The notes under the pieces were generated by a model. The model was not told the origin of the DNA. It made no database searches and was given only the letters and a program-made list of their open reading frames with translations. A program made the translations under genes and the position numbers. This document shows positions 1-64,000 of a stretch of 64,000 nt of DNA, in pieces. Positions within the stretch are counted from its first letter, which is position 1; each line of letters opens with the position of its first letter. This DNA is from Gammaproteobacteria bacterium (GTDB lineage Bacteria > Pseudomonadota > Gammaproteobacteria > GCA-001735895), in assembly GCA_026989015.1 (NCBI GenBank), contig JALSKD010000088.1, positions 1 to 64,000 of the forward strand, read 5' to 3'.

Positions 1-302
1 CGAACCCCGGGGTTCGACCGCATCGCCGGGAGCGATGCGGAATGAGCGCAGCGAGCCCGCAGGGCGCGGCGCAGGGAAGCGCCGCGTCCATCCCTCGCCC
101 TCCGCCATCAACAGGCCCGGACAGATCGACTGTCTGGGCCTTTTCGTTTCCGCAATCGGTGATTCGCGAGGGAGTCGAACCCCGGGGTTCGACCGCATCG
201 CCGGGAGCGATGCGGAATGAGCGCAGCGAGCCCGCAGGGCGCGGCGCAGGGAAGCGCCGCGTCCATCCCTCGCCCTCCGCCATCAACAGGCCCGGACAGA
301 TC
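1..302. repeat. Two perfect 127-bp copies (1-127 and 176-302) of a hairpin-rich repeat, 175-bp period
   Basis: Direct comparison of 1-127 with 176-302 shows no mismatch; contains gcatcgccgggagcgatgc and gcgcggcgcagggaagcgccgcg hairpins and ends ...ccctcgccctccgcca. Confidence 0.9.
111..146 (+). terminator. Rho-independent terminator
   Basis: aGGCCCGGACAGatcgaCTGTCTGGGCCttttcg: long stem plus T run; the stem's 3' arm is absent after the second repeat copy. Confidence 0.8.
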
Positions 303-391
303 TTCTGCACGCTGTTTTTCATGGCTCAAGGCCGTGATGTCAACTGTTCCGTGGTAGCATGACCCAGAGAGACAGTCGAGAGGGCGTTAGC

Positions 392-691
392 ATGAGTATT
401 GAAAGGGCAGGTGAACCTGAAATCGAGGCGTTTCTGAGTGCATCACCCGGCTGGTCACGGGTGGAAGGCAAGCTGTACCGTGAATACCACTTCACCGATT
501 TCGTGCAGGCTTTCGGTTTCATGACCCAGGCGGCTCTTGAAATCGAGAAACAGAACCATCACCCCGAATGGTGCAACGCCTATCGCACGGTGGTGGTGTA
601 CCTGAGTACCCATGAGGCCGATGGCATCAGCAAACGCGATTTTGCCCTGGCGCGAACGATGGATGAGCTGGCCGACCGGTTGGGTGCCTGA
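392..691 (+). CDS. phhB: 4a-hydroxytetrahydrobiopterin (pterin-4a-carbinolamine) dehydratase
   Basis: Small ORF with FxxAxxFMTxxAxxxEKxNHHPEWxNxYxxVxVxLxTHxxxGxxxxDxxLA signature of the PCD family; likely start at internal Met at 392. Confidence 0.9.
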   Translation: MSIERAGEPEIEAFLSASPGWSRVEGKLYREYHFTDFVQAFGFMTQAALEIEKQNHHPEWCNAYRTVVVYLSTHEADGISKRDFALARTMDELADRLGA

Positions 692-694
692 CCC

Positions 695-1147
695 TCAGTC
701 TTCTTCAACCTCGGTACGGCAGATGTAGAGGTCGCAGGGTGCGTGCTTGGTCAGGTGTTTGCTGACCGAGCCGAATACATGCCGCGGTTGTCCCAGGACG
801 ATGATTTCAGCGCCCAACTCCTCGGCACGGCGCTTGATGCCTTCGGTGGGGATATCCACGAAGACCTCGATCAGCTGTTCATCGACGCCGGGCAGTCGTT
901 CGGTGATCTCCTTGCGGGCCGATTCCACGGCGGCCTTCTGCAGTTCCTCCAGGGCGTCCAGTTCGATGGTGCCCAGCCCCATGTCGTTGGTCAACGGCAA
1001 CACGAATTCGGCTTCGTCGATGACATGGATGATGCGCACATCCATGCCCAGTGCGTCGGCGAGCGCGCCGGCCTGCAGGGAAATGTCCTCCATGCGGTGG
1101 GGTTTCAGGTCGATGGCGGCAATGATGACGGGTTTCTGTTCTGACAT
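695..1147 (-). CDS. Universal stress protein (UspA family)
   Basis: VIIAAIDLKPH... and EELGAEIIVLGQPRHV...GSVSKHLTKHAPCDLYICR pattern; start at MSEQKP. Confidence 0.8.
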   Translation of the reverse strand: MSEQKPVIIAAIDLKPHRMEDISLQAGALADALGMDVRIIHVIDEAEFVLPLTNDMGLGTIELDALEELQKAAVESARKEITERLPGVDEQLIEVFVDIPTEGIKRRAEELGAEIIVLGQPRHVFGSVSKHLTKHAPCDLYICRTEVEED

Positions 1148-1278
1148 GGCATGGGTCCTCGGGTAGTATGACGGAAAGCCCATGTGAACCGGGGGCTTCC
1201 GCGGACAATATGAGCGGGCTGGGCCGGTAAATCAAGCCTTGAAAACTCCGCACCTGCACCCACTCAGGAGACCATGAC

Positions 1279-3225
1279 ATGAACCCCTCGCCGAGGAACG
1301 GAAAAATGAGCAAGAATGATTTCGGTCTCAACAAGAAAAGTGAACCCCAACTCGAGATCAACAAGCCGCCGGAAGCGCCGCGCAGCCTTTGGCAGAGGCC
1401 GGATTTCAACCTGTTCCTGTACATCCTGTTCATCCTGATCTCGCTGTATGTCTGGCGTGGCATGGCCGAGAACAATCCCCAGCACCTGGCCTGGAGCGAA
1501 TTTCTCGACAAGCTGAATACGGACCAGGTCAGCGAGGTCTATGTCACCGACAAATTCATCCTCGGCACCCTGAAGGAGACGGACCCACGCAGCGGCAAGC
1601 CGGTGCGGATCATCACCGTTCCGCTCAAGGATTCCGAGCTCAGCCGCCTGCTCGAGGAGCACAAGGTAAAGGTGGCGGTGAAACCGCCGGGCAGTGACTG
1701 GCTTTCCAATTTCATTTTCAACTGGGTGCTGCCTTTCGGACTGCTGTTCCTGATCTGGGGCTGGGTGATGAAGCGCATGGGCGGTGGAGGGCCGGGGGCC
1801 GGCTTTCTCAATATCGGCAACAAGGTGCACATCTATGCCGAGGGTGATGTCAAGGAGACCTTCGACGATGTCGCCGGCCAGGACGAGGCCAAGCAGGAGC
1901 TGAAGGAGGTCATCGATTTCCTCAAGGATCCGACCCGCATTCAGAAGATCGGCGCTCACATGCCCAAGGGCGTGCTGCTGGTGGGGCCGCCCGGAACCGG
2001 CAAGACCCTGCTGGCGCGCGCGGTGGCGGGGGAAGCCGGGGTGCCGTTCTTCAACATCTCCGGTTCCGAGTTCATTGAAATGTTCGTCGGCGTCGGCGCG
2101 GCACGGGTACGCGACCTGTTCGAGCAGGCACGGCAGAAGGCGCCCTGCATCATTTTCATCGACGAGCTGGACGCCATTGGCCGTCAGCGAGGTGGCCCAA
2201 TGGTGATGGGCGGACATGACGAGCGTGAACAGACCCTCAACCAGCTTCTGACCGAGATGGACGGTTTCGATCCCTCCAGCGGCGTGGTCGTCATGGGTGC
2301 CACCAACCGCCCCGAGATTCTCGACAAGGCGTTGCTGAGACCGGGCCGCTTCGACCGTCAGATCGTCGTCGACAAGCCGGATCTGGAAGCCCGTGAGGCG
2401 ATTCTGAAACTCCATACCCGCCGCATGCACCTGGCGGAGGATGTGGATCTGCATGTGGTGGCGTTGCGTACACCCGGGATGGTGGGTGCGGATCTGGCCA
2501 ATATTGCCAACGAGGCGGCGATCATGGCCTTGCGGCACCAGCGGGAAGTGGTGACCATGGAGGATTTCGAGCAGGCCATCGACCGCGTCATTGCCGGGCC
2601 GGAGAAGAAATCGCGTGCCCTGGGAGAGGAGGAAAAGCGCCGGGTGGCGATCCACGAATCGGGGCATACCCTGGTGGCGAAGACCGTACCGACGGCCGAA
2701 CCGGTGCACAAGGTCTCGATCATTCCGAGGGGCGTGGCGGCCCTGGGCTATACCCTGCAACTGCCGGTGCAGGAGAAGTTTCTGTCCACCGAGGAAGAAC
2801 TGAAGGATCAGATCGCCATCCTGCTGGGCGGGCGGGTTGCCGAGGAACTGGGGCTCGGCAGCATCTCCAGCGGTGCCGCCAACGATCTGGAGCGAGCCAC
2901 CGAAATCGCCCGTGGCATGATCACCCAGCTCGGCATGAGCCGCCGTCTGGGACCACTGACCTGGGGGCGGCGCCAGCAATTGCAGTTCCTTGAAGGGCAG
3001 GGGGTCACGGAGGAACGCAACTACAGTGAGCAAACGGCCGAGGCAATCGATGCCGAGGTCCGCGAAATCGTCGAAGAACAACACAAACGCGTCACCGACA
3101 TCCTCACCCACCGCCGCGCCGTGCTCGATGCCTTGTCGCGGCACCTGCTGGAGAAGGAAGTCATCTCCGGTGAAGAGGTGGATGCGGTGATCGCCGAGGT
3201 CGAGGGCGGGCAGGACGACGGCTGA
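1279..3225 (+). CDS. ftsH: FtsH-like ATP-dependent membrane zinc metalloprotease
   Basis: Two N-terminal TM segments, Walker A GPPGTGKT, Walker [20 protein letters not shown] zinc motif. Confidence 0.93.
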
Positions 3226-3271
3226 GCCGTTCCTGCCACGCCGCTTTGCCGGTCAAACGGGCGTTCCGTCC

Positions 3272-4687
3272 ATGGACCTGTCGTCGCTGAACATCGGTAC
3301 TGTCCACCTGGGATTGCTGTGGCCGCTGCTGATCCAGCTCGGTACCGCACTGATGGTGCTGCTGGCCGTGTTGCTGGTGGCGCAGATCCTGCGCAGTCGC
3401 CGGGTGCCGGCAGCCACCCTGGGGTGGGTGCTGACCATCATCTTCGTACCGTTCATCGGCATTCCTCTGTATCTGCTGATTGGCGAACGCAAGCTGCAAT
3501 CGAAGATCCGCCGCATCACGCGGATCGAGATGCCCAACCCTTCCTGCAGCTACGATCACGAGTTGCACTACCTGCTGGTATCCCTGGGTATCCCCAGCTC
3601 CAGTACCGGCAATGATGTGCACTTTCACCGGGACGCGGAAGCCGCCCATCAGGATCTTTGGGCGCGCCTCGAACAGGCTGCGGTCAGCATTGATATCGAA
3701 GTCTTCATTCTTCGACCCGATGATCTGGGAACCCGAATCATCGAGTTGCTTGAGCGCAAGGCCCGCGAAGGCGTCACCGTGCGGCTGCTGGTGGACGATG
3801 TGGGATCCTTCGAACTCACCCGTCGGCGTTTGCGCGGGCTGACCCGGGCCGGCGGGCAAGTGGCCCGCTTCATGCCGGTCATCGCCAGCCCGTTGCGCAG
3901 CCGCCACAACCTGCGTGACCACCGCAAGATCGTGATCGTTGACAAGCAATGGGTGTGGAGCGGCGGCCGCAACCTAGCCGACGAGTACCTCAAGCCGGAA
4001 ACGGAAACCGGCTGGATCGACCTCAGTTTCAGCCAGAGTGGCGGGGCGGTATCCGTCTACCAGTCGGTGTTCGAGTCGGACTGGCATTTCGCCTGCGAAA
4101 CCGATGCGCTGATCCGGGTGCCGGTGCCGCCTTCCTCGGATGATGATCAGGGCCGGGTACAGGTCTTGCCTTCGGGCCCGGATGTGGCCGATGACCCGAT
4201 CCATGCCGCGCTGCTCAGCGCCTGTTACAACGCCAGGGAACGCATACGGATCGTCACCCCCTATTTTATCCCTGATGACGGCTTGCAGCAGGCCTTGAAG
4301 CTGGCGGCCCTGCGCGGCGTGCGGGTGGAACTGCTGCTGCCCGAGCGCTGCGACCACCGCATTGCCGATATCGCCCGTGATCGCTACCTGCGTGAACTGC
4401 ACGACGCGGGGGTGCGCATCTGGCTGCTGCCGGAACTGATGGTGCATGCCAAGCTGATGATCTTCGACGAAGATGTGGCGCTGTGCGGTTCCGCCAATCT
4501 CGATATCCGCAGCCTGTTCCTCAATTTCGAGGTCATGAGCGTCTTCTACAGCCCTGATGAATTGCGCTGGCTGACCGAGTGGTTCGAGCGCTGGCGTATC
4601 GAATGTCATCCCCATCACCCGCGTGGCGCGGGCATACTGCGAGAGATTCTCGAAGGGCTGGTTCTGCTGCTGGCCTATCAGTTGTAA
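3272..4687 (+). CDS. cls: Cardiolipin synthase (phospholipase D superfamily)
   Basis: N-terminal TM pair and two HKD motifs (HRNLRDHRKIVIVD; VHAKLMIFDEDVALCGSANLDIRS). Confidence 0.9.
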   Translation: MDLSSLNIGTVHLGLLWPLLIQLGTALMVLLAVLLVAQILRSRRVPAATLGWVLTIIFVPFIGIPLYLLIGERKLQSKIRRITRIEMPNPSCSYDHELHYLLVSLGIPSSSTGNDVHFHRDAEAAHQDLWARLEQAAVSIDIEVFILRPDDLGTRIIELLERKAREGVTVRLLVDDVGSFELTRRRLRGLTRAGGQVARFMPVIASPLRSRHNLRDHRKIVIVDKQWVWSGGRNLADEYLKPETETGWIDLSFSQSGGAVSVYQSVFESDWHFACETDALIRVPVPPSSDDDQGRVQVLPSGPDVADDPIHAALLSACYNARERIRIVTPYFIPDDGLQQALKLAALRGVRVELLLPERCDHRIADIARDRYLRELHDAGVRIWLLPELMVHAKLMIFDEDVALCGSANLDIRSLFLNFEVMSVFYSPDELRWLTEWFERWRIECHPHHPRGAGILREILEGLVLLLAYQL

Positions 4688-4764
4688 GCCCGGATGTGAC
4701 TTTACTCCCCCCGGAGCCTGAACGATAATGGCCGACCCCCTCGTGGAGTATTGACCGGGCAATC

Positions 4765-6177
4765 ATGGCTGAAAACACCGAAAAGAGTGGCTTCCGCTGG
4801 AGCAGCCAGACCAGTCTGGTCGTTGTCTCCGCAGGCGCCACCCTCAGCCTCAAGGATTTCCTCACCTTTCCGGTCATGGCGGCGGAAAACGGCGGCGGGG
4901 CCTTCATTGCCATGTATGCCGTGTTCCTGTTTCTTCTGGGCCTGCCGCTGCTGATGAGCGAATTCCTGCTTGGCCGTCTGGCGCGGGGCAATGTGGTCGA
5001 TGCGCTGGACCGGCAGGCGAAGGAGCAGGGCGCGTCGGTCTTCTGGAAACTGGTCGGCTGGATGTCACTGCTCGCCGCATTGCTGTTGCTGGCGTCCTAC
5101 AGCGTGGTCTCCGGCTGGTCCCTGTCCTATGTATTCAAGACGGCCTTCGGTATCTACGAGGGCGCGACCCTGGATGGCGCCAATGCGTTGTTTCGCGCCT
5201 TCCGCTCCGATACCGAGGCCATGATGCTGTGGCACACATTGTTCATCGTGTTGCTGGTGATGATCTCCGCGCGACCCCTGAAACAGGGCCTGGAAGCGAT
5301 TATGCGCCTGCTGGTGCCGCTGATGACACTGTTGCTGGTGGTCGGCGTGCTCTACGGCGCACTGTCCCAGGGCATGAACGAAAGTATCAGCTACATCCTC
5401 TATCCGGATCTGTCGCGCGTTGATTCCGGTACCCCGCTGCTGGCTCTGGAACGGGCCTTTTTCACGCTGCTGCTGGGCCTTGGGGTGATGGTCATCTACG
5501 GCAGCTATGCCGATGAAACCGTCTCCATCGGCTATGCCTCCTTTCTGGTGATTTTGATCGACCTGCTGTTTTCCATCGTCACCGGGCTGGCCATCAACGC
5601 GCTGGTCTTCTCAGTGGACATGGAGCCGGTGCTGGACGATGAACTGGCTTTCCGCGTGCTGCCGGTAGTCTTTGGCTCCATGCCCATGGGGCATATTTTC
5701 GGTGCGTTGTTTTACCTGTTTCTCGCCCTGGCCGCCATCACCACGGCAGTTGCGCTGATGGAGTCCCTGATCAGTTGCTTCTGCGCGCGCTATGGTGACA
5801 ACCGTCTGCGTGCCGCCACCCAGCTCGGCATCATCGTCTGGCTGGTGGGCCTGGGCAGTATCTTTTCCTACAGCCTGTGGCCGGAGGAAGGCATCACCCT
5901 GGCGGTGTACTACGCCAATGAAGCCCACCGCCTGGTCAACAATGCCGGTTTCAACGACATCATCGTCTACCTGGCCAGCCAGGTGTTGCAGCCGCTGGCG
6001 GCTCTGCTGCTGGCCTTGTTCGTTGGATGGAAGCTGCCGCGTGCAGTGACTCACAACGCCCTTGCCCTGCGCAGCCGAAAACTCTTCGAAGTGTGGAATT
6101 TCGCCATCCGCTATATCGTGCCCGCCCTGTTGCTGGTCGTCTTTCTGACCACTCTTGGAATCCTCGACCTCTCATGA
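4765..6177 (+). CDS. Neurotransmitter:sodium symporter (NSS/SNF) family transporter, divergent TM1
   Basis: Multi-TM; [13 protein letters not shown] TM1 motif and overall NSS-like architecture. Confidence 0.85.
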   Translation: [470 protein letters not shown]

Positions 6178-6620
6178 CCACGATTCACCGCAGTGCCCTG
6201 ATGCCGTACAGCACCGAGCAGATGTACGAGGTGGTGACCGATATCGAGCGCTACCCGGAGTTTCTGCCCTGGTGTTCCGATGCGAGTATCCTCGAACAGC
6301 AGGGCAATGACCTGAAGGCTTCGGTCCACATGAAGAAAGGCCGGCTCAATCACAGCTTTACCACACAGAACCGCCTGTTGCCGGGCCGTGGCGTGCACAT
6401 GGAGTTGGTGGATGGCCCGTTTCGCAAGCTGGAAGGCGACTGGACACTGACCCCAATGGCCGGAGGCAAAGGCTGCAAGATCGAGCTCGATCTGGAGTTC
6501 GAATTCTCCAGCGGGCTGATGAGCATGCTGATCGGGCCGATCTTCACACAAATTGCCAATTCCCTGGTCGATGCCTTCTGCCAGCGTGCTCACAGGCTTT
6601 ACCGCGAGGCGACACCGTGA
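6174..6620 (+). CDS. ratA: RatA/Coq10-like START-domain protein
   Basis: MPYSTEQMYEVVTDIERYPEFLPWC signature; ATGA overlap with preceding gene; followed by rnfH. Confidence 0.88.
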   Translation: MTTIHRSALMPYSTEQMYEVVTDIERYPEFLPWCSDASILEQQGNDLKASVHMKKGRLNHSFTTQNRLLPGRGVHMELVDGPFRKLEGDWTLTPMAGGKGCKIELDLEFEFSSGLMSMLIGPIFTQIANSLVDAFCQRAHRLYREATP

Positions 6621-6937
6621 GCGAAGAGCGCATACCCATAGAAATCGCCTATGCCACGCCGCGCAAACAGTTGATCCTCGAATTGGAGGTTGAGCCGGGC
6701 ACCGAACCGCGTGAGGCAGTAATGCAAAGCGATATCGAGCGCCACTTCCCGGATCTGGACAAGGCACACGCGGATCTGGCGATCTGGGGCAAGGTCGTGC
6801 GTCCGGGCCAGCAACTCCAGCCGGGTGACCGTATCGAGATCCTGCGCCCGCTGATTGCCGATCCCAAAGAAGTGCGCAAGCGCCGCGCCGCCGAGGGCAA
6901 GAAGATGAAGAAGGGCGGCGGAAGTGCGGAAAACTGA
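6617..6937 (+). CDS. rnfH: RnfH family (UPF0125) protein
   Basis: IEIAYATPxKQ...VWGKxVxPxxxLxxGDRIEIxRPLxADPKExRKxRA signature. Confidence 0.9.
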   Translation: MSEERIPIEIAYATPRKQLILELEVEPGTEPREAVMQSDIERHFPDLDKAHADLAIWGKVVRPGQQLQPGDRIEILRPLIADPKEVRKRRAAEGKKMKKGGGSAEN

Positions 6938-6975
6938 TGCGCCGAGCGAGTACAGAATACGCTTCAAAATGAGAC

Positions 6976-7005
6976 AGCCCGGTCGGAACCGACCGGGCTT
7001 TTCCT
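6976..7005 (+). terminator. Rho-independent terminator after rnfH
   Basis: AGCCCGGTCGGaacCGACCGGGCTtttcc. Confidence 0.85.
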
Positions 7006-7015
7006 CGCCTGATTG

Positions 7016-8302
7016 CTATTTCGAACCCATGATGAACTCCGGTGCCAGTAGGCTGGCAGCCAGGAAGTAACCGTCCTGGTCATCGATCAGGGCGTTGTAG
7101 ATTTTTGAGGGGTTGCTTAAAGCGCCCTGGAAGACACAGGTCATCCCTGGCAACGGTGCTTGAAGGTAACTTCCAGGATTGGAGGAATCCTCGTAGCAGA
7201 AGGTGTCGTAGAGGGCATCCATGTTGCCGATGGTGGTCTGCCCAGTGGTCGAGCAATTGGTCGGATTGCCATAATTGCAGTTCATCGGAGTCATTTCAAC
7301 GGCATCATTCGTCTTCAATACGACCTCGTAGAAGGGGGAATCACCCGTAGTTGTGTTGAACAGTGTAGCCAAATTGATGCTGGTGACATTGGGTGCCGCG
7401 AAAACTGAATAAGTCTGATCTGTGGCGGGGGTAGCCGTCACCGCTGAGGGTGACTCCAGCGTGGTTTCAAGGCCTACCCCGAAACCCGAACCGTCGGCGT
7501 AATCCACCACCAGCCCAGTCCGGCTGACGCCAAGCTTGATCATGAAGCGGTAATAGCCACTCGTTATTAGGGTCGAAGTGGGGTTGCTGTCATACCCGGC
7601 GGCAACGAAATCAAAGTTGGCACAACTGCCGTTGTTCACAGCAGTCGCAATGTTTAAGTCCACTGAGGAAGACACCGCATTCAGGTAGGTGCCGTATGCG
7701 CTGGCTCGCCAACAACCGGTTTCGACATTTGTGGTGCCCAGATCACCGTTCAGTGTGGAGTTGGGGGCGGTGTTCAGGTCGTTAACATAATCCGTTACCC
7801 GTTGAGCCTTGAAGCTGTTATCTGAATTGATGCGCAGCACGAAGGCATCCGGACCGGTGCGGTAACTGACATAAAGAAAGTCCTTGCCTTTGATGTCGGC
7901 TTCGACATTCGAGGCGTTGGCGAGACCGGTCACGAAAGCATTGACCGTATTCAAGGGGTTTTGCAGATCCGGTACATTGGGCAGTATGGCGATACCCAGA
8001 TTGTCTGAGAGCATCATCCCCAGTACCTGTGAGCCCCCGGTTGCCTGGTAGAAATCGGTAAGGCCACCGATCTGGGCGATGGAGAGATTTCCGCTGGCAG
8101 TGCCGAAGCGGACGCCGGAGAGTGAGTAGTTGAGGGCGTTGCCGCTGACCGTGAACTGGGCCATATCGCCTACCGACGCGGCCCCGGTATAGGTGGTGAT
8201 GTCGCTTTCATCGGTATCCGGATTGCCGCCGCCGCAACCGGCGAGAAGGCCGATTCCCAGGCTTCCGATCAGTACCATACTCAAATGCAGGTGAGACTTC
8301 AT
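7016..8302 (-). CDS. Hypothetical secreted lipoprotein
   Basis: MKSHLHLSMVLIGSLGIGLLAGCGGG: signal peptide with LLAGC lipobox; Ser/Thr/Asn-rich body, no family recognised. Confidence 0.75.
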   Translation of the reverse strand: MKSHLHLSMVLIGSLGIGLLAGCGGGNPDTDESDITTYTGAASVGDMAQFTVSGNALNYSLSGVRFGTASGNLSIAQIGGLTDFYQATGGSQVLGMMLSDNLGIAILPNVPDLQNPLNTVNAFVTGLANASNVEADIKGKDFLYVSYRTGPDAFVLRINSDNSFKAQRVTDYVNDLNTAPNSTLNGDLGTTNVETGCWRASAYGTYLNAVSSSVDLNIATAVNNGSCANFDFVAAGYDSNPTSTLITSGYYRFMIKLGVSRTGLVVDYADGSGFGVGLETTLESPSAVTATPATDQTYSVFAAPNVTSINLATLFNTTTGDSPFYEVVLKTNDAVEMTPMNCNYGNPTNCSTTGQTTIGNMDALYDTFCYEDSSNPGSYLQAPLPGMTCVFQGALSNPSKIYNALIDDQDGYFLAASLLAPEFIMGSK

Positions 8303-8476
8303 GATTTCCTCCGTCAAAAGCCGTATTGATACGCTCGGGCACGAGGTACGGCTCTGTTCCCATGCCCTGTCATCGAGTATAGGAAGAGAAAGAAAACCTG
8401 TAAGCAGAAATAGTTCACATTCCGTTCGCAGCACAGGCGAAAGGAGTAGAGGACGGCAAGCATGCCGCATAGGCGT

Positions 8477-8803
8477 TCAGTTGCTGACCGCGTCTTCGGT
8501 GAGGCTGCCTTCGATGGAGACCAGGCGGTCGTCCTTGTAACGCAGACGCATGTGGCGTTTCTCTGTCCTGCCGGACTTACCGTTGTAGAGGTAGTGGATG
8601 TAGTCGTCCACATCGGGGTGCCAGGGATCCTGGATTGCGGCTTCGCCGATCAGGAAACGCACTTGCTTGCGGGTCATGCCGATGCGAATCTGTTCCAGCC
8701 TGGCGGTTTCGACGGCATTGCCCTGAGGCACATCCATTCGATATACACAGCCGGGCAGTGGTACAATCAGCAGCGTTGCGAAAATCAGCGATCGGTAGCG
8801 CAT
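8477..8803 (-). CDS. bamE: Outer membrane protein assembly factor BamE (SmpA/OmlA)
   Basis: Lipobox LPGC then VYRMDVPQGN...QIRIGMTRKQVRFLIGEAAIQDPWHPDVDDYIHYLY; divergent from fur. Confidence 0.92.
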   Translation of the reverse strand: MRYRSLIFATLLIVPLPGCVYRMDVPQGNAVETARLEQIRIGMTRKQVRFLIGEAAIQDPWHPDVDDYIHYLYNGKSGRTEKRHMRLRYKDDRLVSIEGSLTEDAVSN

Positions 8804-8906
8804 GGGCGGGTCAGCCTGAAACATTCGGGTGAGGCCGGCAATGATAAGCCCTGCCGGCTGACACGGCAATGCACATCTGCCGATCGCCCAACCCCACCGA
8901 GAACCG

Positions 8907-9332
8907 ATGGAATCATCCGATCTGAAAAAGGCGGGCCTCAAGGTCACGCTGCCCCGAATGAAGATCCTCGACCTGCTGGCCAACAGCCCGGACCGGCACC
9001 TCAAGGCCGAGGATATCTACAAGATGCTGCTCGATGCCGGCGAGGACATCGCGTTGGCAACGGTGTACCGTGTGTTGACCCAGTTCGAGGCGGCCGGTCT
9101 GGTCACGCGGCATCATTTTGACGGCGGTCATGCGGTATTCGAGCTGAACGATGGCGAGCACCACGATCACCTGGTGGACATCCGCACCGGCCGCGTGGTC
9201 GAGTTCTATGACGAGATCATCGAGCAGCGGCAGAAGGAGATCGCCCGCGAGCACGGTTTCACCATCACCGAACACACGATGATTCTCTACGGGCATTTCG
9301 ACGATGAGGGGGACGCCGAGGGGCGCGACTGA
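8907..9332 (+). CDS. fur: Ferric uptake regulator Fur
   Basis: LKKAGLKVTLPRMKILDLL, ALATVYRVLTQFEAAGLV, HHDHL motifs; bamE-fur-recN synteny. Confidence 0.94.
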   Translation: MESSDLKKAGLKVTLPRMKILDLLANSPDRHLKAEDIYKMLLDAGEDIALATVYRVLTQFEAAGLVTRHHFDGGHAVFELNDGEHHDHLVDIRTGRVVEFYDEIIEQRQKEIAREHGFTITEHTMILYGHFDDEGDAEGRD

Positions 9333-9339
9333 ACGCCCT

Positions 9340-11043
9340 TCAGGCGCGCTTTGCCGGGCGCGCGTTGTCGCCTCCGGCGGAGTCGATCATCTCCCGCGCA
9401 TGGGCGAGGCTCTGCTCGCTGATCTCGATCCCCCCCAGCATGCGTGCGATCTCTTCGACCCGGGCATGCGGCTGCAGGCGCTGCAAGCGGGTGCGGGTGC
9501 CGGCTTCGCCCTTGTCCTTGCTCACCCGGTAATGCTGGTGGGCCTGGGCAGCCACCTGGGGCAGGTGGGTGACACAGAGTACCTGGCGTTGCTCGCCCAG
9601 TTGCCGCAGCAGACGGCCGACGATCTCGGCGATGCCGCCGCCGATGCCACTGTCCACTTCGTCAAAGATCAGGGTCGGTATCGTGCTCGACCGGCTGAGG
9701 ATGACCTGTATGGCAAGGCTGATGCGTGACAGCTCCCCGCCGGAGGCGACCTTGTTCAGTGGCCGGGGCGGTTGACCCGGGTTGGCGCTGACCAGGAAAC
9801 GGATTCGGTCGCTGCCGTGGCGGCCCCAGGACGAGGGGTCCTCCAGCCTGTCGATGTCGATCTCGAAACGCCCCCCTTCCATGCCCAGGCTCTGCATCAC
9901 CTCGGTGATCTGTTGTGACAGCCGATCGGCGGTTTCACGCCGCTGTTGCGACAATGTGTCGGCGGCCTGGCGGTAAACAGTGGCGGCGGCATCGGCTGCC
10001 TGTTCCAGTGCCTCGATACCCGCTTCGTCCAGGGTCAGGCGTTCCAGTTCATCACGCAGGCGGTCGGCCAGATCGCTGAGTTCCGCTTCATCCACCCGGT
10101 GCTTGCGCGCCAGACCCTGGATCTGGCTCAGGCGCTGGTTGAGCCAGTCCAGCCGCGAGGGGTCCAGGTCGATGCCGTCCACATGAGCGCGCAGTTCGGT
10201 TGCGGCTTCCTCGACCTGGATCAGCGCGCCGGAGAGCAGTTCCTGACAGCCCTTCAATGCCGGATCCACGGTACAGAGGTCGTCCAGCGCATTGACACAC
10301 CAGGACAGGTCGGTCTGCAGGTTGCGCGGCTCCTGTTCGTAGAGCCGATCGATGAGTTCGGCGCTGGTCTGCAGGATCTGCCCGGCGTGGGACAGGCGGC
10401 GGTATTCGCTGTTCAGTTCGTCGGCCTCTCCGGGCTTCAGGTCGAGCTCGTCGAATTCGCGAACATAGAGCTTCAGCAGATCGATACGCTGCTGCTTCTC
10501 GGTGGACTGGTCGCGCGCCGCGTCGAGGCGCTGCAGGGCCTGTTTCCAGTCTTCATGGGCGCGGGCGACCCGCTCCAGCAGCGACTGATGCGCGCCGGCG
10601 CTGTCGAGCAGGGCGCGCTGTATGGCCGGTTTCTGCAGGGACTGGTGTTCGTGCTGACCGTGCAGGTCCACCAGCAGTTCGCCCAACTCGCGCAGCTGAG
10701 CAAGGGTGACCGGTGTGCCGTTGATAAAGGCCTTGCTGCGGCCGCTGGCCTGGACCACGCGCCGCAACAGGCAGTCGCCATTCTGGTCCAGCTCTTGTTC
10801 CCTCAGCCAGTCTTGCGCCGGCCGGTGGCGGGTGATGTCGAAGCTGACGCTGATGTCGGCCTTGTCGGCACCGGATTTCACGCTGTCGGCATCGGCGCGG
10901 TCGCCGAGCACCAGGCCGATGGCGTCGAGCAGTATCGACTTGCCGGCGCCGGTTTCGCCGGTGAGTGCGGTCATGCCCGGTTCGAATTCGATCTGGGCCT
11001 GTTCAATGATGGCGAAGTGGCGGATCGAGAGGGTATCCAGCAT
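9340..11043 (-). CDS. recN: DNA repair protein RecN
   Basis: ALTGETGAGKSILLDAIGLVLGDRAD Walker A; LIFDEVDSGIGGGIAEIVGRLL Walker B. Confidence 0.95.
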   Translation of the reverse strand: MLDTLSIRHFAIIEQAQIEFEPGMTALTGETGAGKSILLDAIGLVLGDRADADSVKSGADKADISVSFDITRHRPAQDWLREQELDQNGDCLLRRVVQASGRSKAFINGTPVTLAQLRELGELLVDLHGQHEHQSLQKPAIQRALLDSAGAHQSLLERVARAHEDWKQALQRLDAARDQSTEKQQRIDLLKLYVREFDELDLKPGEADELNSEYRRLSHAGQILQTSAELIDRLYEQEPRNLQTDLSWCVNALDDLCTVDPALKGCQELLSGALIQVEEAATELRAHVDGIDLDPSRLDWLNQRLSQIQGLARKHRVDEAELSDLADRLRDELERLTLDEAGIEALEQAADAAATVYRQAADTLSQQRRETADRLSQQITEVMQSLGMEGGRFEIDIDRLEDPSSWGRHGSDRIRFLVSANPGQPPRPLNKVASGGELSRISLAIQVILSRSSTIPTLIFDEVDSGIGGGIAEIVGRLLRQLGEQRQVLCVTHLPQVAAQAHQHYRVSKDKGEAGTRTRLQRLQPHARVEEIARMLGGIEISEQSLAHAREMIDSAGGDNARPAKRA

Positions 11044-11927
11044 CAGGGTTGGTTGCTCCAGTTCAGTTTGGCGCGAAGGATATGGTAGTAGTCGTAATCC
11101 TCCGGATGCAACAGGGTGACCGGGTGAGGATGGCGGCGAACCCGAATACGCTGTGTCTGATCGATCAGGCTGCGGTTCTGGCCGTCGAAACTGACCTGGG
11201 CGATGCTGTCTGCCTGGCTCAGCCGGATTTCGATCTGCTGGTCCGAGGGCAAGGCGATCGGGCGGTGGCTGAGCGTGTGCGGGCAGATCGGCACCAGCGC
11301 GATGGCCTCCAGCGACGGGTGCATGATAGGACCGCCTCCGGACAGGGCATAAGCGGTGGAACCGGTGGGGGTGGAAACGATCAGGCCGTCGGCACGCTGG
11401 CGGTTGATCAGGCAGCCGTTGCTGTACACCTCGAACTCGATCATGCTGATGCTTTCGTGACCGTGCAGCACGATGTCGTTGAGGGCCAGCTGGCGCACCG
11501 GTTTCTGGCCGTCCTGTTCGATGATGCCCTCGATTAGAAAACGCTGTTCCATGCTGTAGCGTCCGGCGAAGATGCCGTCCAGGTGCTGCTCCAGCCCTTC
11601 AAGGGTGACATCGGCCAGAAAGCCCAGCCGGCCGAGGTTGATGCCGACCAGGGGAATCGCCGAATCCACCAGCGCCCGGGCAGCGGCCAGCAGGGTGCCA
11701 TCGCCGCCGACCGAGACCGCCAGGTCGGCCCGGGCGGCGATCTCGTCCAGTGATGCCGGCGGGTATCCCTCGATGCAGTCGCAGCCGTCCAGCAGGTGCA
11801 CCAACAGGCGGCCATGGCGCTGCAGGGCGCCGAGTATGCGCTGTACCTGATCGGACTGCTGTTCGCTGCCCTGACGGACGATCACGCCAAGGGTTTCGAA
11901 GGCCTGGTCCAGGCGGGGTGAACTCAT
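11043..11927 (-). CDS. nadK: NAD kinase
   Basis: SVGGDGTLLAAAR, GINLGRLGFLADV, STPTGSTAYALSGGGPI motifs. Confidence 0.95.
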   Translation of the reverse strand: MSSPRLDQAFETLGVIVRQGSEQQSDQVQRILGALQRHGRLLVHLLDGCDCIEGYPPASLDEIAARADLAVSVGGDGTLLAAARALVDSAIPLVGINLGRLGFLADVTLEGLEQHLDGIFAGRYSMEQRFLIEGIIEQDGQKPVRQLALNDIVLHGHESISMIEFEVYSNGCLINRQRADGLIVSTPTGSTAYALSGGGPIMHPSLEAIALVPICPHTLSHRPIALPSDQQIEIRLSQADSIAQVSFDGQNRSLIDQTQRIRVRRHPHPVTLLHPEDYDYYHILRAKLNWSNQP

Positions 11928-11996
11928 GGGCTGGCTGTCGGTCTCGTTATGCGTTTAGAATGGGCGGATGATAGCACCGAACCCCGGAGCACTGCG

Positions 11997-13037
11997 ATGA
12001 CCGGTTCCTACAGCCTCGACGACCGCGCCCAGCTTCTGCTGCGCGAACTGGTGCAGGCCTATACCCGTGACGGGCAGCCGGTGGGCTCCAAGACCCTGCT
12101 CCGGCTGTCGCGGCTGGATGTCAGCTCGGCCACGGTGCGCAACATCATGGCCCGGCTCGAACAGATGGGGCTGGTCGCTCAGCCCCACACCTCGGCCGGC
12201 CGGGTACCGACGGTCGCCGGTTACCGCTTCTTCATCGACAGCCTGCTGGAGGTCGGCGAGCCGGATGCCGGGGCGATGAAGGCGTTGAGCGCCGAACTCA
12301 GTCCCGACAAGACGACCCAGGATCTGGTGCATACCGCCACCGGACTGCTGTCGCAGATGACGCATCTGGCCGGGGTTATCAGTGTATCCCGGCCGGCGCA
12401 GATCGAGGTCCGGCACCTCGAGTTCATGAAACTGAGCGACCGCCGCGTGCTGGTGATCCTGGTCATCAATTCGGACCAGGTCCACAACCGGGTGATCCAG
12501 GTGGAACGCGAGTACACGGAACTGGAACTCAGCGAGGCGGCGCGCCTGATCGGACAGTATCTGATCGGCAGTGATTTCAGCCAGGCGCTGGCCCGCCTGC
12601 GCGAGGAGATCCGCCAGCACCGCGACGATGTCGCGAGTATTCTCGAATCCACCCTCGAAGTGATGGGGAGCGTGTGCGGCGAAACCGGCCGCGAGGAACT
12701 GCTCACGGCCGGGGAAAGCAACCTTCTTCGGTTCTCGGAACTCCAGGATATCAACAAGTTACAGGAACTTTTTGAAGTATTTGATCAAAAGAGGGAACTG
12801 CTGCGCATCCTCGAGGGCTGCGCCAATGCCGAAGGTGTTCAGATCTTCATCGGCAGTGAATCCGGTTACGATGTGCTGGAGGATTGCAGCGTGGTCGGCG
12901 CACCTTACCGCATTGGCGACGAGGTGGTGGGCGTGCTGGGTGTCATCGGCCCCACCCGCATCGCCTACGACCGCATCATCCCCGCCGTGGACCTGACTGC
13001 AAAAATTCTCTCTTCCGCCTTGAATAGCGCCGACTGA
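11997..13037 (+). CDS. hrcA: Heat-inducible transcription repressor HrcA
   Basis: GQPVGSKTLLR, SSATVRNIMARLEQMGLVAQPHTSAGRVPT; precedes grpE-dnaK-dnaJ. Confidence 0.95.
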   Translation: MTGSYSLDDRAQLLLRELVQAYTRDGQPVGSKTLLRLSRLDVSSATVRNIMARLEQMGLVAQPHTSAGRVPTVAGYRFFIDSLLEVGEPDAGAMKALSAELSPDKTTQDLVHTATGLLSQMTHLAGVISVSRPAQIEVRHLEFMKLSDRRVLVILVINSDQVHNRVIQVEREYTELELSEAARLIGQYLIGSDFSQALARLREEIRQHRDDVASILESTLEVMGSVCGETGREELLTAGESNLLRFSELQDINKLQELFEVFDQKRELLRILEGCANAEGVQIFIGSESGYDVLEDCSVVGAPYRIGDEVVGVLGVIGPTRIAYDRIIPAVDLTAKILSSALNSAD

Positions 13038-13046
13038 CCCCCACCT
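13019..13046 (+). promoter_or_regulatory. Candidate sigma-32 heat-shock promoter upstream of grpE
   Basis: CTTGAAt-N13-CCCCAccT, close to the sigma-32 consensus CTTGAAA / CCCCATnT, overlapping the end of hrcA. Confidence 0.6.
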
Positions 13047-13088
13047 TGTTCTGCAGAATTGGTCAACCCTATCTGGAGAACACCCACA

Positions 13089-13667
13089 ATGGCATCTGAA
13101 CACGATCAGAGCGAACAGCAACAGGCGGCCGCGGAAGCCGCCGAATCCGCCCCGGCCGAGGAGGGCAAGGATACCCCTCGAACTGCGGAAGAACTGACCG
13201 CCGAACTGCAGGAGGCCCAGCAGAAGGTACAGGAATACTGGGAGCAGATACTGCGACTCAAGGCTGAGATCGAGAACAACCGCAAGCGCTGCGAGCGCGA
13301 AGTGGAGCAGGCGCACAAGTATGCGGTAAAGAACTTCGTCGAGGCGCTGCTGCCGGTCACCGACTCCCTGGAACTGGGCATCCAAGCCTCGGAACAGGAG
13401 AATGCCACGCTGGAGACCATCCGCGAAGGCATGCAGATGACGATGGATCTGTTCAAGAAGATCCTCAAGCAGCACGGCATCGAGGAGATCCACCCGATCG
13501 GCGAGAAGTTCAATCCCGAGCATCACCAGGCGATGAGCCAGCAGGAAAGCAGCGAGCACGAGCCCAATACCGTGCTTTCGGTGATGCAGAAAGGCTATCT
13601 GCTCAACGACAGGCTGGTCCGACCCGCCATGGTCGTGGTCTCGAAGGCCAAATCGTCATCCGAGTGA
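13089..13667 (+). CDS. grpE: Nucleotide exchange factor GrpE
   Basis: RLKAEIENNRKRCERE and HPIGEKFNPEHHQAM...VLSVMQKGYLLNDRLVRPAMVVVSK. Confidence 0.95.
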   Translation: MASEHDQSEQQQAAAEAAESAPAEEGKDTPRTAEELTAELQEAQQKVQEYWEQILRLKAEIENNRKRCEREVEQAHKYAVKNFVEALLPVTDSLELGIQASEQENATLETIREGMQMTMDLFKKILKQHGIEEIHPIGEKFNPEHHQAMSQQESSEHEPNTVLSVMQKGYLLNDRLVRPAMVVVSKAKSSSE

Positions 13668-13677
13668 CAGATTTCAC

Positions 13678-13720
13678 GCCCCGGACGCTTGAATCGCTCC
13701 GGGGCGGCCTTATCTAGGCC
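13678..13720 (+). promoter_or_regulatory. Double hairpin in the grpE-dnaK intercistronic region
   Basis: GCCCCGGA...TCCGGGGC immediately followed by GGCCTtatctAGGCC. Confidence 0.6.
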
Positions 13721-13767
13721 ACAGGTTAATTCAACACAACACACATCAGGAATTGGAGAAAGACATT

Positions 13768-15702
13768 ATGGGCAAGATTATCGGTATCGACCTGGGCACC
13801 ACCAACTCATGCGTGGCGATCATGGAGGGCGATGCGCCCAAAATCATCGAAAATGCCGAAGGCGATCGTACCACGCCTTCCGTCGTCGCCTTTACCGACG
13901 ACGGTGAAGTACTGGTCGGCCAGCCGGCGAAGCGCCAGGCGGTCACCAACCCGGAGAACACCCTGTATGCTGTCAAGCGGCTGATCGGACGCCGTTTCGA
14001 CGAGCCGGAAGTTCAGAAGGACATCGAACTCGTACCCTACAAGATCATCAAGGCCGACAATGGCGATGCATGGGTCGAGGTGCGTGGCAAGAAAATGGCG
14101 CCGCCGGAAGTGTCCGCGCGCGTGCTGATGAAACTGAAGAAGGATGCCGAGGCCTATCTGGGCGAGGAAGTCACCGAAGCGGTCATCACCGTGCCGGCCT
14201 ACTTCAATGATTCCCAGCGTCAGGCCACCAAGGACGCGGGCAAGATCGCCGGGCTCGAGGTCAAGCGCATCATCAACGAACCGACCGCGGCCTCCCTGGC
14301 CTACGGCATGGACAAGGTCAAGGGCGACAAGAAGCTGGCGGTCTACGATCTCGGCGGCGGTACCTTCGATATCTCCATCATCGAGGTGGCCGAAGTGGAC
14401 GGCGAGCACCAGTTCGAAGTGCTCTCTACCAACGGCGACACCTTCCTCGGTGGTGAAGATTTCGACATGCGTCTCATCGACTACCTGGCCGACGAATTCA
14501 AGAAGGATCAGGGCGTGGATCTGCGCGGTGACCCGCTGGCCATGCAGCGCCTCAAGGAGGCTGCTGAAAAGGCCAAGATCGAGCTGTCGTCCAGCACTCA
14601 GACCGATGTCAACCTGCCGTACATCACGGCCGACGCATCCGGTCCCAAGCACATGAACATCAAGGTCACCCGCGCCAAACTGGAGTCGCTGGTGGAAGAC
14701 CTGATCGACCGCACCATCGACCCGGTCAAGACCGCGCTGGAAGATGCCGGCGTCTCGGTTTCCGAGATCGACGATGTCATCCTGGTAGGCGGCCAGACCC
14801 GCATGCCGAAGGTGCAGGAAGTGGTCAAGGACTTCTTCGGCAAGGATCCGCGCAAGGACGTCAACCCCGACGAGGCCGTGGCCGCCGGTGCCGCCATCCA
14901 GGCCGGTGTGCTCAGCGGTGATGTCAAGGACGTGCTGCTGCTGGATGTCACCCCGCTGTCGCTGGGTATCGAAACCCTGGGCGGCGTGATGACCAAGCTG
15001 ATCGAGAAGAACACCACGATTCCGACCAAGGCATCGCAGATCTTCTCGACGGCAGAGGACAATCAGACCGCGGTGACCGTGCATGTGCTGCAGGGCGAGC
15101 GTGAAGTCGCCTCCGCCAACAAGTCGCTGGGACGCTTCGATCTGACCGACATCCCGCCGGCGCCCCGTGGCGTACCGCAGATCGAGGTCAGCTTCGATAT
15201 CGACGCCAACGGCATCCTGCATGTGTCCGCCAAGGACAAGGCCACCGGCAAGGAGCAGAAGATCGTCATCAAAGCCAACAGCGGCCTGTCCGACGAGGAA
15301 GTCGAAAAGATGGTGCGCGACGCCGAGGCCCATGCCGACGAGGACCGCAAGGTGCGTGAACTGGTCGAGGCCCGCAACCAGGCCGATGCCATGATCCACG
15401 CGGCCGAGAAGTCGCTCAAGGATCTGGGCGACCAGGTCGAGGCATCCGACAAGGAGGCCATCGAAAGCGCCATCGCCGACCTCAAGAAGGCGGTCGAGGG
15501 CTCCGACAAGGACGAAATTGAAGCCAAGACCAAGACACTGGCCGAAGCCTCCGGCAAGCTGGCCGAGAAGGCCTACTCCGCCGGTTCCGCCGAAGCCGGT
15601 GCCGCTGGCGCGGCGGGTGCAGGTGCCGCTGCCGGTGAGGCCGGATCGGCTGACGACGATGTGGTCGACGCCGAGTTCGAAGAGGTCAAGGACGACAAGT
15701 AA
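13768..15702 (+). CDS. dnaK: Molecular chaperone DnaK (Hsp70)
   Basis: [21 protein letters not shown] ... [15 protein letters not shown] ... [14 protein letters not shown]. Confidence 0.98.
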
Positions 15703-15732
15703 TGTCGGGCTTCACCGCCTGATACCCTGTCC

Positions 15733-15772
15733 ATGCGGGCGGTTGCGAAAGCGACCGTCCGCATTTTCCTTT
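15733..15772 (+). terminator. Rho-independent terminator after dnaK
   Basis: ATGCGGGCGGTTGCgaaaGCGACCGTCCGCATtttccttttcc. Confidence 0.8.
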
Positions 15773-15866
15773 TCCGGCCCCGACAGCCGGAAGAGGGCAT
15801 TTCAGGGCGGTTGACACCGACCGTCCCGAAATGCCCGCGGCCCCTGTCTGCAAACTCTTGGCCGCT

Positions 15867-15875
15867 GTGTATAAT
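15867..15875 (+). promoter_or_regulatory. Extended -10 promoter upstream of dnaJ
   Basis: TGTTATAAT-type element (tgtgtataatg); -35 weak. Confidence 0.45.
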
Positions 15876-15925
15876 GCGCCGGCCCGGGTGCCGCGCGACC
15901 GGATTCCGTTATCAGCAAGTCAGCC

Positions 15926-17879
<1,954 letters not shown>

Positions 17880-17945
17880 GCGAACGCGGGAGCGCTGAGT
17901 CCGCGCTCCCGAATTGGCTTCACAATACCGTGTTAAAACAACAGC

Positions 17946-18737
17946 TTACAACTTGTTCTTCAAGTAGTAAGGCATCATCTTGTCCACCAGTTTTCGCAAC
18001 GCTTTCTCGCGGTTTTTCGGCGAGGGATGGGTGCTGAGGAATTCAGGAGGGCGGCCACCACCCAGTTTCGCCATTTTCTGCCACAGGGTGACTGCGGCGC
18101 GCGGGTCATAGCCGGCACGGGCGGCCAGTTCGATGCCGACACGGTCCGCTTCCGATTCGCTGGTGCGGCTGTTGGGCAGGGTGATCGCCACCTGCGCGGC
18201 CACGGCGGCCAGCGCGGTCTTGCCGGGTGAGGCGTTCTTGCTCTGGGCATATGCCCCCACCGCAAGCTGGGTGGCCATAGCCACCGACATTCGCTCCGCC
18301 GAGTGGTTGAGCAGCGCATGGGCGATCTCGTGACCCATGACCTGGGCGATTTCGTCGTCGGTGGCCTTGAGTTTGTCGATCAGACCGGTGTAAATGGCCA
18401 TCTTGCCACCGGCCATGCACCAGGCATTGACGGTGTCTGGGTCGTCGATGATCTTCACGCTCCAGTCCCATTTGCGGGTTTCCGGCCGCAGGATTTTGGC
18501 CTGCTCGATCAGACGGTCGGTGATGCGCTGGATGCGTGCCACCAATTTCGGGTCGTTGTTGAGTTTGCCCTTTTGCTGGAAGGGTTTCAGGGTGTTCACA
18601 TAGGCCTGTTTCGAAGCCTGTATGGCCTGGTTTTCGGATACCAGCATCAGCTGACGCCGCCCCGCCAGGTTGGTGGCGCAGGCAGTGATCAGCAGGAGCA
18701 GTGAAAGGAGAATCGAAAGGCGTTTCAGGGCGTTCAT
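17946..18737 (-). CDS. M48 family periplasmic metalloprotease, lipoprotein
   Basis: LITAC lipobox; VMGHEIAHALLNHSAE (HExxH); ESEADRVGIELAARAGYDPRAA. Confidence 0.88.
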   Translation of the reverse strand: MNALKRLSILLSLLLLITACATNLAGRRQLMLVSENQAIQASKQAYVNTLKPFQQKGKLNNDPKLVARIQRITDRLIEQAKILRPETRKWDWSVKIIDDPDTVNAWCMAGGKMAIYTGLIDKLKATDDEIAQVMGHEIAHALLNHSAERMSVAMATQLAVGAYAQSKNASPGKTALAAVAAQVAITLPNSRTSESEADRVGIELAARAGYDPRAAVTLWQKMAKLGGGRPPEFLSTHPSPKNREKALRKLVDKMMPYYLKNKL

Positions 18738-18783
18738 GGCAAGATGATGTCAGTACGGGACGAATGCCAGCTTAACAAATGCG

Positions 18784-19596
18784 TCAGCCTGCTTCATCCG
18801 ATGGCTTGTGCAGAATCAGGTGCAGGTAACGCCCGAGGCGGAGAAAGGCCGGATGGCGCGCATAGCGCTGCTCCAAGGCAATCAGTTCATCCAGTGGGCG
18901 TTCCTCGAGCCCCGGTCTGAGGTAGTCGTGCAGTACGCGGACACCGGCACGGCTCAGGCATTCGAGTCCAAGTGCGTTGCAGGCATCCTCGACTTCTTCC
19001 AGGCTTAGCGGGTGGTAGGGCGTGAGGCCCCCCGGATGCCCGCCGAGCCGGGCACGCTCCACATGGCGCCAGTTGCCCTGCACCAGATTGCGAAACACCA
19101 GCGCGTCGCGGTTGTAGAAGGCCAGTGACATCCAGCCGCCAGGGCGCAGCAGGTATGCGGCCTGACGCAGCCCCGAGAAGGGATCGGCCAGCCATTCGAT
19201 CACGGCATGGAACAGCAGCAGATCGCAGCCCTGGGGGTGGTGTTCGGCCAGCTGCTGGAAGGGGCCTGCAACCCATTCGGGCTGACGGTCCGGCATGCGC
19301 TCGTGGTGCCGGGACAGGCTGCGTTCGAGCATGCGCTCGGAGAGGTCGTTGAAGACGACGCGGTGGCCGTGCTCCGCCAGCCACAGGCCGCTCTGGCCGA
19401 GGCCACAGCCGATGTCGAACACCTCCAGCGCAGGTCCGGATTCGATGCGCGGCAGGCATGAGGTCAGGTGATCGTGGATGACGGCAAGCCGGATCTCGCC
19501 CTTGGCGCTGCCGTAGATTTTCTGCTCGAAGGCATCGACCGCGTCGTCGAAACTGCGATCCTCTTGCGGTGGATGGCTGCCCGGATCGCGGCTCAT
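18784..19596 (-). CDS. cmoM: SAM-dependent methyltransferase, CmoM/SmtA-like
   Basis: RSFDDAVDAFEQKIYGSAKGEIRLAVI...DIGCGLGQSGLWLAEHGHRVVFNDLSERML; start at MSRDPG. Confidence 0.75.
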   Translation of the reverse strand: MSRDPGSHPPQEDRSFDDAVDAFEQKIYGSAKGEIRLAVIHDHLTSCLPRIESGPALEVFDIGCGLGQSGLWLAEHGHRVVFNDLSERMLERSLSRHHERMPDRQPEWVAGPFQQLAEHHPQGCDLLLFHAVIEWLADPFSGLRQAAYLLRPGGWMSLAFYNRDALVFRNLVQGNWRHVERARLGGHPGGLTPYHPLSLEEVEDACNALGLECLSRAGVRVLHDYLRPGLEERPLDELIALEQRYARHPAFLRLGRYLHLILHKPSDEAG

Positions 19597-22500
19597 TGCT
19601 GGGCGGTGAGGGCCAGCAGGCGGCGCACTTCGAAGACGGCGACGCTGGCCATGGTGTAGTCGAGCTTGCGCAGGGCCTGCAGTTCGGCAAGCATCTGATC
19701 GTAACGGCGAACGGCGTAGTCGTAGTGTTGCAGCCACTGCTTCAGCGCCTTGGTGGTGTGGCGCTTGTTGGGCACGGCCTGAAGAATGGCCTGGGCCAGT
19801 TCGCGCTGGAAGCGGTGCAGGGTGTTGCGCATGTTGACGATGGCCAGCTGATGCCAGTGGTTGCGCACATTGGTCTCCGAGATCTGGTCACGGACCCAGT
19901 CCAGCTGCAGACGCTCCGACAGGGCGAAGAACAGGCGCGCGGTGTTTTCGATGTGCGAGCGCAGGCTGAGACGGATTTCTATGATGTCGAAGGCGGCGGC
20001 GAGGATGCTGTTTTCGGCCAGTTCTCGGGCGATGTCTTCCGGGAAGCCCTGCTTGATGAACTGCCGGCGGTTGCGGGTATAGGTTCGCCTCACCTGACCG
20101 CTGAGCGCGTGCGGGATGACCTTGCGCAGCCGTCGGCAATCGGCGTGGTAGCGTTCGATCAGGGCTTCCACATCGAGACTGGCCGGATGGTAGCGCAGCA
20201 TCCAGCTGATGGAGCGTTCGAGCAGCCCGGCGATGCCACGGTAGGCCTGGTAGCGCTGGGTCTCGTTGATCCGGCAATCCATCTGATGCAGCCGTTCCCA
20301 CAGCGGATCGATGTCGAGCACGGTCTTGCAGATCTGGTGGGCACGGGCGATGCTGACGATGTTGGCGCCGGTCTCCTCGCGCATCTTGAAGCCAAAGCCG
20401 GGGCCGATCTGGTCGATGACCTGGTTGCTCAGGCGGGTGGCGATGATCTCGCGCTTGAGCGGGTGGCTGAGAATTTCCTCGCGGAAGGCCGCGCGCATCG
20501 GTTCCGGGAAATAGTCCAGTAGAACCTGCTGGGCGAAGCCTTCCTCGGCGATCTCGGAGGCGAGCAGGGCGTTCTTGTAGAACAGCTTGCTGTAGGGCAG
20601 AAGAATGCTGATCTCGGGTGCCGTAAGCCCCTGGTTGCGGGCGATGCGTTCGGTGATCTCGTCCTCGTCGGGCAGGTATTCGAGCGCGCGCTTGAGCACC
20701 TTCTGGTTTTCCAGATGGCGGATGAAACGCCGGTGTTCGTGCATCAGCTCGGGGGACTGCATCAGCACGATGTCGATGATCTGGGTTTGCGCGTAGTTGT
20801 TGCGCAGGCAGAGTTCGGCCACCTCGTCGGTCATGTCTTCGAGCAGGCGGTTGCGTTCCTGCTGGGTCATCTCGCCGCGCAGCACCATGCGCGAGAAGGC
20901 GATCTTGATGTTGACCTCGTGGTCGGAACAGTCGACGCCGGCGGAATTGTCGATGGAATCGGTATAGATCAGCCCGCCGTTCATCGCGTACTCGATGCGT
21001 CCCAGCTGGGTGAAACCCAGATTGCCGCCTTCACCCACCACCTTGACCCTCAGCTCGCGGCCGTTCACCCGTACCGCGTCGTTGGCCTTGTCCATCACAT
21101 CGGCATGGGTTTCGCGCTCGCTCTTCACATAGGTGCCGATGCCACCGTTCCACAACAGGTCCAGCGGTGCCTTCAGCAACAGGCGAATCAGCTCGTCCGG
21201 AGTCACCGAATCACGCGTGCTGCCGGTCAGCGACTTCATCGCGTCGCTCATGACGATCTTCTTCTGGCGGCGGCTGAACACACCGCCACCCTTGCTGATG
21301 AGTTTTTTGTTGTAGTCGTTCCAGCCGGAACGGGGCAGGCGGAACAGGCGCTCGCGTTCGGCGTAGCTGGCCTCGATGTCCGGGTCCGGGTCGATGAAGA
21401 TATGCAGGTGGTTGAAGGCGGCGACGAGCCGGATCTGGCGCGACAACAGCATGCCGTTGCCGAACACATCCCCGGACATGTCGCCGATACCGAGCACGGT
21501 GAAGGGTTCGTTCTGTATGTCCCGGCCCAGCACGCGGAAATGCCGTTTCACCGACTCCCAGGCGCCGCGGGCGGTGATGCCCATCTTTTTGTGGTCGTAG
21601 CCACTGGAACCGCCGGAAGCGAAGGCATCCTGCAGCCAGTAGTCGAGTCGCATGGCAATCGCATTGGCGGTATCGGAGAAGGTCGCCGTGCCTTTGTCGG
21701 CGGCCACCACCAGGTAGGGATCGGGGTCGTCGTAGATGCGGGTGCGCACCGGGTGCACCACCTCGCCATGGACAATGTTGTCGGTCAGTTCCAGCAGCGA
21801 GTGGATGTAGAGTTCATAACAGGCCCTGACTTCGGCAAAACCCTGTTCCCGGTCCAGACCGGCCATGCGCTTGGTGACGAAGCCGCCCTTGGAGCCGGCG
21901 GGCACGATCACCGCGTTCTTGATCATCTGCGCCTTCATCAGGCCCAGCACTTCGGTGCGGTAGTCTTCCTTGCGGTCCGACCAGCGGATGCCGCCTCGGG
22001 CGACCTTGCCGCCGCGCAGGTGGATGCCTTCGAAGCGCGCGCTGTACACGAAGATCTCATACAGCGGGTGCGGTTCCGGCAGTCCGTCCACCAGGGCCGA
22101 TTCGATCTTGAAGGACAGATAGGGGAGTGGGCCGTCTTCCCGCTGGAAGAAATTGGTGCGCACGGTGGCTTCGATCAGGTTCAGCAGCTGCTTGAAGATA
22201 CGGTCCTGATCCAGCGACTCGATGGCATTGAGGTCGGCCAGGTACTCCTCGCGCAGCGGTGCGAATTCGTCGGCGCGTTGTTCGGGGTTGAAATGGAGGT
22301 GAAACAGTTGCACCAGCTTGAGTGTAATGCGCGGGTGCGCGTTCAGAGTTTCGATGATCAGCGCGCGTGAATAGGGGAACTGTATCTGATGCAGGTAGGC
22401 ACTGTAGGCGCGCAGCAGGTTGATGTCGGCTTCGGGCAGACAGGTTTGAAACAGCAGGCTGTTGAAGGCGTCGTTTTCGCTGCGGCCGAGCCATACATCC

Positions 22501-22934
22501 CGATAGAGCTGTTCAAAGTAGGCCGGCAGATCGGCGCTCTCGCCGATGCAGGGGTCGCGGAAATTGCCCAGGCTGAAGTGATGCAGCCACAGAATCTTGC
22601 CGTTGAGCTTCAGCCGGTAGGGTTTTTCCATCAGCACTTCGAGACCCATCGATTCGAGGATGGACATGGAGCGGCTGAGGGTCACGGCATCGCAGATGGC
22701 GTAGAGCTTGATGGCGAAGGCCTGGCCGCTGTCCGAGGGCGTGAGCCGCACCTGCAGGCAGTCTTCGCGTTCGGCGCGGATCAGCTTGTGCAGGTCGAGC
22801 ACTGCCTCGTCCACCTCGAAATCGTCACGGTAGCTGCGCGGAAACAGGTCGTGCAACTCCTTTTTGGTGAAGGACGGCAGATCCGGATCGTCGCCGATGC
22901 GGTCATACAAATCGTCAATCCAGTGCTTGTGCAT
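19593..22934 (-). CDS. NAD-specific glutamate dehydrogenase, short (~1113 aa) large-GDH variant
   Basis: [66 protein letters not shown] is diagnostic of the large NAD-GDH family. Confidence 0.9.
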   Translation of the reverse strand: [1113 protein letters not shown]

Positions 22935-23024
22935 GCGTATTCCCTGTCTATCGGTGGTGATGGCTGTGTTGTCCGTTGCTGCGGCAAAACCCTGTATAGC
23001 GCCTTGCCCTGATGACAGTGTAGT

Positions 23025-24323
23025 TCAAGCGGTCGGCAGCCAGTTGGTAATTCGGTCACAGGCCTGGGCCAGCGTTGCCAGCTCCGGGCGATCCAGGTCG
23101 ACCTGCAGATCCGGCTCGTCCAGCACCTGCTGCAGCAGGCCTTCGCCGTCGAAATCGACCAGCGCCAGGCGCAGCGCCAACCGGTCAGGCAGCCCGAAAT
23201 CCTCTCCGGGCAGGGTGGCGACACCGGTTTCTTCCAGCAGTGCAGCGGCCAGTTGCGGTGCGTTGGCGATGCCGCGCTGCCGCAAGGCTTCGGTCTGAGA
23301 CGCAAAATCCGCCAGGCAGTAGAACCCGCCACCGGGCGTCACCACATCCACGCCGGCGGCGCGCAGGCGTTGGCTGAAATCGATGCCGATGCCACGCATG
23401 ATGTGTCGGCAGGCATGGATGTAGCCAATCAGTGCGGGGGAATCCTCAAAGGCGCAGATCGATGCCATCTGGATCGGTGCCGATACCGAGGTGAAGGTTT
23501 CGCTGGCGATTACCGTCATCGCCCGCAGCAGGTGGCGCAATTCCGGCGGGAAGGCGAAAAAGCCGAGTCGCCAGCCACCTGCGCCGGCCCATTTGCTGAT
23601 GCCATTGCTGATGACCGTGCGTTCCGGGCAATAGCGGGCAATGGAACGGTGATCGCCGCGGTAGTGCAGCTCGCTGTAGATCTCGTCCGAGAGAATGATC
23701 ACCGCATGCCGGCGGGCCACCGCGGCCAGCTGCTCCAGTTCCAGTGCGTCGTAACAGGCGCCGCTGGGGTTGTTCGGGCTGTTGAGTATCAGCAATTGGC
23801 AGCGACCACCTGCGCGCCGCCGGCAGTGAGCATCGAGGTCTTCCGCGGTCAGTTTCCAGCCCCGGTTCGGGCGGGTTGGAATCCAGTGCACGATTTTGCC
23901 GAGCAGTGCGGCCTGCGGTGCGTAGGAGACCCAGCTCGGGGCGGGCAGAACCAGCTCGCAATCCAATGCCATCTGCAGCCCGAACAGCAATTCCTTCGTG
24001 CCCGGCCCGATGATGATGTCGGCAGCGCTGCGATCCAGCCCCTCGCTGCGCTTCAGAAAGCCGGCGATCGCCTCGCGCAGCGGAAGGTAGCCCTGAACCG
24101 CCATGTAGTCCTTGGCTCGGGCATAGGCCTGAAGCCGGGACACCATCAACTCGGGAACGGGGAACGGGGATTGGCCCAGACCGAGCCGGAACACCGTCTT
24201 CCCCTCTCGCTGCAGGCGACGGCTTTTCTCATTGATCGCCAGGGTGGCGGATTTGGGGATGTCCAGCAGGCGGTCGTTGATGATCACCTGCGCGTGATGA
24301 AAGTGGTCGTCGAGGGCGTGCAT
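23025..24323 (-). CDS. Class I/II PLP-dependent aminotransferase
   Basis: LNSPNNPSGA, ILSDEIYSELHY, SNGISKWAGAGGWRLGF (PLP Lys). Confidence 0.87.
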   Translation of the reverse strand: MHALDDHFHHAQVIINDRLLDIPKSATLAINEKSRRLQREGKTVFRLGLGQSPFPVPELMVSRLQAYARAKDYMAVQGYLPLREAIAGFLKRSEGLDRSAADIIIGPGTKELLFGLQMALDCELVLPAPSWVSYAPQAALLGKIVHWIPTRPNRGWKLTAEDLDAHCRRRAGGRCQLLILNSPNNPSGACYDALELEQLAAVARRHAVIILSDEIYSELHYRGDHRSIARYCPERTVISNGISKWAGAGGWRLGFFAFPPELRHLLRAMTVIASETFTSVSAPIQMASICAFEDSPALIGYIHACRHIMRGIGIDFSQRLRAAGVDVVTPGGGFYCLADFASQTEALRQRGIANAPQLAAALLEETGVATLPGEDFGLPDRLALRLALVDFDGEGLLQQVLDEPDLQVDLDRPELATLAQACDRITNWLPTA

Positions 24324-24564
24324 GGACGGATCTCGTAATGTAACAGCGCTAGGCTAGGGGCCGTGTGCCAACCCTGCAATACGCTTTCGGTATATCGTTA
24401 ATCCAACCGTGAATGTGGCCGCACGCGCAGGGATGCGGCCGGTTTTGTCGCGCCGGATAGTGCAAATGCTTATGACGCTAGAGCGAAGCCTTCTAAGCCG
24501 TGAGCCGGTTGACAGGGCAGGGGGGCTTCTTCGATGATGCGACTTTTCCTGAACGGATCGACCG

Positions 24565-25821
24565 ATGAAACTGTCCGCTGCCGCAGAAGCCATCACCACC
24601 TCGCCGATACTCGTCATTGCCGCCGAGATCAACCGCCGGATCGCCGAGGGACAACGGGTCTACAATCTGACGGTAGGCGATTTCGACGCCTCGATCTTTC
24701 CGATTCCCGAAGCCCTGACCGAAGGCATCATCGATGCCTACCGGGCGCAGCAGACCAATTACCCCGGTGCCTTTGGACTCGACATTCTGCGCAAGGGGGT
24801 GGCACACCTGCTGCAACGGACATGCGGCGTCGAGCACGCGCTGGACGAGATACAGATCGCCAGCGGCTCGCGGCCGCTGATCTATTCCTTTTATCAAAGC
24901 GTGGTCGATCCGGGCGACCGGGTGGTGTATCCGGTGCCTTCCTGGAACAACGAATACTATTGCCAGTTGCTCGGCGCGCATCCGGTGCCGGTGGATACCC
25001 GGCCGGAAGACAACTTCTTCCCCACCGCCGATGCCCTGCGTCCAGTGATTGAAGACGCCAGCCTGCTGGCCCTGTGCTCGCCGCAGAACCCCACCGGTAC
25101 GCTGATGGATCGAGATCAGTTACTGGATATCTGTACTCTGGTGGTGGAGGAGAATCGCCGCCGTCCGGCTGGAGCCAAGCCGCTGTATGTGATGTTCGAC
25201 CAGGTCTACTGGCTGCTGACATTCGGCGCTCATGCCTTCCATCACCCGCTGGCGGTCTGTCCGGAGATTCGGCCCTATGCGGTGTTCATCGATGGCGTAT
25301 CGAAATCCTTTGCCGGCACCGGTGTGCGCGTCGGCTGGGGCACGGGGCCGGCCGAGATCATCGGCAAGATGCGTGCTTTCATCGCCCATGTGGGCGCCTG
25401 GGCACCGAAACCCGAGCAGATTGCCTGTGGCGGTTTTCTGGCCAATGACGCTGCAGTAGACAGCTTCCTCGACCGCTTTCGCAGTGAATTGCAGGCGCGA
25501 TTGCAGGGCTTCTACGACGGCATCATGGCGCTGCGGGCCGAGGGCTTCGATGTCGATGCCATCGCCCCACAGGCGGCCATCTACCTGTCGGTGCGCCTCG
25601 GCCTGAAGGGGCGCGTCACGCCTTCGGGCCGAAGGCTGGAGGATGATGAGTCGGTCCGTGCCTGGCTGCTGGACGAGGTCGGCATTGGCGTGTTGCCATT
25701 TTCCTGGTTCGGAGCGGACCGGCATGCCGACTGGTACCGCATATCGGTGGGCACCTGCCGGCGCGAACAGGTACAGGAAATCCTGGCTGTGCTCGGCAAT
25801 GCCTTGCGGACTCTCGCCTGA
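24565..25821 (+). CDS. Class I/II PLP-dependent aminotransferase
   Basis: LCSPQNPTGT, YVMFDQVYWLLTF, IDGVSKSFAGTGVRVGW (PLP Lys). Confidence 0.87.
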   Translation: MKLSAAAEAITTSPILVIAAEINRRIAEGQRVYNLTVGDFDASIFPIPEALTEGIIDAYRAQQTNYPGAFGLDILRKGVAHLLQRTCGVEHALDEIQIASGSRPLIYSFYQSVVDPGDRVVYPVPSWNNEYYCQLLGAHPVPVDTRPEDNFFPTADALRPVIEDASLLALCSPQNPTGTLMDRDQLLDICTLVVEENRRRPAGAKPLYVMFDQVYWLLTFGAHAFHHPLAVCPEIRPYAVFIDGVSKSFAGTGVRVGWGTGPAEIIGKMRAFIAHVGAWAPKPEQIACGGFLANDAAVDSFLDRFRSELQARLQGFYDGIMALRAEGFDVDAIAPQAAIYLSVRLGLKGRVTPSGRRLEDDESVRAWLLDEVGIGVLPFSWFGADRHADWYRISVGTCRREQVQEILAVLGNALRTLA

Positions 25822-26027
25822 ACGGCCGTTCGCCGTGGGTGGATTTCCGCCCATAGAAGCGTTTCATCAGGTGATATAACAAAAACATCAATAACCGCCA
25901 TTTGTTTTCGACTTTCACGGTGATATATTGCCTTCTGCTGGATCGGGCCGCTCGCCGTTTGGCGGCCTGCCTTCAGGCCCAATAACAATAAACATCCGTT
26001 TTACAGACCAAGCAGGAGTAAACACTC

Positions 26028-27008
26028 ATGAAGAAGACCTTTTCCAAAACCTTGCTCACCGCGGGCGTAGCGCTGGCGGCTTCCATCGGCGCCACTTCGA
26101 GCATGGCGGCCGAGTTCATCACCATCGGCACCGGCGGTGTCACCGGTGTCTATTATCCCACCGGCGGCGCCATCTGCCGTCTGGTCAACAAGGGCCGCAA
26201 GCAGCACGGTGTGCGTTGCTCGGTCGAGTCCACCGGCGGTTCCGTCTACAACATCAACGCCATTCGTTCCGGCGAACTGGATATGGGCGTGGCCCAGTCC
26301 GACTGGCAGTACCATGCCTATAACGGCACCGGCAAGGAGGCCTTTATCAAGGCCGGTCCGTTCAAGGAGTTGCGCGCCGTGTTTTCGGTTCATCCCGAGC
26401 CGGTCACCATCGTTGCCCGCAAGGACGCCAACATCAAGCATGTCGATGATCTGGTCGGCAAGCGCGTCAACATCGGCAACCCGGGTTCCGGCACCGAGGC
26501 CACCTGGAATGTCATGTGGAAGGCGCTGGGCCATACCAACAAGGATCTGAAGCTGGCGGCGCAAATGAAGTCTTCCGAGACTCCGGGCGCGCTCTGTGAC
26601 AACAAGATCGATGCCTTCTTCTGGCTGGTCGGTCACCCGGCGGCACTGAACAAGGAAGCCACCACCACCTGTGACGCCAATCTGGTTGAAGTCACCGGTC
26701 CGGCCATCGACAAGCTGGTTGCCGATAACCCGTATTACGACACCGCGACCATCCCCGGCGGCATGTACCGCGGCAACCCGAATGACATCCCGACCTTCGG
26801 CGTGTTCGCGACCTTCGTTTCGTCCACCCGCACTTCACCCGACACCGTGTACCAGGTGGTCAAGGCCGTATTCGACAACTTCGATCAGTTCAAGAAGCTG
26901 CATCCGGCCTTCGCCAACCTCAAGGAGAAGGACATGATCAAGAAAGCCCTGTCCGCTCCTCTGCACGAAGGTGCCGTGCGTTACTACAAGGAACGCGGCT
27001 GGATGTAA
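26028..27008 (+). CDS. TAXI family TRAP transporter solute-binding protein
   Basis: Signal peptide; [29 protein letters not shown]...[32 protein letters not shown]. Confidence 0.95.
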
Positions 27009-27021
27009 TTTCCGCGGAGAC

Positions 27022-27046
27022 AAGGGGCGCCTCGGCGCCCCTTTCT
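27022..27046 (+). terminator. Intercistronic terminator/attenuator-type hairpin between TAXI SBP and TRAP permease
   Basis: AAGGGGCGCCtcGGCGCCCCTTtct. Confidence 0.75.
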
Positions 27047-27140
27047 CGTTCCTCCCCGTGCGTTTCCAAAACCAAGTCAGTCGCCGGGCGGCTGCTGACT
27101 TGGCTTTGCAAATCTCATAATAAAAGGGGGAGACATACCG

Positions 27141-29744
27141 ATGGTCGACACCACCAAGACTGCAAGCGACGCCGATCTGGAGGCGATGATTGCAGAAACC
27201 GATACCGGCGCACGACAACCCGAGGGCGGAGTCGGCAAACTGCTGATCGTGATCGCCTTTGCCTGGTCCTTGTTCCAGCTCTGGATCGCATCGCCGTTCT
27301 TCTACACGCTGGGCGAATATGTATCCTGGCTGCGGCTGAACAACACCGATACCCGCTCGATCCACCTGGCCTTTGCCCTGTGTCTGGCCTATCTGGCCTA
27401 TCCTACCTTCAAGCGCTCGCCACGCAGCTACATACCGGTGCAGGACTGGATCATGGCCATCGTTGCCGTGGCCTGTGCCATGTACCTGTCGGTATTCGCA
27501 CTGGAACTGGCCGAGCGTCCCGGTCTTCCGACCACGCTGGATCTGGTGGTTTCCGGAATCGGGCTTGTCATGGTGCTGGAAGCGGCGCGCCGCTCGCTCG
27601 GCCCACCGCTGATGGTGATCGCGCTGCTGTTCCTGTTGTATGTCTTTTTCGGGCATCTGGCGCCAGAAGTCATCGCCTGGAAGGGCGCGAGCTTTGCCAA
27701 GGCGATGAACCACATGTGGCTGTCGCAGGAAGGCGTGTTCGGCGTGGCCCTGGGTGTGTCCACCAGCATGGTATTCCTGTTCGTGCTGTTCGGTTCGATG
27801 CTGGAGAAGGCTGGCGCGGGCAATTACTTCATCTGGGTGGCCTTTTCCCTGCTCGGTCACATGCGGGGAGGTCCGGCCAAGGCGGCTGTGGTCTCCTCGG
27901 CGATGACCGGCCTGGTGTCCGGTTCGTCGATCGCCAATGTGGTCACCACCGGCACCTTCACCATACCCCTGATGAAGCGGGTCGGCTTCCCGGCCGAGAA
28001 AGCGGGCGCGGTCGAGGTGGCCTCATCCACCAATGGCCAGCTGACGCCGCCGGTCATGGGCGCCGCGGCCTTCCTGATGATCGAGTTTGTCGGCATCTCC
28101 TACATCGAGGTCATCAAGCACGCCTTCCTGCCGGCGATCATTTCCTATATTGCTCTGGTTTACATCGTCCATCTGGAAGCCTCCAAGGCCGGTCTTGAGG
28201 GGCTGCCGCGGGCGATCAAGCGATCCTTCCTGCAGTCGATGCTGGTGTTCCTGGTCAATGTGCTCGGCATCATCATACTTTCCGGCATCGTGTATTACGG
28301 TTTTGGCTGGGTCAAGGATGTGGCCGGTGACGCCACCTTGTGGGTGGCCAGTGCGATCATTCTGGCCGTCTATGTGGCGCTGGTGAAATACTCGACCCGC
28401 TTCCCCGAACTGGGTAACAGCGACGAGATCGATCAGCTTCCGGTACCCGGACCGATCGTCAAGGCCGGTCTCTACTACCTGCTGCCGGTGGTGGTGCTGA
28501 TCTGGTGCCTGACCGTCGAGCGCTTGTCGCCCGGACTCTCCGCCTACTATGCCTCGTTGTTCATGGTGGTGATCCTGTTCACCCACAAGCCGTTGAAAGC
28601 CTTCTTCAAGGGGCAGGGACAGATCGGCGCCAAACTGCGTGAGGGTGCGGGGGATTTTGTCGATGGCATGGTCACCGGTGCCCGCAACATGATCGGCATC
28701 GGTGTGGCCACCGCCTGCGCCGGCATCATTCTGGGCACCGTTACCCTGACGGGTATTGGCCTGGTGATGTCCGAATTCGTCGAGTTCATATCCGCCGGCA
28801 ATATCATCCTGATGTTGCTGTTCACCGCGGGCATCAGCCTGCTGCTGGGGATGGGACTGCCGACCACCGCCAATTACATTGTGGTGTCCTCGCTGATGGC
28901 GCCAGTCATCGTGCAGGTGGGTGCCGCCAATGGTCTGATCGTTCCACTGATTGCGGTCCATCTGTTCGTGTTCTATTTCGGCATTCTGGCGGACGACACG
29001 CCACCGGTGGGTCTGGCGGCTTATGCCGCGGCAGCGATTTCCGGGGGTGATCCGATCAAGACCGGCGTGCAGGGTTTCACCTACGACATCCGCACCGCGG
29101 TATTGCCGTTCATGTTCATTTTCAATACCGAACTGCTGATGATTGGCATTGGCGGTCCTGTCCATCTGGCGCTGGTGGTGGTGTCGGCAACGGCGGCGAT
29201 GCTGTTGTTCGCTGCGGCCACCCAGGGTTGGTGGCTGACCAAAACCAAACTTTGGGAGACGGCCGCCTTGCTGCTGATCGCATTCACCCTGGTGCGTCCC
29301 GGCTTCTGGTGGGACATGGTCTATCCGCCGTTGCAGAAGGCACCGGCTACGCAGATTTACGACATCGTCAAGGAGCTGCCGCCCAAGTCTCAGGTGCGCG
29401 TGCATGTACTCGGCGAGACCCTGGAAGGCAAGCCTGTCGACAAGGTGGTCATGCTGCCGGTGGGCGAGGCCAATGAAGACGGCAAGGAGCGATTGACCAA
29501 GGCGGCCGGCCTCGAGTTGCGCGAGGAGAACGGCAAGATGCTGATCGACAATCTGGTGTTCGGCAGCGCCGCCGAACGACAGAAACTGGATTTCGACTGG
29601 GAAGTGGCTGATGTACAGGTGCCTGCGGACCGGCCGAGCAAGCAATGGATGTTCATTCCGGCCCTGCTGTTGTTGTTGCTCGTCTATCTGTCGCAGAAAA
29701 GCCGTATCAATGCGGGAAGAAAGCCGGCTGAAGCCGCCGCCTAA
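27141..29744 (+). CDS. TRAP transporter fused (4TM+12TM) permease with C-terminal soluble extension
   Basis: 867-aa polytopic protein; GLVSGSSIANVVTTGTFTIPLMKRVGF, GMGLPTTANYIVVSSLMAPVIV, ADDTPPVGLAAYAAAAIS. Confidence 0.94.
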   Translation: MVDTTKTASDADLEAMIAETDTGARQPEGGVGKLLIVIAFAWSLFQLWIASPFFYTLGEYVSWLRLNNTDTRSIHLAFALCLAYLAYPTFKRSPRSYIPVQDWIMAIVAVACAMYLSVFALELAERPGLPTTLDLVVSGIGLVMVLEAARRSLGPPLMVIALLFLLYVFFGHLAPEVIAWKGASFAKAMNHMWLSQEGVFGVALGVSTSMVFLFVLFGSMLEKAGAGNYFIWVAFSLLGHMRGGPAKAAVVSSAMTGLVSGSSIANVVTTGTFTIPLMKRVGFPAEKAGAVEVASSTNGQLTPPVMGAAAFLMIEFVGISYIEVIKHAFLPAIISYIALVYIVHLEASKAGLEGLPRAIKRSFLQSMLVFLVNVLGIIILSGIVYYGFGWVKDVAGDATLWVASAIILAVYVALVKYSTRFPELGNSDEIDQLPVPGPIVKAGLYYLLPVVVLIWCLTVERLSPGLSAYYASLFMVVILFTHKPLKAFFKGQGQIGAKLREGAGDFVDGMVTGARNMIGIGVATACAGIILGTVTLTGIGLVMSEFVEFISAGNIILMLLFTAGISLLLGMGLPTTANYIVVSSLMAPVIVQVGAANGLIVPLIAVHLFVFYFGILADDTPPVGLAAYAAAAISGGDPIKTGVQGFTYDIRTAVLPFMFIFNTELLMIGIGGPVHLALVVVSATAAMLLFAAATQGWWLTKTKLWETAALLLIAFTLVRPGFWWDMVYPPLQKAPATQIYDIVKELPPKSQVRVHVLGETLEGKPVDKVVMLPVGEANEDGKERLTKAAGLELREENGKMLIDNLVFGSAAERQKLDFDWEVADVQVPADRPSKQWMFIPALLLLLLVYLSQKSRINAGRKPAEAAA

Positions 29745-29764
29745 CCGGAACAGGAGATACTGAC

Positions 29765-30202
29765 ATGTTCAAGAAAATATTGCTGCCCGTCGATCTCGAG
29801 CACTCGGATGCCGCGGCCCGCGCGCTCAGACTGGCCCTGGAAGAGGTCGAACGCTCGAATGCGGAACTCTATGTCATGACCGTTGCTCCTGGCTTCGGCA
29901 TGCCGCTGGTGGCTTCGTTCTTCGATGAGGATACGGTGAAGAAGGCGATGAAAGTCATCGCCGATCACCTCAAGGAGTATGTGAAAACGCACATCCCCAA
30001 AGCGGTCAAACCCAAGCTGATCGTGGCCGAGGGCAATCCACCCGAGCAGATCCTCAAGCAGGCCAGGAAGAACGGCATCGACTTGATCGTGATTCCTTCA
30101 CATGACAACGAAATGGAGCAGATCTTCCTCGGTTCGGTCGCCGCCAAGGTGGTGCGCCACTCCCGTTGTTCGGTGCTGGTGGTCAAGCCCGAATCCCGGT
30201 AA
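29765..30202 (+). CDS. Universal stress protein (TRAP-associated UspA family)
   Basis: MFKKILLPVDLEHSDAAARAL...GIDLIVIPSHDNEMEQIFLGSVAAKVVRHSRCSVLVVK. Confidence 0.92.
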   Translation: MFKKILLPVDLEHSDAAARALRLALEEVERSNAELYVMTVAPGFGMPLVASFFDEDTVKKAMKVIADHLKEYVKTHIPKAVKPKLIVAEGNPPEQILKQARKNGIDLIVIPSHDNEMEQIFLGSVAAKVVRHSRCSVLVVKPESR

Positions 30203-30222
30203 CGGAGTCCTCACACCCTGTG

Positions 30223-30258
30223 ACCGCGGCCGGTTTTTACCGTGCCGCGGTTTTTTTT
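30223..30258 (+). terminator. Rho-independent terminator after usp
   Basis: ACCGCGGC cggtttttaccgt GCCGCGGT tttttttt. Confidence 0.85.
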
Positions 30259-30869
30259 GGGCTGCGGCCGGGCAATACCCCGCCGAGGATGGCATCCATC
30301 AACTGCTCATGAAGACCGCTCAGCGGTTCGTCGATGACACCGTCGAGGCGCAGCTGGATCAGCCGAATGGCGCCGCCGAACACGCTCGAGGTGGCTACCC
30401 AGGAGTTCATCTCCCGGATCTCGCCTCTAGCCATGCCTTTTTCGACGATGGAGCGCATGCGCGAGAACGGAGCGGAATGGTACAGCAGGGGTTCGTCGGG
30501 CAGGAAGTCGCTGTGCTTGGCGTGAAACGCGAAGGCGATGATGTTGCGGTGAGTCTCGGTGTGTTCAAACAACTTGGCGATGATGGCTTCGCAACAGTGC
30601 AGCGGGGAGTCGATGCCGGAACATACCCGCTCGATCATGTCTTCCAGTTCGCGAAGAATATGCTGGTGCAGGGCACGGGCCACACCTTCCTTTCCACCGA
30701 AATGGTTGTAGATGGAGCCGATGCTGACATTGGCGCGGCGCTGTATTTCGTGAATGGACACCTTGTGGTAGCCCGTTTCCACAAACAGGTCGAGCGCTGC
30801 GGTCAGTATGCGGCAATCGACGGGTTCGGGGATTTGGGTACATTGATTCAGGTATGGCATGGCGCGCAT
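30237..30869 (-). CDS. TetR/AcrR family transcriptional regulator
   Basis: RILTAALDLFVETGYHKVSIHEIQRRANVSIGSIYNHFGGKEGVARAL N-terminal HTH. Confidence 0.92.
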   Translation of the reverse strand: MRAMPYLNQCTQIPEPVDCRILTAALDLFVETGYHKVSIHEIQRRANVSIGSIYNHFGGKEGVARALHQHILRELEDMIERVCSGIDSPLHCCEAIIAKLFEHTETHRNIIAFAFHAKHSDFLPDEPLLYHSAPFSRMRSIVEKGMARGEIREMNSWVATSSVFGGAIRLIQLRLDGVIDEPLSGLHEQLMDAILGGVLPGRSPKKTAAR

Positions 30870-30932
30870 CCTATATCACGGCGTTCTCTCAGTCACCCTC
30901 CGAACGTGCACAGTGAGGATCGATGGGCACCG

Positions 30933-32113
<1,181 letters not shown>

Positions 32114-32122
32114 GGGCGCGTC

Positions 32123-32968
32123 ATGAAACAGATCGAATCCATCAAGGAGTTTGGTGGTTACCTCAACCGCTATCGGCATGATTCCGAGGTCTGTCATTGT
32201 CCGATGACCTTTTCGGTCTACCTGCCACCGGCCGCCGAGAAAGGTCCGGTGCCTGCGCTGTACTGGCTGTCGGGTCTGACCTGCACCGATGACAACTTCC
32301 GCGTCAAGGCGGGGGCCCAGCGCTATGCCTCCGATCTGGGCATGGCCCTGGTCATCCCGGACACCAGCCCCAGAGGAGACGATGTGCCCGATGCCCCAGA
32401 TCGCTACGACCTCGGACAGGGTGCAGGTTTCTATGTCAATGCGACCCAGTTGCCCTGGAACCGCCACTATCACATGTACGACTATGTGACGGATGAGTTG
32501 CCGCGGCTTGTGGAATCCGAGCTGCCATTGATCCCCGGTCTGCGCTCCATCAGCGGGCATTCCATGGGCGGGCACGGCGCGCTGATCTGCGCCCTGAAAA
32601 ACCCGGATGCATACGCTTCCGTATCGGCTTTTGCGCCCATCTGCCATCCCAGTGAATGCGGCTGGGGGCAAGGCTGTTTTTCCGCCTATCTTGGCGAGGA
32701 CCGTGACGCCTGGGCGGCCTACGATGCAGTGGAGTTGATCCGCAACGGCGCCCGTGTTGATGAAATTCTTGTCGATCAGGGCACGGCCGACGAGTTCCTC
32801 GAGGAAGGGCAACTCAAGCCCGAGGATCTGGAAAACGCCTGCAAGGAAGCGGAAATCCCGCTGGATCTGCGCCGACAGCCAGGCTACGATCACAGTTATC
32901 ACTTCATCGCCACCTTCATCGGCGATCATCTGATGCGTCACGCGCAAGCCCTCAACCGGCAGCGCTGA
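32123..32968 (+). CDS. fghA: S-formylglutathione hydrolase
   Basis: YWLSGLTCTDDNFRVKAGAQRYA, GHSMGGHGAL, DQGTADEFL. Confidence 0.96.
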   Translation: MKQIESIKEFGGYLNRYRHDSEVCHCPMTFSVYLPPAAEKGPVPALYWLSGLTCTDDNFRVKAGAQRYASDLGMALVIPDTSPRGDDVPDAPDRYDLGQGAGFYVNATQLPWNRHYHMYDYVTDELPRLVESELPLIPGLRSISGHSMGGHGALICALKNPDAYASVSAFAPICHPSECGWGQGCFSAYLGEDRDAWAAYDAVELIRNGARVDEILVDQGTADEFLEEGQLKPEDLENACKEAEIPLDLRRQPGYDHSYHFIATFIGDHLMRHAQALNRQR

Positions 32969-33008
32969 GCAATTGCCGGAGTTGCCGTCACAGCAGCCGG
33001 AGGCCACC

Positions 33009-34676
33009 ATGGCAGGGCGGAGCAAACATCAGCCCAGAGGACGCCGTGCCGATGCACGGTCCCTGACGGAACTTCGTGATCTGCTGGGCAGCCAGCGGTT
33101 GCGAAGAGATCGCTTGATCGAGTACCTGCACCGGGTACAGGACTGTTTCGGCCATATTCCCCAGCGTCTGCAGGTGGCGCTGGCCCATGAACTTGGCCTG
33201 GGCGTCGCAGAGGTGCATGAAGTTGCAAGCTTCTACCAACATTTCGATCCGCTCCACGGTGACGATGATGCGCCTCCCCGCTACACCCTGCGGGTCTGCG
33301 ATTCGCTTGCCTGTGCCATGGCCGGGTCGGAGGCCCTGCTCAATGCGCTGAAGACTCTGGACATCAGCGGGGTGCGGGTGCTGCCCACGCCCTGCGTGGG
33401 GCGCTGTGCCCGGCCGCCGGTGGCGATGTTTGGTCAGAACCCGATCGAACAGGCCACCGTCGATCGCGTTGTCCGGGTCATCGAGTCCGGAGATGACCGG
33501 CCGGAACCGTTGCAACCGTCCATCGATTATGGAGACTACCGCAATGGGGGCGGATACCGCCTGTTGGAACGGCTCCATCAGGGAGAACTGAGCGGAGATG
33601 CGGTTGTGGACGCCCTGCGCGCATCCGGCCTTCGCGGTCTGGGCGGCGCCGGGTTTCCCTCGGTGCTGAAGTGGGAAGCGCTGATGCGCCAGCCCCCTCC
33701 CCATTATCTGGTCGTCAATATCGACGAGGGCGAACCGGGAACCTTCAAGGACCGCCATTTTCTGGAATCCGATCCGCACCGCTTTCTGGAAGGGGCGCTG
33801 ATCGCTGCCCATGTGACCGGTTGTGACAAGATCTTTCTCTATCTGCGCGACGAATATGCCGCCTGCCGGCGAATGCTGGAGCAGGAGCTGAAACGCCTGC
33901 AGGAGGATCCGCCAGTGCAGGGGCTGTTGCCCCTGATCGAGCTGAGACGAGGGGCGGGGGCCTATGTCTGTGGCGAGGAATCGGCCCTGCTCGAATCGCT
34001 GGAAGGCAAGCGCGGCATGCCCCGCCAGCGGCCGCCCTATGTCACTGAGTCCGGTCTGTTCGGCCATCCTACGCTGGTACACAACCTGGAAACCCTGCAC
34101 TGGATCCGGGATGCCGTGGAGGCCTGCCTCGACTCTGAAGGAAAAACACGGCCGACCGGGTTGCGCAGCTACTCGGTATCCGGGCGTGTACGGCGGCCGG
34201 GTGTCTACCGGGCACCGGCCGGCATCAGTGTCCGCGAGTTGATCGACGATTACTGTGGCGGCATGCAGCCGGGCCACGAGTTTTACGGGTATTTCCCCGG
34301 AGGGGCTTCAGGCGGCATGTTGCCCGCCCGTCTGGGGCATCTGCCACTGGATTTCGGGACACTCGAGGAATACGGCTGTTTCGTTGGATCGGCGGCGGTG
34401 ATCGTGTTTTCCCATCGGGATCGGGCGAAGGATCTGGCACTCAACGCGCTGCGTTTCTTTGAACATGAATCCTGTGGCCAGTGCACGCCCTGCCGGGTGG
34501 GCACGGCCAAGGCGGTGGACATGATGGCGCGTGAGCATTGGGATTTCGAAGCGCTGGAGGATCTGTGCCAGGTCATGGCCGATGCCTCCATTTGCGGTCT
34601 GGGGCAAGCAGCCGCCAACCCGATTCGCTGCCTGCTGGAACATTTCGCCGATGAGCTGGAGGGTGACGATGGCTGA
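33009..34676 (+). CDS. NAD-dependent formate dehydrogenase, fused NuoE-like/NuoF-like subunit
   Basis: N-terminal 2Fe-2S thioredoxin-like domain (CDSLACAMAG...PTPCVGRCARPP) fused to NuoF-like FMN/NAD domain (GLGGAGFPSVLKWE; ESCGQCTPCRVG); start could also be 32973. Confidence 0.9.
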   Translation: MAGRSKHQPRGRRADARSLTELRDLLGSQRLRRDRLIEYLHRVQDCFGHIPQRLQVALAHELGLGVAEVHEVASFYQHFDPLHGDDDAPPRYTLRVCDSLACAMAGSEALLNALKTLDISGVRVLPTPCVGRCARPPVAMFGQNPIEQATVDRVVRVIESGDDRPEPLQPSIDYGDYRNGGGYRLLERLHQGELSGDAVVDALRASGLRGLGGAGFPSVLKWEALMRQPPPHYLVVNIDEGEPGTFKDRHFLESDPHRFLEGALIAAHVTGCDKIFLYLRDEYAACRRMLEQELKRLQEDPPVQGLLPLIELRRGAGAYVCGEESALLESLEGKRGMPRQRPPYVTESGLFGHPTLVHNLETLHWIRDAVEACLDSEGKTRPTGLRSYSVSGRVRRPGVYRAPAGISVRELIDDYCGGMQPGHEFYGYFPGGASGGMLPARLGHLPLDFGTLEEYGCFVGSAAVIVFSHRDRAKDLALNALRFFEHESCGQCTPCRVGTAKAVDMMAREHWDFEALEDLCQVMADASICGLGQAAANPIRCLLEHFADELEGDDG

Positions 34677-37401
34677 ATCAATCATCCGTTTTCGCCTCAA
34701 CGGGAGAGAGGTTGAAGCGGCCCCTGAAGAGACGCTGTTGCAGGTGGCGGAACGGGAAGGCGTTGAACTGCCACACCTGTGCACCCATCCATCGCTGCGC
34801 AACGATGGAAACTGCCGTTCCTGCGTCGTGGAGATCGAGGGTGAACGGGTGCTCGCACCTTCCTGTTGCCGTCATCCCGTCCAGGGCATGGCGGTCGACA
34901 CCGATACGCCACGCGCCATCAAGGCCCGGCGCACGGTCATCGAACTGTTGCGCGCCGACATGCCCGAGCAAGGGCGTTCGCCCTGGCGCGGCGATTCCGA
35001 GCTGGATCACTGGGCCGACCGCCTCAAGATTGGACGCCCGCGTTTTGCTATGCGCGATCAGCCGCCGGCGGATCTGACTCATCCGGCCATTGCCGTCCAT
35101 CTTGATGCCTGCATCCAGTGCAACCGATGTCTGCGCGCCTGTCGGGAAGAACAGGGCAATGATGTCATCGGTTATGCCTTGCGTGGCAGCCGGTCGCGGA
35201 TCGTGTTCGACCTTGATGATTCCCTCGGAGCGAGCAGCTGTGTTGCCTGTGGCGAATGCGTGCAGGTCTGTCCTACCGGCGCATTGATGCCGGCCACTGA
35301 GGTCGCAATGCCGGTGATGGAACGGCAAGTCGAATCGCTCTGCCCCTACTGTGGTGTGGGATGCCTGGTGACCTATCATCTGCGGCACGGCCAGATTCGC
35401 GCGGTGACGGGCCGCGATGGTGCCACCAACCGCTCGCGGCTGTGTGTGAAGGGGCGTTTCGGTTTCGATTACATCCGTCATCCGGATCGACTCAGACGGC
35501 CTCTGATACGCCGTGAGGATGCACCCAAGACCGAGGCATTGGTGGATCCCGCGGATATGGACAGATATTTCCGCGAAGCGAGTTGGGAAGAGGCGCTCGA
35601 CCGGGCGGCAGAGGGTTTCAGGACGATCCGGGAAACCCACGGCGGCGAGGCTTTGGGCGGTTTCGGTTCGGCCAAGGGCAGCAACGAGGAAGCCTATCTG
35701 TTCCAGAAGCTGGTGCGCTGCGGTTTCGGCAGCAATCATGTGGATCACTGCACCCGCCTGTGCCATGCCTCCTCGGTGGCGGCACTGCTGGAAGGCATCG
35801 GCTCGGGCGCGGTATCGAACCCGGTGGCCGATGTGGCGCAGGCGGAGGTCCTGTTCATCATCGGTTCCAACACCACGGTCAATCACCCGGTGGCGGCGAC
35901 CTGGATGAAGAATGCGGCGCGCCACGGGGCGAAGCTGATCGTGGCAGACCCGGTGAGAACCGAACTGATGCGCCATGCGACCCATGCCCTGCAGTTCCAC
36001 CCGGATACCGATGTGGCCCTGCTCAATGGCATCATGCATGCAATCATCGACGAAAAACTCTGTGACGAATCCTTCATTGCAGAGCGCACCGAAGGCTTCG
36101 AGGCACTGAAACGGCACCTGGCCGATTACCCGCCCGAGCGGGTGGCCCCCGTTTGTGGCATCGATGCCGAAACCCTGCGCGAAGTGGCTCGTCTCTATGC
36201 TGGGGCGCGGAGTGCGATGATCTTTTGGGGCATGGGCATTTCCCAGCATGTGCATGGCACAGACAATGCCCGCTGCCTGATCGCCCTGGCCCTGATGAGC
36301 GGACAGATCGGGCGACCCGGGACCGGGCTGCATCCGCTGCGCGGGCAGAACAATGTGCAGGGCGCGTCGGATGTCGGGTTGATTCCCATGTTCCTGCCCG
36401 ATTACCAGGCCGTGTCAGACGGCGCAGCACGGGCGGGATTCGAGAAGCTCTGGGGATGCCGGCTCAGTGACCGGCCCGGCATGACGGTGGTCGAAATCAT
36501 GCACGCCATTGAACAGCAGCGAATCCGCGGCATGTACATCATGGGCGAGAACCCGGCCATGTCGGATCCCAATCTGGCGCGAACCCGGGCGGCCCTGGCC
36601 CGTCTGGACCATCTGGTGGTGCAGGATTTGTTCCTCACCGAAACCGCCGGCTTTGCCGATGTGGTGCTTCCGGCTTCGGCGTTTGCCGAAAAAACCGGCA
36701 GCTTCACCAATACCGACAGACGCGTACAGCTGGGCCGAGAGGTCGTTGAGCCGCCCGGCGAGGCGCGTCAGGATCTGTGGATCATTCAGCAGATTGCCCG
36801 ACGCCTGGGACTGGACTGGAACCATGATGGCCCGCAAAGCGTATTCGAGGAAATGCGACTGGCGATGCCCAGCATTTCGGGCATCAGCTGGGAAAGGCTG
36901 CAGCGGGAGGATTCGGTGATCTATCCCTGTACCAGTGAAGATGATCCGGGGCAGGCGGTGCTGTTCGAGGAGCGTTTCCCAACCGATACGGGGCTGGGCC
37001 GTTTCGTACCCGCCACCTTCAGCCGCGCCGATGAATTGCCGGACGAAGACTATCCGTTCGTGCTGATTACCGGTCGGCAACTTGAACACTGGCACACCGG
37101 TGCCATGACACGGCGGGCGACGGTGCTCGATGCCCTGCAACCGAATCCTGTGGTCACCATGAATGCGGAGGATTGCGCGTCGCTGGGGCTTGAAGAAGGT
37201 GATCGGATACGGCTTGAGACACGGCGCAACTCGATCGTAGCCGGCCTGGTGATCGATCCGGGCATGCCGCGAGGCAGCCTGTTCATGCCCTTCTGCTACC
37301 GTGAGGCGGCCGCCAATCTGCTCACCAACGAGGCGCTGGACCCTGTGGCGAAAATTCCGGAATTCAAGTTCTGCGCGTTGCGTGTCTCGGTGGCAGACTG
37401 A
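34669..37401 (+). CDS. fdsA: NAD-dependent formate dehydrogenase alpha subunit (Mo/W-bisMGD)
   Basis: N-terminal 2Fe-2S ferredoxin (CTHPSLRNDGNCRSCVV), 4Fe-4S motifs, CPYCGVGC, active-site region VDHCTRLCHASSV, molybdopterin-binding C-terminus. Confidence 0.93.
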   Translation: MAESIIRFRLNGREVEAAPEETLLQVAEREGVELPHLCTHPSLRNDGNCRSCVVEIEGERVLAPSCCRHPVQGMAVDTDTPRAIKARRTVIELLRADMPEQGRSPWRGDSELDHWADRLKIGRPRFAMRDQPPADLTHPAIAVHLDACIQCNRCLRACREEQGNDVIGYALRGSRSRIVFDLDDSLGASSCVACGECVQVCPTGALMPATEVAMPVMERQVESLCPYCGVGCLVTYHLRHGQIRAVTGRDGATNRSRLCVKGRFGFDYIRHPDRLRRPLIRREDAPKTEALVDPADMDRYFREASWEEALDRAAEGFRTIRETHGGEALGGFGSAKGSNEEAYLFQKLVRCGFGSNHVDHCTRLCHASSVAALLEGIGSGAVSNPVADVAQAEVLFIIGSNTTVNHPVAATWMKNAARHGAKLIVADPVRTELMRHATHALQFHPDTDVALLNGIMHAIIDEKLCDESFIAERTEGFEALKRHLADYPPERVAPVCGIDAETLREVARLYAGARSAMIFWGMGISQHVHGTDNARCLIALALMSGQIGRPGTGLHPLRGQNNVQGASDVGLIPMFLPDYQAVSDGAARAGFEKLWGCRLSDRPGMTVVEIMHAIEQQRIRGMYIMGENPAMSDPNLARTRAALARLDHLVVQDLFLTETAGFADVVLPASAFAEKTGSFTNTDRRVQLGREVVEPPGEARQDLWIIQQIARRLGLDWNHDGPQSVFEEMRLAMPSISGISWERLQREDSVIYPCTSEDDPGQAVLFEERFPTDTGLGRFVPATFSRADELPDEDYPFVLITGRQLEHWHTGAMTRRATVLDALQPNPVVTMNAEDCASLGLEEGDRIRLETRRNSIVAGLVIDPGMPRGSLFMPFCYREAAANLLTNEALDPVAKIPEFKFCALRVSVAD

Positions 37402-37404
37402 GCC

Positions 37405-37992
37405 TCAGGCGAAGACCACCCAGGTGGTGGCGATGTACTTGACGCCTTGCTGCAGCGTCACGCCCCGGTGCTCGTGGGTCCAGAAGGGGGGAAACAGCAC
37501 CAGCTTGCCCTGGGTGGGCTTGATCTTTACATCCTGATAAAGGAACTCCGTCTCACCGCCCGGACCGGGCACATCATTGAGGTACCAGACGGCGACCAGT
37601 TGCCGTTCGGCGAACTGGTGGCTGCCGCCGTCGATGTGCCAGTGGTAGTGCTCGCCGGGCAGGGTGCGTTGTATGGCGTAGCCGTTGTCCTTGAACGGCC
37701 CCTTGAAGTATTCGTACTTCTCGCGGAACTCCTTGAGTGCGAGGCCCAGCGAGCGGAACAGGTTGTTGTCCACATCCTTCCAGTGCGGCTTTCCGCTGAC
37801 GACCAGATCGGTGGACTTCTTGATCGAGCGGTCTTCCTCGAAGGTTTGGCCGATGCGCCCCAGGTATTGCTCGTCCTTGGCCTGTTCGAAGCGTTCGATC
37901 ATGTTGTCACAGAGAAAGCAGGGCAGGGCATCTTCCTTTTCGAAGATGAAGGACAGGGGCTTGACTTCGCGGATGCTGCTGAGTTCGCTCAT
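37405..37992 (-). CDS. 2OG-Fe(II) oxygenase superfamily protein
   Basis: HYHWHIDGG (HxD), QLVAVWYLNDVPGPGGETEFLYQD, WTHEHRGV distal His. Confidence 0.85.
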   Translation of the reverse strand: MSELSSIREVKPLSFIFEKEDALPCFLCDNMIERFEQAKDEQYLGRIGQTFEEDRSIKKSTDLVVSGKPHWKDVDNNLFRSLGLALKEFREKYEYFKGPFKDNGYAIQRTLPGEHYHWHIDGGSHQFAERQLVAVWYLNDVPGPGGETEFLYQDVKIKPTQGKLVLFPPFWTHEHRGVTLQQGVKYIATTWVVFA

Positions 37993-38003
37993 GGGGCCGG
38001 ATC

Positions 38004-39053
38004 TCACAGGTGTGCCTGGTCGAGGTATTCGGCCACGGCTGGCGCCGGATTCTCCCCACTGTCGGCAGCGATTGCAAGCAGCGCATGCAGGGTATTGCCC
38101 CAGTGCTGTTCTCCGGCTTGAGCCAGGTCAATCAGGTGTCGTGCATCGCCGTCCTGATCCCAGCGGCGGTAGGCTTCGACGGCCTGCGGAAAGAGCTGGC
38201 GGCGCAGCGCGGTGAGGTTGGCAAAATAGAAATGCACCGGTGCCGGATTGTCCTGCTCCGCCAGCCAGGGCAGCAGTACCCGGCAATCGGCCAGATGGTC
38301 ACGGGCAGCGCGCGCCAGCAGTTCGGCGCGGGTACCCAGCAGGCGGTGCATCAGCCGCCGCCAGTCATCGCCCAGTTCCCGGGTCACCGCCATCTCGCCG
38401 AGTTCATGCCGGATCAGGGTGTGTTGCTCGACATCCACCATGGCTTCCAGCGCCTCGGGGATTGAGCGTTCGAAGGGGTAGAAGGACAGGGCGCGCCCCA
38501 TCGCGTTGTCGAAACGGTTCCAGGCCCATTCCTGATAGCGTTCCCAACACATGCGCTTGAGCGATTCGCGGCGCAGGATGATCTCGCTGTCGGTGGACAT
38601 GGCCGGCGGGGCGGTGAGGTCGCGTGCGTACTCCCGACCGGCGATGGTCACCGTCACCCCGTCGGTCTCGTAGTGCTGGATTCGCTCGGCGAGCACGAAG
38701 TGGTCCACGCCCTTCTGACCGATGCCGCCGTGATAGAACAGGCCGGAATCACCGATCACACGGTTGACCGGTGCCGGATCATAGGGGTCGAATTCATGGC
38801 CGTCGATCCTCAGAGGGCGGTAGTCTTCATCCGCCACCGCATCCCAGCGGTCCTCGCGCTCGCGCAGCCACTGACTGATGGCTTCACCCTCGATCTCCTG
38901 TTCGAAGTCCAGGGCATGAATCCATCGGTAGAACTCGCGCATCTTGAGCAGATAGATGCACAGGGTATAGTTGCCGGCATGGCGGGCGTCGGATATGTCG
39001 CAGTTGTACTGGACCTGCGGGCGCAGCCGTTCGAGTGAATCCGTGGAAACCAT
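38004..39053 (-). CDS. Conserved-looking protein of unknown function
   Basis: Uninterrupted 349-aa ORF with normal codon usage; 11 bp upstream of the 2OG oxygenase gene; no motif recognised. Confidence 0.75.
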   Translation of the reverse strand: MVSTDSLERLRPQVQYNCDISDARHAGNYTLCIYLLKMREFYRWIHALDFEQEIEGEAISQWLREREDRWDAVADEDYRPLRIDGHEFDPYDPAPVNRVIGDSGLFYHGGIGQKGVDHFVLAERIQHYETDGVTVTIAGREYARDLTAPPAMSTDSEIILRRESLKRMCWERYQEWAWNRFDNAMGRALSFYPFERSIPEALEAMVDVEQHTLIRHELGEMAVTRELGDDWRRLMHRLLGTRAELLARAARDHLADCRVLLPWLAEQDNPAPVHFYFANLTALRRQLFPQAVEAYRRWDQDGDARHLIDLAQAGEQHWGNTLHALLAIAADSGENPAPAVAEYLDQAHL

Positions 39054-39064
39054 AAAATCCTTAG

Positions 39065-39084
39065 TAAAATACTCAGGTATTTTA
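39065..39084. promoter_or_regulatory. Palindromic operator candidate between divergent unknown genes
   Basis: TAAAATAC tcag GTATTTTA, perfect 8-bp arms, in the 74-bp divergent intergenic region. Confidence 0.6.
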
Positions 39085-39127
39085 TGCTAGCATTCCCGCA
39101 TCGAGATGGCTATACGAGTTTGATGAC

Positions 39128-39739
39128 ATGGCAAGACTGAAAACCGGCTGGAACCAGCGCGGGCGCGCCCGCAGCCTGGAAGAGATCGGCTCCGCGATCA
39201 GTTTCAATATCTGGCAGATCGCCGGTCAGGGCGTGCTCGATCTCGAAAACGAAGGTTTCGAGACCACCACCCAGTCGCAGCGGCTGGATGTGCTCACAGA
39301 GTATGCGGCTTACCTGCTGCAACTGGTCGACCGCATGGTGTTCGATCGTTTCGATCTCGAGCAGCGCAACCGGCTGATCAGCGCGGCGGGGCTGCACATG
39401 GCCGATATTCTTCAGGACAACCGCATCGAAACCGATGGCCCGGGCGATTACCACAAACCCTTCCTCGACCTGCTCAACCGGCGTTTTGCCGAATACGCCC
39501 AATGCCAGTTCGACCGCAAGGACGGCCCCAGCTTCGTCTATCTGCGGCTGGTGGGTGATCATGTGAGCGCCCAGATGGGCGAGAAGGACAACAAATGGAT
39601 TACCGGCTATGTCATCGACATTGCCGGTCCCAAGCTGTTCAAGAGCCTCAAGCGGGTGCTGCCCGGCCTGCTCGATCCCGCGCAGCGGGGTCTCGAAGAA
39701 GAGCACGACATGGAGCTGGGCAAGAACTACGAGCTGTAG
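39128..39739 (+). CDS. Protein of unknown function
   Basis: Uninterrupted 203-aa ORF, no family recognised; divergent from 38004-39053. Confidence 0.72.
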   Translation: MARLKTGWNQRGRARSLEEIGSAISFNIWQIAGQGVLDLENEGFETTTQSQRLDVLTEYAAYLLQLVDRMVFDRFDLEQRNRLISAAGLHMADILQDNRIETDGPGDYHKPFLDLLNRRFAEYAQCQFDRKDGPSFVYLRLVGDHVSAQMGEKDNKWITGYVIDIAGPKLFKSLKRVLPGLLDPAQRGLEEEHDMELGKNYEL

Positions 39740-39788
39740 TCGGTTCGGGCAACGCCCGGGCCTGGGGGCGGCGCCCGTCCGGGGCGGT

Positions 39789-40610
39789 TCAGGCGATCGC
39801 TTCCTTCACTTCCTGCACACCGCCTTCCATGTCGATTTCCTCGAAGTCTCCGGCCATGCCCAGCCGGTGATAGGCGGGCAACTGCTCAAGCTCCACGCTG
39901 CCTAGCGGATGGTCTGTACCGGCCACCGTCTGCACCAGCGCCACCTGCACCACATCGCAGTAATCCGGGTCACCACCGTGCTGACGGTGGATGTCCAGAT
40001 GTTCGGCCGGCACCTGGACCATGTCGGGGGCGAATTCCCAGTTTTCGAGGATTTTCTCGCCGATGCGTGGCGACAGCTCCTGCAAAAGGCCATTGAGGGC
40101 GTCGGGGTTGTTGAGCAGGACAGGGTCGCTTTCGGCCTTGACCAGGATCGGGGAGACCCCGATGGAATGGGTGAGTCCGGCGAGCAGGGCTGAATCGGAT
40201 TCCAGCGTCGTGTACATCTTGGCCAGCACCGCGCTCAGTGCGGCGATGTCGGTCGAAAGCTTCCAGTATTTGCGCAGGTACTTGTCCACCACCGGGTTGG
40301 TGGCCTGGAACAGTTGCTTCATGACCAGTGAGGTGGCCAGATTGCGCACCGTGTTGAGGCCCATGCGGGTGACCGCGGCCTGTACGCTGGTGGCCGGGCT
40401 CATGCCCCGGTAGAGCGCGGAGTTGGCAACCTGGATGATGCGCGCGGAGAGCGCTGCATCGGTGATGATGATGTCGGCGATGTCCTTGATGGTGGCGTCT
40501 TCATCGTCCACCGTGTCGCGCACCCGGATCGCTACCTCGGGCAGCGTGGGCAGCGGCAGGCGGTTGTGTTCCAGGTCGTCGAGGACGGATTCGGCGGTAA
40601 TGCTGGTCAT
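39789..40610 (-). CDS. HDOD domain-containing protein
   Basis: LPTLPEVAIRVRDTVDDEDATIKDIADIIITDAALSARIIQVANSALYRG. Confidence 0.88.
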   Translation of the reverse strand: MTSITAESVLDDLEHNRLPLPTLPEVAIRVRDTVDDEDATIKDIADIIITDAALSARIIQVANSALYRGMSPATSVQAAVTRMGLNTVRNLATSLVMKQLFQATNPVVDKYLRKYWKLSTDIAALSAVLAKMYTTLESDSALLAGLTHSIGVSPILVKAESDPVLLNNPDALNGLLQELSPRIGEKILENWEFAPDMVQVPAEHLDIHRQHGGDPDYCDVVQVALVQTVAGTDHPLGSVELEQLPAYHRLGMAGDFEEIDMEGGVQEVKEAIA

Positions 40611-40699
40611 GGGCGATACCCTGTCTGTAAGAGCTGACAGGAGTATAGAAGGCCGTGGACGGTTGACCAGTCGGCAGCCGGATTATTTTCGTGGCCGGG

Positions 40700-41701
40700 T
40701 CATGCTTCAGCGTTGTCCTCGAAGGCGTAGGGCAGCGGCAGCAGGCGTATTTCGGTTGCGGGCTGTTCCACCAGCTTCAGGTCGCCGCTTTCGGCGCGAT
40801 CGATACGGGCGATGAACAGCATGCGGCTGCCGCCGTTGGGCAGTGATACGGCATCGACCACCTTGCCGCTGCCATCGCTGCTTTCCGCGTCACGAGCGGT
40901 CAGTTCATCGCCCGGCGCGGGCGCTCGGACACTGTCGATTTCGGCGCGGTACATGCGCCGCTTGAGCTTGCCCAGATACTGCATGCGGGCCACCACTTCC
41001 TGACCGGGGTAGCAGCCCTTCTTGAAGCTGACACCGTCGATCAATTGCAAATTGGCCATCTGCAGCACGAAGGCTTCGCTGGTCTCCGGGTACAGCGTGG
41101 GGATGCCGGCATCGATGTTCTGCAGTCGCCAGTGCTCGGGACCGTTGACGGCGAACTCATTCGCCAGGCGTCGCCACAGGGCAATGGCTTCCGCGGTGTC
41201 GGTGGACAGCAGCAGCCAGCGGCGGCGGCCCTCGGCGGCCGGCAGACGAACGCTGATCAGGGTATCGGTCTGGTGAACGGCATCGATGTCCTGCGGCCAG
41301 TCGGGCCCGGGCACGGCGTCCTGTGCGTCCAGAGTAACGCTGATCAGGGCGAAATCATTGCTGATGTCGGCGAGGATCACCTTCGACAGCAGCACGAATC
41401 GCTGCAGTTTTTCCTGTACCGAGGCGATCATCGAGCGCGGCATCAGCAGCAGGTAGCCGCCCTCGATGGGAATCACCCGGAACAGGCCGATCATGCGCCC
41501 CTTGGCATTGGAAAAGGCGCTCAGTTGCGAGCGGCCGGTACCGATGCGGGTGATATCGTTGGACAGCTGGTTTTGCAGGAATTCGGTGGCGTCGTCGCCG
41601 CCCACATAGAGCAATCCGTGATCGTCCAGTGCGCACAGGCCATTGCTTTCCTGCAATGGTGCGTGGGACTGGGTGGCGAGGCAGTCGGTCCAGGCTTTCA
41701 T
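40700..41701 (-). CDS. ygfZ: YgfZ/GcvT domain folate-binding protein
   Basis: VGGDDATEFLQNQLSNDI... and KKGCYPGQEVVARMQYLGKLKRRMY signature; start MKAWTDCL. Confidence 0.92.
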   Translation of the reverse strand: MKAWTDCLATQSHAPLQESNGLCALDDHGLLYVGGDDATEFLQNQLSNDITRIGTGRSQLSAFSNAKGRMIGLFRVIPIEGGYLLLMPRSMIASVQEKLQRFVLLSKVILADISNDFALISVTLDAQDAVPGPDWPQDIDAVHQTDTLISVRLPAAEGRRRWLLLSTDTAEAIALWRRLANEFAVNGPEHWRLQNIDAGIPTLYPETSEAFVLQMANLQLIDGVSFKKGCYPGQEVVARMQYLGKLKRRMYRAEIDSVRAPAPGDELTARDAESSDGSGKVVDAVSLPNGGSRMLFIARIDRAESGDLKLVEQPATEIRLLPLPYAFEDNAEA

Positions 41702-42873
41702 CGGCGGGTCTCCGCGAGTTTGAGTTGCTGTTGGCTGATGGCCCAGTGCAGGTGCTCGGCGATCAGGCTGTCGGCCCCGGTCAGCGCCTGTTCGAGGGCA
41801 TGCAGAATATGGGGGTCCGCGCTGGCGTTTCCAAGCGCCACCGCCAGGTTTCGGCGCCAGCGGGCATAGCCGATACGGCGGATCGGTGAACCCTCGAAGC
41901 GGTCGAGGAACTGGCGTTCGCTCCAGCCGAACAGCTCCAGCAGCTCGATGTCGTCGAGGCCGTGCCGGGGCTGGAAGTCGGGGATGCGGGTGGTCTGTTC
42001 GAAACGGTTCCACGGGCAGAAGATCTGGCAATCGTCGCAGCCGTAGATACGGTTGCCGATGGCGGATCGCCACTCGACCGGGATGGCGCTGTGGTGCTCG
42101 ATGGTCAGGTAGCTGATGCAGCGTCGTGCATCCACCAGATAGGGTTCGACGATGGCGCCGGTGGGACAGGCGTCGATGCAGGCACGGCAGTCGCCGCAGT
42201 GGGGGTCCATGGGGCCGTCTTCGGGCAACGGCAGGTCGGTGAAGATCTCGCCGAGGAAGAACCAGGAACCCTGATCACGGGTCAGCAGACAGCTGTGTTT
42301 GCCGCGCCAGCCGATACCGGCCTGGACGCCGAGGCTGCGTTCCAGTACCGGTGCACTGTCGGTGAATACCCGGAAACCGAACCTGCCGATCCGGGCGGAC
42401 AGTTCGTAGGCCACCTTTTGCAGGCGCTTGCGGATCAGCTTGTGGTAATCCCGGCCCAGTGCATAGCGTGAAACATAGGCCTTGCTCGGGTGGTCGAGCA
42501 GCGTGCGGGCGCGCGACGAGGGCTCGGGCAGGTAATTCATGCGCAGGCAGATGACGCTGAGGGTATCGGGCACCAGCAGCGTCGGGTCCAGCCGCTTGTC
42601 CACATTGCGCGCCATATAGCCCATTTCTCCATGGAACTGGCGCTCGAGCCACTGGGGATACAGGGTCGAATCGCGGTCGATGCGTGCCCGGGTCACGCCA
42701 GCGGCCTCGAAGCCCTGGCGGGCGGCCAGATTGCGGATCAGACTGCCGATGTTCTCGGGCAGGGAGCGCGCTTCGGTGGCGGTCGGGGGCAGGGCGGGCA
42801 CGGCGGGCGGGTCGGGTACTATTGTTTTCGGAGTGCTGTACAATACCGCCTTTCGACCCGAAAACAACGCCAT
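41698..42873 (-). CDS. queG: Epoxyqueuosine reductase QueG
   Basis: CGDCRACIDACPTGAI...RCISYLTIEH...GCDDCQIFCPWNRF; exact start uncertain. Confidence 0.93.
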   Translation of the reverse strand: MALFSGRKAVLYSTPKTIVPDPPAVPALPPTATEARSLPENIGSLIRNLAARQGFEAAGVTRARIDRDSTLYPQWLERQFHGEMGYMARNVDKRLDPTLLVPDTLSVICLRMNYLPEPSSRARTLLDHPSKAYVSRYALGRDYHKLIRKRLQKVAYELSARIGRFGFRVFTDSAPVLERSLGVQAGIGWRGKHSCLLTRDQGSWFFLGEIFTDLPLPEDGPMDPHCGDCRACIDACPTGAIVEPYLVDARRCISYLTIEHHSAIPVEWRSAIGNRIYGCDDCQIFCPWNRFEQTTRIPDFQPRHGLDDIELLELFGWSERQFLDRFEGSPIRRIGYARWRRNLAVALGNASADPHILHALEQALTGADSLIAEHLHWAISQQQLKLAETRR

Positions 42874-42881
42874 TTTCCATC

Positions 42882-43262
42882 ATGACACTGTATCTGGCCA
42901 TCGCCGCGGGCGGTTCGCTCGGCGCGGTCTGCCGCTACTGGGTATCCACGCATACCTATGCCTGGCTGGGCACAGGTTTCCCCTTCGGCACCTTGATGGT
43001 CAATGTCACCGGTTCGCTGCTGATGGGCTTTCTCAGCGTGCTGCTGACCCAGCGGCTGGCATTGCCGGAAGAAGTGAGGGTGGCTTTGCTGGTCGGCTTT
43101 CTGGGTTCCTATACGACTTTTTCCACCTTCGCGCTGGACGGGCTGAACGCCCTGCATCAGGGTGCGACGGGTCGGGTCGTGGCCTATGTGCTGATCAGTG
43201 TTTTCGGCAGTTTACTGGGCGTCTGGCTGGGCTGGCTGGGCGCGCGACTACTCGTGAGATAG
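42882..43262 (+). CDS. crcB: Fluoride efflux channel CrcB/Fluc
   Basis: GGSLGAVCRYWVS, FPFGTLMVNVTGSLLMGFL, GFLGSYTTFSTFALD. Confidence 0.95.
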   Translation: MTLYLAIAAGGSLGAVCRYWVSTHTYAWLGTGFPFGTLMVNVTGSLLMGFLSVLLTQRLALPEEVRVALLVGFLGSYTTFSTFALDGLNALHQGATGRVVAYVLISVFGSLLGVWLGWLGARLLVR

Positions 43263-44552
<1,290 letters not shown>

Positions 44553-44592
44553 GGCGCTATACTCGGCACAGTCAGTATACAGGGAGAGACCG

Positions 44593-45081
44593 ATGCGCTT
44601 CTTCATCAAGCTGTTGATCACGCTGGTGGTACTGGCGGTACTGCTGCCGTTCACGATCCTCAAGGGCAAGGACGGGCGGCCGCTGATGAGCTTGGACCGG
44701 CTCAAGGCGCCGGAGCTGTCGGTGCCGAAGTTGCCTGTTCCGGGCAATCGCAAGCGGCAGGATCTGATCTACCGCTGGGTCGATGACTCGGGCACCGTCC
44801 ACTTCACCAATACCCCTCCGCCCGCGGGTGTGGCCTATACGGTCAAGGGTTATGACCCGGATACCAATCTGATACAATCGGTCAGGCCGACCGCGGCCAC
44901 TGAACCGGAGCCCGTGCGGCCGGTCCAATCGAAATCGGAAAAGCAGCCCTCCAGCCTCAAGGACATTGGCAATCCCTATTCGATCGAAAAGGTGGAGAAG
45001 CTCATGGATGACGCCAAAAATGTACAACACCTGCTGGAAGACCGGGCCAAAAGGCAGGAACAACTGATCTCGGGCCAATAG
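44593..45081 (+). CDS. DUF4124-like membrane-anchored protein
   Basis: N-terminal TM; IYRWVDDSGTVHFTNTPP motif. Confidence 0.75.
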   Translation: MRFFIKLLITLVVLAVLLPFTILKGKDGRPLMSLDRLKAPELSVPKLPVPGNRKRQDLIYRWVDDSGTVHFTNTPPPAGVAYTVKGYDPDTNLIQSVRPTAATEPEPVRPVQSKSEKQPSSLKDIGNPYSIEKVEKLMDDAKNVQHLLEDRAKRQEQLISGQ

Positions 45082-45110
45082 AACCTCAACCTCAAGACGA
45101 GAAGGAATAC

Positions 45111-45608
45111 ATGAAACGCATTGCACTCCCCCTGATTCTGGCGCTCGCCGCCATTACGACGAACGCTCAGGCCGAACTCAAGGCCGCCTACATCAACAGC
45201 GCGAAAATCCTCCAGGAAGCGCCCCAGGCCAAGGCGGCCACCGAGGCGCTGAAGAAGGAATTCGCCAAGCGTGAGCAGGCCCTGCGCAAGCTCAAGGCCG
45301 AAATCGACAAGATGACCGCCGATCTCAAGAAGGACGGGGCCATCATGAGCGCCGATCAGCGCAGCAAGATGGAATCCGACATTCTCGAAAAGCGGCGCAA
45401 GTTCCAGTTCGATGCCCAGAGCCTGAAGGAAGATGTCGATCTTCGCCGCCGTCAGGAAGTACAGAAACTGCGTACCTCAATCTCCAGCGTGATCCAGAGC
45501 TATGCAAAGAAGAAGGGGTATGACTTCATCTTCACCGATGGCGTGGCTTACGCCGCGGACAAGGTCAATGTGACCGACGAGATCCTCAAGGAACTCAAGA
45601 AGAAGTAA
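45111..45608 (+). CDS. OmpH/Skp family periplasmic chaperone
   Basis: Signal peptide, AYINSAKILQEAPQAKAATEALKKEFAKREQAL, coiled-coil, YDFIFTDGVAYAADKVNVTDEILKELKK. Confidence 0.87.
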   Translation: MKRIALPLILALAAITTNAQAELKAAYINSAKILQEAPQAKAATEALKKEFAKREQALRKLKAEIDKMTADLKKDGAIMSADQRSKMESDILEKRRKFQFDAQSLKEDVDLRRRQEVQKLRTSISSVIQSYAKKKGYDFIFTDGVAYAADKVNVTDEILKELKKK

Positions 45609-47774
45609 TCAGCGTCGCCGGGCGCGTCCCGGCCCGTTGCGACCCCGAGCGGTCTTTCCGCTGAAAGGCCGCTTTTTTGTGCCCGGACGGTTCGGTCCAC
45701 TCAGTCGCTTGCGCCGGTCGGTGCCGGTTTCCGCGGGCACCAGACACTGCTTGCCGCTGCCGATCAGGTCGGCGCGCCCCATGTTCTTCAATGCCTCGCG
45801 CAGCAAAGGCCAGTTCTCGGGGTCGTGATAGCGCAGAAAGGCCTTGTGCAGCCGGCGCTGTTCCGGCCGGGTCGGCACCCGCAGCTTCTCCGAACGGTGA
45901 TTGACTTTCTTCAGCGGATTCTTGCCGCTGTGGTACATCGCCGAGGCAATGGCCAGCGGCGTCGGAATGAAGCCCTGCACCTGATCCAGTCGAAAACCGT
46001 TCTTTTTCAGCCACAGGGCAAGATTGAGCATGTCGGTGTCCGTGGTGCCGGGGTGGGCGCTGATGAAATAGGGAATCAGGTACTGTTCCTTGCCGGCCTT
46101 TTTCGAATAGCGGTCGAACAGTTCCTTGAACCGGTAATAGCTGCCGATACCCGGTTTCATCATCTTCGACAGGGGGCCGGCTTCGGTGTGTTCCGGCGCG
46201 ATCTTCAGGTAGCCACCCACATGATGGGTGACCAGTTCCTCGATGTATTCCGGTGATTCCACGGCCAGGTCGTAACGCAGGCCGGAAGCCACATGCACGC
46301 GCTTGATGCCGGGCACCGACCGCGCCTTGCGGTAGAGGGAGATCAGCGCACTGTGGTCGGTGTTCAGGTTCTTGCAGATGCCCGGATAGACGCAGGACAG
46401 GCGTCGGCAGGCCGCTTCGATGGTCTTGTCCTTGCAGTGCAGGCGGTACATGTTGGCGGTGGGGCCGCCGACATCGGAGATATGTCCGCGGAATTTCGGA
46501 TCGGTATCGCGGATGGCCTCGATCTCGCGGATTACCGATGCTTCGGAGCGGCTCTGGATAATGCGCCCCTCGTGCTCGGTGATGGAGCAGAAGGTGCAGC
46601 CGCCAAAACAGCCGCGCATGATGTTCACCGAATGACGGATCATCTCCCAAGCCGGGATGTGCGTATCGCCATAGGCGGGGTGCGGTCGCCGGGCATAGGG
46701 CAGGTCGAACACGCCGTCGATTTCCGGGGTTTCCAGCGGAATCGGCGGCGGGTTGAGCCAGACCAGACGAGAACCGTGGGTCTGAACCAGGGCGCGGGCA
46801 TTGCCCGGGTTGGTTTCCAGATGGAAGACCCGTGAGGCATGGGCATAGAGCAGCGTGCTGTTGCGCACCTGCTCCATCGAAGGGATGCGAATGACCGTGC
46901 GATCGCGGGGCAGGGCGGAGGTTTTCAACGGCAGATCGACCTTGATCGGGACGGCCTCATCCGATTGCTGTGCGCAATCCGGAGCCTCCTGGTAAGGGTT
47001 CGGCAATTGTTCGATACGGCCCGGGGTGTCGATCTCCGTGGAATCGATCACCGCATAATCCTTCGGCAGATCATCGAGCATGAATGCGGTACCGCGTATG
47101 TCGCGGATCGAGTCGATGGGTTCACGCGCGGCCAGCCGGTGGGCCAGTTCGACGATGGCGCGTTCGGCGTTGCCGAACAGCAGCAGGTCGGCCTGGCTGT
47201 CGTACAGAATGGCGTTGCGGATCTTGCCGGACCAGTAGTCGTAGTGGGCGATGCGGCGCAGACTGGCCTCGATGCCGCCGATGACAATCGGTGGCCGGTC
47301 TTCGGGCCAGGCCTCGCGCAGCTTCTGGCTGTAGACGATGACCGCACGGTCGGGGCGTTTGCCGGCTTCGGCGTTGGGGGAATAGGCGTCATCACTGCGC
47401 GGCTTGCGGTCGGCGGTGTAGTGGTTGACCATCGAATCCATGTTGCCGGCGGTGACGCCGAAGAACAGGGTCGGGCGACCCAGCGCCCGGAAGGCCTCGG
47501 GGTCGTTCCAGTCCGGCTGGGCAATGATGCCGACGCGAAAGCCCTGGGCTTCCAGCGTCCGGCCAATCACCGCCATTCCGAAACTGGGGTGATCGATATA
47601 GGCATCGCCGGTCACCAGGATGATGTCGCAGGCATCCCAGCCCAGTTCGTCCATTTCGGCGCGGCTCATCGGCAGGATGGGGGCCGGCGTGAAGCGCTCG
47701 GCCCAGTACTTGCGCCAGGCAAACAGGCCGCGGACAGGGCGGGGCGGGCGGACGGTAGAGCGGGCAGTGGCCAT
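45609..47774 (-). CDS. YgiQ family radical SAM protein
   Basis: [19 protein letters not shown] (CxxxCxxC), [24 protein letters not shown]-terminus. Confidence 0.94.
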
Positions 47775-47791
47775 CGGTTAGACTGGGTTAA

Positions 47792-48199
47792 GTGGAATGG
47801 AACGATCAGAATATGTCACAAGGCGAACTGCTGTCCATCATCGAGTCTCCGGCACACCCGGACTTCAGCGCGCTCTACCGCCGTCTCGGCTACAGTGAGC
47901 AGCGCGTCAACAGCCAGCGCAAGGCCATGGCTCTCGTCAAGAAGCGCCCGCCGCAGGTCATCGTCGCCGAGTTCATCTACGGCTGGGGCAACAATTACGC
48001 GGGCATCAACAAGTCGAACCTCGACATCCTGCTGATCCATCTGGCGCGCTATGCTCCGCGGACACGGGTCATCGTCTTGGTGACGAAAGACGAATGGCGC
48101 TTCGTCGATGAGTCTCTGGGGCATCTTCCCCTTCAGCCACAGGCGGTGCTGCAGTTGCCGGTGAGCGAAACGGCGATGGAACAGGCACTGGCCGGATAG
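47792..48199 (+). CDS. Small protein of unknown function
   Basis: 135-aa ORF (alternate start 47813), alpha/beta pattern QVIVAEFIYGWGNNYAGIN...LLIHLARYAPRTRVIVLV. Confidence 0.65.
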   Translation: MEWNDQNMSQGELLSIIESPAHPDFSALYRRLGYSEQRVNSQRKAMALVKKRPPQVIVAEFIYGWGNNYAGINKSNLDILLIHLARYAPRTRVIVLVTKDEWRFVDESLGHLPLQPQAVLQLPVSETAMEQALAG

Positions 48200-48229
48200 C
48201 GCGCGCCCGCCGTGAAAGGCGGGCGCGCG
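48200..48229. terminator. Bidirectional hairpin between convergent genes
   Basis: CGCGCGCCCGCC gtgaaa GGCGGGCGCGCG, 12-bp perfect stem, no T tract. Confidence 0.5.
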
Positions 48230-48250
48230 GCTTCAACCGGCCGGTTGCGC

Positions 48251-51200
48251 TCAGTCGGTGGAGGGTTCTCCGTTGCCGGCCGTGGAAGGGCTGGCTGCCG
48301 GGGCCGTGTCGGCTGAGGTGGGCTTCTCCGGCTTTGATGAGGATTCTCCGTTCGCCTGTTTTGCGTTGGATTCCGGCTTGTCAGCGGTTTTCCTGGCTTC
48401 AGGTTTGCCCTTGTCGGCTGCTTGCGTATTGGCCTTGACCGTTGTGGCTGCCCGTTCAGCGGTTTTGGCGCGCTCCCCGGTGGAAGCATCGGAGGATGCC
48501 TTGACCGCATCATCGGTTTTTTCTGCAGTCTTTACGCCGTCAGACTTCTTGTGCGTGGCTGCCTTCTTGCGGGTGGGAGCGCGGCGGGGGGCACTCGAGG
48601 CCTTGCGGTCTTCAACGCCAGCGGATGGCTCCGGCCTGGAGGCGGCCTGGGGCGTCCTGCCATTGTCTGCATCCGCGACAGCCGGGGACGCCTTCTGTCC
48701 GGTGGGCGCCGAAGCACCGCTGCCCTGTGGCTGATTCTGTTTCGACTCGGCTTCGTCACCGCTTTTGACGGACTTTTCTTCGCTACGCGATGGCGCTGTA
48801 CGCTCGCCGGAGGAGGGCAGTTCGGCAGCCTTGACCACTGGCAGGGCATCGCCGGTCGAAGCCTCTGATGCGCGCTCTGTCTTTTGTGCGCCGGCCGCTT
48901 TCGCCGCTGCTTGGCCGGGCGCATCGGACTGCTGCTTGCGGGCAGCACGGCTCTCGGCGGCCTCCGCCTCCATGGCGGCCTGGGCTCGGGCCATCATCTG
49001 TTCGGATACGGCTCTGCGCTGGGCGGCGGCGTCCATCACCGGTTCGGCGGCGGATGCGCGCTTCTTCGGCTCCGCATTGCCGGTCTTATCCGCTGCCGTG
49101 TCACGGTCCTTGGGTTTGCCCTCGTCGGAGCGCGGGCTGAGGGATTTGTCCGCGGGTTTGCGTGCCTGACCGGCCGTGGCCTCGGGCTTTGTAGCCTTCT
49201 GTTCGGTGGCGTTGCCCTGCTGCGGCTGGCGAGCGTCCTTTTGTTCATTGCGGTTCTCGCCGGCGGTGTTTTCCTTGCGATTGCCACCGCGGCCGCGTCC
49301 GCCGCGGCCACGTCCGCCGCGACGCCGGCTGCTTCCGCCTTCACGCGCTTCCTGCTTGTTGTCGCTGCCGCTTTCGGCCTGCCGGGGTCGGTTGTCGCTT
49401 TTGCCTTCGTTGCGGTTGCCGGCATTCGTGCTGCGGCTGTCCTTGCCACGGTTGTCTGTTTTCTTGTCGTTGCGGTTATCGGTCTTGCGGCCGTTGTTGC
49501 CGCTGCGGCCGCGGTTCTGTCCGCTGTTGCGTCCGCCACGGCCGCGGTTGCTGCCGCCACGCCGGTTGCGGTTGCTGGCCGTACGCTCCGACTCGCGGGC
49601 TTCCCGGGGCTCTTCTTCCTGCGGCTCGTCTTTCTTGATCGGGCCGAAGATGGCGCTGATGACCTTTTTGATCAGGCCGCCTTCCTGAGGTTTTTCGGCG
49701 GCTGCCGGCGGGGCCGAGGTGGCCGCTTCGGCAGCGGGTGCGGCCTGTGGCTTGGGAGTGGCCGGGGCGATGCGCTGTACCGCCGCCGTCTGTGCCGGTG
49801 TGGTGTCCACGGCCTTGGCTTCGGGCACATAGGCCGGTTTTTCTTCAGCCGCCATCTCGTAGGAGCTCTTGAAGCTGGATTCGTGGCGCAGGGTGTCGGC
49901 CTCGCGCACACGCTCGATGTCGTAGTGAGGGGTTTCCAACGTCGGGTCGGGGACGATGACGCAGTGGACCTTGTTGCGGTCCTCGATGCTGGTGATCATC
50001 TCCCGTTTCTCGTTGAGCAGGTAGGTGGCGCATTCGACCGGTAGGCGGGCGACGATGCGGCCGGTGTTTTCCTTCAGCGCTTCTTCCTCCACCAGGCGCA
50101 ACACCGACAGCGACAGGGATTCGACATCGCGGATGCTGCCCTGCCCCTGACAGCGCGGACAGACGATCTGGCTGGATTCGCCCAGTGACGGGCGCAGGCG
50201 CTGGCGGGACATCTCCAGCAGACCGAAGCGTGAGATGCGCCCGATCTGAACGCGCGCCCGATCTTCGCGCACGGCAGCGCGCAGGCGTTGCTCGACCTCG
50301 CGCTGGTGCTTGTTCTTCATCATGTCGATGAAATCGATGACCAGCAGGCCGCCGAGGTCACGGATGCGCAGCTGGCGGGCGATCTCATCGGCCGCTTCCA
50401 GATTGGTGTTGAAGGCGGTTTCCTCGATGTCACCGCCCTTGGTGGCGCGCGCCGAATTGATGTCGATGGAGGTCAATGCCTCGGTATGGTCGATGACGAT
50501 GGAGCCACCGGAAGGCAGGTTGACGCTGCGGCTGAACGCGGATTCGATCTGGTTTTCGATCTGATAGCGATTGAACAGCGGCAGGCTGTCGTCGAATTTC
50601 TTCAGTTTGTGCAATGCGTTGGGCATGACCATCGACATGAATTCATGGGCGCGCTCATAGGCGTCCTGGGAGTCGATGATGATCTCGCCGATGTCGGACT
50701 TGTAGTGATCGCGCAGGGCGCGGATGACGATGTCGCTTTCCTGGTAAATGAGGAAGGGGCCGCTTTTCTCGGCCGCGGCCTTTTCGATGGCGTTCCACAA
50801 CTGCACCAGGTAGTCGAGATCCCATTGCATCTCTTCGGTGCTGCGGCCCACACCCGCGGTGCGGGCGATGACGCCCATGTCCTTGGGCATCTGCAGTTCG
50901 GACATGACCTTGCGCACCTGGTCGCGGTCCTCGCCCTCGATGCGGCGGGACACGCCACCGGCGCGCGGATTGTGGGGCATGGCGACGAGGAAACGGCCGG
51001 CGAGGCTGATGAAGGTGGTCAGCGCGGCGCCCTTGTTGCCGCGTTCCTCTTTCTCCACCTGGACGATGACTTCCTGCCCGGACTTGATGGCATCCTTGAT
51101 GCTGACCTTGCCGGTTTCTTCCTTGGCCGCGTCGCTGTAGTAGTCGCGGGAGATTTCCTTGAACGGCAGGAAGCCGTGCCGTTCCGCGCCGTAGTTGACG

Positions 51201-51370
51201 AAGGCGGCTTCGAGGCTCGGCTCAACCCGGGTGATGACACCCTTGTAGATGTTGGACTTTTTCTGCTCCCGTGAAGGGACTTCGATATCGAGATCGTAGA
51301 GCAGCTGGCCATCGACCATGGCCACGCGCAGTTCTTCCGCCTGGGTGGCGTTGATGAGAATTCGTTTCAT
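48251..51370 (-). CDS. rne: Ribonuclease E with long low-complexity, RG-rich C-terminal tail
   Basis: [30 protein letters not shown]... S1 domain, [65 protein letters not shown] zinc link. Confidence 0.97.
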
Positions 51371-51548
51371 TGATGAATAAATCCGGTGTGATTCGCGGGG
51401 TACGCTCGTCGGTGCCTCGGCGCGAGGCAGGACGGATCGGCGGCGCGGCAGGGCGCTGGCGCAGGGAGTGCGTCCGGGCCTTGCCGGCGAGCAATTGGCT
51501 CAGCAGCAGATCGAGAATGACGAGACTGTACATGGCGATTGGGTTAAA

Positions 51549-51611
51549 CTATGGCTTTCGCGTGTCGCGGAAAGCCGTAGGGATCGCCGGGCGGAATGGA
51601 GAAGGCCCGGC
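51549..51611 (-). promoter_or_regulatory. Structured rne 5' leader candidate (two hairpins)
   Basis: CTATGGCTTTCGCGtgtCGCGGAAAGCCGTAG (51549-51580) and GCCGGGC...GCCCGGC (51586-51611) in the rne/rluC divergent region. Confidence 0.45.
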
Positions 51612-51734
51612 AAAAAAACTGAATGCGGCGTGGATCGCTGAGACTTCGCGACGATCACGGAGGGATGCGCCGGAGGGTCAAAGGACTCGCTCACAATCCC
51701 TAATATATCAACCCCTTATATACACTGCAATCGT

Positions 51735-52706
51735 TTGGACAATAAATCTGATCGAAACGCGCCCGGGCAGGCACCACTGACGGTCCGTTTCGTCACCATA
51801 GACGCCCGCCAGTCCGGTCAGCGGCTGGACAATTACCTGTTGAAAACACTGAAAACGCTGCCGAAGAGCCGACTCTACCGGATCATTCGCAAGGGCGAGG
51901 TGCGCGTCAACAAGAAGCGGGTCAAGCCCGACTACCGCCTGCAGTCCGGCGATCTGTTGCGTATCCCACCCATCCGTCAGGATCAGCCCGATGCCGTGAT
52001 CCATCCACCGAGGCAGTTGGTGCAGGAACTCGAAGCGCGGATTCTTCATGAAGACGACGATCTGCTGGTGCTCGACAAGCCGTCGGGCCTGGCGGTGCAT
52101 TCGGGGTCGGGGCTGCGCTTTGGCGCCATCGATGTCCTGCGCCTGTTGCGGCCGCACAGCGAGATCGAACTGGTGCACCGGCTCGACCGGGACACCAGCG
52201 GTTGCCTGCTGTTTGCCTTTCACCGCCAGGCCCTGCTCGACCTGCAGCGGCAATTGCAATCGGACATCATGATAAAGACCTACGAAGCCGTCGTCCATGG
52301 GCGCTGGAATCCACAACGGCGCTCCATCGACCGCCCCCTCAAGCGGCAGAGCATGCCCAACGGCGAGCGCCGGGTGTGCGTCGATGCCGCAGGGCAAGCG
52401 GCGGAAACCCGTATCGAAGCCTGTGAACCCTTCGACCGTGACGGCATCGAATTCAGCTGCCTGCAATTGAGACTGATGACCGGGCGCACCCACCAGATCC
52501 GTGTCCACTGCCAGAGCGAAGGGCACCCGCTGATCGGGGATGACAAGTACGGAGATCGTCAGCGCGACAAGGCGCTGCGCGGGCTGGGTATACGGCGGCT
52601 GATGCTGCATGCGCGGGCACTGGAATTTGACAATGCCCGCGGGCATCGCCTCAGGGTTTTGGCGCCCCGGCCGCCCGAATTCGAAACCCTGTGCGCAGCG
52701 GATTGA
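51735..52706 (+). CDS. rluC: 23S rRNA pseudouridine synthase RluC
   Basis: S4 domain, HRLDRDTSGCLLFA, MTGRTHQIRVH; divergent from rne. Confidence 0.94.
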   Translation: MDNKSDRNAPGQAPLTVRFVTIDARQSGQRLDNYLLKTLKTLPKSRLYRIIRKGEVRVNKKRVKPDYRLQSGDLLRIPPIRQDQPDAVIHPPRQLVQELEARILHEDDDLLVLDKPSGLAVHSGSGLRFGAIDVLRLLRPHSEIELVHRLDRDTSGCLLFAFHRQALLDLQRQLQSDIMIKTYEAVVHGRWNPQRRSIDRPLKRQSMPNGERRVCVDAAGQAAETRIEACEPFDRDGIEFSCLQLRLMTGRTHQIRVHCQSEGHPLIGDDKYGDRQRDKALRGLGIRRLMLHARALEFDNARGHRLRVLAPRPPEFETLCAAD

Positions 52707-53362
52707 TGAACATGAAGAAACCGAGATACCCATTGATTGTCTTCGACTGGGACGGCACGCTGATCGATTCCCAGGCACACATCATCGACAGCATGCGTGC
52801 TGCCATTGGTGACGAGCGGCTTGAAGTGCCACCTGACGAAGCCATTCGGCACATCATTGGCCTCAGCCTGCCGGTGGCGATCGGCCGCCTGTTGCCCGAT
52901 ATGGATGATAAGCGTGTGCAACGCATTGCCGACCGCTACCGCGAGCACTTCTTCCGCGACAGTCACCGCATGGCGGAGCTGTTTCCCGGTGCGGCGGAGA
53001 CGGTCCGCGACCTGCACTCGCGTGGACACTACCTGGCGGTGGCGACCGGCAAGGGACGCCGTGGCCTGGACATGGCGCTTGAAAAGACTGGGCTGGGTGA
53101 TTTTTTCCACATCACCCGCTGTGCCGACGAGACCCGTTCCAAGCCGCATCCGCTGATGCTCGAGGAGATCCTGACCGACCTCGATCTGTCTCCGGAAGAA
53201 GCGCTGATGGTCGGCGATACCCAGTATGACCTGGAAATGGCCCGCAATGCCCGCATGGACAGCCTTGCCGTGACCTGGGGCATGCACGACCGCGAACTGT
53301 TGCAAAAAAGCGACCCAACCTACATCATCGACGCGCTGAGCGAACTGCCCGCCATTGTCTGA
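52706..53362 (+). CDS. HAD-superfamily phosphatase
   Basis: VFDWDGTLIDSQ, VATGKGRRGLD, MVGDTQYDLEMARNA. Confidence 0.9.
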   Translation: MNMKKPRYPLIVFDWDGTLIDSQAHIIDSMRAAIGDERLEVPPDEAIRHIIGLSLPVAIGRLLPDMDDKRVQRIADRYREHFFRDSHRMAELFPGAAETVRDLHSRGHYLAVATGKGRRGLDMALEKTGLGDFFHITRCADETRSKPHPLMLEEILTDLDLSPEEALMVGDTQYDLEMARNARMDSLAVTWGMHDRELLQKSDPTYIIDALSELPAIV

Positions 53363-53386
53363 TTCCATCGCCTGCAAGGAGACACC

Positions 53387-54385
53387 ATGACCGACCGCAT
53401 CGAGCCCGAGATCAAGGGCGAACCCGAAACGCCGAAAACCGGCAAGCCCGATTATGAAGCCATCGTGCAGCGGCTGGCCTTTGCCGCCATCAACGAACAA
53501 CGGCGTGCCAGGCGCTGGCGCATCTTCTTCTTTTTCCTGACCTTTCTCTACCTGACGCCGCTGGCCCTGCTGCTGCTGGATGCGTCGGGCATCAAGGTCA
53601 TCGAGCGCGAAATCAAGTCGCCGGGCAAACACACGGCTCTGGTGCGCATGGAAGGCATCATCGCCAGCGAAGAGGCGGCCAGCGCCGACAACATCATCTC
53701 CAGTCTGCAGGATGCCTTCGAAGACGACGATACGGTAGGCGTGATTCTCGAGATCAATTCACCGGGAGGCTCGCCGGTGCAGTCGGCCTATATCTACGAT
53801 GAAATCCAGCGCTTGCGCAAGGAACACGAAGACAAGCCTCTGCATGTGGTGGTCACCGACATGGCGGCCTCGGGCGGTTATTTCGTGGCCTCCGCCGCGG
53901 ACAAGATCTTCGTCAATCGCTCCAGCCTGATCGGCTCCATCGGCGTGCGCATGGACAGCTTTGGTCTGACCGGCCTGATCGACCGCTGGGGCATCGAACG
54001 GCGTCTGTACACCGCGGGCAAGCACAAGGGCATGCTCGACCCCTTTCTGCCGGAAGATCCGGACGAAAAACAGCGCGTGCTGACGATGCTTGAAAAGGTG
54101 CATCAGCATTTCATCGATGCCGTCAAACAGGGTCGAGGTGACCGCCTCAAGAACGATCCGCAGCTGTTCAGCGGCATGATCTGGTCGGGCGAGGAGGGCA
54201 TCGCCCTGGGTCTGGCCGATGAGTACGGCAACCGTGAATCGGTGGCGCGCGATGTCATCGGCGAGGAGGAGATCGTCGATTTCACCAACGAGGAGCTGTT
54301 GCTCGATCGTCTGGCCGCACGCATCGGCAGTGCCTTTGGGCAGAGCCTGCAGACCCGCCTGCTCGACACCCTGCGCCTGCGTTGA
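53387..54385 (+). CDS. sppA: S49 family signal peptide peptidase (SppA-like)
   Basis: ILEINSPGGSPVQSA, MAASGGYFVASAADKIFVNRSSLIGSIGV (catalytic Ser), TM anchor. Confidence 0.93.
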   Translation: MTDRIEPEIKGEPETPKTGKPDYEAIVQRLAFAAINEQRRARRWRIFFFFLTFLYLTPLALLLLDASGIKVIEREIKSPGKHTALVRMEGIIASEEAASADNIISSLQDAFEDDDTVGVILEINSPGGSPVQSAYIYDEIQRLRKEHEDKPLHVVVTDMAASGGYFVASAADKIFVNRSSLIGSIGVRMDSFGLTGLIDRWGIERRLYTAGKHKGMLDPFLPEDPDEKQRVLTMLEKVHQHFIDAVKQGRGDRLKNDPQLFSGMIWSGEEGIALGLADEYGNRESVARDVIGEEEIVDFTNEELLLDRLAARIGSAFGQSLQTRLLDTLRLR

Positions 54386-54479
54386 TGCCGTCCGTCGCCG
54401 CGCAGCCCGCGGCGGCGGAAAAACCCGCGGATTCGCCTACACTTGGCTGGGTAATCACTGCCCAGGCCGCGAAACCGTC

Positions 54480-55685
54480 ATGTCCGAAATCTTCATTGCC
54501 CGCCAGCCCATCTTCGATGCCGAGATGCAGGTCTATGCCTATGAGCTGCTGTTCCGCGCCAGCGACGAGGCAGCCGCTGAGGCATCGGTGGCGGACGGTG
54601 ACAGCGCCACCTCCAACGTCATCATCAATACCTTTGTCAACATCGGCCTCGAACGCATCGTTGGCGAATATCGGGCCTTCATCAATCTGACGCGCCTTTT
54701 TCTCTCCAATCCGGATCTGATCATGCTGCCGCCGGATCAGCTGGTGCTCGAAGTCCTGGAGAATGTCGAACCCAGTGAAAGCCTCCTCGACGGCCTGCGA
54801 CACATCCGTGAGCGGGGCTACAGTCTGGCGCTGGACGATTTCGTCTATGACCCACGCTTCGAGCCAATGATCGAACTGGCCGATATCATCAAGATCGATG
54901 TGCTGGATATGGAGCCGGCTGAAATCGAAGCCCTGGTCCGACAACTGAGACGGCCGGGCAAGCGACTGCTGGCCGAAAAGGTCGAGACCTATGAGACCTA
55001 TGAATTTCTCAAGTCCCTCGGTTTCGACTACTACCAGGGCTACTTCTTCGCCCGGCCGACGGTGGTCAGTGGCAAGGCCCTTGGCGCCAGTCAGGTGGCG
55101 GTGCTGGAGCTGGTGGCCAAGGTCAACAACCCTGAAGTGGAAGTTGATGAGCTGGCCGACATCATCCGCGCCGATGTGTCGCTGAGCCACAAGGTGCTCA
55201 AGTTCATCAACTCGCCAGCCAGCGGCCTGCGCAGCGAGGTGGACTCGGTGCATCAGGCGGTCGTGCTGCTGGGATTGGCCACCATCAAGAACTGGGTGAC
55301 CATACTGGCGCTGGCCAACAACAGCAACAAACCCGATGCCCTCAATGCCACCGCGCTGATCCGTGCGCGCAGCTGCGAATTGCTGGCGCGGGCCGGTGAA
55401 CTGCCACGGCCGGAGCGCTTCTTTACCGTTGGCCTGTTTTCCTGTCTTGACGCGATGATGGATCAACCGCTGGAAGAACTGATGGAAGACCTGCCTCTGC
55501 CGCAGGAATCACGGCAGGCGCTGCTGGAGCGCAAAGGCGTGCTGGGCGAGGCGCTGGACTGCACGCTGGCCATGGAACGGGGGGATTTCGGCCTCATCGG
55601 CTTTGGGGAGCTGGGCCTGCCGGAGCTTTCAGACCTGTATCTGGAAGCGATCAACTGGGCCGACGAAATGATGCGGCAGTTCTAG
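54480..55685 (+). CDS. EAL-HDOD two-domain signalling protein (YuxH-like)
   Basis: FIARQPIFDAEMQVYAYELLFR; LALDDF; IKIDVL; GFDYYQGYFFARP; C-terminal HDOD; start at MSEIF. Confidence 0.9.
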   Translation: MSEIFIARQPIFDAEMQVYAYELLFRASDEAAAEASVADGDSATSNVIINTFVNIGLERIVGEYRAFINLTRLFLSNPDLIMLPPDQLVLEVLENVEPSESLLDGLRHIRERGYSLALDDFVYDPRFEPMIELADIIKIDVLDMEPAEIEALVRQLRRPGKRLLAEKVETYETYEFLKSLGFDYYQGYFFARPTVVSGKALGASQVAVLELVAKVNNPEVEVDELADIIRADVSLSHKVLKFINSPASGLRSEVDSVHQAVVLLGLATIKNWVTILALANNSNKPDALNATALIRARSCELLARAGELPRPERFFTVGLFSCLDAMMDQPLEELMEDLPLPQESRQALLERKGVLGEALDCTLAMERGDFGLIGFGELGLPELSDLYLEAINWADEMMRQF

Positions 55686-55688
55686 GTG

Positions 55689-56017
55689 TTAACCCGGCAA
55701 GTACCTGCATCGTGTTCAGCCCGCTCGCGCTTGTTCGCGGCAAGGCATCGGTGCGCCGCTGCAGTCATTCTGCAGCAAGTGCCGATAACGCCGTCCGCGG
55801 GCAAGCGCGTGCGGGCCTCACTCTTTTGTTTCAACAGGTTAGGGGCTTCAAGAATGAGCCAGCTCGGCGTTGTCCGCAGGGATGCGGGCAAGGGGCGAGA
55901 GCAGGATGTGTTGAGCTTTGCGGCGCTTGCCAAGGGAATGACCCTTGCCTGCGCACCGAGCCTTGATCCGGCCCATTCTTGAAGCCCTGAATACGACGTA
56001 GGTACTTGCCGGGTTAA
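55689..56017. mobile_element. MITE-like non-coding element with terminal inverted repeats
   Basis: 18-bp perfect TIR TTAACCCGGCAAGTACCT (55689-55706 / 56000-56017), extending to 31 bp with 3 mismatches; internal 17/18-bp inverted repeat 55843-55860 / 55970-55987; hairpins at 55758-55776 and 55931-55947; no transposase. Confidence 0.75.
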
Positions 56018-56026
56018 TACTCTGGA

Positions 56027-56611
56027 TCAGACGACTGCGACCCCGGCCGCCTCGAGCATCGCAGTCAGCCGAATCAGCGGCAGACCGATCAACGCGCTCG
56101 GGTCGTCGCCGCGCAGGTAGCGGAACAATACCACCCCGTAGCCCTCCGACTTGAAGCTTCCGGCACAGTTCCAGGGCTGTTCCACTTCGAGATAATGGCG
56201 CAGGCGATCATCGTCCAGCTGACGGAAACCGACCCGGAAATCCACACAATCCACGGCTTCGAAACCGTCGGACAATCGCATCACGCACAGGCCGGTGTGG
56301 AACAGCACCTCCTTGCCCTGGGCCTCACGCAACTGCTGCAGTGCCCGCTCGGGGGTGCCCGGTTTGCCGAGAATGCGTCCGTCGAGCAACGCGCACTGAT
56401 CGGAGCCGATGACCAGCGCGTCGGGGTGACTCATGGCGATGGCGCGTGCCTTTTCGCGGGCCAGACGGCGTACATAGTCCTCCGCCCGTTCCCCGCGAAG
56501 AGGACGCTCGTCGATGTCGGGCGAGAGGCTGTCGAAATCGAGCTGCAGGCGCGACAGGAGTTCACGGCGAAAGGGTGAGCTGGAGGCAAGGATCAGAGCG
56601 CTGGAGGTCAT
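56027..56611 (-). CDS. maf: Maf/YceF family nucleotide pyrophosphatase
   Basis: LILASSSPFRRELLSRL...DERPLRGERAEDYVRRLAREKA...VIGSDQ. Confidence 0.93.
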   Translation of the reverse strand: MTSSALILASSSPFRRELLSRLQLDFDSLSPDIDERPLRGERAEDYVRRLAREKARAIAMSHPDALVIGSDQCALLDGRILGKPGTPERALQQLREAQGKEVLFHTGLCVMRLSDGFEAVDCVDFRVGFRQLDDDRLRHYLEVEQPWNCAGSFKSEGYGVVLFRYLRGDDPSALIGLPLIRLTAMLEAAGVAVV

Positions 56612-56741
56612 GGGAATTGGACTTGGAGCCGTCAAAACGCCATTATATCAGCAAATTCTTATGAATCAGTGCCCGGCGAGGGGAAAACAGCGGGCACAAG
56701 GATGGACAGAAGGTGCAGGGAACAGTTAAAATCGCGCGTTT

Positions 56742-57254
56742 ATGCAAGGCAAGTTACAGCAAAGCTATCGCGTGGCTCGCGAGATCGAGCGCAACGCCCT
56801 GTTCGAGGGGCGGATAGCCCTCAGCCAGTTGCCCGGCCTGCGTGACCTGCTGCTCGATGATGCCGTGGCCGATCCGGTGTCGGTTCGGTTCGAATTCCGC
56901 CGCACCCCCTGGGGGGCGCGTTCCATCCGTGGACATATCGAGGGGCGCCTGCCGATGACCTGCGAGCGCTGTCTGCAGCCGATGGAGCTGCCGGTCGACC
57001 AGGACTTCGAACTGCTGATCGATGCCCGCGAGGAGGACGACAGGTCCGGACTCGAGGTGATTCGCAGCGATGATGGCTGGCTGGACCTCTACGCACTGGT
57101 CGAGGAAGAACTGATGCTGGGGCTGCCGCTGATCCGGCGTCACGACGATGTCGACTGCAACAGATACTGGAAGCCGTCCGCCGATACGGGCGAAGCGGAA
57201 GCCGAAAACGACAATCCCTTCGCTGCGCTGGCCGCGCTGAAGGGCAAGCTTTAA
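56742..57254 (+). CDS. yceD: YceD/DUF177 family protein
   Basis: [21 protein letters not shown]; directly upstream of rpmF. Confidence 0.92.
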
Positions 57255-57274
57255 TTTTCAATCCGGAGACTGAA

Positions 57275-57469
57275 ATGGCCGTTCAACAAAACCGTAAAAC
57301 CCCGTCCCGCCGTGGCATGCGACGTTCCCACGATGCGCTGTCGGGTCCGACCCTCTCGGTCGAGCCCACCACTGGCGAGATCCATCGCCGTCATCACATC
57401 AGTGAAGACGGTTTCTACCGTGGCCGTCAGGTCATTGTCGAGAAAATCGAAGAAGACGACGAAGAGTAA
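57275..57469 (+). CDS. rpmF: 50S ribosomal protein L32
   Basis: [42 protein letters not shown]. Confidence 0.97.
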
Positions 57470-57550
57470 GCACCCTTCGTCGGCACAGGGAATACGGGCG
57501 GCCTTGCACCGCCCGTATTCGTTTGCGCCACCGATTGTTACCTGCCGATA

Positions 57551-58579
57551 ATGACAACAAAGACGATCGCTATCGATGCCATGGGCGGTGACCACGGGCC
57601 TGCCGTGACCGTTGCCGCAGCCCAGCGTGCGCTGCAACGCCACGACGACATAAAACTGATGTTGGTCGGGCGTCCCGATGCGCTGGAACCCGCACTGCGC
57701 GAACGGGGACTGGATCAGGATTCCCGGATTTCCATCCATGCCGCCAGCGAAGTCGTTGGCATGGACGAATCGCCGGCCGTGGCACTGAAGAAAAAGAAGG
57801 ATTCCTCGATGCGGGTGGCCATAGATCTGGTCAAGCAGGGCGCGGTCGATGCCTGCGTCAGCGCCGGCAATACCGGTGCGCTGATGGCCACCGGCAAGTT
57901 TGTGCTCAAGACCCTGCCGGGGATACACCGGCCTGCCATCTGTACCGCGCTGCCGACCATCACCGGTCACACCCACATGCTGGATCTGGGTGCCAACATC
58001 GATTGCACGGCGGACCACCTGCTGCAGTTCGCGGTCATGGGCGCCGTGTTGGCTCAGGCGGTGGACGACAATGCCCGGCCCAGTATCGGGCTGCTGAACA
58101 TCGGCTCCGAAGCCATCAAGGGCAATGAAACCGTCAAGCAGGCCAGCCAGCTGATTTCCGAGACCGCACTCAACTATGCGGGGTTTGTCGAAGGTGACGA
58201 CATCTATACCGGCAAGGTGGATGTGGTGGTGGCCGACGGTTTCGTCGGCAATGTATCGCTGAAGACCGCCGAAGGGGTGGCCGCGATGGTCAACCAGGTG
58301 CTGAAATCCAATTTTCGGCGTAACCTGTTCACCCGGCTGGCCGCTGTGCTGGCGTTGCCGGTATTGAATCGGGTGCGTCACACGCTGGATCCGCGGCAAT
58401 ACAATGGCGCCAGTCTGCTGGGCCTCAACGGCATCGTCATCAAGAGCCATGGCAGCGCCGACGAGGAAGCCTTTGCCAACGCGATCAAGATTGCCGCCAT
58501 CGAGATCGACCATTCTGTGCCCGAGCGCATTCGCCGGGAACTGGAGCACCACCTGAACGCCACCGGAGAAGAGGCATGA
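57551..58579 (+). CDS. plsX: Phosphate acyltransferase PlsX
   Basis: [44 protein letters not shown]. Confidence 0.97.
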
Positions 58580-59544
58580 CCCACGCACGCATCACCGGCA
58601 CCGGCAGCTACCTTCCGGAAAAGGTGCTGACCAATTTCGATCTGGAAAAATTCGTCGATACCAGCGATCAGTGGATCCGCGAACGGACCGGCATCGAGAA
58701 ACGCCATGTGGCGATCGAAGGGCAGTCGACGGTCGATCTGGCCGAGCGCGCCGCGCGCAATGCCATCGACTCCGCGGGCATCAAGCCACAGGATATCGAT
58801 CTCATCGTTGTCGCCACCACCACGCCCGACCGCATTTTTCCCAGCACGGCCTGCCTGCTCCAGTCACGGCTCGATGTTCACGGTTGTCCCGCCTTCGACA
58901 TCCAGGCCGTATGCACCGGATTCGTCTATGCGCTGGGCGTGGCGGAAAAATTCATCAAGAGCGGGAGCAGCCGCCGTGCGCTGGTCGTGGGTGCAGAAAC
59001 CCTGAGCCGGCTCCTCAACTGGAATGACCGCAGCACCTGTGTGCTGTTCGGCGATGGCGCGGGCGCGGTGGTGCTGGAGGCCAGCGAAGAGCCCGGCATT
59101 CTGTCCACCCATCTGCATGCCGATGGCGACTATGAAGCCTTGTTGCGTGTGCCCTATGGGGTCTCCCAGGGGTTCGAAGCCATGGACGAAGTCAACAGCA
59201 AGATCGAAATGCGGGGCAACGAGGTGTTCAAGATGGCCGTCAACACCCTGGGCCGAATCGTCGATGAAACCCTGGCCGCCAATGAGCTGGAAAAGACCGA
59301 TATCGACTGGCTGGTGCCGCATCAGGCCAACATCCGCATCATTCAGGCCACCGCGCGCAAGTTGAAAATGCCGATGGAACGGGTCGTGGTGACGGTGCAG
59401 GAGCATGGCAACACCTCGGCCGCCTCGGTACCGCTGGCGCTGGACACCGCGGTGCGCGACGGGCGTATCCAGCGCGGTGAACTGCTGCTGCTGGAGGCCT
59501 TCGGCGGCGGTTTCACCTGGGGTTCCGCGCTGCTGCGCTACTGA
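58576..59544 (+). CDS. fabH: Beta-ketoacyl-ACP synthase III
   Basis: [28 protein letters not shown] (Cys), [24 protein letters not shown]. Confidence 0.97.
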
Positions 59545-60017
59545 TGGCCATCGAGATCGAACGCAAGTTCCTGACCGCCAGCGTTGCCTGGCGGGCGCGG
59601 GTCGAGCGTTCGACCGAAATGCGCCAGGGCTATTTCTGCAACACCGACCGCGCCTCGCTGCGGGTGCGCGTGGCGGGCGACAAGGCGGCCATCGGCATCA
59701 AGAGCATGACCCGGGCCCTGCGCCGCAACGAGTACGAATACCCGGTACCTCTGGAAGAAGCGATGCACATGCTCGACCGGATGTGCCAGCCCGCCATCAT
59801 TCACAAGACACGCCATTACCTGCATTATCAAGGCCACCTGTGGGAGATCGACGAATTCCACGGTGACAACGCCGGCCTTGTTGTTGCCGAGATCGAACTC
59901 TCCCACGAAGACGAAGCCTTTGTGCGGCCCCAGTGGCTGGGCGCCGAAGTGTCGGATGACCCGCGTTACCTGAATTTCGCGCTGGCGCGCCATCCGTTCA
60001 AAGACTGGACTACATGA
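59544..60017 (+). CDS. CYTH domain-containing protein
   Basis: [10 protein letters not shown] (ExExK), RASLRVRV, EIDEFHGDNAGLVVAEIEL. Confidence 0.92.
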   Translation: MAIEIERKFLTASVAWRARVERSTEMRQGYFCNTDRASLRVRVAGDKAAIGIKSMTRALRRNEYEYPVPLEEAMHMLDRMCQPAIIHKTRHYLHYQGHLWEIDEFHGDNAGLVVAEIELSHEDEAFVRPQWLGAEVSDDPRYLNFALARHPFKDWTT

Positions 60018-60018
60018 A

Positions 60019-60034
60019 GTAGGAAAAATCCTAC
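60019..60034. promoter_or_regulatory. Palindromic operator candidate upstream of gacA
   Basis: GTAGGA aaaa TCCTAC perfect palindrome 42 bp before the gacA start. Confidence 0.55.
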
Positions 60035-60075
60035 CAATTTTGCTATGCTGCCGGTAGCTACCGAGGAGATCCACC

Positions 60076-60732
60076 ATGATCAATGTGTTGCTGACCGATG
60101 ACCACGCCCTGGTGCGCACCGGCATTCGACGCCTGCTGGAAGACAGTGGACAGATCCGCATCATCGACGAGGCCGAGTCGGGAGAGGAATGCATCGAAAA
60201 GGCGCGGCAGCTGAATCCCGATGTCATTCTCATGGATGTCAACATGCCGGGCATGGGTGGACTGGAGGCCAGCCGTCGAATCCTGCTGCACGACCCGGAG
60301 CAGAAAATCATCATCCTCACTGTCCACGCCGAACAGAACTACCCCAAGCGCCTGCTGGAGATCGGTGCTCGCGGCTACCTGACCAAGGAATGCCGGCTCG
60401 ACGAAATGCTGCTGGCCATCCGCAAGGTGCATGAAGGCGGTTCCTACATCGAGCCGAAGATCGCCCAGAAGCTGGCGCTGTCGATGCTGCCCGGAAACGA
60501 CAGCAACCTGATGGACCGCCTGTCGCAACGCGAATTCCAGGTGCTGTTGATGGTTGCCCATGGCTTGTCCAATACCGAGATTTCGAAAAAACTCTGCCTC
60601 AGCCCGAAAACCATCAGCACCTACCGTTCACGGCTGATGGAGAAGCTGGAGGCCGGCAACGAGTTCGATCTGGTGCGCATCGCGGTCGAATACGGGCTGG
60701 TGGATTTTGCCCAGAACACATCCGGAGAATAG
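60076..60732 (+). CDS. gacA: LuxR-family response regulator GacA/UvrY
   Basis: MINVLLTDDHALVRTGIRRLLED, MDVNMPGMGG, LSQREFQVLLMVAHGLSNTEISKKLCLSPKTISTYRSRLMEKL; upstream of uvrC. Confidence 0.93.
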   Translation: MINVLLTDDHALVRTGIRRLLEDSGQIRIIDEAESGEECIEKARQLNPDVILMDVNMPGMGGLEASRRILLHDPEQKIIILTVHAEQNYPKRLLEIGARGYLTKECRLDEMLLAIRKVHEGGSYIEPKIAQKLALSMLPGNDSNLMDRLSQREFQVLLMVAHGLSNTEISKKLCLSPKTISTYRSRLMEKLEAGNEFDLVRIAVEYGLVDFAQNTSGE

Positions 60733-60746
60733 GTGCGTGATCCGCC

Positions 60747-62591
60747 ATGTCCGATATCCAGGATCACCCAACCCAGCCCTTTGATCACAAGGCCTTTCTG
60801 TCCACCGTCAGCCGCATGCCCGGTGTCTACCGGATGATCGATGGCAACGGCCAGGTGATCTATGTCGGCAAGGCCGGCAACCTGCGCAACCGTCTCGCCA
60901 GCTATTTCCGCAGTTCCGGACTGTCGCCCAAGACCCGCTCGATGGTGCGACATATCCAGCGCATCGAAGTGATCCAGACGCGCACGGAGAGCGAAGCGCT
61001 GATTCTCGAAAACGACCTGATCAAGAACCTCAACCCGCGCTACAACATCCTGTTTCGCGATGACAAGAGCTACCCCTACATTCAGCTCACCGATCACGAA
61101 TTCCCGCGCCTGAAGGTCTATCGTGGACCCACGCGGGGCCGCAAGGGGCAGTTTTTCGGGCCCTTTCCCAATGCCGGAGCGATCCGCTACACCATCCATC
61201 ACTTGCAGCGGCTGTTCCGACTGCGTGACTGCGAGGACGCCAGCTTCCGTGGCCGTACCCGTCCCTGCCTGCAATACCAGATCAAGCGCTGCACCGCGCC
61301 CTGCGTTGGCCTGGTCAGCGCGGAGGACTATGGCCGGCAGATCGAGCAGGCCGAGCTGTTCCTCAAGGGACGCAACGAGCAGCTGATCTCCGATCAGGTG
61401 GCGCTGATGGAAGCGGCGGCCGAGGCGCTGGAATTCGAGAAGGCAGCGGAAATCCGCGACCACATCGAGCAGCTCAGGCGGGTGACGGAAAAGCAGTTTG
61501 TGACCGGCTTCAACCAGGATCTGGATGTCGTCGCCTGCGTCATGGAGCAGGACTCTTGCTGCATTCAGGTGTTCATCATTCGAGGCGGCACTTCGCTGGG
61601 CAACAAGCCCTTTTTCATCCGCAGCAAGCTCGACGACCAGCCGCAATCGGTCCTGGAATCCTTCCTGATACAGCATTATTCGCGGCATCCCGCGCCGCGT
61701 GAGATTCTGCTCAATCTGGAACCGGACAACCCGGAGGCACTCCAGCAGGCGCTGGGCGCGGTGACGGGGCAGACGGTGGCACTGCACCACCGGTTGCGCG
61801 GCAAGCGTCGTCAGGCGGTGGCCATGGCCGAACGCAATGCCCGGGAAGCCCTGCAGCGCCATCTGCAGTCAGCGGGAAACTTGGGCCGTCGCTACCGTTC
61901 TCTGGTCGAGTGCCTGGAACTGGATCAGGCACCGCAGCGCATCGAATGCTTCGACATCAGCCATACCCAGGGCGAAGAGACCCGCGCTTCCTGCGTCGTG
62001 TTCGGTCCCGAAGGAGCAATCAAGAGCGACTACCGGCTGTACCGCATCCAGGGCATACAGCCGGGCGACGACTATGGCGCCATGCGCCAGGTACTGACGC
62101 GCCGCTATGGCAAGATGATCGAACAACCGGACAGCCTGCCCAGTCTGGTTCTGATCGACGGAGGCAAGGGTCAGCTGCATGCTGCGCTGGAGGTGCTGGA
62201 CGGACTGGGTGTGTTGAACAAAAGGCCCGATCTGAGGGTGCTCGGTGTCGCCAAGGGGCCCGAGCGTCGCTCCGGCTTCGAGCAAATCATCGATGAACGG
62301 GACCGCGTGCTGCCGATCCCGCTGGACGCACCGGCGCTGCTGCTGATCCAGCAGATCCGCGATGAAGCCCATCGCTTTGCGATCACCGGGCACCGCAAGG
62401 CACGGGGCAGGGCGCGCACCCATTCCACCCTTGAAGACATTCCCGGCGTCGGCGCCCGCCGGCGGCAATTGCTGTTGCAGAAGTTCGGCGGACTTCAGGG
62501 CGTGAAGAAGGCCGGTATCGAGGAGTTGATGCAGATACGCGGCATCAACCGCGAGACGGCCCAGGCGATCTATGATACTTTTCACGGCTGA
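60747..62591 (+). CDS. uvrC: Excinuclease ABC subunit C
   Basis: GIY-YIG domain (MPGVYRMIDGNGQVIYVGKAGNLRNRLASYF), FDISHTQGE, C-terminal HhH. Confidence 0.97.
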   Translation: MSDIQDHPTQPFDHKAFLSTVSRMPGVYRMIDGNGQVIYVGKAGNLRNRLASYFRSSGLSPKTRSMVRHIQRIEVIQTRTESEALILENDLIKNLNPRYNILFRDDKSYPYIQLTDHEFPRLKVYRGPTRGRKGQFFGPFPNAGAIRYTIHHLQRLFRLRDCEDASFRGRTRPCLQYQIKRCTAPCVGLVSAEDYGRQIEQAELFLKGRNEQLISDQVALMEAAAEALEFEKAAEIRDHIEQLRRVTEKQFVTGFNQDLDVVACVMEQDSCCIQVFIIRGGTSLGNKPFFIRSKLDDQPQSVLESFLIQHYSRHPAPREILLNLEPDNPEALQQALGAVTGQTVALHHRLRGKRRQAVAMAERNAREALQRHLQSAGNLGRRYRSLVECLELDQAPQRIECFDISHTQGEETRASCVVFGPEGAIKSDYRLYRIQGIQPGDDYGAMRQVLTRRYGKMIEQPDSLPSLVLIDGGKGQLHAALEVLDGLGVLNKRPDLRVLGVAKGPERRSGFEQIIDERDRVLPIPLDAPALLLIQQIRDEAHRFAITGHRKARGRARTHSTLEDIPGVGARRRQLLLQKFGGLQGVKKAGIEELMQIRGINRETAQAIYDTFHG

Positions 62592-62609
62592 CAGAGCCTT
62601 GTCCCGCCA

Positions 62610-63170
62610 ATGAAACTGACCCTGCCAACCCTGCTCACCCTGTTCCGCATCGTGCTGATCCCGGTGTTCGTCGTGGTGTTCTACTGGAACGCGCCCTGGG
62701 CACATGTCGTGGCAGCGGTGATCTATGCACTGGCCAGCATTACCGACTGGTTCGATGGCTGGCTGGCGCGTGTGCTGGGACAGGAATCCGCCTTCGGCGC
62801 CTTCCTCGATCCGGTGGCGGACAAGCTGATGGTGGCGGTGGCCATCGTGGTGCTGGTCGAGACACACCCCTCACTCCTGGTGACGCTGCCGGCGCTGATC
62901 ATCATCAGCCGCGAGATTACCGTCTCGGCACTGCGTGAATGGATGGCGGAACTGGGCAACCGCACCGCGGTCAAGGTCAGCTTCATCGGCAAGGCCAAGA
63001 CCACCGCGCAGATGTTCTCCCTGTTTCTGATGATCTGGGAGCGCCCCCTGTGGGGTCTGCCGGTGTTTGAAATCGGCCTGGTGCTGTTCTATGTATCGGC
63101 CCTGCTGACGCTCTATTCGATGATGCTCTATCTGCGCGCGGCCTGGCCGGTGATGATGGAAAATGGCTGA
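62610..63170 (+). CDS. pgsA: CDP-diacylglycerol--glycerol-3-phosphate 3-phosphatidyltransferase
   Basis: LPTLLTLFRIVLIPVF; SITDWFDGWLARVLGQESAFGAFLDPVADK (CDP-alcohol phosphatidyltransferase motif). Confidence 0.95.
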   Translation: MKLTLPTLLTLFRIVLIPVFVVVFYWNAPWAHVVAAVIYALASITDWFDGWLARVLGQESAFGAFLDPVADKLMVAVAIVVLVETHPSLLVTLPALIIISREITVSALREWMAELGNRTAVKVSFIGKAKTTAQMFSLFLMIWERPLWGLPVFEIGLVLFYVSALLTLYSMMLYLRAAWPVMMENG

Positions 63171-63214
63171 CCTTCCGGACCCGAAAAAAACCCGGAAAGC
63201 GGTCCAATGATCGC

Positions 63215-63242
63215 TTGACAGCAAGGGGGCAATCGCTAGAAT
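63215..63242 (+). promoter_or_regulatory. Sigma-70 promoter of the tRNA operon
   Basis: TTGACA-N16-TAGAAT, 12 bp upstream of tRNA-Gly. Confidence 0.8.
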
Positions 63243-63254
63243 ACTGCCCACTTC

Positions 63255-63330
63255 GCGGGAATAGCTCAGCTGGTAGAGCACAACCTTGCCAAGGTTGGGG
63301 TCGCGAGTTCGAATCTCGTTTCCCGCTCCA
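63255..63330 (+). tRNA. tRNA-Gly (GCC)
   Basis: gcgggaatagctcagctggtagagcacaaccttgccaaggttggggtcgcgagttcgaatctcgtttcccgctcca. Confidence 0.97.
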
Positions 63331-63337
63331 AACATCT

Positions 63338-63364
63338 GGCCCCGAACCGCTCGGGGCCTTTTTG
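63338..63364 (+). terminator. Terminator-like hairpin after tRNA-Gly
   Basis: GGCCCCGAaccgcTCGGGGCCtttttg. Confidence 0.75.
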
Positions 63365-63399
63365 TTTGAACTGCAGCAACAGACTTCATACCCGATTAT

Positions 63400-63473
63400 G
63401 GCTGGGTGGCAGAGTGGTTATGCAGCGGCCTGCAAAGCCGTGTACGGCGGTTCGATTCCGCCCTCAGCCTCCA
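63400..63473 (+). tRNA. tRNA-Cys (GCA)
   Basis: ggctgggtggcagagtggttatgcagcggcctgcaaagccgtgtacggcggttcgattccgccctcagcctcca. Confidence 0.96.
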
Positions 63474-63565
63474 TTATCGACGACGCGCCTTCGACGGACA
63501 CCCGCACCCGTCCTCCCCTGATGGCGAAGCCTCACCCCACCGGGTGATCGCGCAACAGGCCTCCC

Positions 63566-63652
63566 GCCCGGGTGGCGAAACTGGTAGACGCAAGGGACTT
63601 AAAATCCCTCGGTGGCAACACCGTGCCGGTTCGATTCCGGCCCCGGGCACCA
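63566..63652 (+). tRNA. tRNA-Leu (TAA)
   Basis: gcccgggtggcgaaactggtagacgcaagggacttaaaatccctcggtggcaacaccgtgccggttcgattccggccccgggcacca with variable arm. Confidence 0.96.
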
Positions 63653-63706
63653 CTTTTGTGCGCGGCTTGCTATACTCGGGACAGATTTCCCGACCTTACC
63701 CTGATC

Positions 63707-64000
63707 ATGACCGAACCCGCCACCAAACAGGACAGCGCCAGCGCCAGTGCCGCAGAACATCTGCGCCTGGCGCTGTCGATGATGGGCAAACACGGCCTGC
63801 CACCGATACCGATCAATTACGCGCTGATGTATTTCTATGTCAGCGGTGAAGACCTCGATCTCAACGAGAAGATCGATGAACTGCTGGACAGCCGCAGCGG
63901 CTGGACCCCTGAAGCGGCACAGGAACTGTTCGATTGCCACGTCTGCCAGGGAGACGGGCGCAGCAACGAAGCCCTGCGCGAGGAGCTGCTGGCTACCGTG
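63707..64000 (+). CDS. Partial ORF running off the window; N-terminus resembles diguanylate cyclase N-terminal regions
   Basis: 98-aa open N-terminus (HLRLALSMMGKHGLPPIPINYALMYFYVSG); the catalytic domain would lie outside the window. Confidence 0.5.
   Translation, partial: MTEPATKQDSASASAAEHLRLALSMMGKHGLPPIPINYALMYFYVSGEDLDLNEKIDELLDSRSGWTPEAAQELFDCHVCQGDGRSNEALREELLATV

Follow-up and report, generated by a model that had tools for sequence, protein, structure and literature searches.

The element between the EAL-HDOD gene and maf

The window analysed here, a stretch of 64,000 nucleotides from a gammaproteobacterial contig, contains an EAL-HDOD gene and, convergent to it, maf, both of which agree with Pfam. 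Between them lies a non-coding element, which starts 3 nt past the EAL-HDOD stop codon (ending at 55685) and is followed at 9 nt by the end of the maf ORF (Table 1). A coding origin was rejected upon inspection, the small overlapping ORFs looking like frame accidents of palindromic sequence. A first-pass annotation made from the sequence alone had reported this position together with an 18-bp perfect terminal inverted repeat (TIR) with an imperfect extension, a nested inverted repeat and two compact hairpins, and all of these were recovered. Specifically, sequence inspection located the perfect TIR, TTAACCCGGCAAGTACCT, at 55689-55706 with its inverted copy at 56000-56017, and the inverted repeat that includes it spans 34 nt (88%; 55686-55719 / 55987-56020). 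In a BLAST comparison over the whole genome the TIR matched its own inverted copy with an E value of 3.8e-5, which is beyond chance. The nested repeat lies at 55843-55865 / 55965-55987, and the compact hairpins are GCTGCAG-tcatt-CTGCAGC at ~55758-55776 and CAAGGG-aatga-CCCTTG within 55915-55965; all three are components of two stem-loop arms. The TG that immediately precedes the window copy is probably a decayed TA-type flank.

Table 1. Features of the element and its neighbouring genes (positions in the window; R1, covariance model of the arm core)
Feature	Position	Strand	Basis
Whole insertion with flanking dinucleotides (TG left, TA right)	55687..56019	.	Boundary in 13-copy alignment
Element TTAA..TTAA, ~330 bp	55689-56017		
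Left terminal inverted repeat, TTAACCCGGCAAGTACCTGCATCGTGTTCAG	55689..55719	+	Repeat search, copy alignment
Right terminal inverted repeat, TTAACCCGGCAAGTACCTACGTCGTATTCAG on - strand	55987..56017	-	Repeat search, copy alignment
Arm 1 stem-loop, outer stem CCCGCTCGCGCTTG..TTCGCGG / CCGCGGGCAAGCGCGTGCGGG	55720..55815	+	Predicted fold, sequence
Arm 1 core, 51 nt, CAAGGC...AACGC	55741..55791	+	R1 match 55739-55795, 66.0 bits, E 6.1e-11
Arm 2 stem-loop, outer stem GGGCTTCAAGAATG / CATTCTTGAAGCCC	55843..55987	-	Repeat search, predicted fold
Arm 2 core, 51 nt, CAAGGC...AAAGC in window copy	55915..55965	-	R1 match 55911-55967 (-), 48.8 bits, E 1.4e-7
48-nt segment present in 331-bp subfamily, missing from 283-bp one	55870..55917	.	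Copy alignment
EAL-HDOD gene, maximal ORF	54219..55685	+	Pfam EAL 2.4e-15, HDOD 2.7e-22
maf	56027..56635	-	Pfam Maf 2.3e-49

A BLAST search with positions 55680-56025 against the window's genome (G000; 2.9 Mb in 198 contigs) returned 13 full copies, 12 of them in addition to the window's own, and 4 partial ones. Five of the full copies are ~331 bp long (94-100%), and the other eight are ~283 bp (79-82%, with a gap). Alignment of the 13 copies fixed the ends at TTAA..TTAA (TATTAACCCGGCAAGTATCTACATCGTRTTCAG), with flanks that are unrelated beyond the TA. Every intact end carries TTAA, and at 24 of the 26 ends a TA adjoins it on the outside (TATTAACCCGGCA). According to a simple ORF heuristic, all 13 copies are intergenic, often 0-30 bp from a gene end and in several relative orientations, and only ~3 lie between convergent genes; the neighbouring genes vary between copies.

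The convergent EAL-HDOD and maf genes were found ~0-60 bp apart and without the element in six relatives (G004, G006, G007, G008, G012 and G014), the orthology of these junctions being assigned at the protein level only. Since the junction is empty in these relatives, the window element is an insertion, and the simplest reading is that it occurred in the window's lineage. No nucleotide-level empty site for the window element was present among the junctions compared, and duplication of the TA is thus putative. In genome G010, a 458-aa ORF of unknown function that is unrelated to the element separates the EAL-HDOD gene from maf (L093:111-1487), so this junction tolerates other insertions.

Rather than being single-copy and conserved at one locus with no empty alleles, the element is multicopy and its junction is empty in relatives. 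It is short and non-coding, carries TIRs, occupies unrelated sites, and has ends that match those of an autonomous element (see below). Together, the multiple copies, the defined ends, the empty junctions and a transposase with matching ends make its assignment as a non-autonomous transposable element of the MITE type, which the first-pass annotation had anticipated, well supported.

Covariation in the two-armed interior

Two stem-loop arms in inverted orientation make up the interior of the element; both have a 51-nt core in which CAAGGC is followed by stem 1 (7 nt), 5 nt, stem 2 (6 nt), a loop of 5 nt, the complementary strand of stem 2, 4 nt, the complementary strand of stem 1 and AACGC. 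In nearly all genuine arms the core came to 51 nt, although the first search pattern permitted other lengths. In an alignment of 26 arms from diverse loci, preselected for the motif and for passing a folding filter (A1), all 13 core pairs were changed on both sides, and 93.8% of the cells were paired, as compared with 60.5% upon shuffling and 34-47% in slid controls. A covariance model of the core, R1, gathered 66 arms from 37 sources (A3); here, 92.5% of the cells were paired versus 63.2% upon shuffling, and again each of the 13 pairs was changed on both sides. The shuffle tests are inflated by relatedness, whereas the slid controls retain this relatedness and yet score far lower. Pairs of the G-U type were few (37 of 403 paired cells), and the CAAGGC and AAC positions were nearly fixed in the 66-arm set. 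Furthermore, both unpaired motifs, CAAGGC and AACGC, hold across genera, as does the 51-nt spacing, and the overall geometry is alike in copies of different lineages. Compensatory change thus maintains the pairing of the arms, and the two unpaired motifs hardly vary.

These patterns point to selection on a folded form, which could be either extruded DNA or an RNA hairpin, and most likely the hairpin would bind a protein or stabilise the element. As far as structure is concerned, the earlier proposal of a structured RNA held more strongly than first envisaged, in view of the pervasive compensatory change in the interior, and the folded form may be RNA or DNA.

Covariation in palindromes can also stem from intrastrand template switching, and the main rival explanation is that it is functionless here. 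Template switching, or gene conversion between hairpin strands during replication, would keep the arms perfect, and the element would be an ordinary MITE whose interior has no meaning. Indeed, long and almost perfect palindromes form the outer stems and TIRs and provide a substrate for arm-to-arm correction, and the scarcity of G-U pairs fits a process at the DNA level. However, such a process alone would not keep unpaired motifs, and mismatched loops would tend to vanish, whereas the CAAGGC and AACGC motifs, their spacing and the geometry of the arms persist as described above. Pure palindrome maintenance leaves the fixed sequence and spacing of the mismatched loops unexplained, and we regard it as possible but unlikely.

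It is quite improbable that the arms act as RNA, that is, that they are transcribed from neighbouring genes and form hairpins which stabilise or regulate the 3′ ends of host mRNAs, at this locus those of the EAL-HDOD gene and maf. The strong fold predicted for the window copy (-204 kcal/mol), the covariation, and the location of many copies, including the window's, within a few bases of gene ends are in agreement with this idea. On the other hand, sequence searches revealed no promoter and no terminator in the element, and Rfam returned nothing at the gathering score, with only sub-threshold plant miRNA models and an unrelated tRNA. Moreover, the neighbours differ from copy to copy and the presence of the element varies, so any effects on genes would be incidental.

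Ends of the element and a candidate IS630 helper

A transposase with matching TIRs was found in the relative G021, an Olavius Gamma 3-like genome, which contains a complete 1,104-bp IS630-family element (L156, 947-2050) with the ends TATTAACCCGGCAAT and a 347-aa ORF matching DDE_3 (1.7e-38) and HTH domains. This element and the MITE both have TATTAACCCGGCAA ends of 14 bp. Like members of the IS630 family (Tc1/mariner superfamily, e.g. ISY100), the MITE has TA-flanked ends, and it shares its TIR ends with an element encoding a DDE_3-type transposase; unlike them, it lacks a transposase gene, and the interior of the MITE is neither related to the IS630 gene nor IS-derived. The match between the MITE and IS ends comprises 12-14 bp and a short second block, ACATC, while the rest of the TIR differs.

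A DDE_3 family search of the window's genome gave zero matches because its IS copies are broken by contig edges. A protein search nevertheless detected the last 32 residues of the G021 transposase, with 78% identity, at two contig ends (C22:1-96 and C184:40019-40114; L351 and L354), and the candidate helper is known in this genome from these two C-terminal fragments of 96 bp coding sequence only. In both, the stop codon is followed by ..TTTATTGCCGGGTTAATA and adjoined by the IS end TATTAACCCGGCAATAAAGAACATC, and the outer flanks differ. The IS end in this genome, TTAACCCGGCAATAAAGAACATC, and the MITE end, TTAACCCGGCAAGTATCTACATC, have TTAACCCGGCAA and ACATC in common. Contig breaks inside an IS630 element are the usual assembly behaviour at a repeated IS, and IS copies are accordingly collapsed or missing in this assembly.

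The IS630-family element ISY100 inserts at TA, which it duplicates (PMC2170065). Judging from the flanks and from the IS630 membership of the likely helper, a TA target is the best answer for the window element, so that of the TTAA or TA duplication proposed initially, TA is favoured and TTAA is not. That the IS630 match is a coincidence and the TIRs are those of a different enzyme, such as an IS1380/piggyBac-like transposase targeting TTAA, is very unlikely: TTAA does stand at every intact end and some of the solo palindromes described below lack an outer TA, but a complete IS630 element shares the 14-bp ends, the same IS-end arrangement recurs at two places in the window's genome, and TA flanks the TTAA at nearly all ends (24/26). 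Two other candidates were discarded. An IS5-type helper for the window element was rejected, as its genome has one DDE_Tnp_1 match and the IS5-type loci examined showed no matching TIR pair; G021, by comparison, has as many as 133 matches to PF01609 (DDE_Tnp_1). Likewise, a divergent IS630 of G006 (35% identity) was set aside as support, since TTAACCCGG is present at one end only. Lastly, a bidirectional intrinsic terminator exapted at the convergent junction, as the first-pass annotation had suggested, is exceedingly unlikely, for despite the convergent position with gaps of 3 and 9 nt and the stable hairpins, the GC-rich stem followed by a T run that characterises such terminators is absent from both strands of the element, six relatives lack the element at the same junction, and only ~3/13 copies are convergent.

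We therefore favour, as very probable, a non-autonomous IS630 (Tc1/mariner-type) element that is mobilised in trans, inserts at TA and has a two-armed interior selected for its structure; that it is a real MITE, most likely driven in trans by an IS630 transposase, appears highly probable from the sequence comparisons. The transposase of a resident IS630-family IS would recognise the ~31-bp inverted ends in trans, and the element would be excised and then inserted at TA, usually just outside genes, the window copy having presumably landed between the stop codons of the EAL-HDOD gene and maf. Its interior is a two-armed structured module common to many proteobacterial MITEs with differing TIRs, and not a deleted transposase gene, and the folded arms would be kept by selection, probably via protein binding or stabilisation of the element.

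Distribution of the core and relation to known elements

Of the 41 genomes of the family, 21 contain the TIR of the window element, and G021 has 69 such ends. In a scan of named genomes, the matches listed for this type of element included MAGs labelled Sedimenticola, Chromatiales, Thiohalobacter and Thiotrichales as well as the Olavius algarvensis Gamma 3 endosymbiont. R1 matched 65 of the 229 gammaproteobacterial genomes sampled (56 of 196 genera), many of them with at least 24 scored candidates, and 58 of 299 genomes in a phylum-wide sample, where many belong to one family of another class. The elements around R1 matches are typically 263-273 bp long (~284 bp for the TTAACCC type) with TIRs of 33-35 nt, and core-bearing elements overall measure ~265-330 bp and vary in their terminal repeats. 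Most of these TIRs end in TTCAG or TCAG, and they differ between lineages (TAGTRCTCYWTCAAC.., CTAGTACAKCRACCA.., TTACTAAGACAA.., CTAGTGTCCTGTC.., CTAGGGAAACTC.. and TAGTGTAGTGCG..). Neither helpers for the TIR types CTAGGGAAACTC.. and CTAGTGTCCTGTC.. nor two sibling elements had a match among plasmids.

On an Azotobacter plasmid, the core was detected by BLAST (1e-6) in an element with the ends CTAGGGTCTGTTGACGTTTTG (L164, 1838-2106). A second plasmid of this strain carries an IS5-family IS (L198, a copy that also contains an IS4-family gene), one end of which is identical to these ends over 22 nt, and an Aeromonas IS5-family IS (L197, DDE_Tnp_1 7e-23) has ends that differ from them at few positions. 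Ends from at least two transposase families thus accompany one and the same core, the link to IS5 being made by this single case. Conceivably, though this is doubtful, the two-arm module could be a mobility or persistence factor that is bound by a widespread protein and has been joined, across the Proteobacteria, to the termini of unrelated transposases, including those of the IS630 and IS5 families, such that MITEs would switch helpers and keep the core.

In G021, many of the ends that seem to stand alone belong to solo palindromes of 33 bp, TTAACCCGGCGACAATATATGTCGCCGGGTTAA, usually flanked by TA (L116-L135, e.g. L123:1495-1531; also L137, L142, L147 and L150). Some show compensatory changes and some have no outer TA. 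Such a palindrome may be a minimal TIR-TIR element or a REP-like derivative; against plasmids it gave a chance-level match only.

Bacterial MITEs such as the Correia elements, RUP and similar repeats are 100-400 bp long, non-coding, intergenic and strongly folding, with TIRs and TA, and the window element resembles them in each of these respects. The usual view of bacterial MITEs is that they are decayed IS elements and that their interiors are meaningless. In the present elements, the structure of the interior is conserved over dozens of genera and the ends vary; this suggests that the structure does something and that such elements can swap helper transposases. As a kind, the MITE is ordinary, but its interior is the mark of a widespread family that appears to be undescribed: among open-licence papers, we found no family with a covarying two-arm core common to elements with different TIRs, while single member families may be described. 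The core model allows easy annotation of this family in Proteobacteria and offers a concrete target for functional tests.

The closest parallels differ in detail. Coxiella QMITE1 and QMITE2 are likewise structured gammaproteobacterial MITEs, for which the authors found no orthologues, and the short QMITE2 derivatives that resemble REPs (PMC5896051) are paralleled by our solo palindromes; judged by the descriptions, the 7-9 bp direct repeats of QMITE2 and the IHF site of QMITE1 set them apart. The Pseudomonas fluorescens R0, R2 and R200 repeats are MITE-like and intergenic, with inverted repeats in R0 and R2 identical to those of resident IS elements (PMC2718517), but they are not described as a cross-genus family, R200 (320 bp) being compared by description. 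With REP elements and REPINs, the 33-bp solo form shares the character of a short high-copy palindrome, whereas TA/TTAA feet and IS630-type ends are found here, REPs being characterised by a GTAG-type foot and a RAYT transposase. The transposase that shares the ends of the element is of the DDE_3 type, and in the 13-copy alignment the GTAG-type foot is absent from the element's ends, which are TATTAACCCGG.

Two variants of the arm arrangement were also observed. A one-armed element of ~163 bp with CTAGTACATCAACC ends is present in G115 (L316:1445-1612), so two arms are not obligatory. In addition, a second, sequence-conserved arm type, CAAGGCGCGAGGAGAGAAGTTTGGTGACTCCAAATGAACGACGATTAACGC with close variants, was found at L038 (G016), L090:260-310, L164 ~1892-1945 and L346, and in the Azotobacter and L346 elements it accompanies a standard arm.
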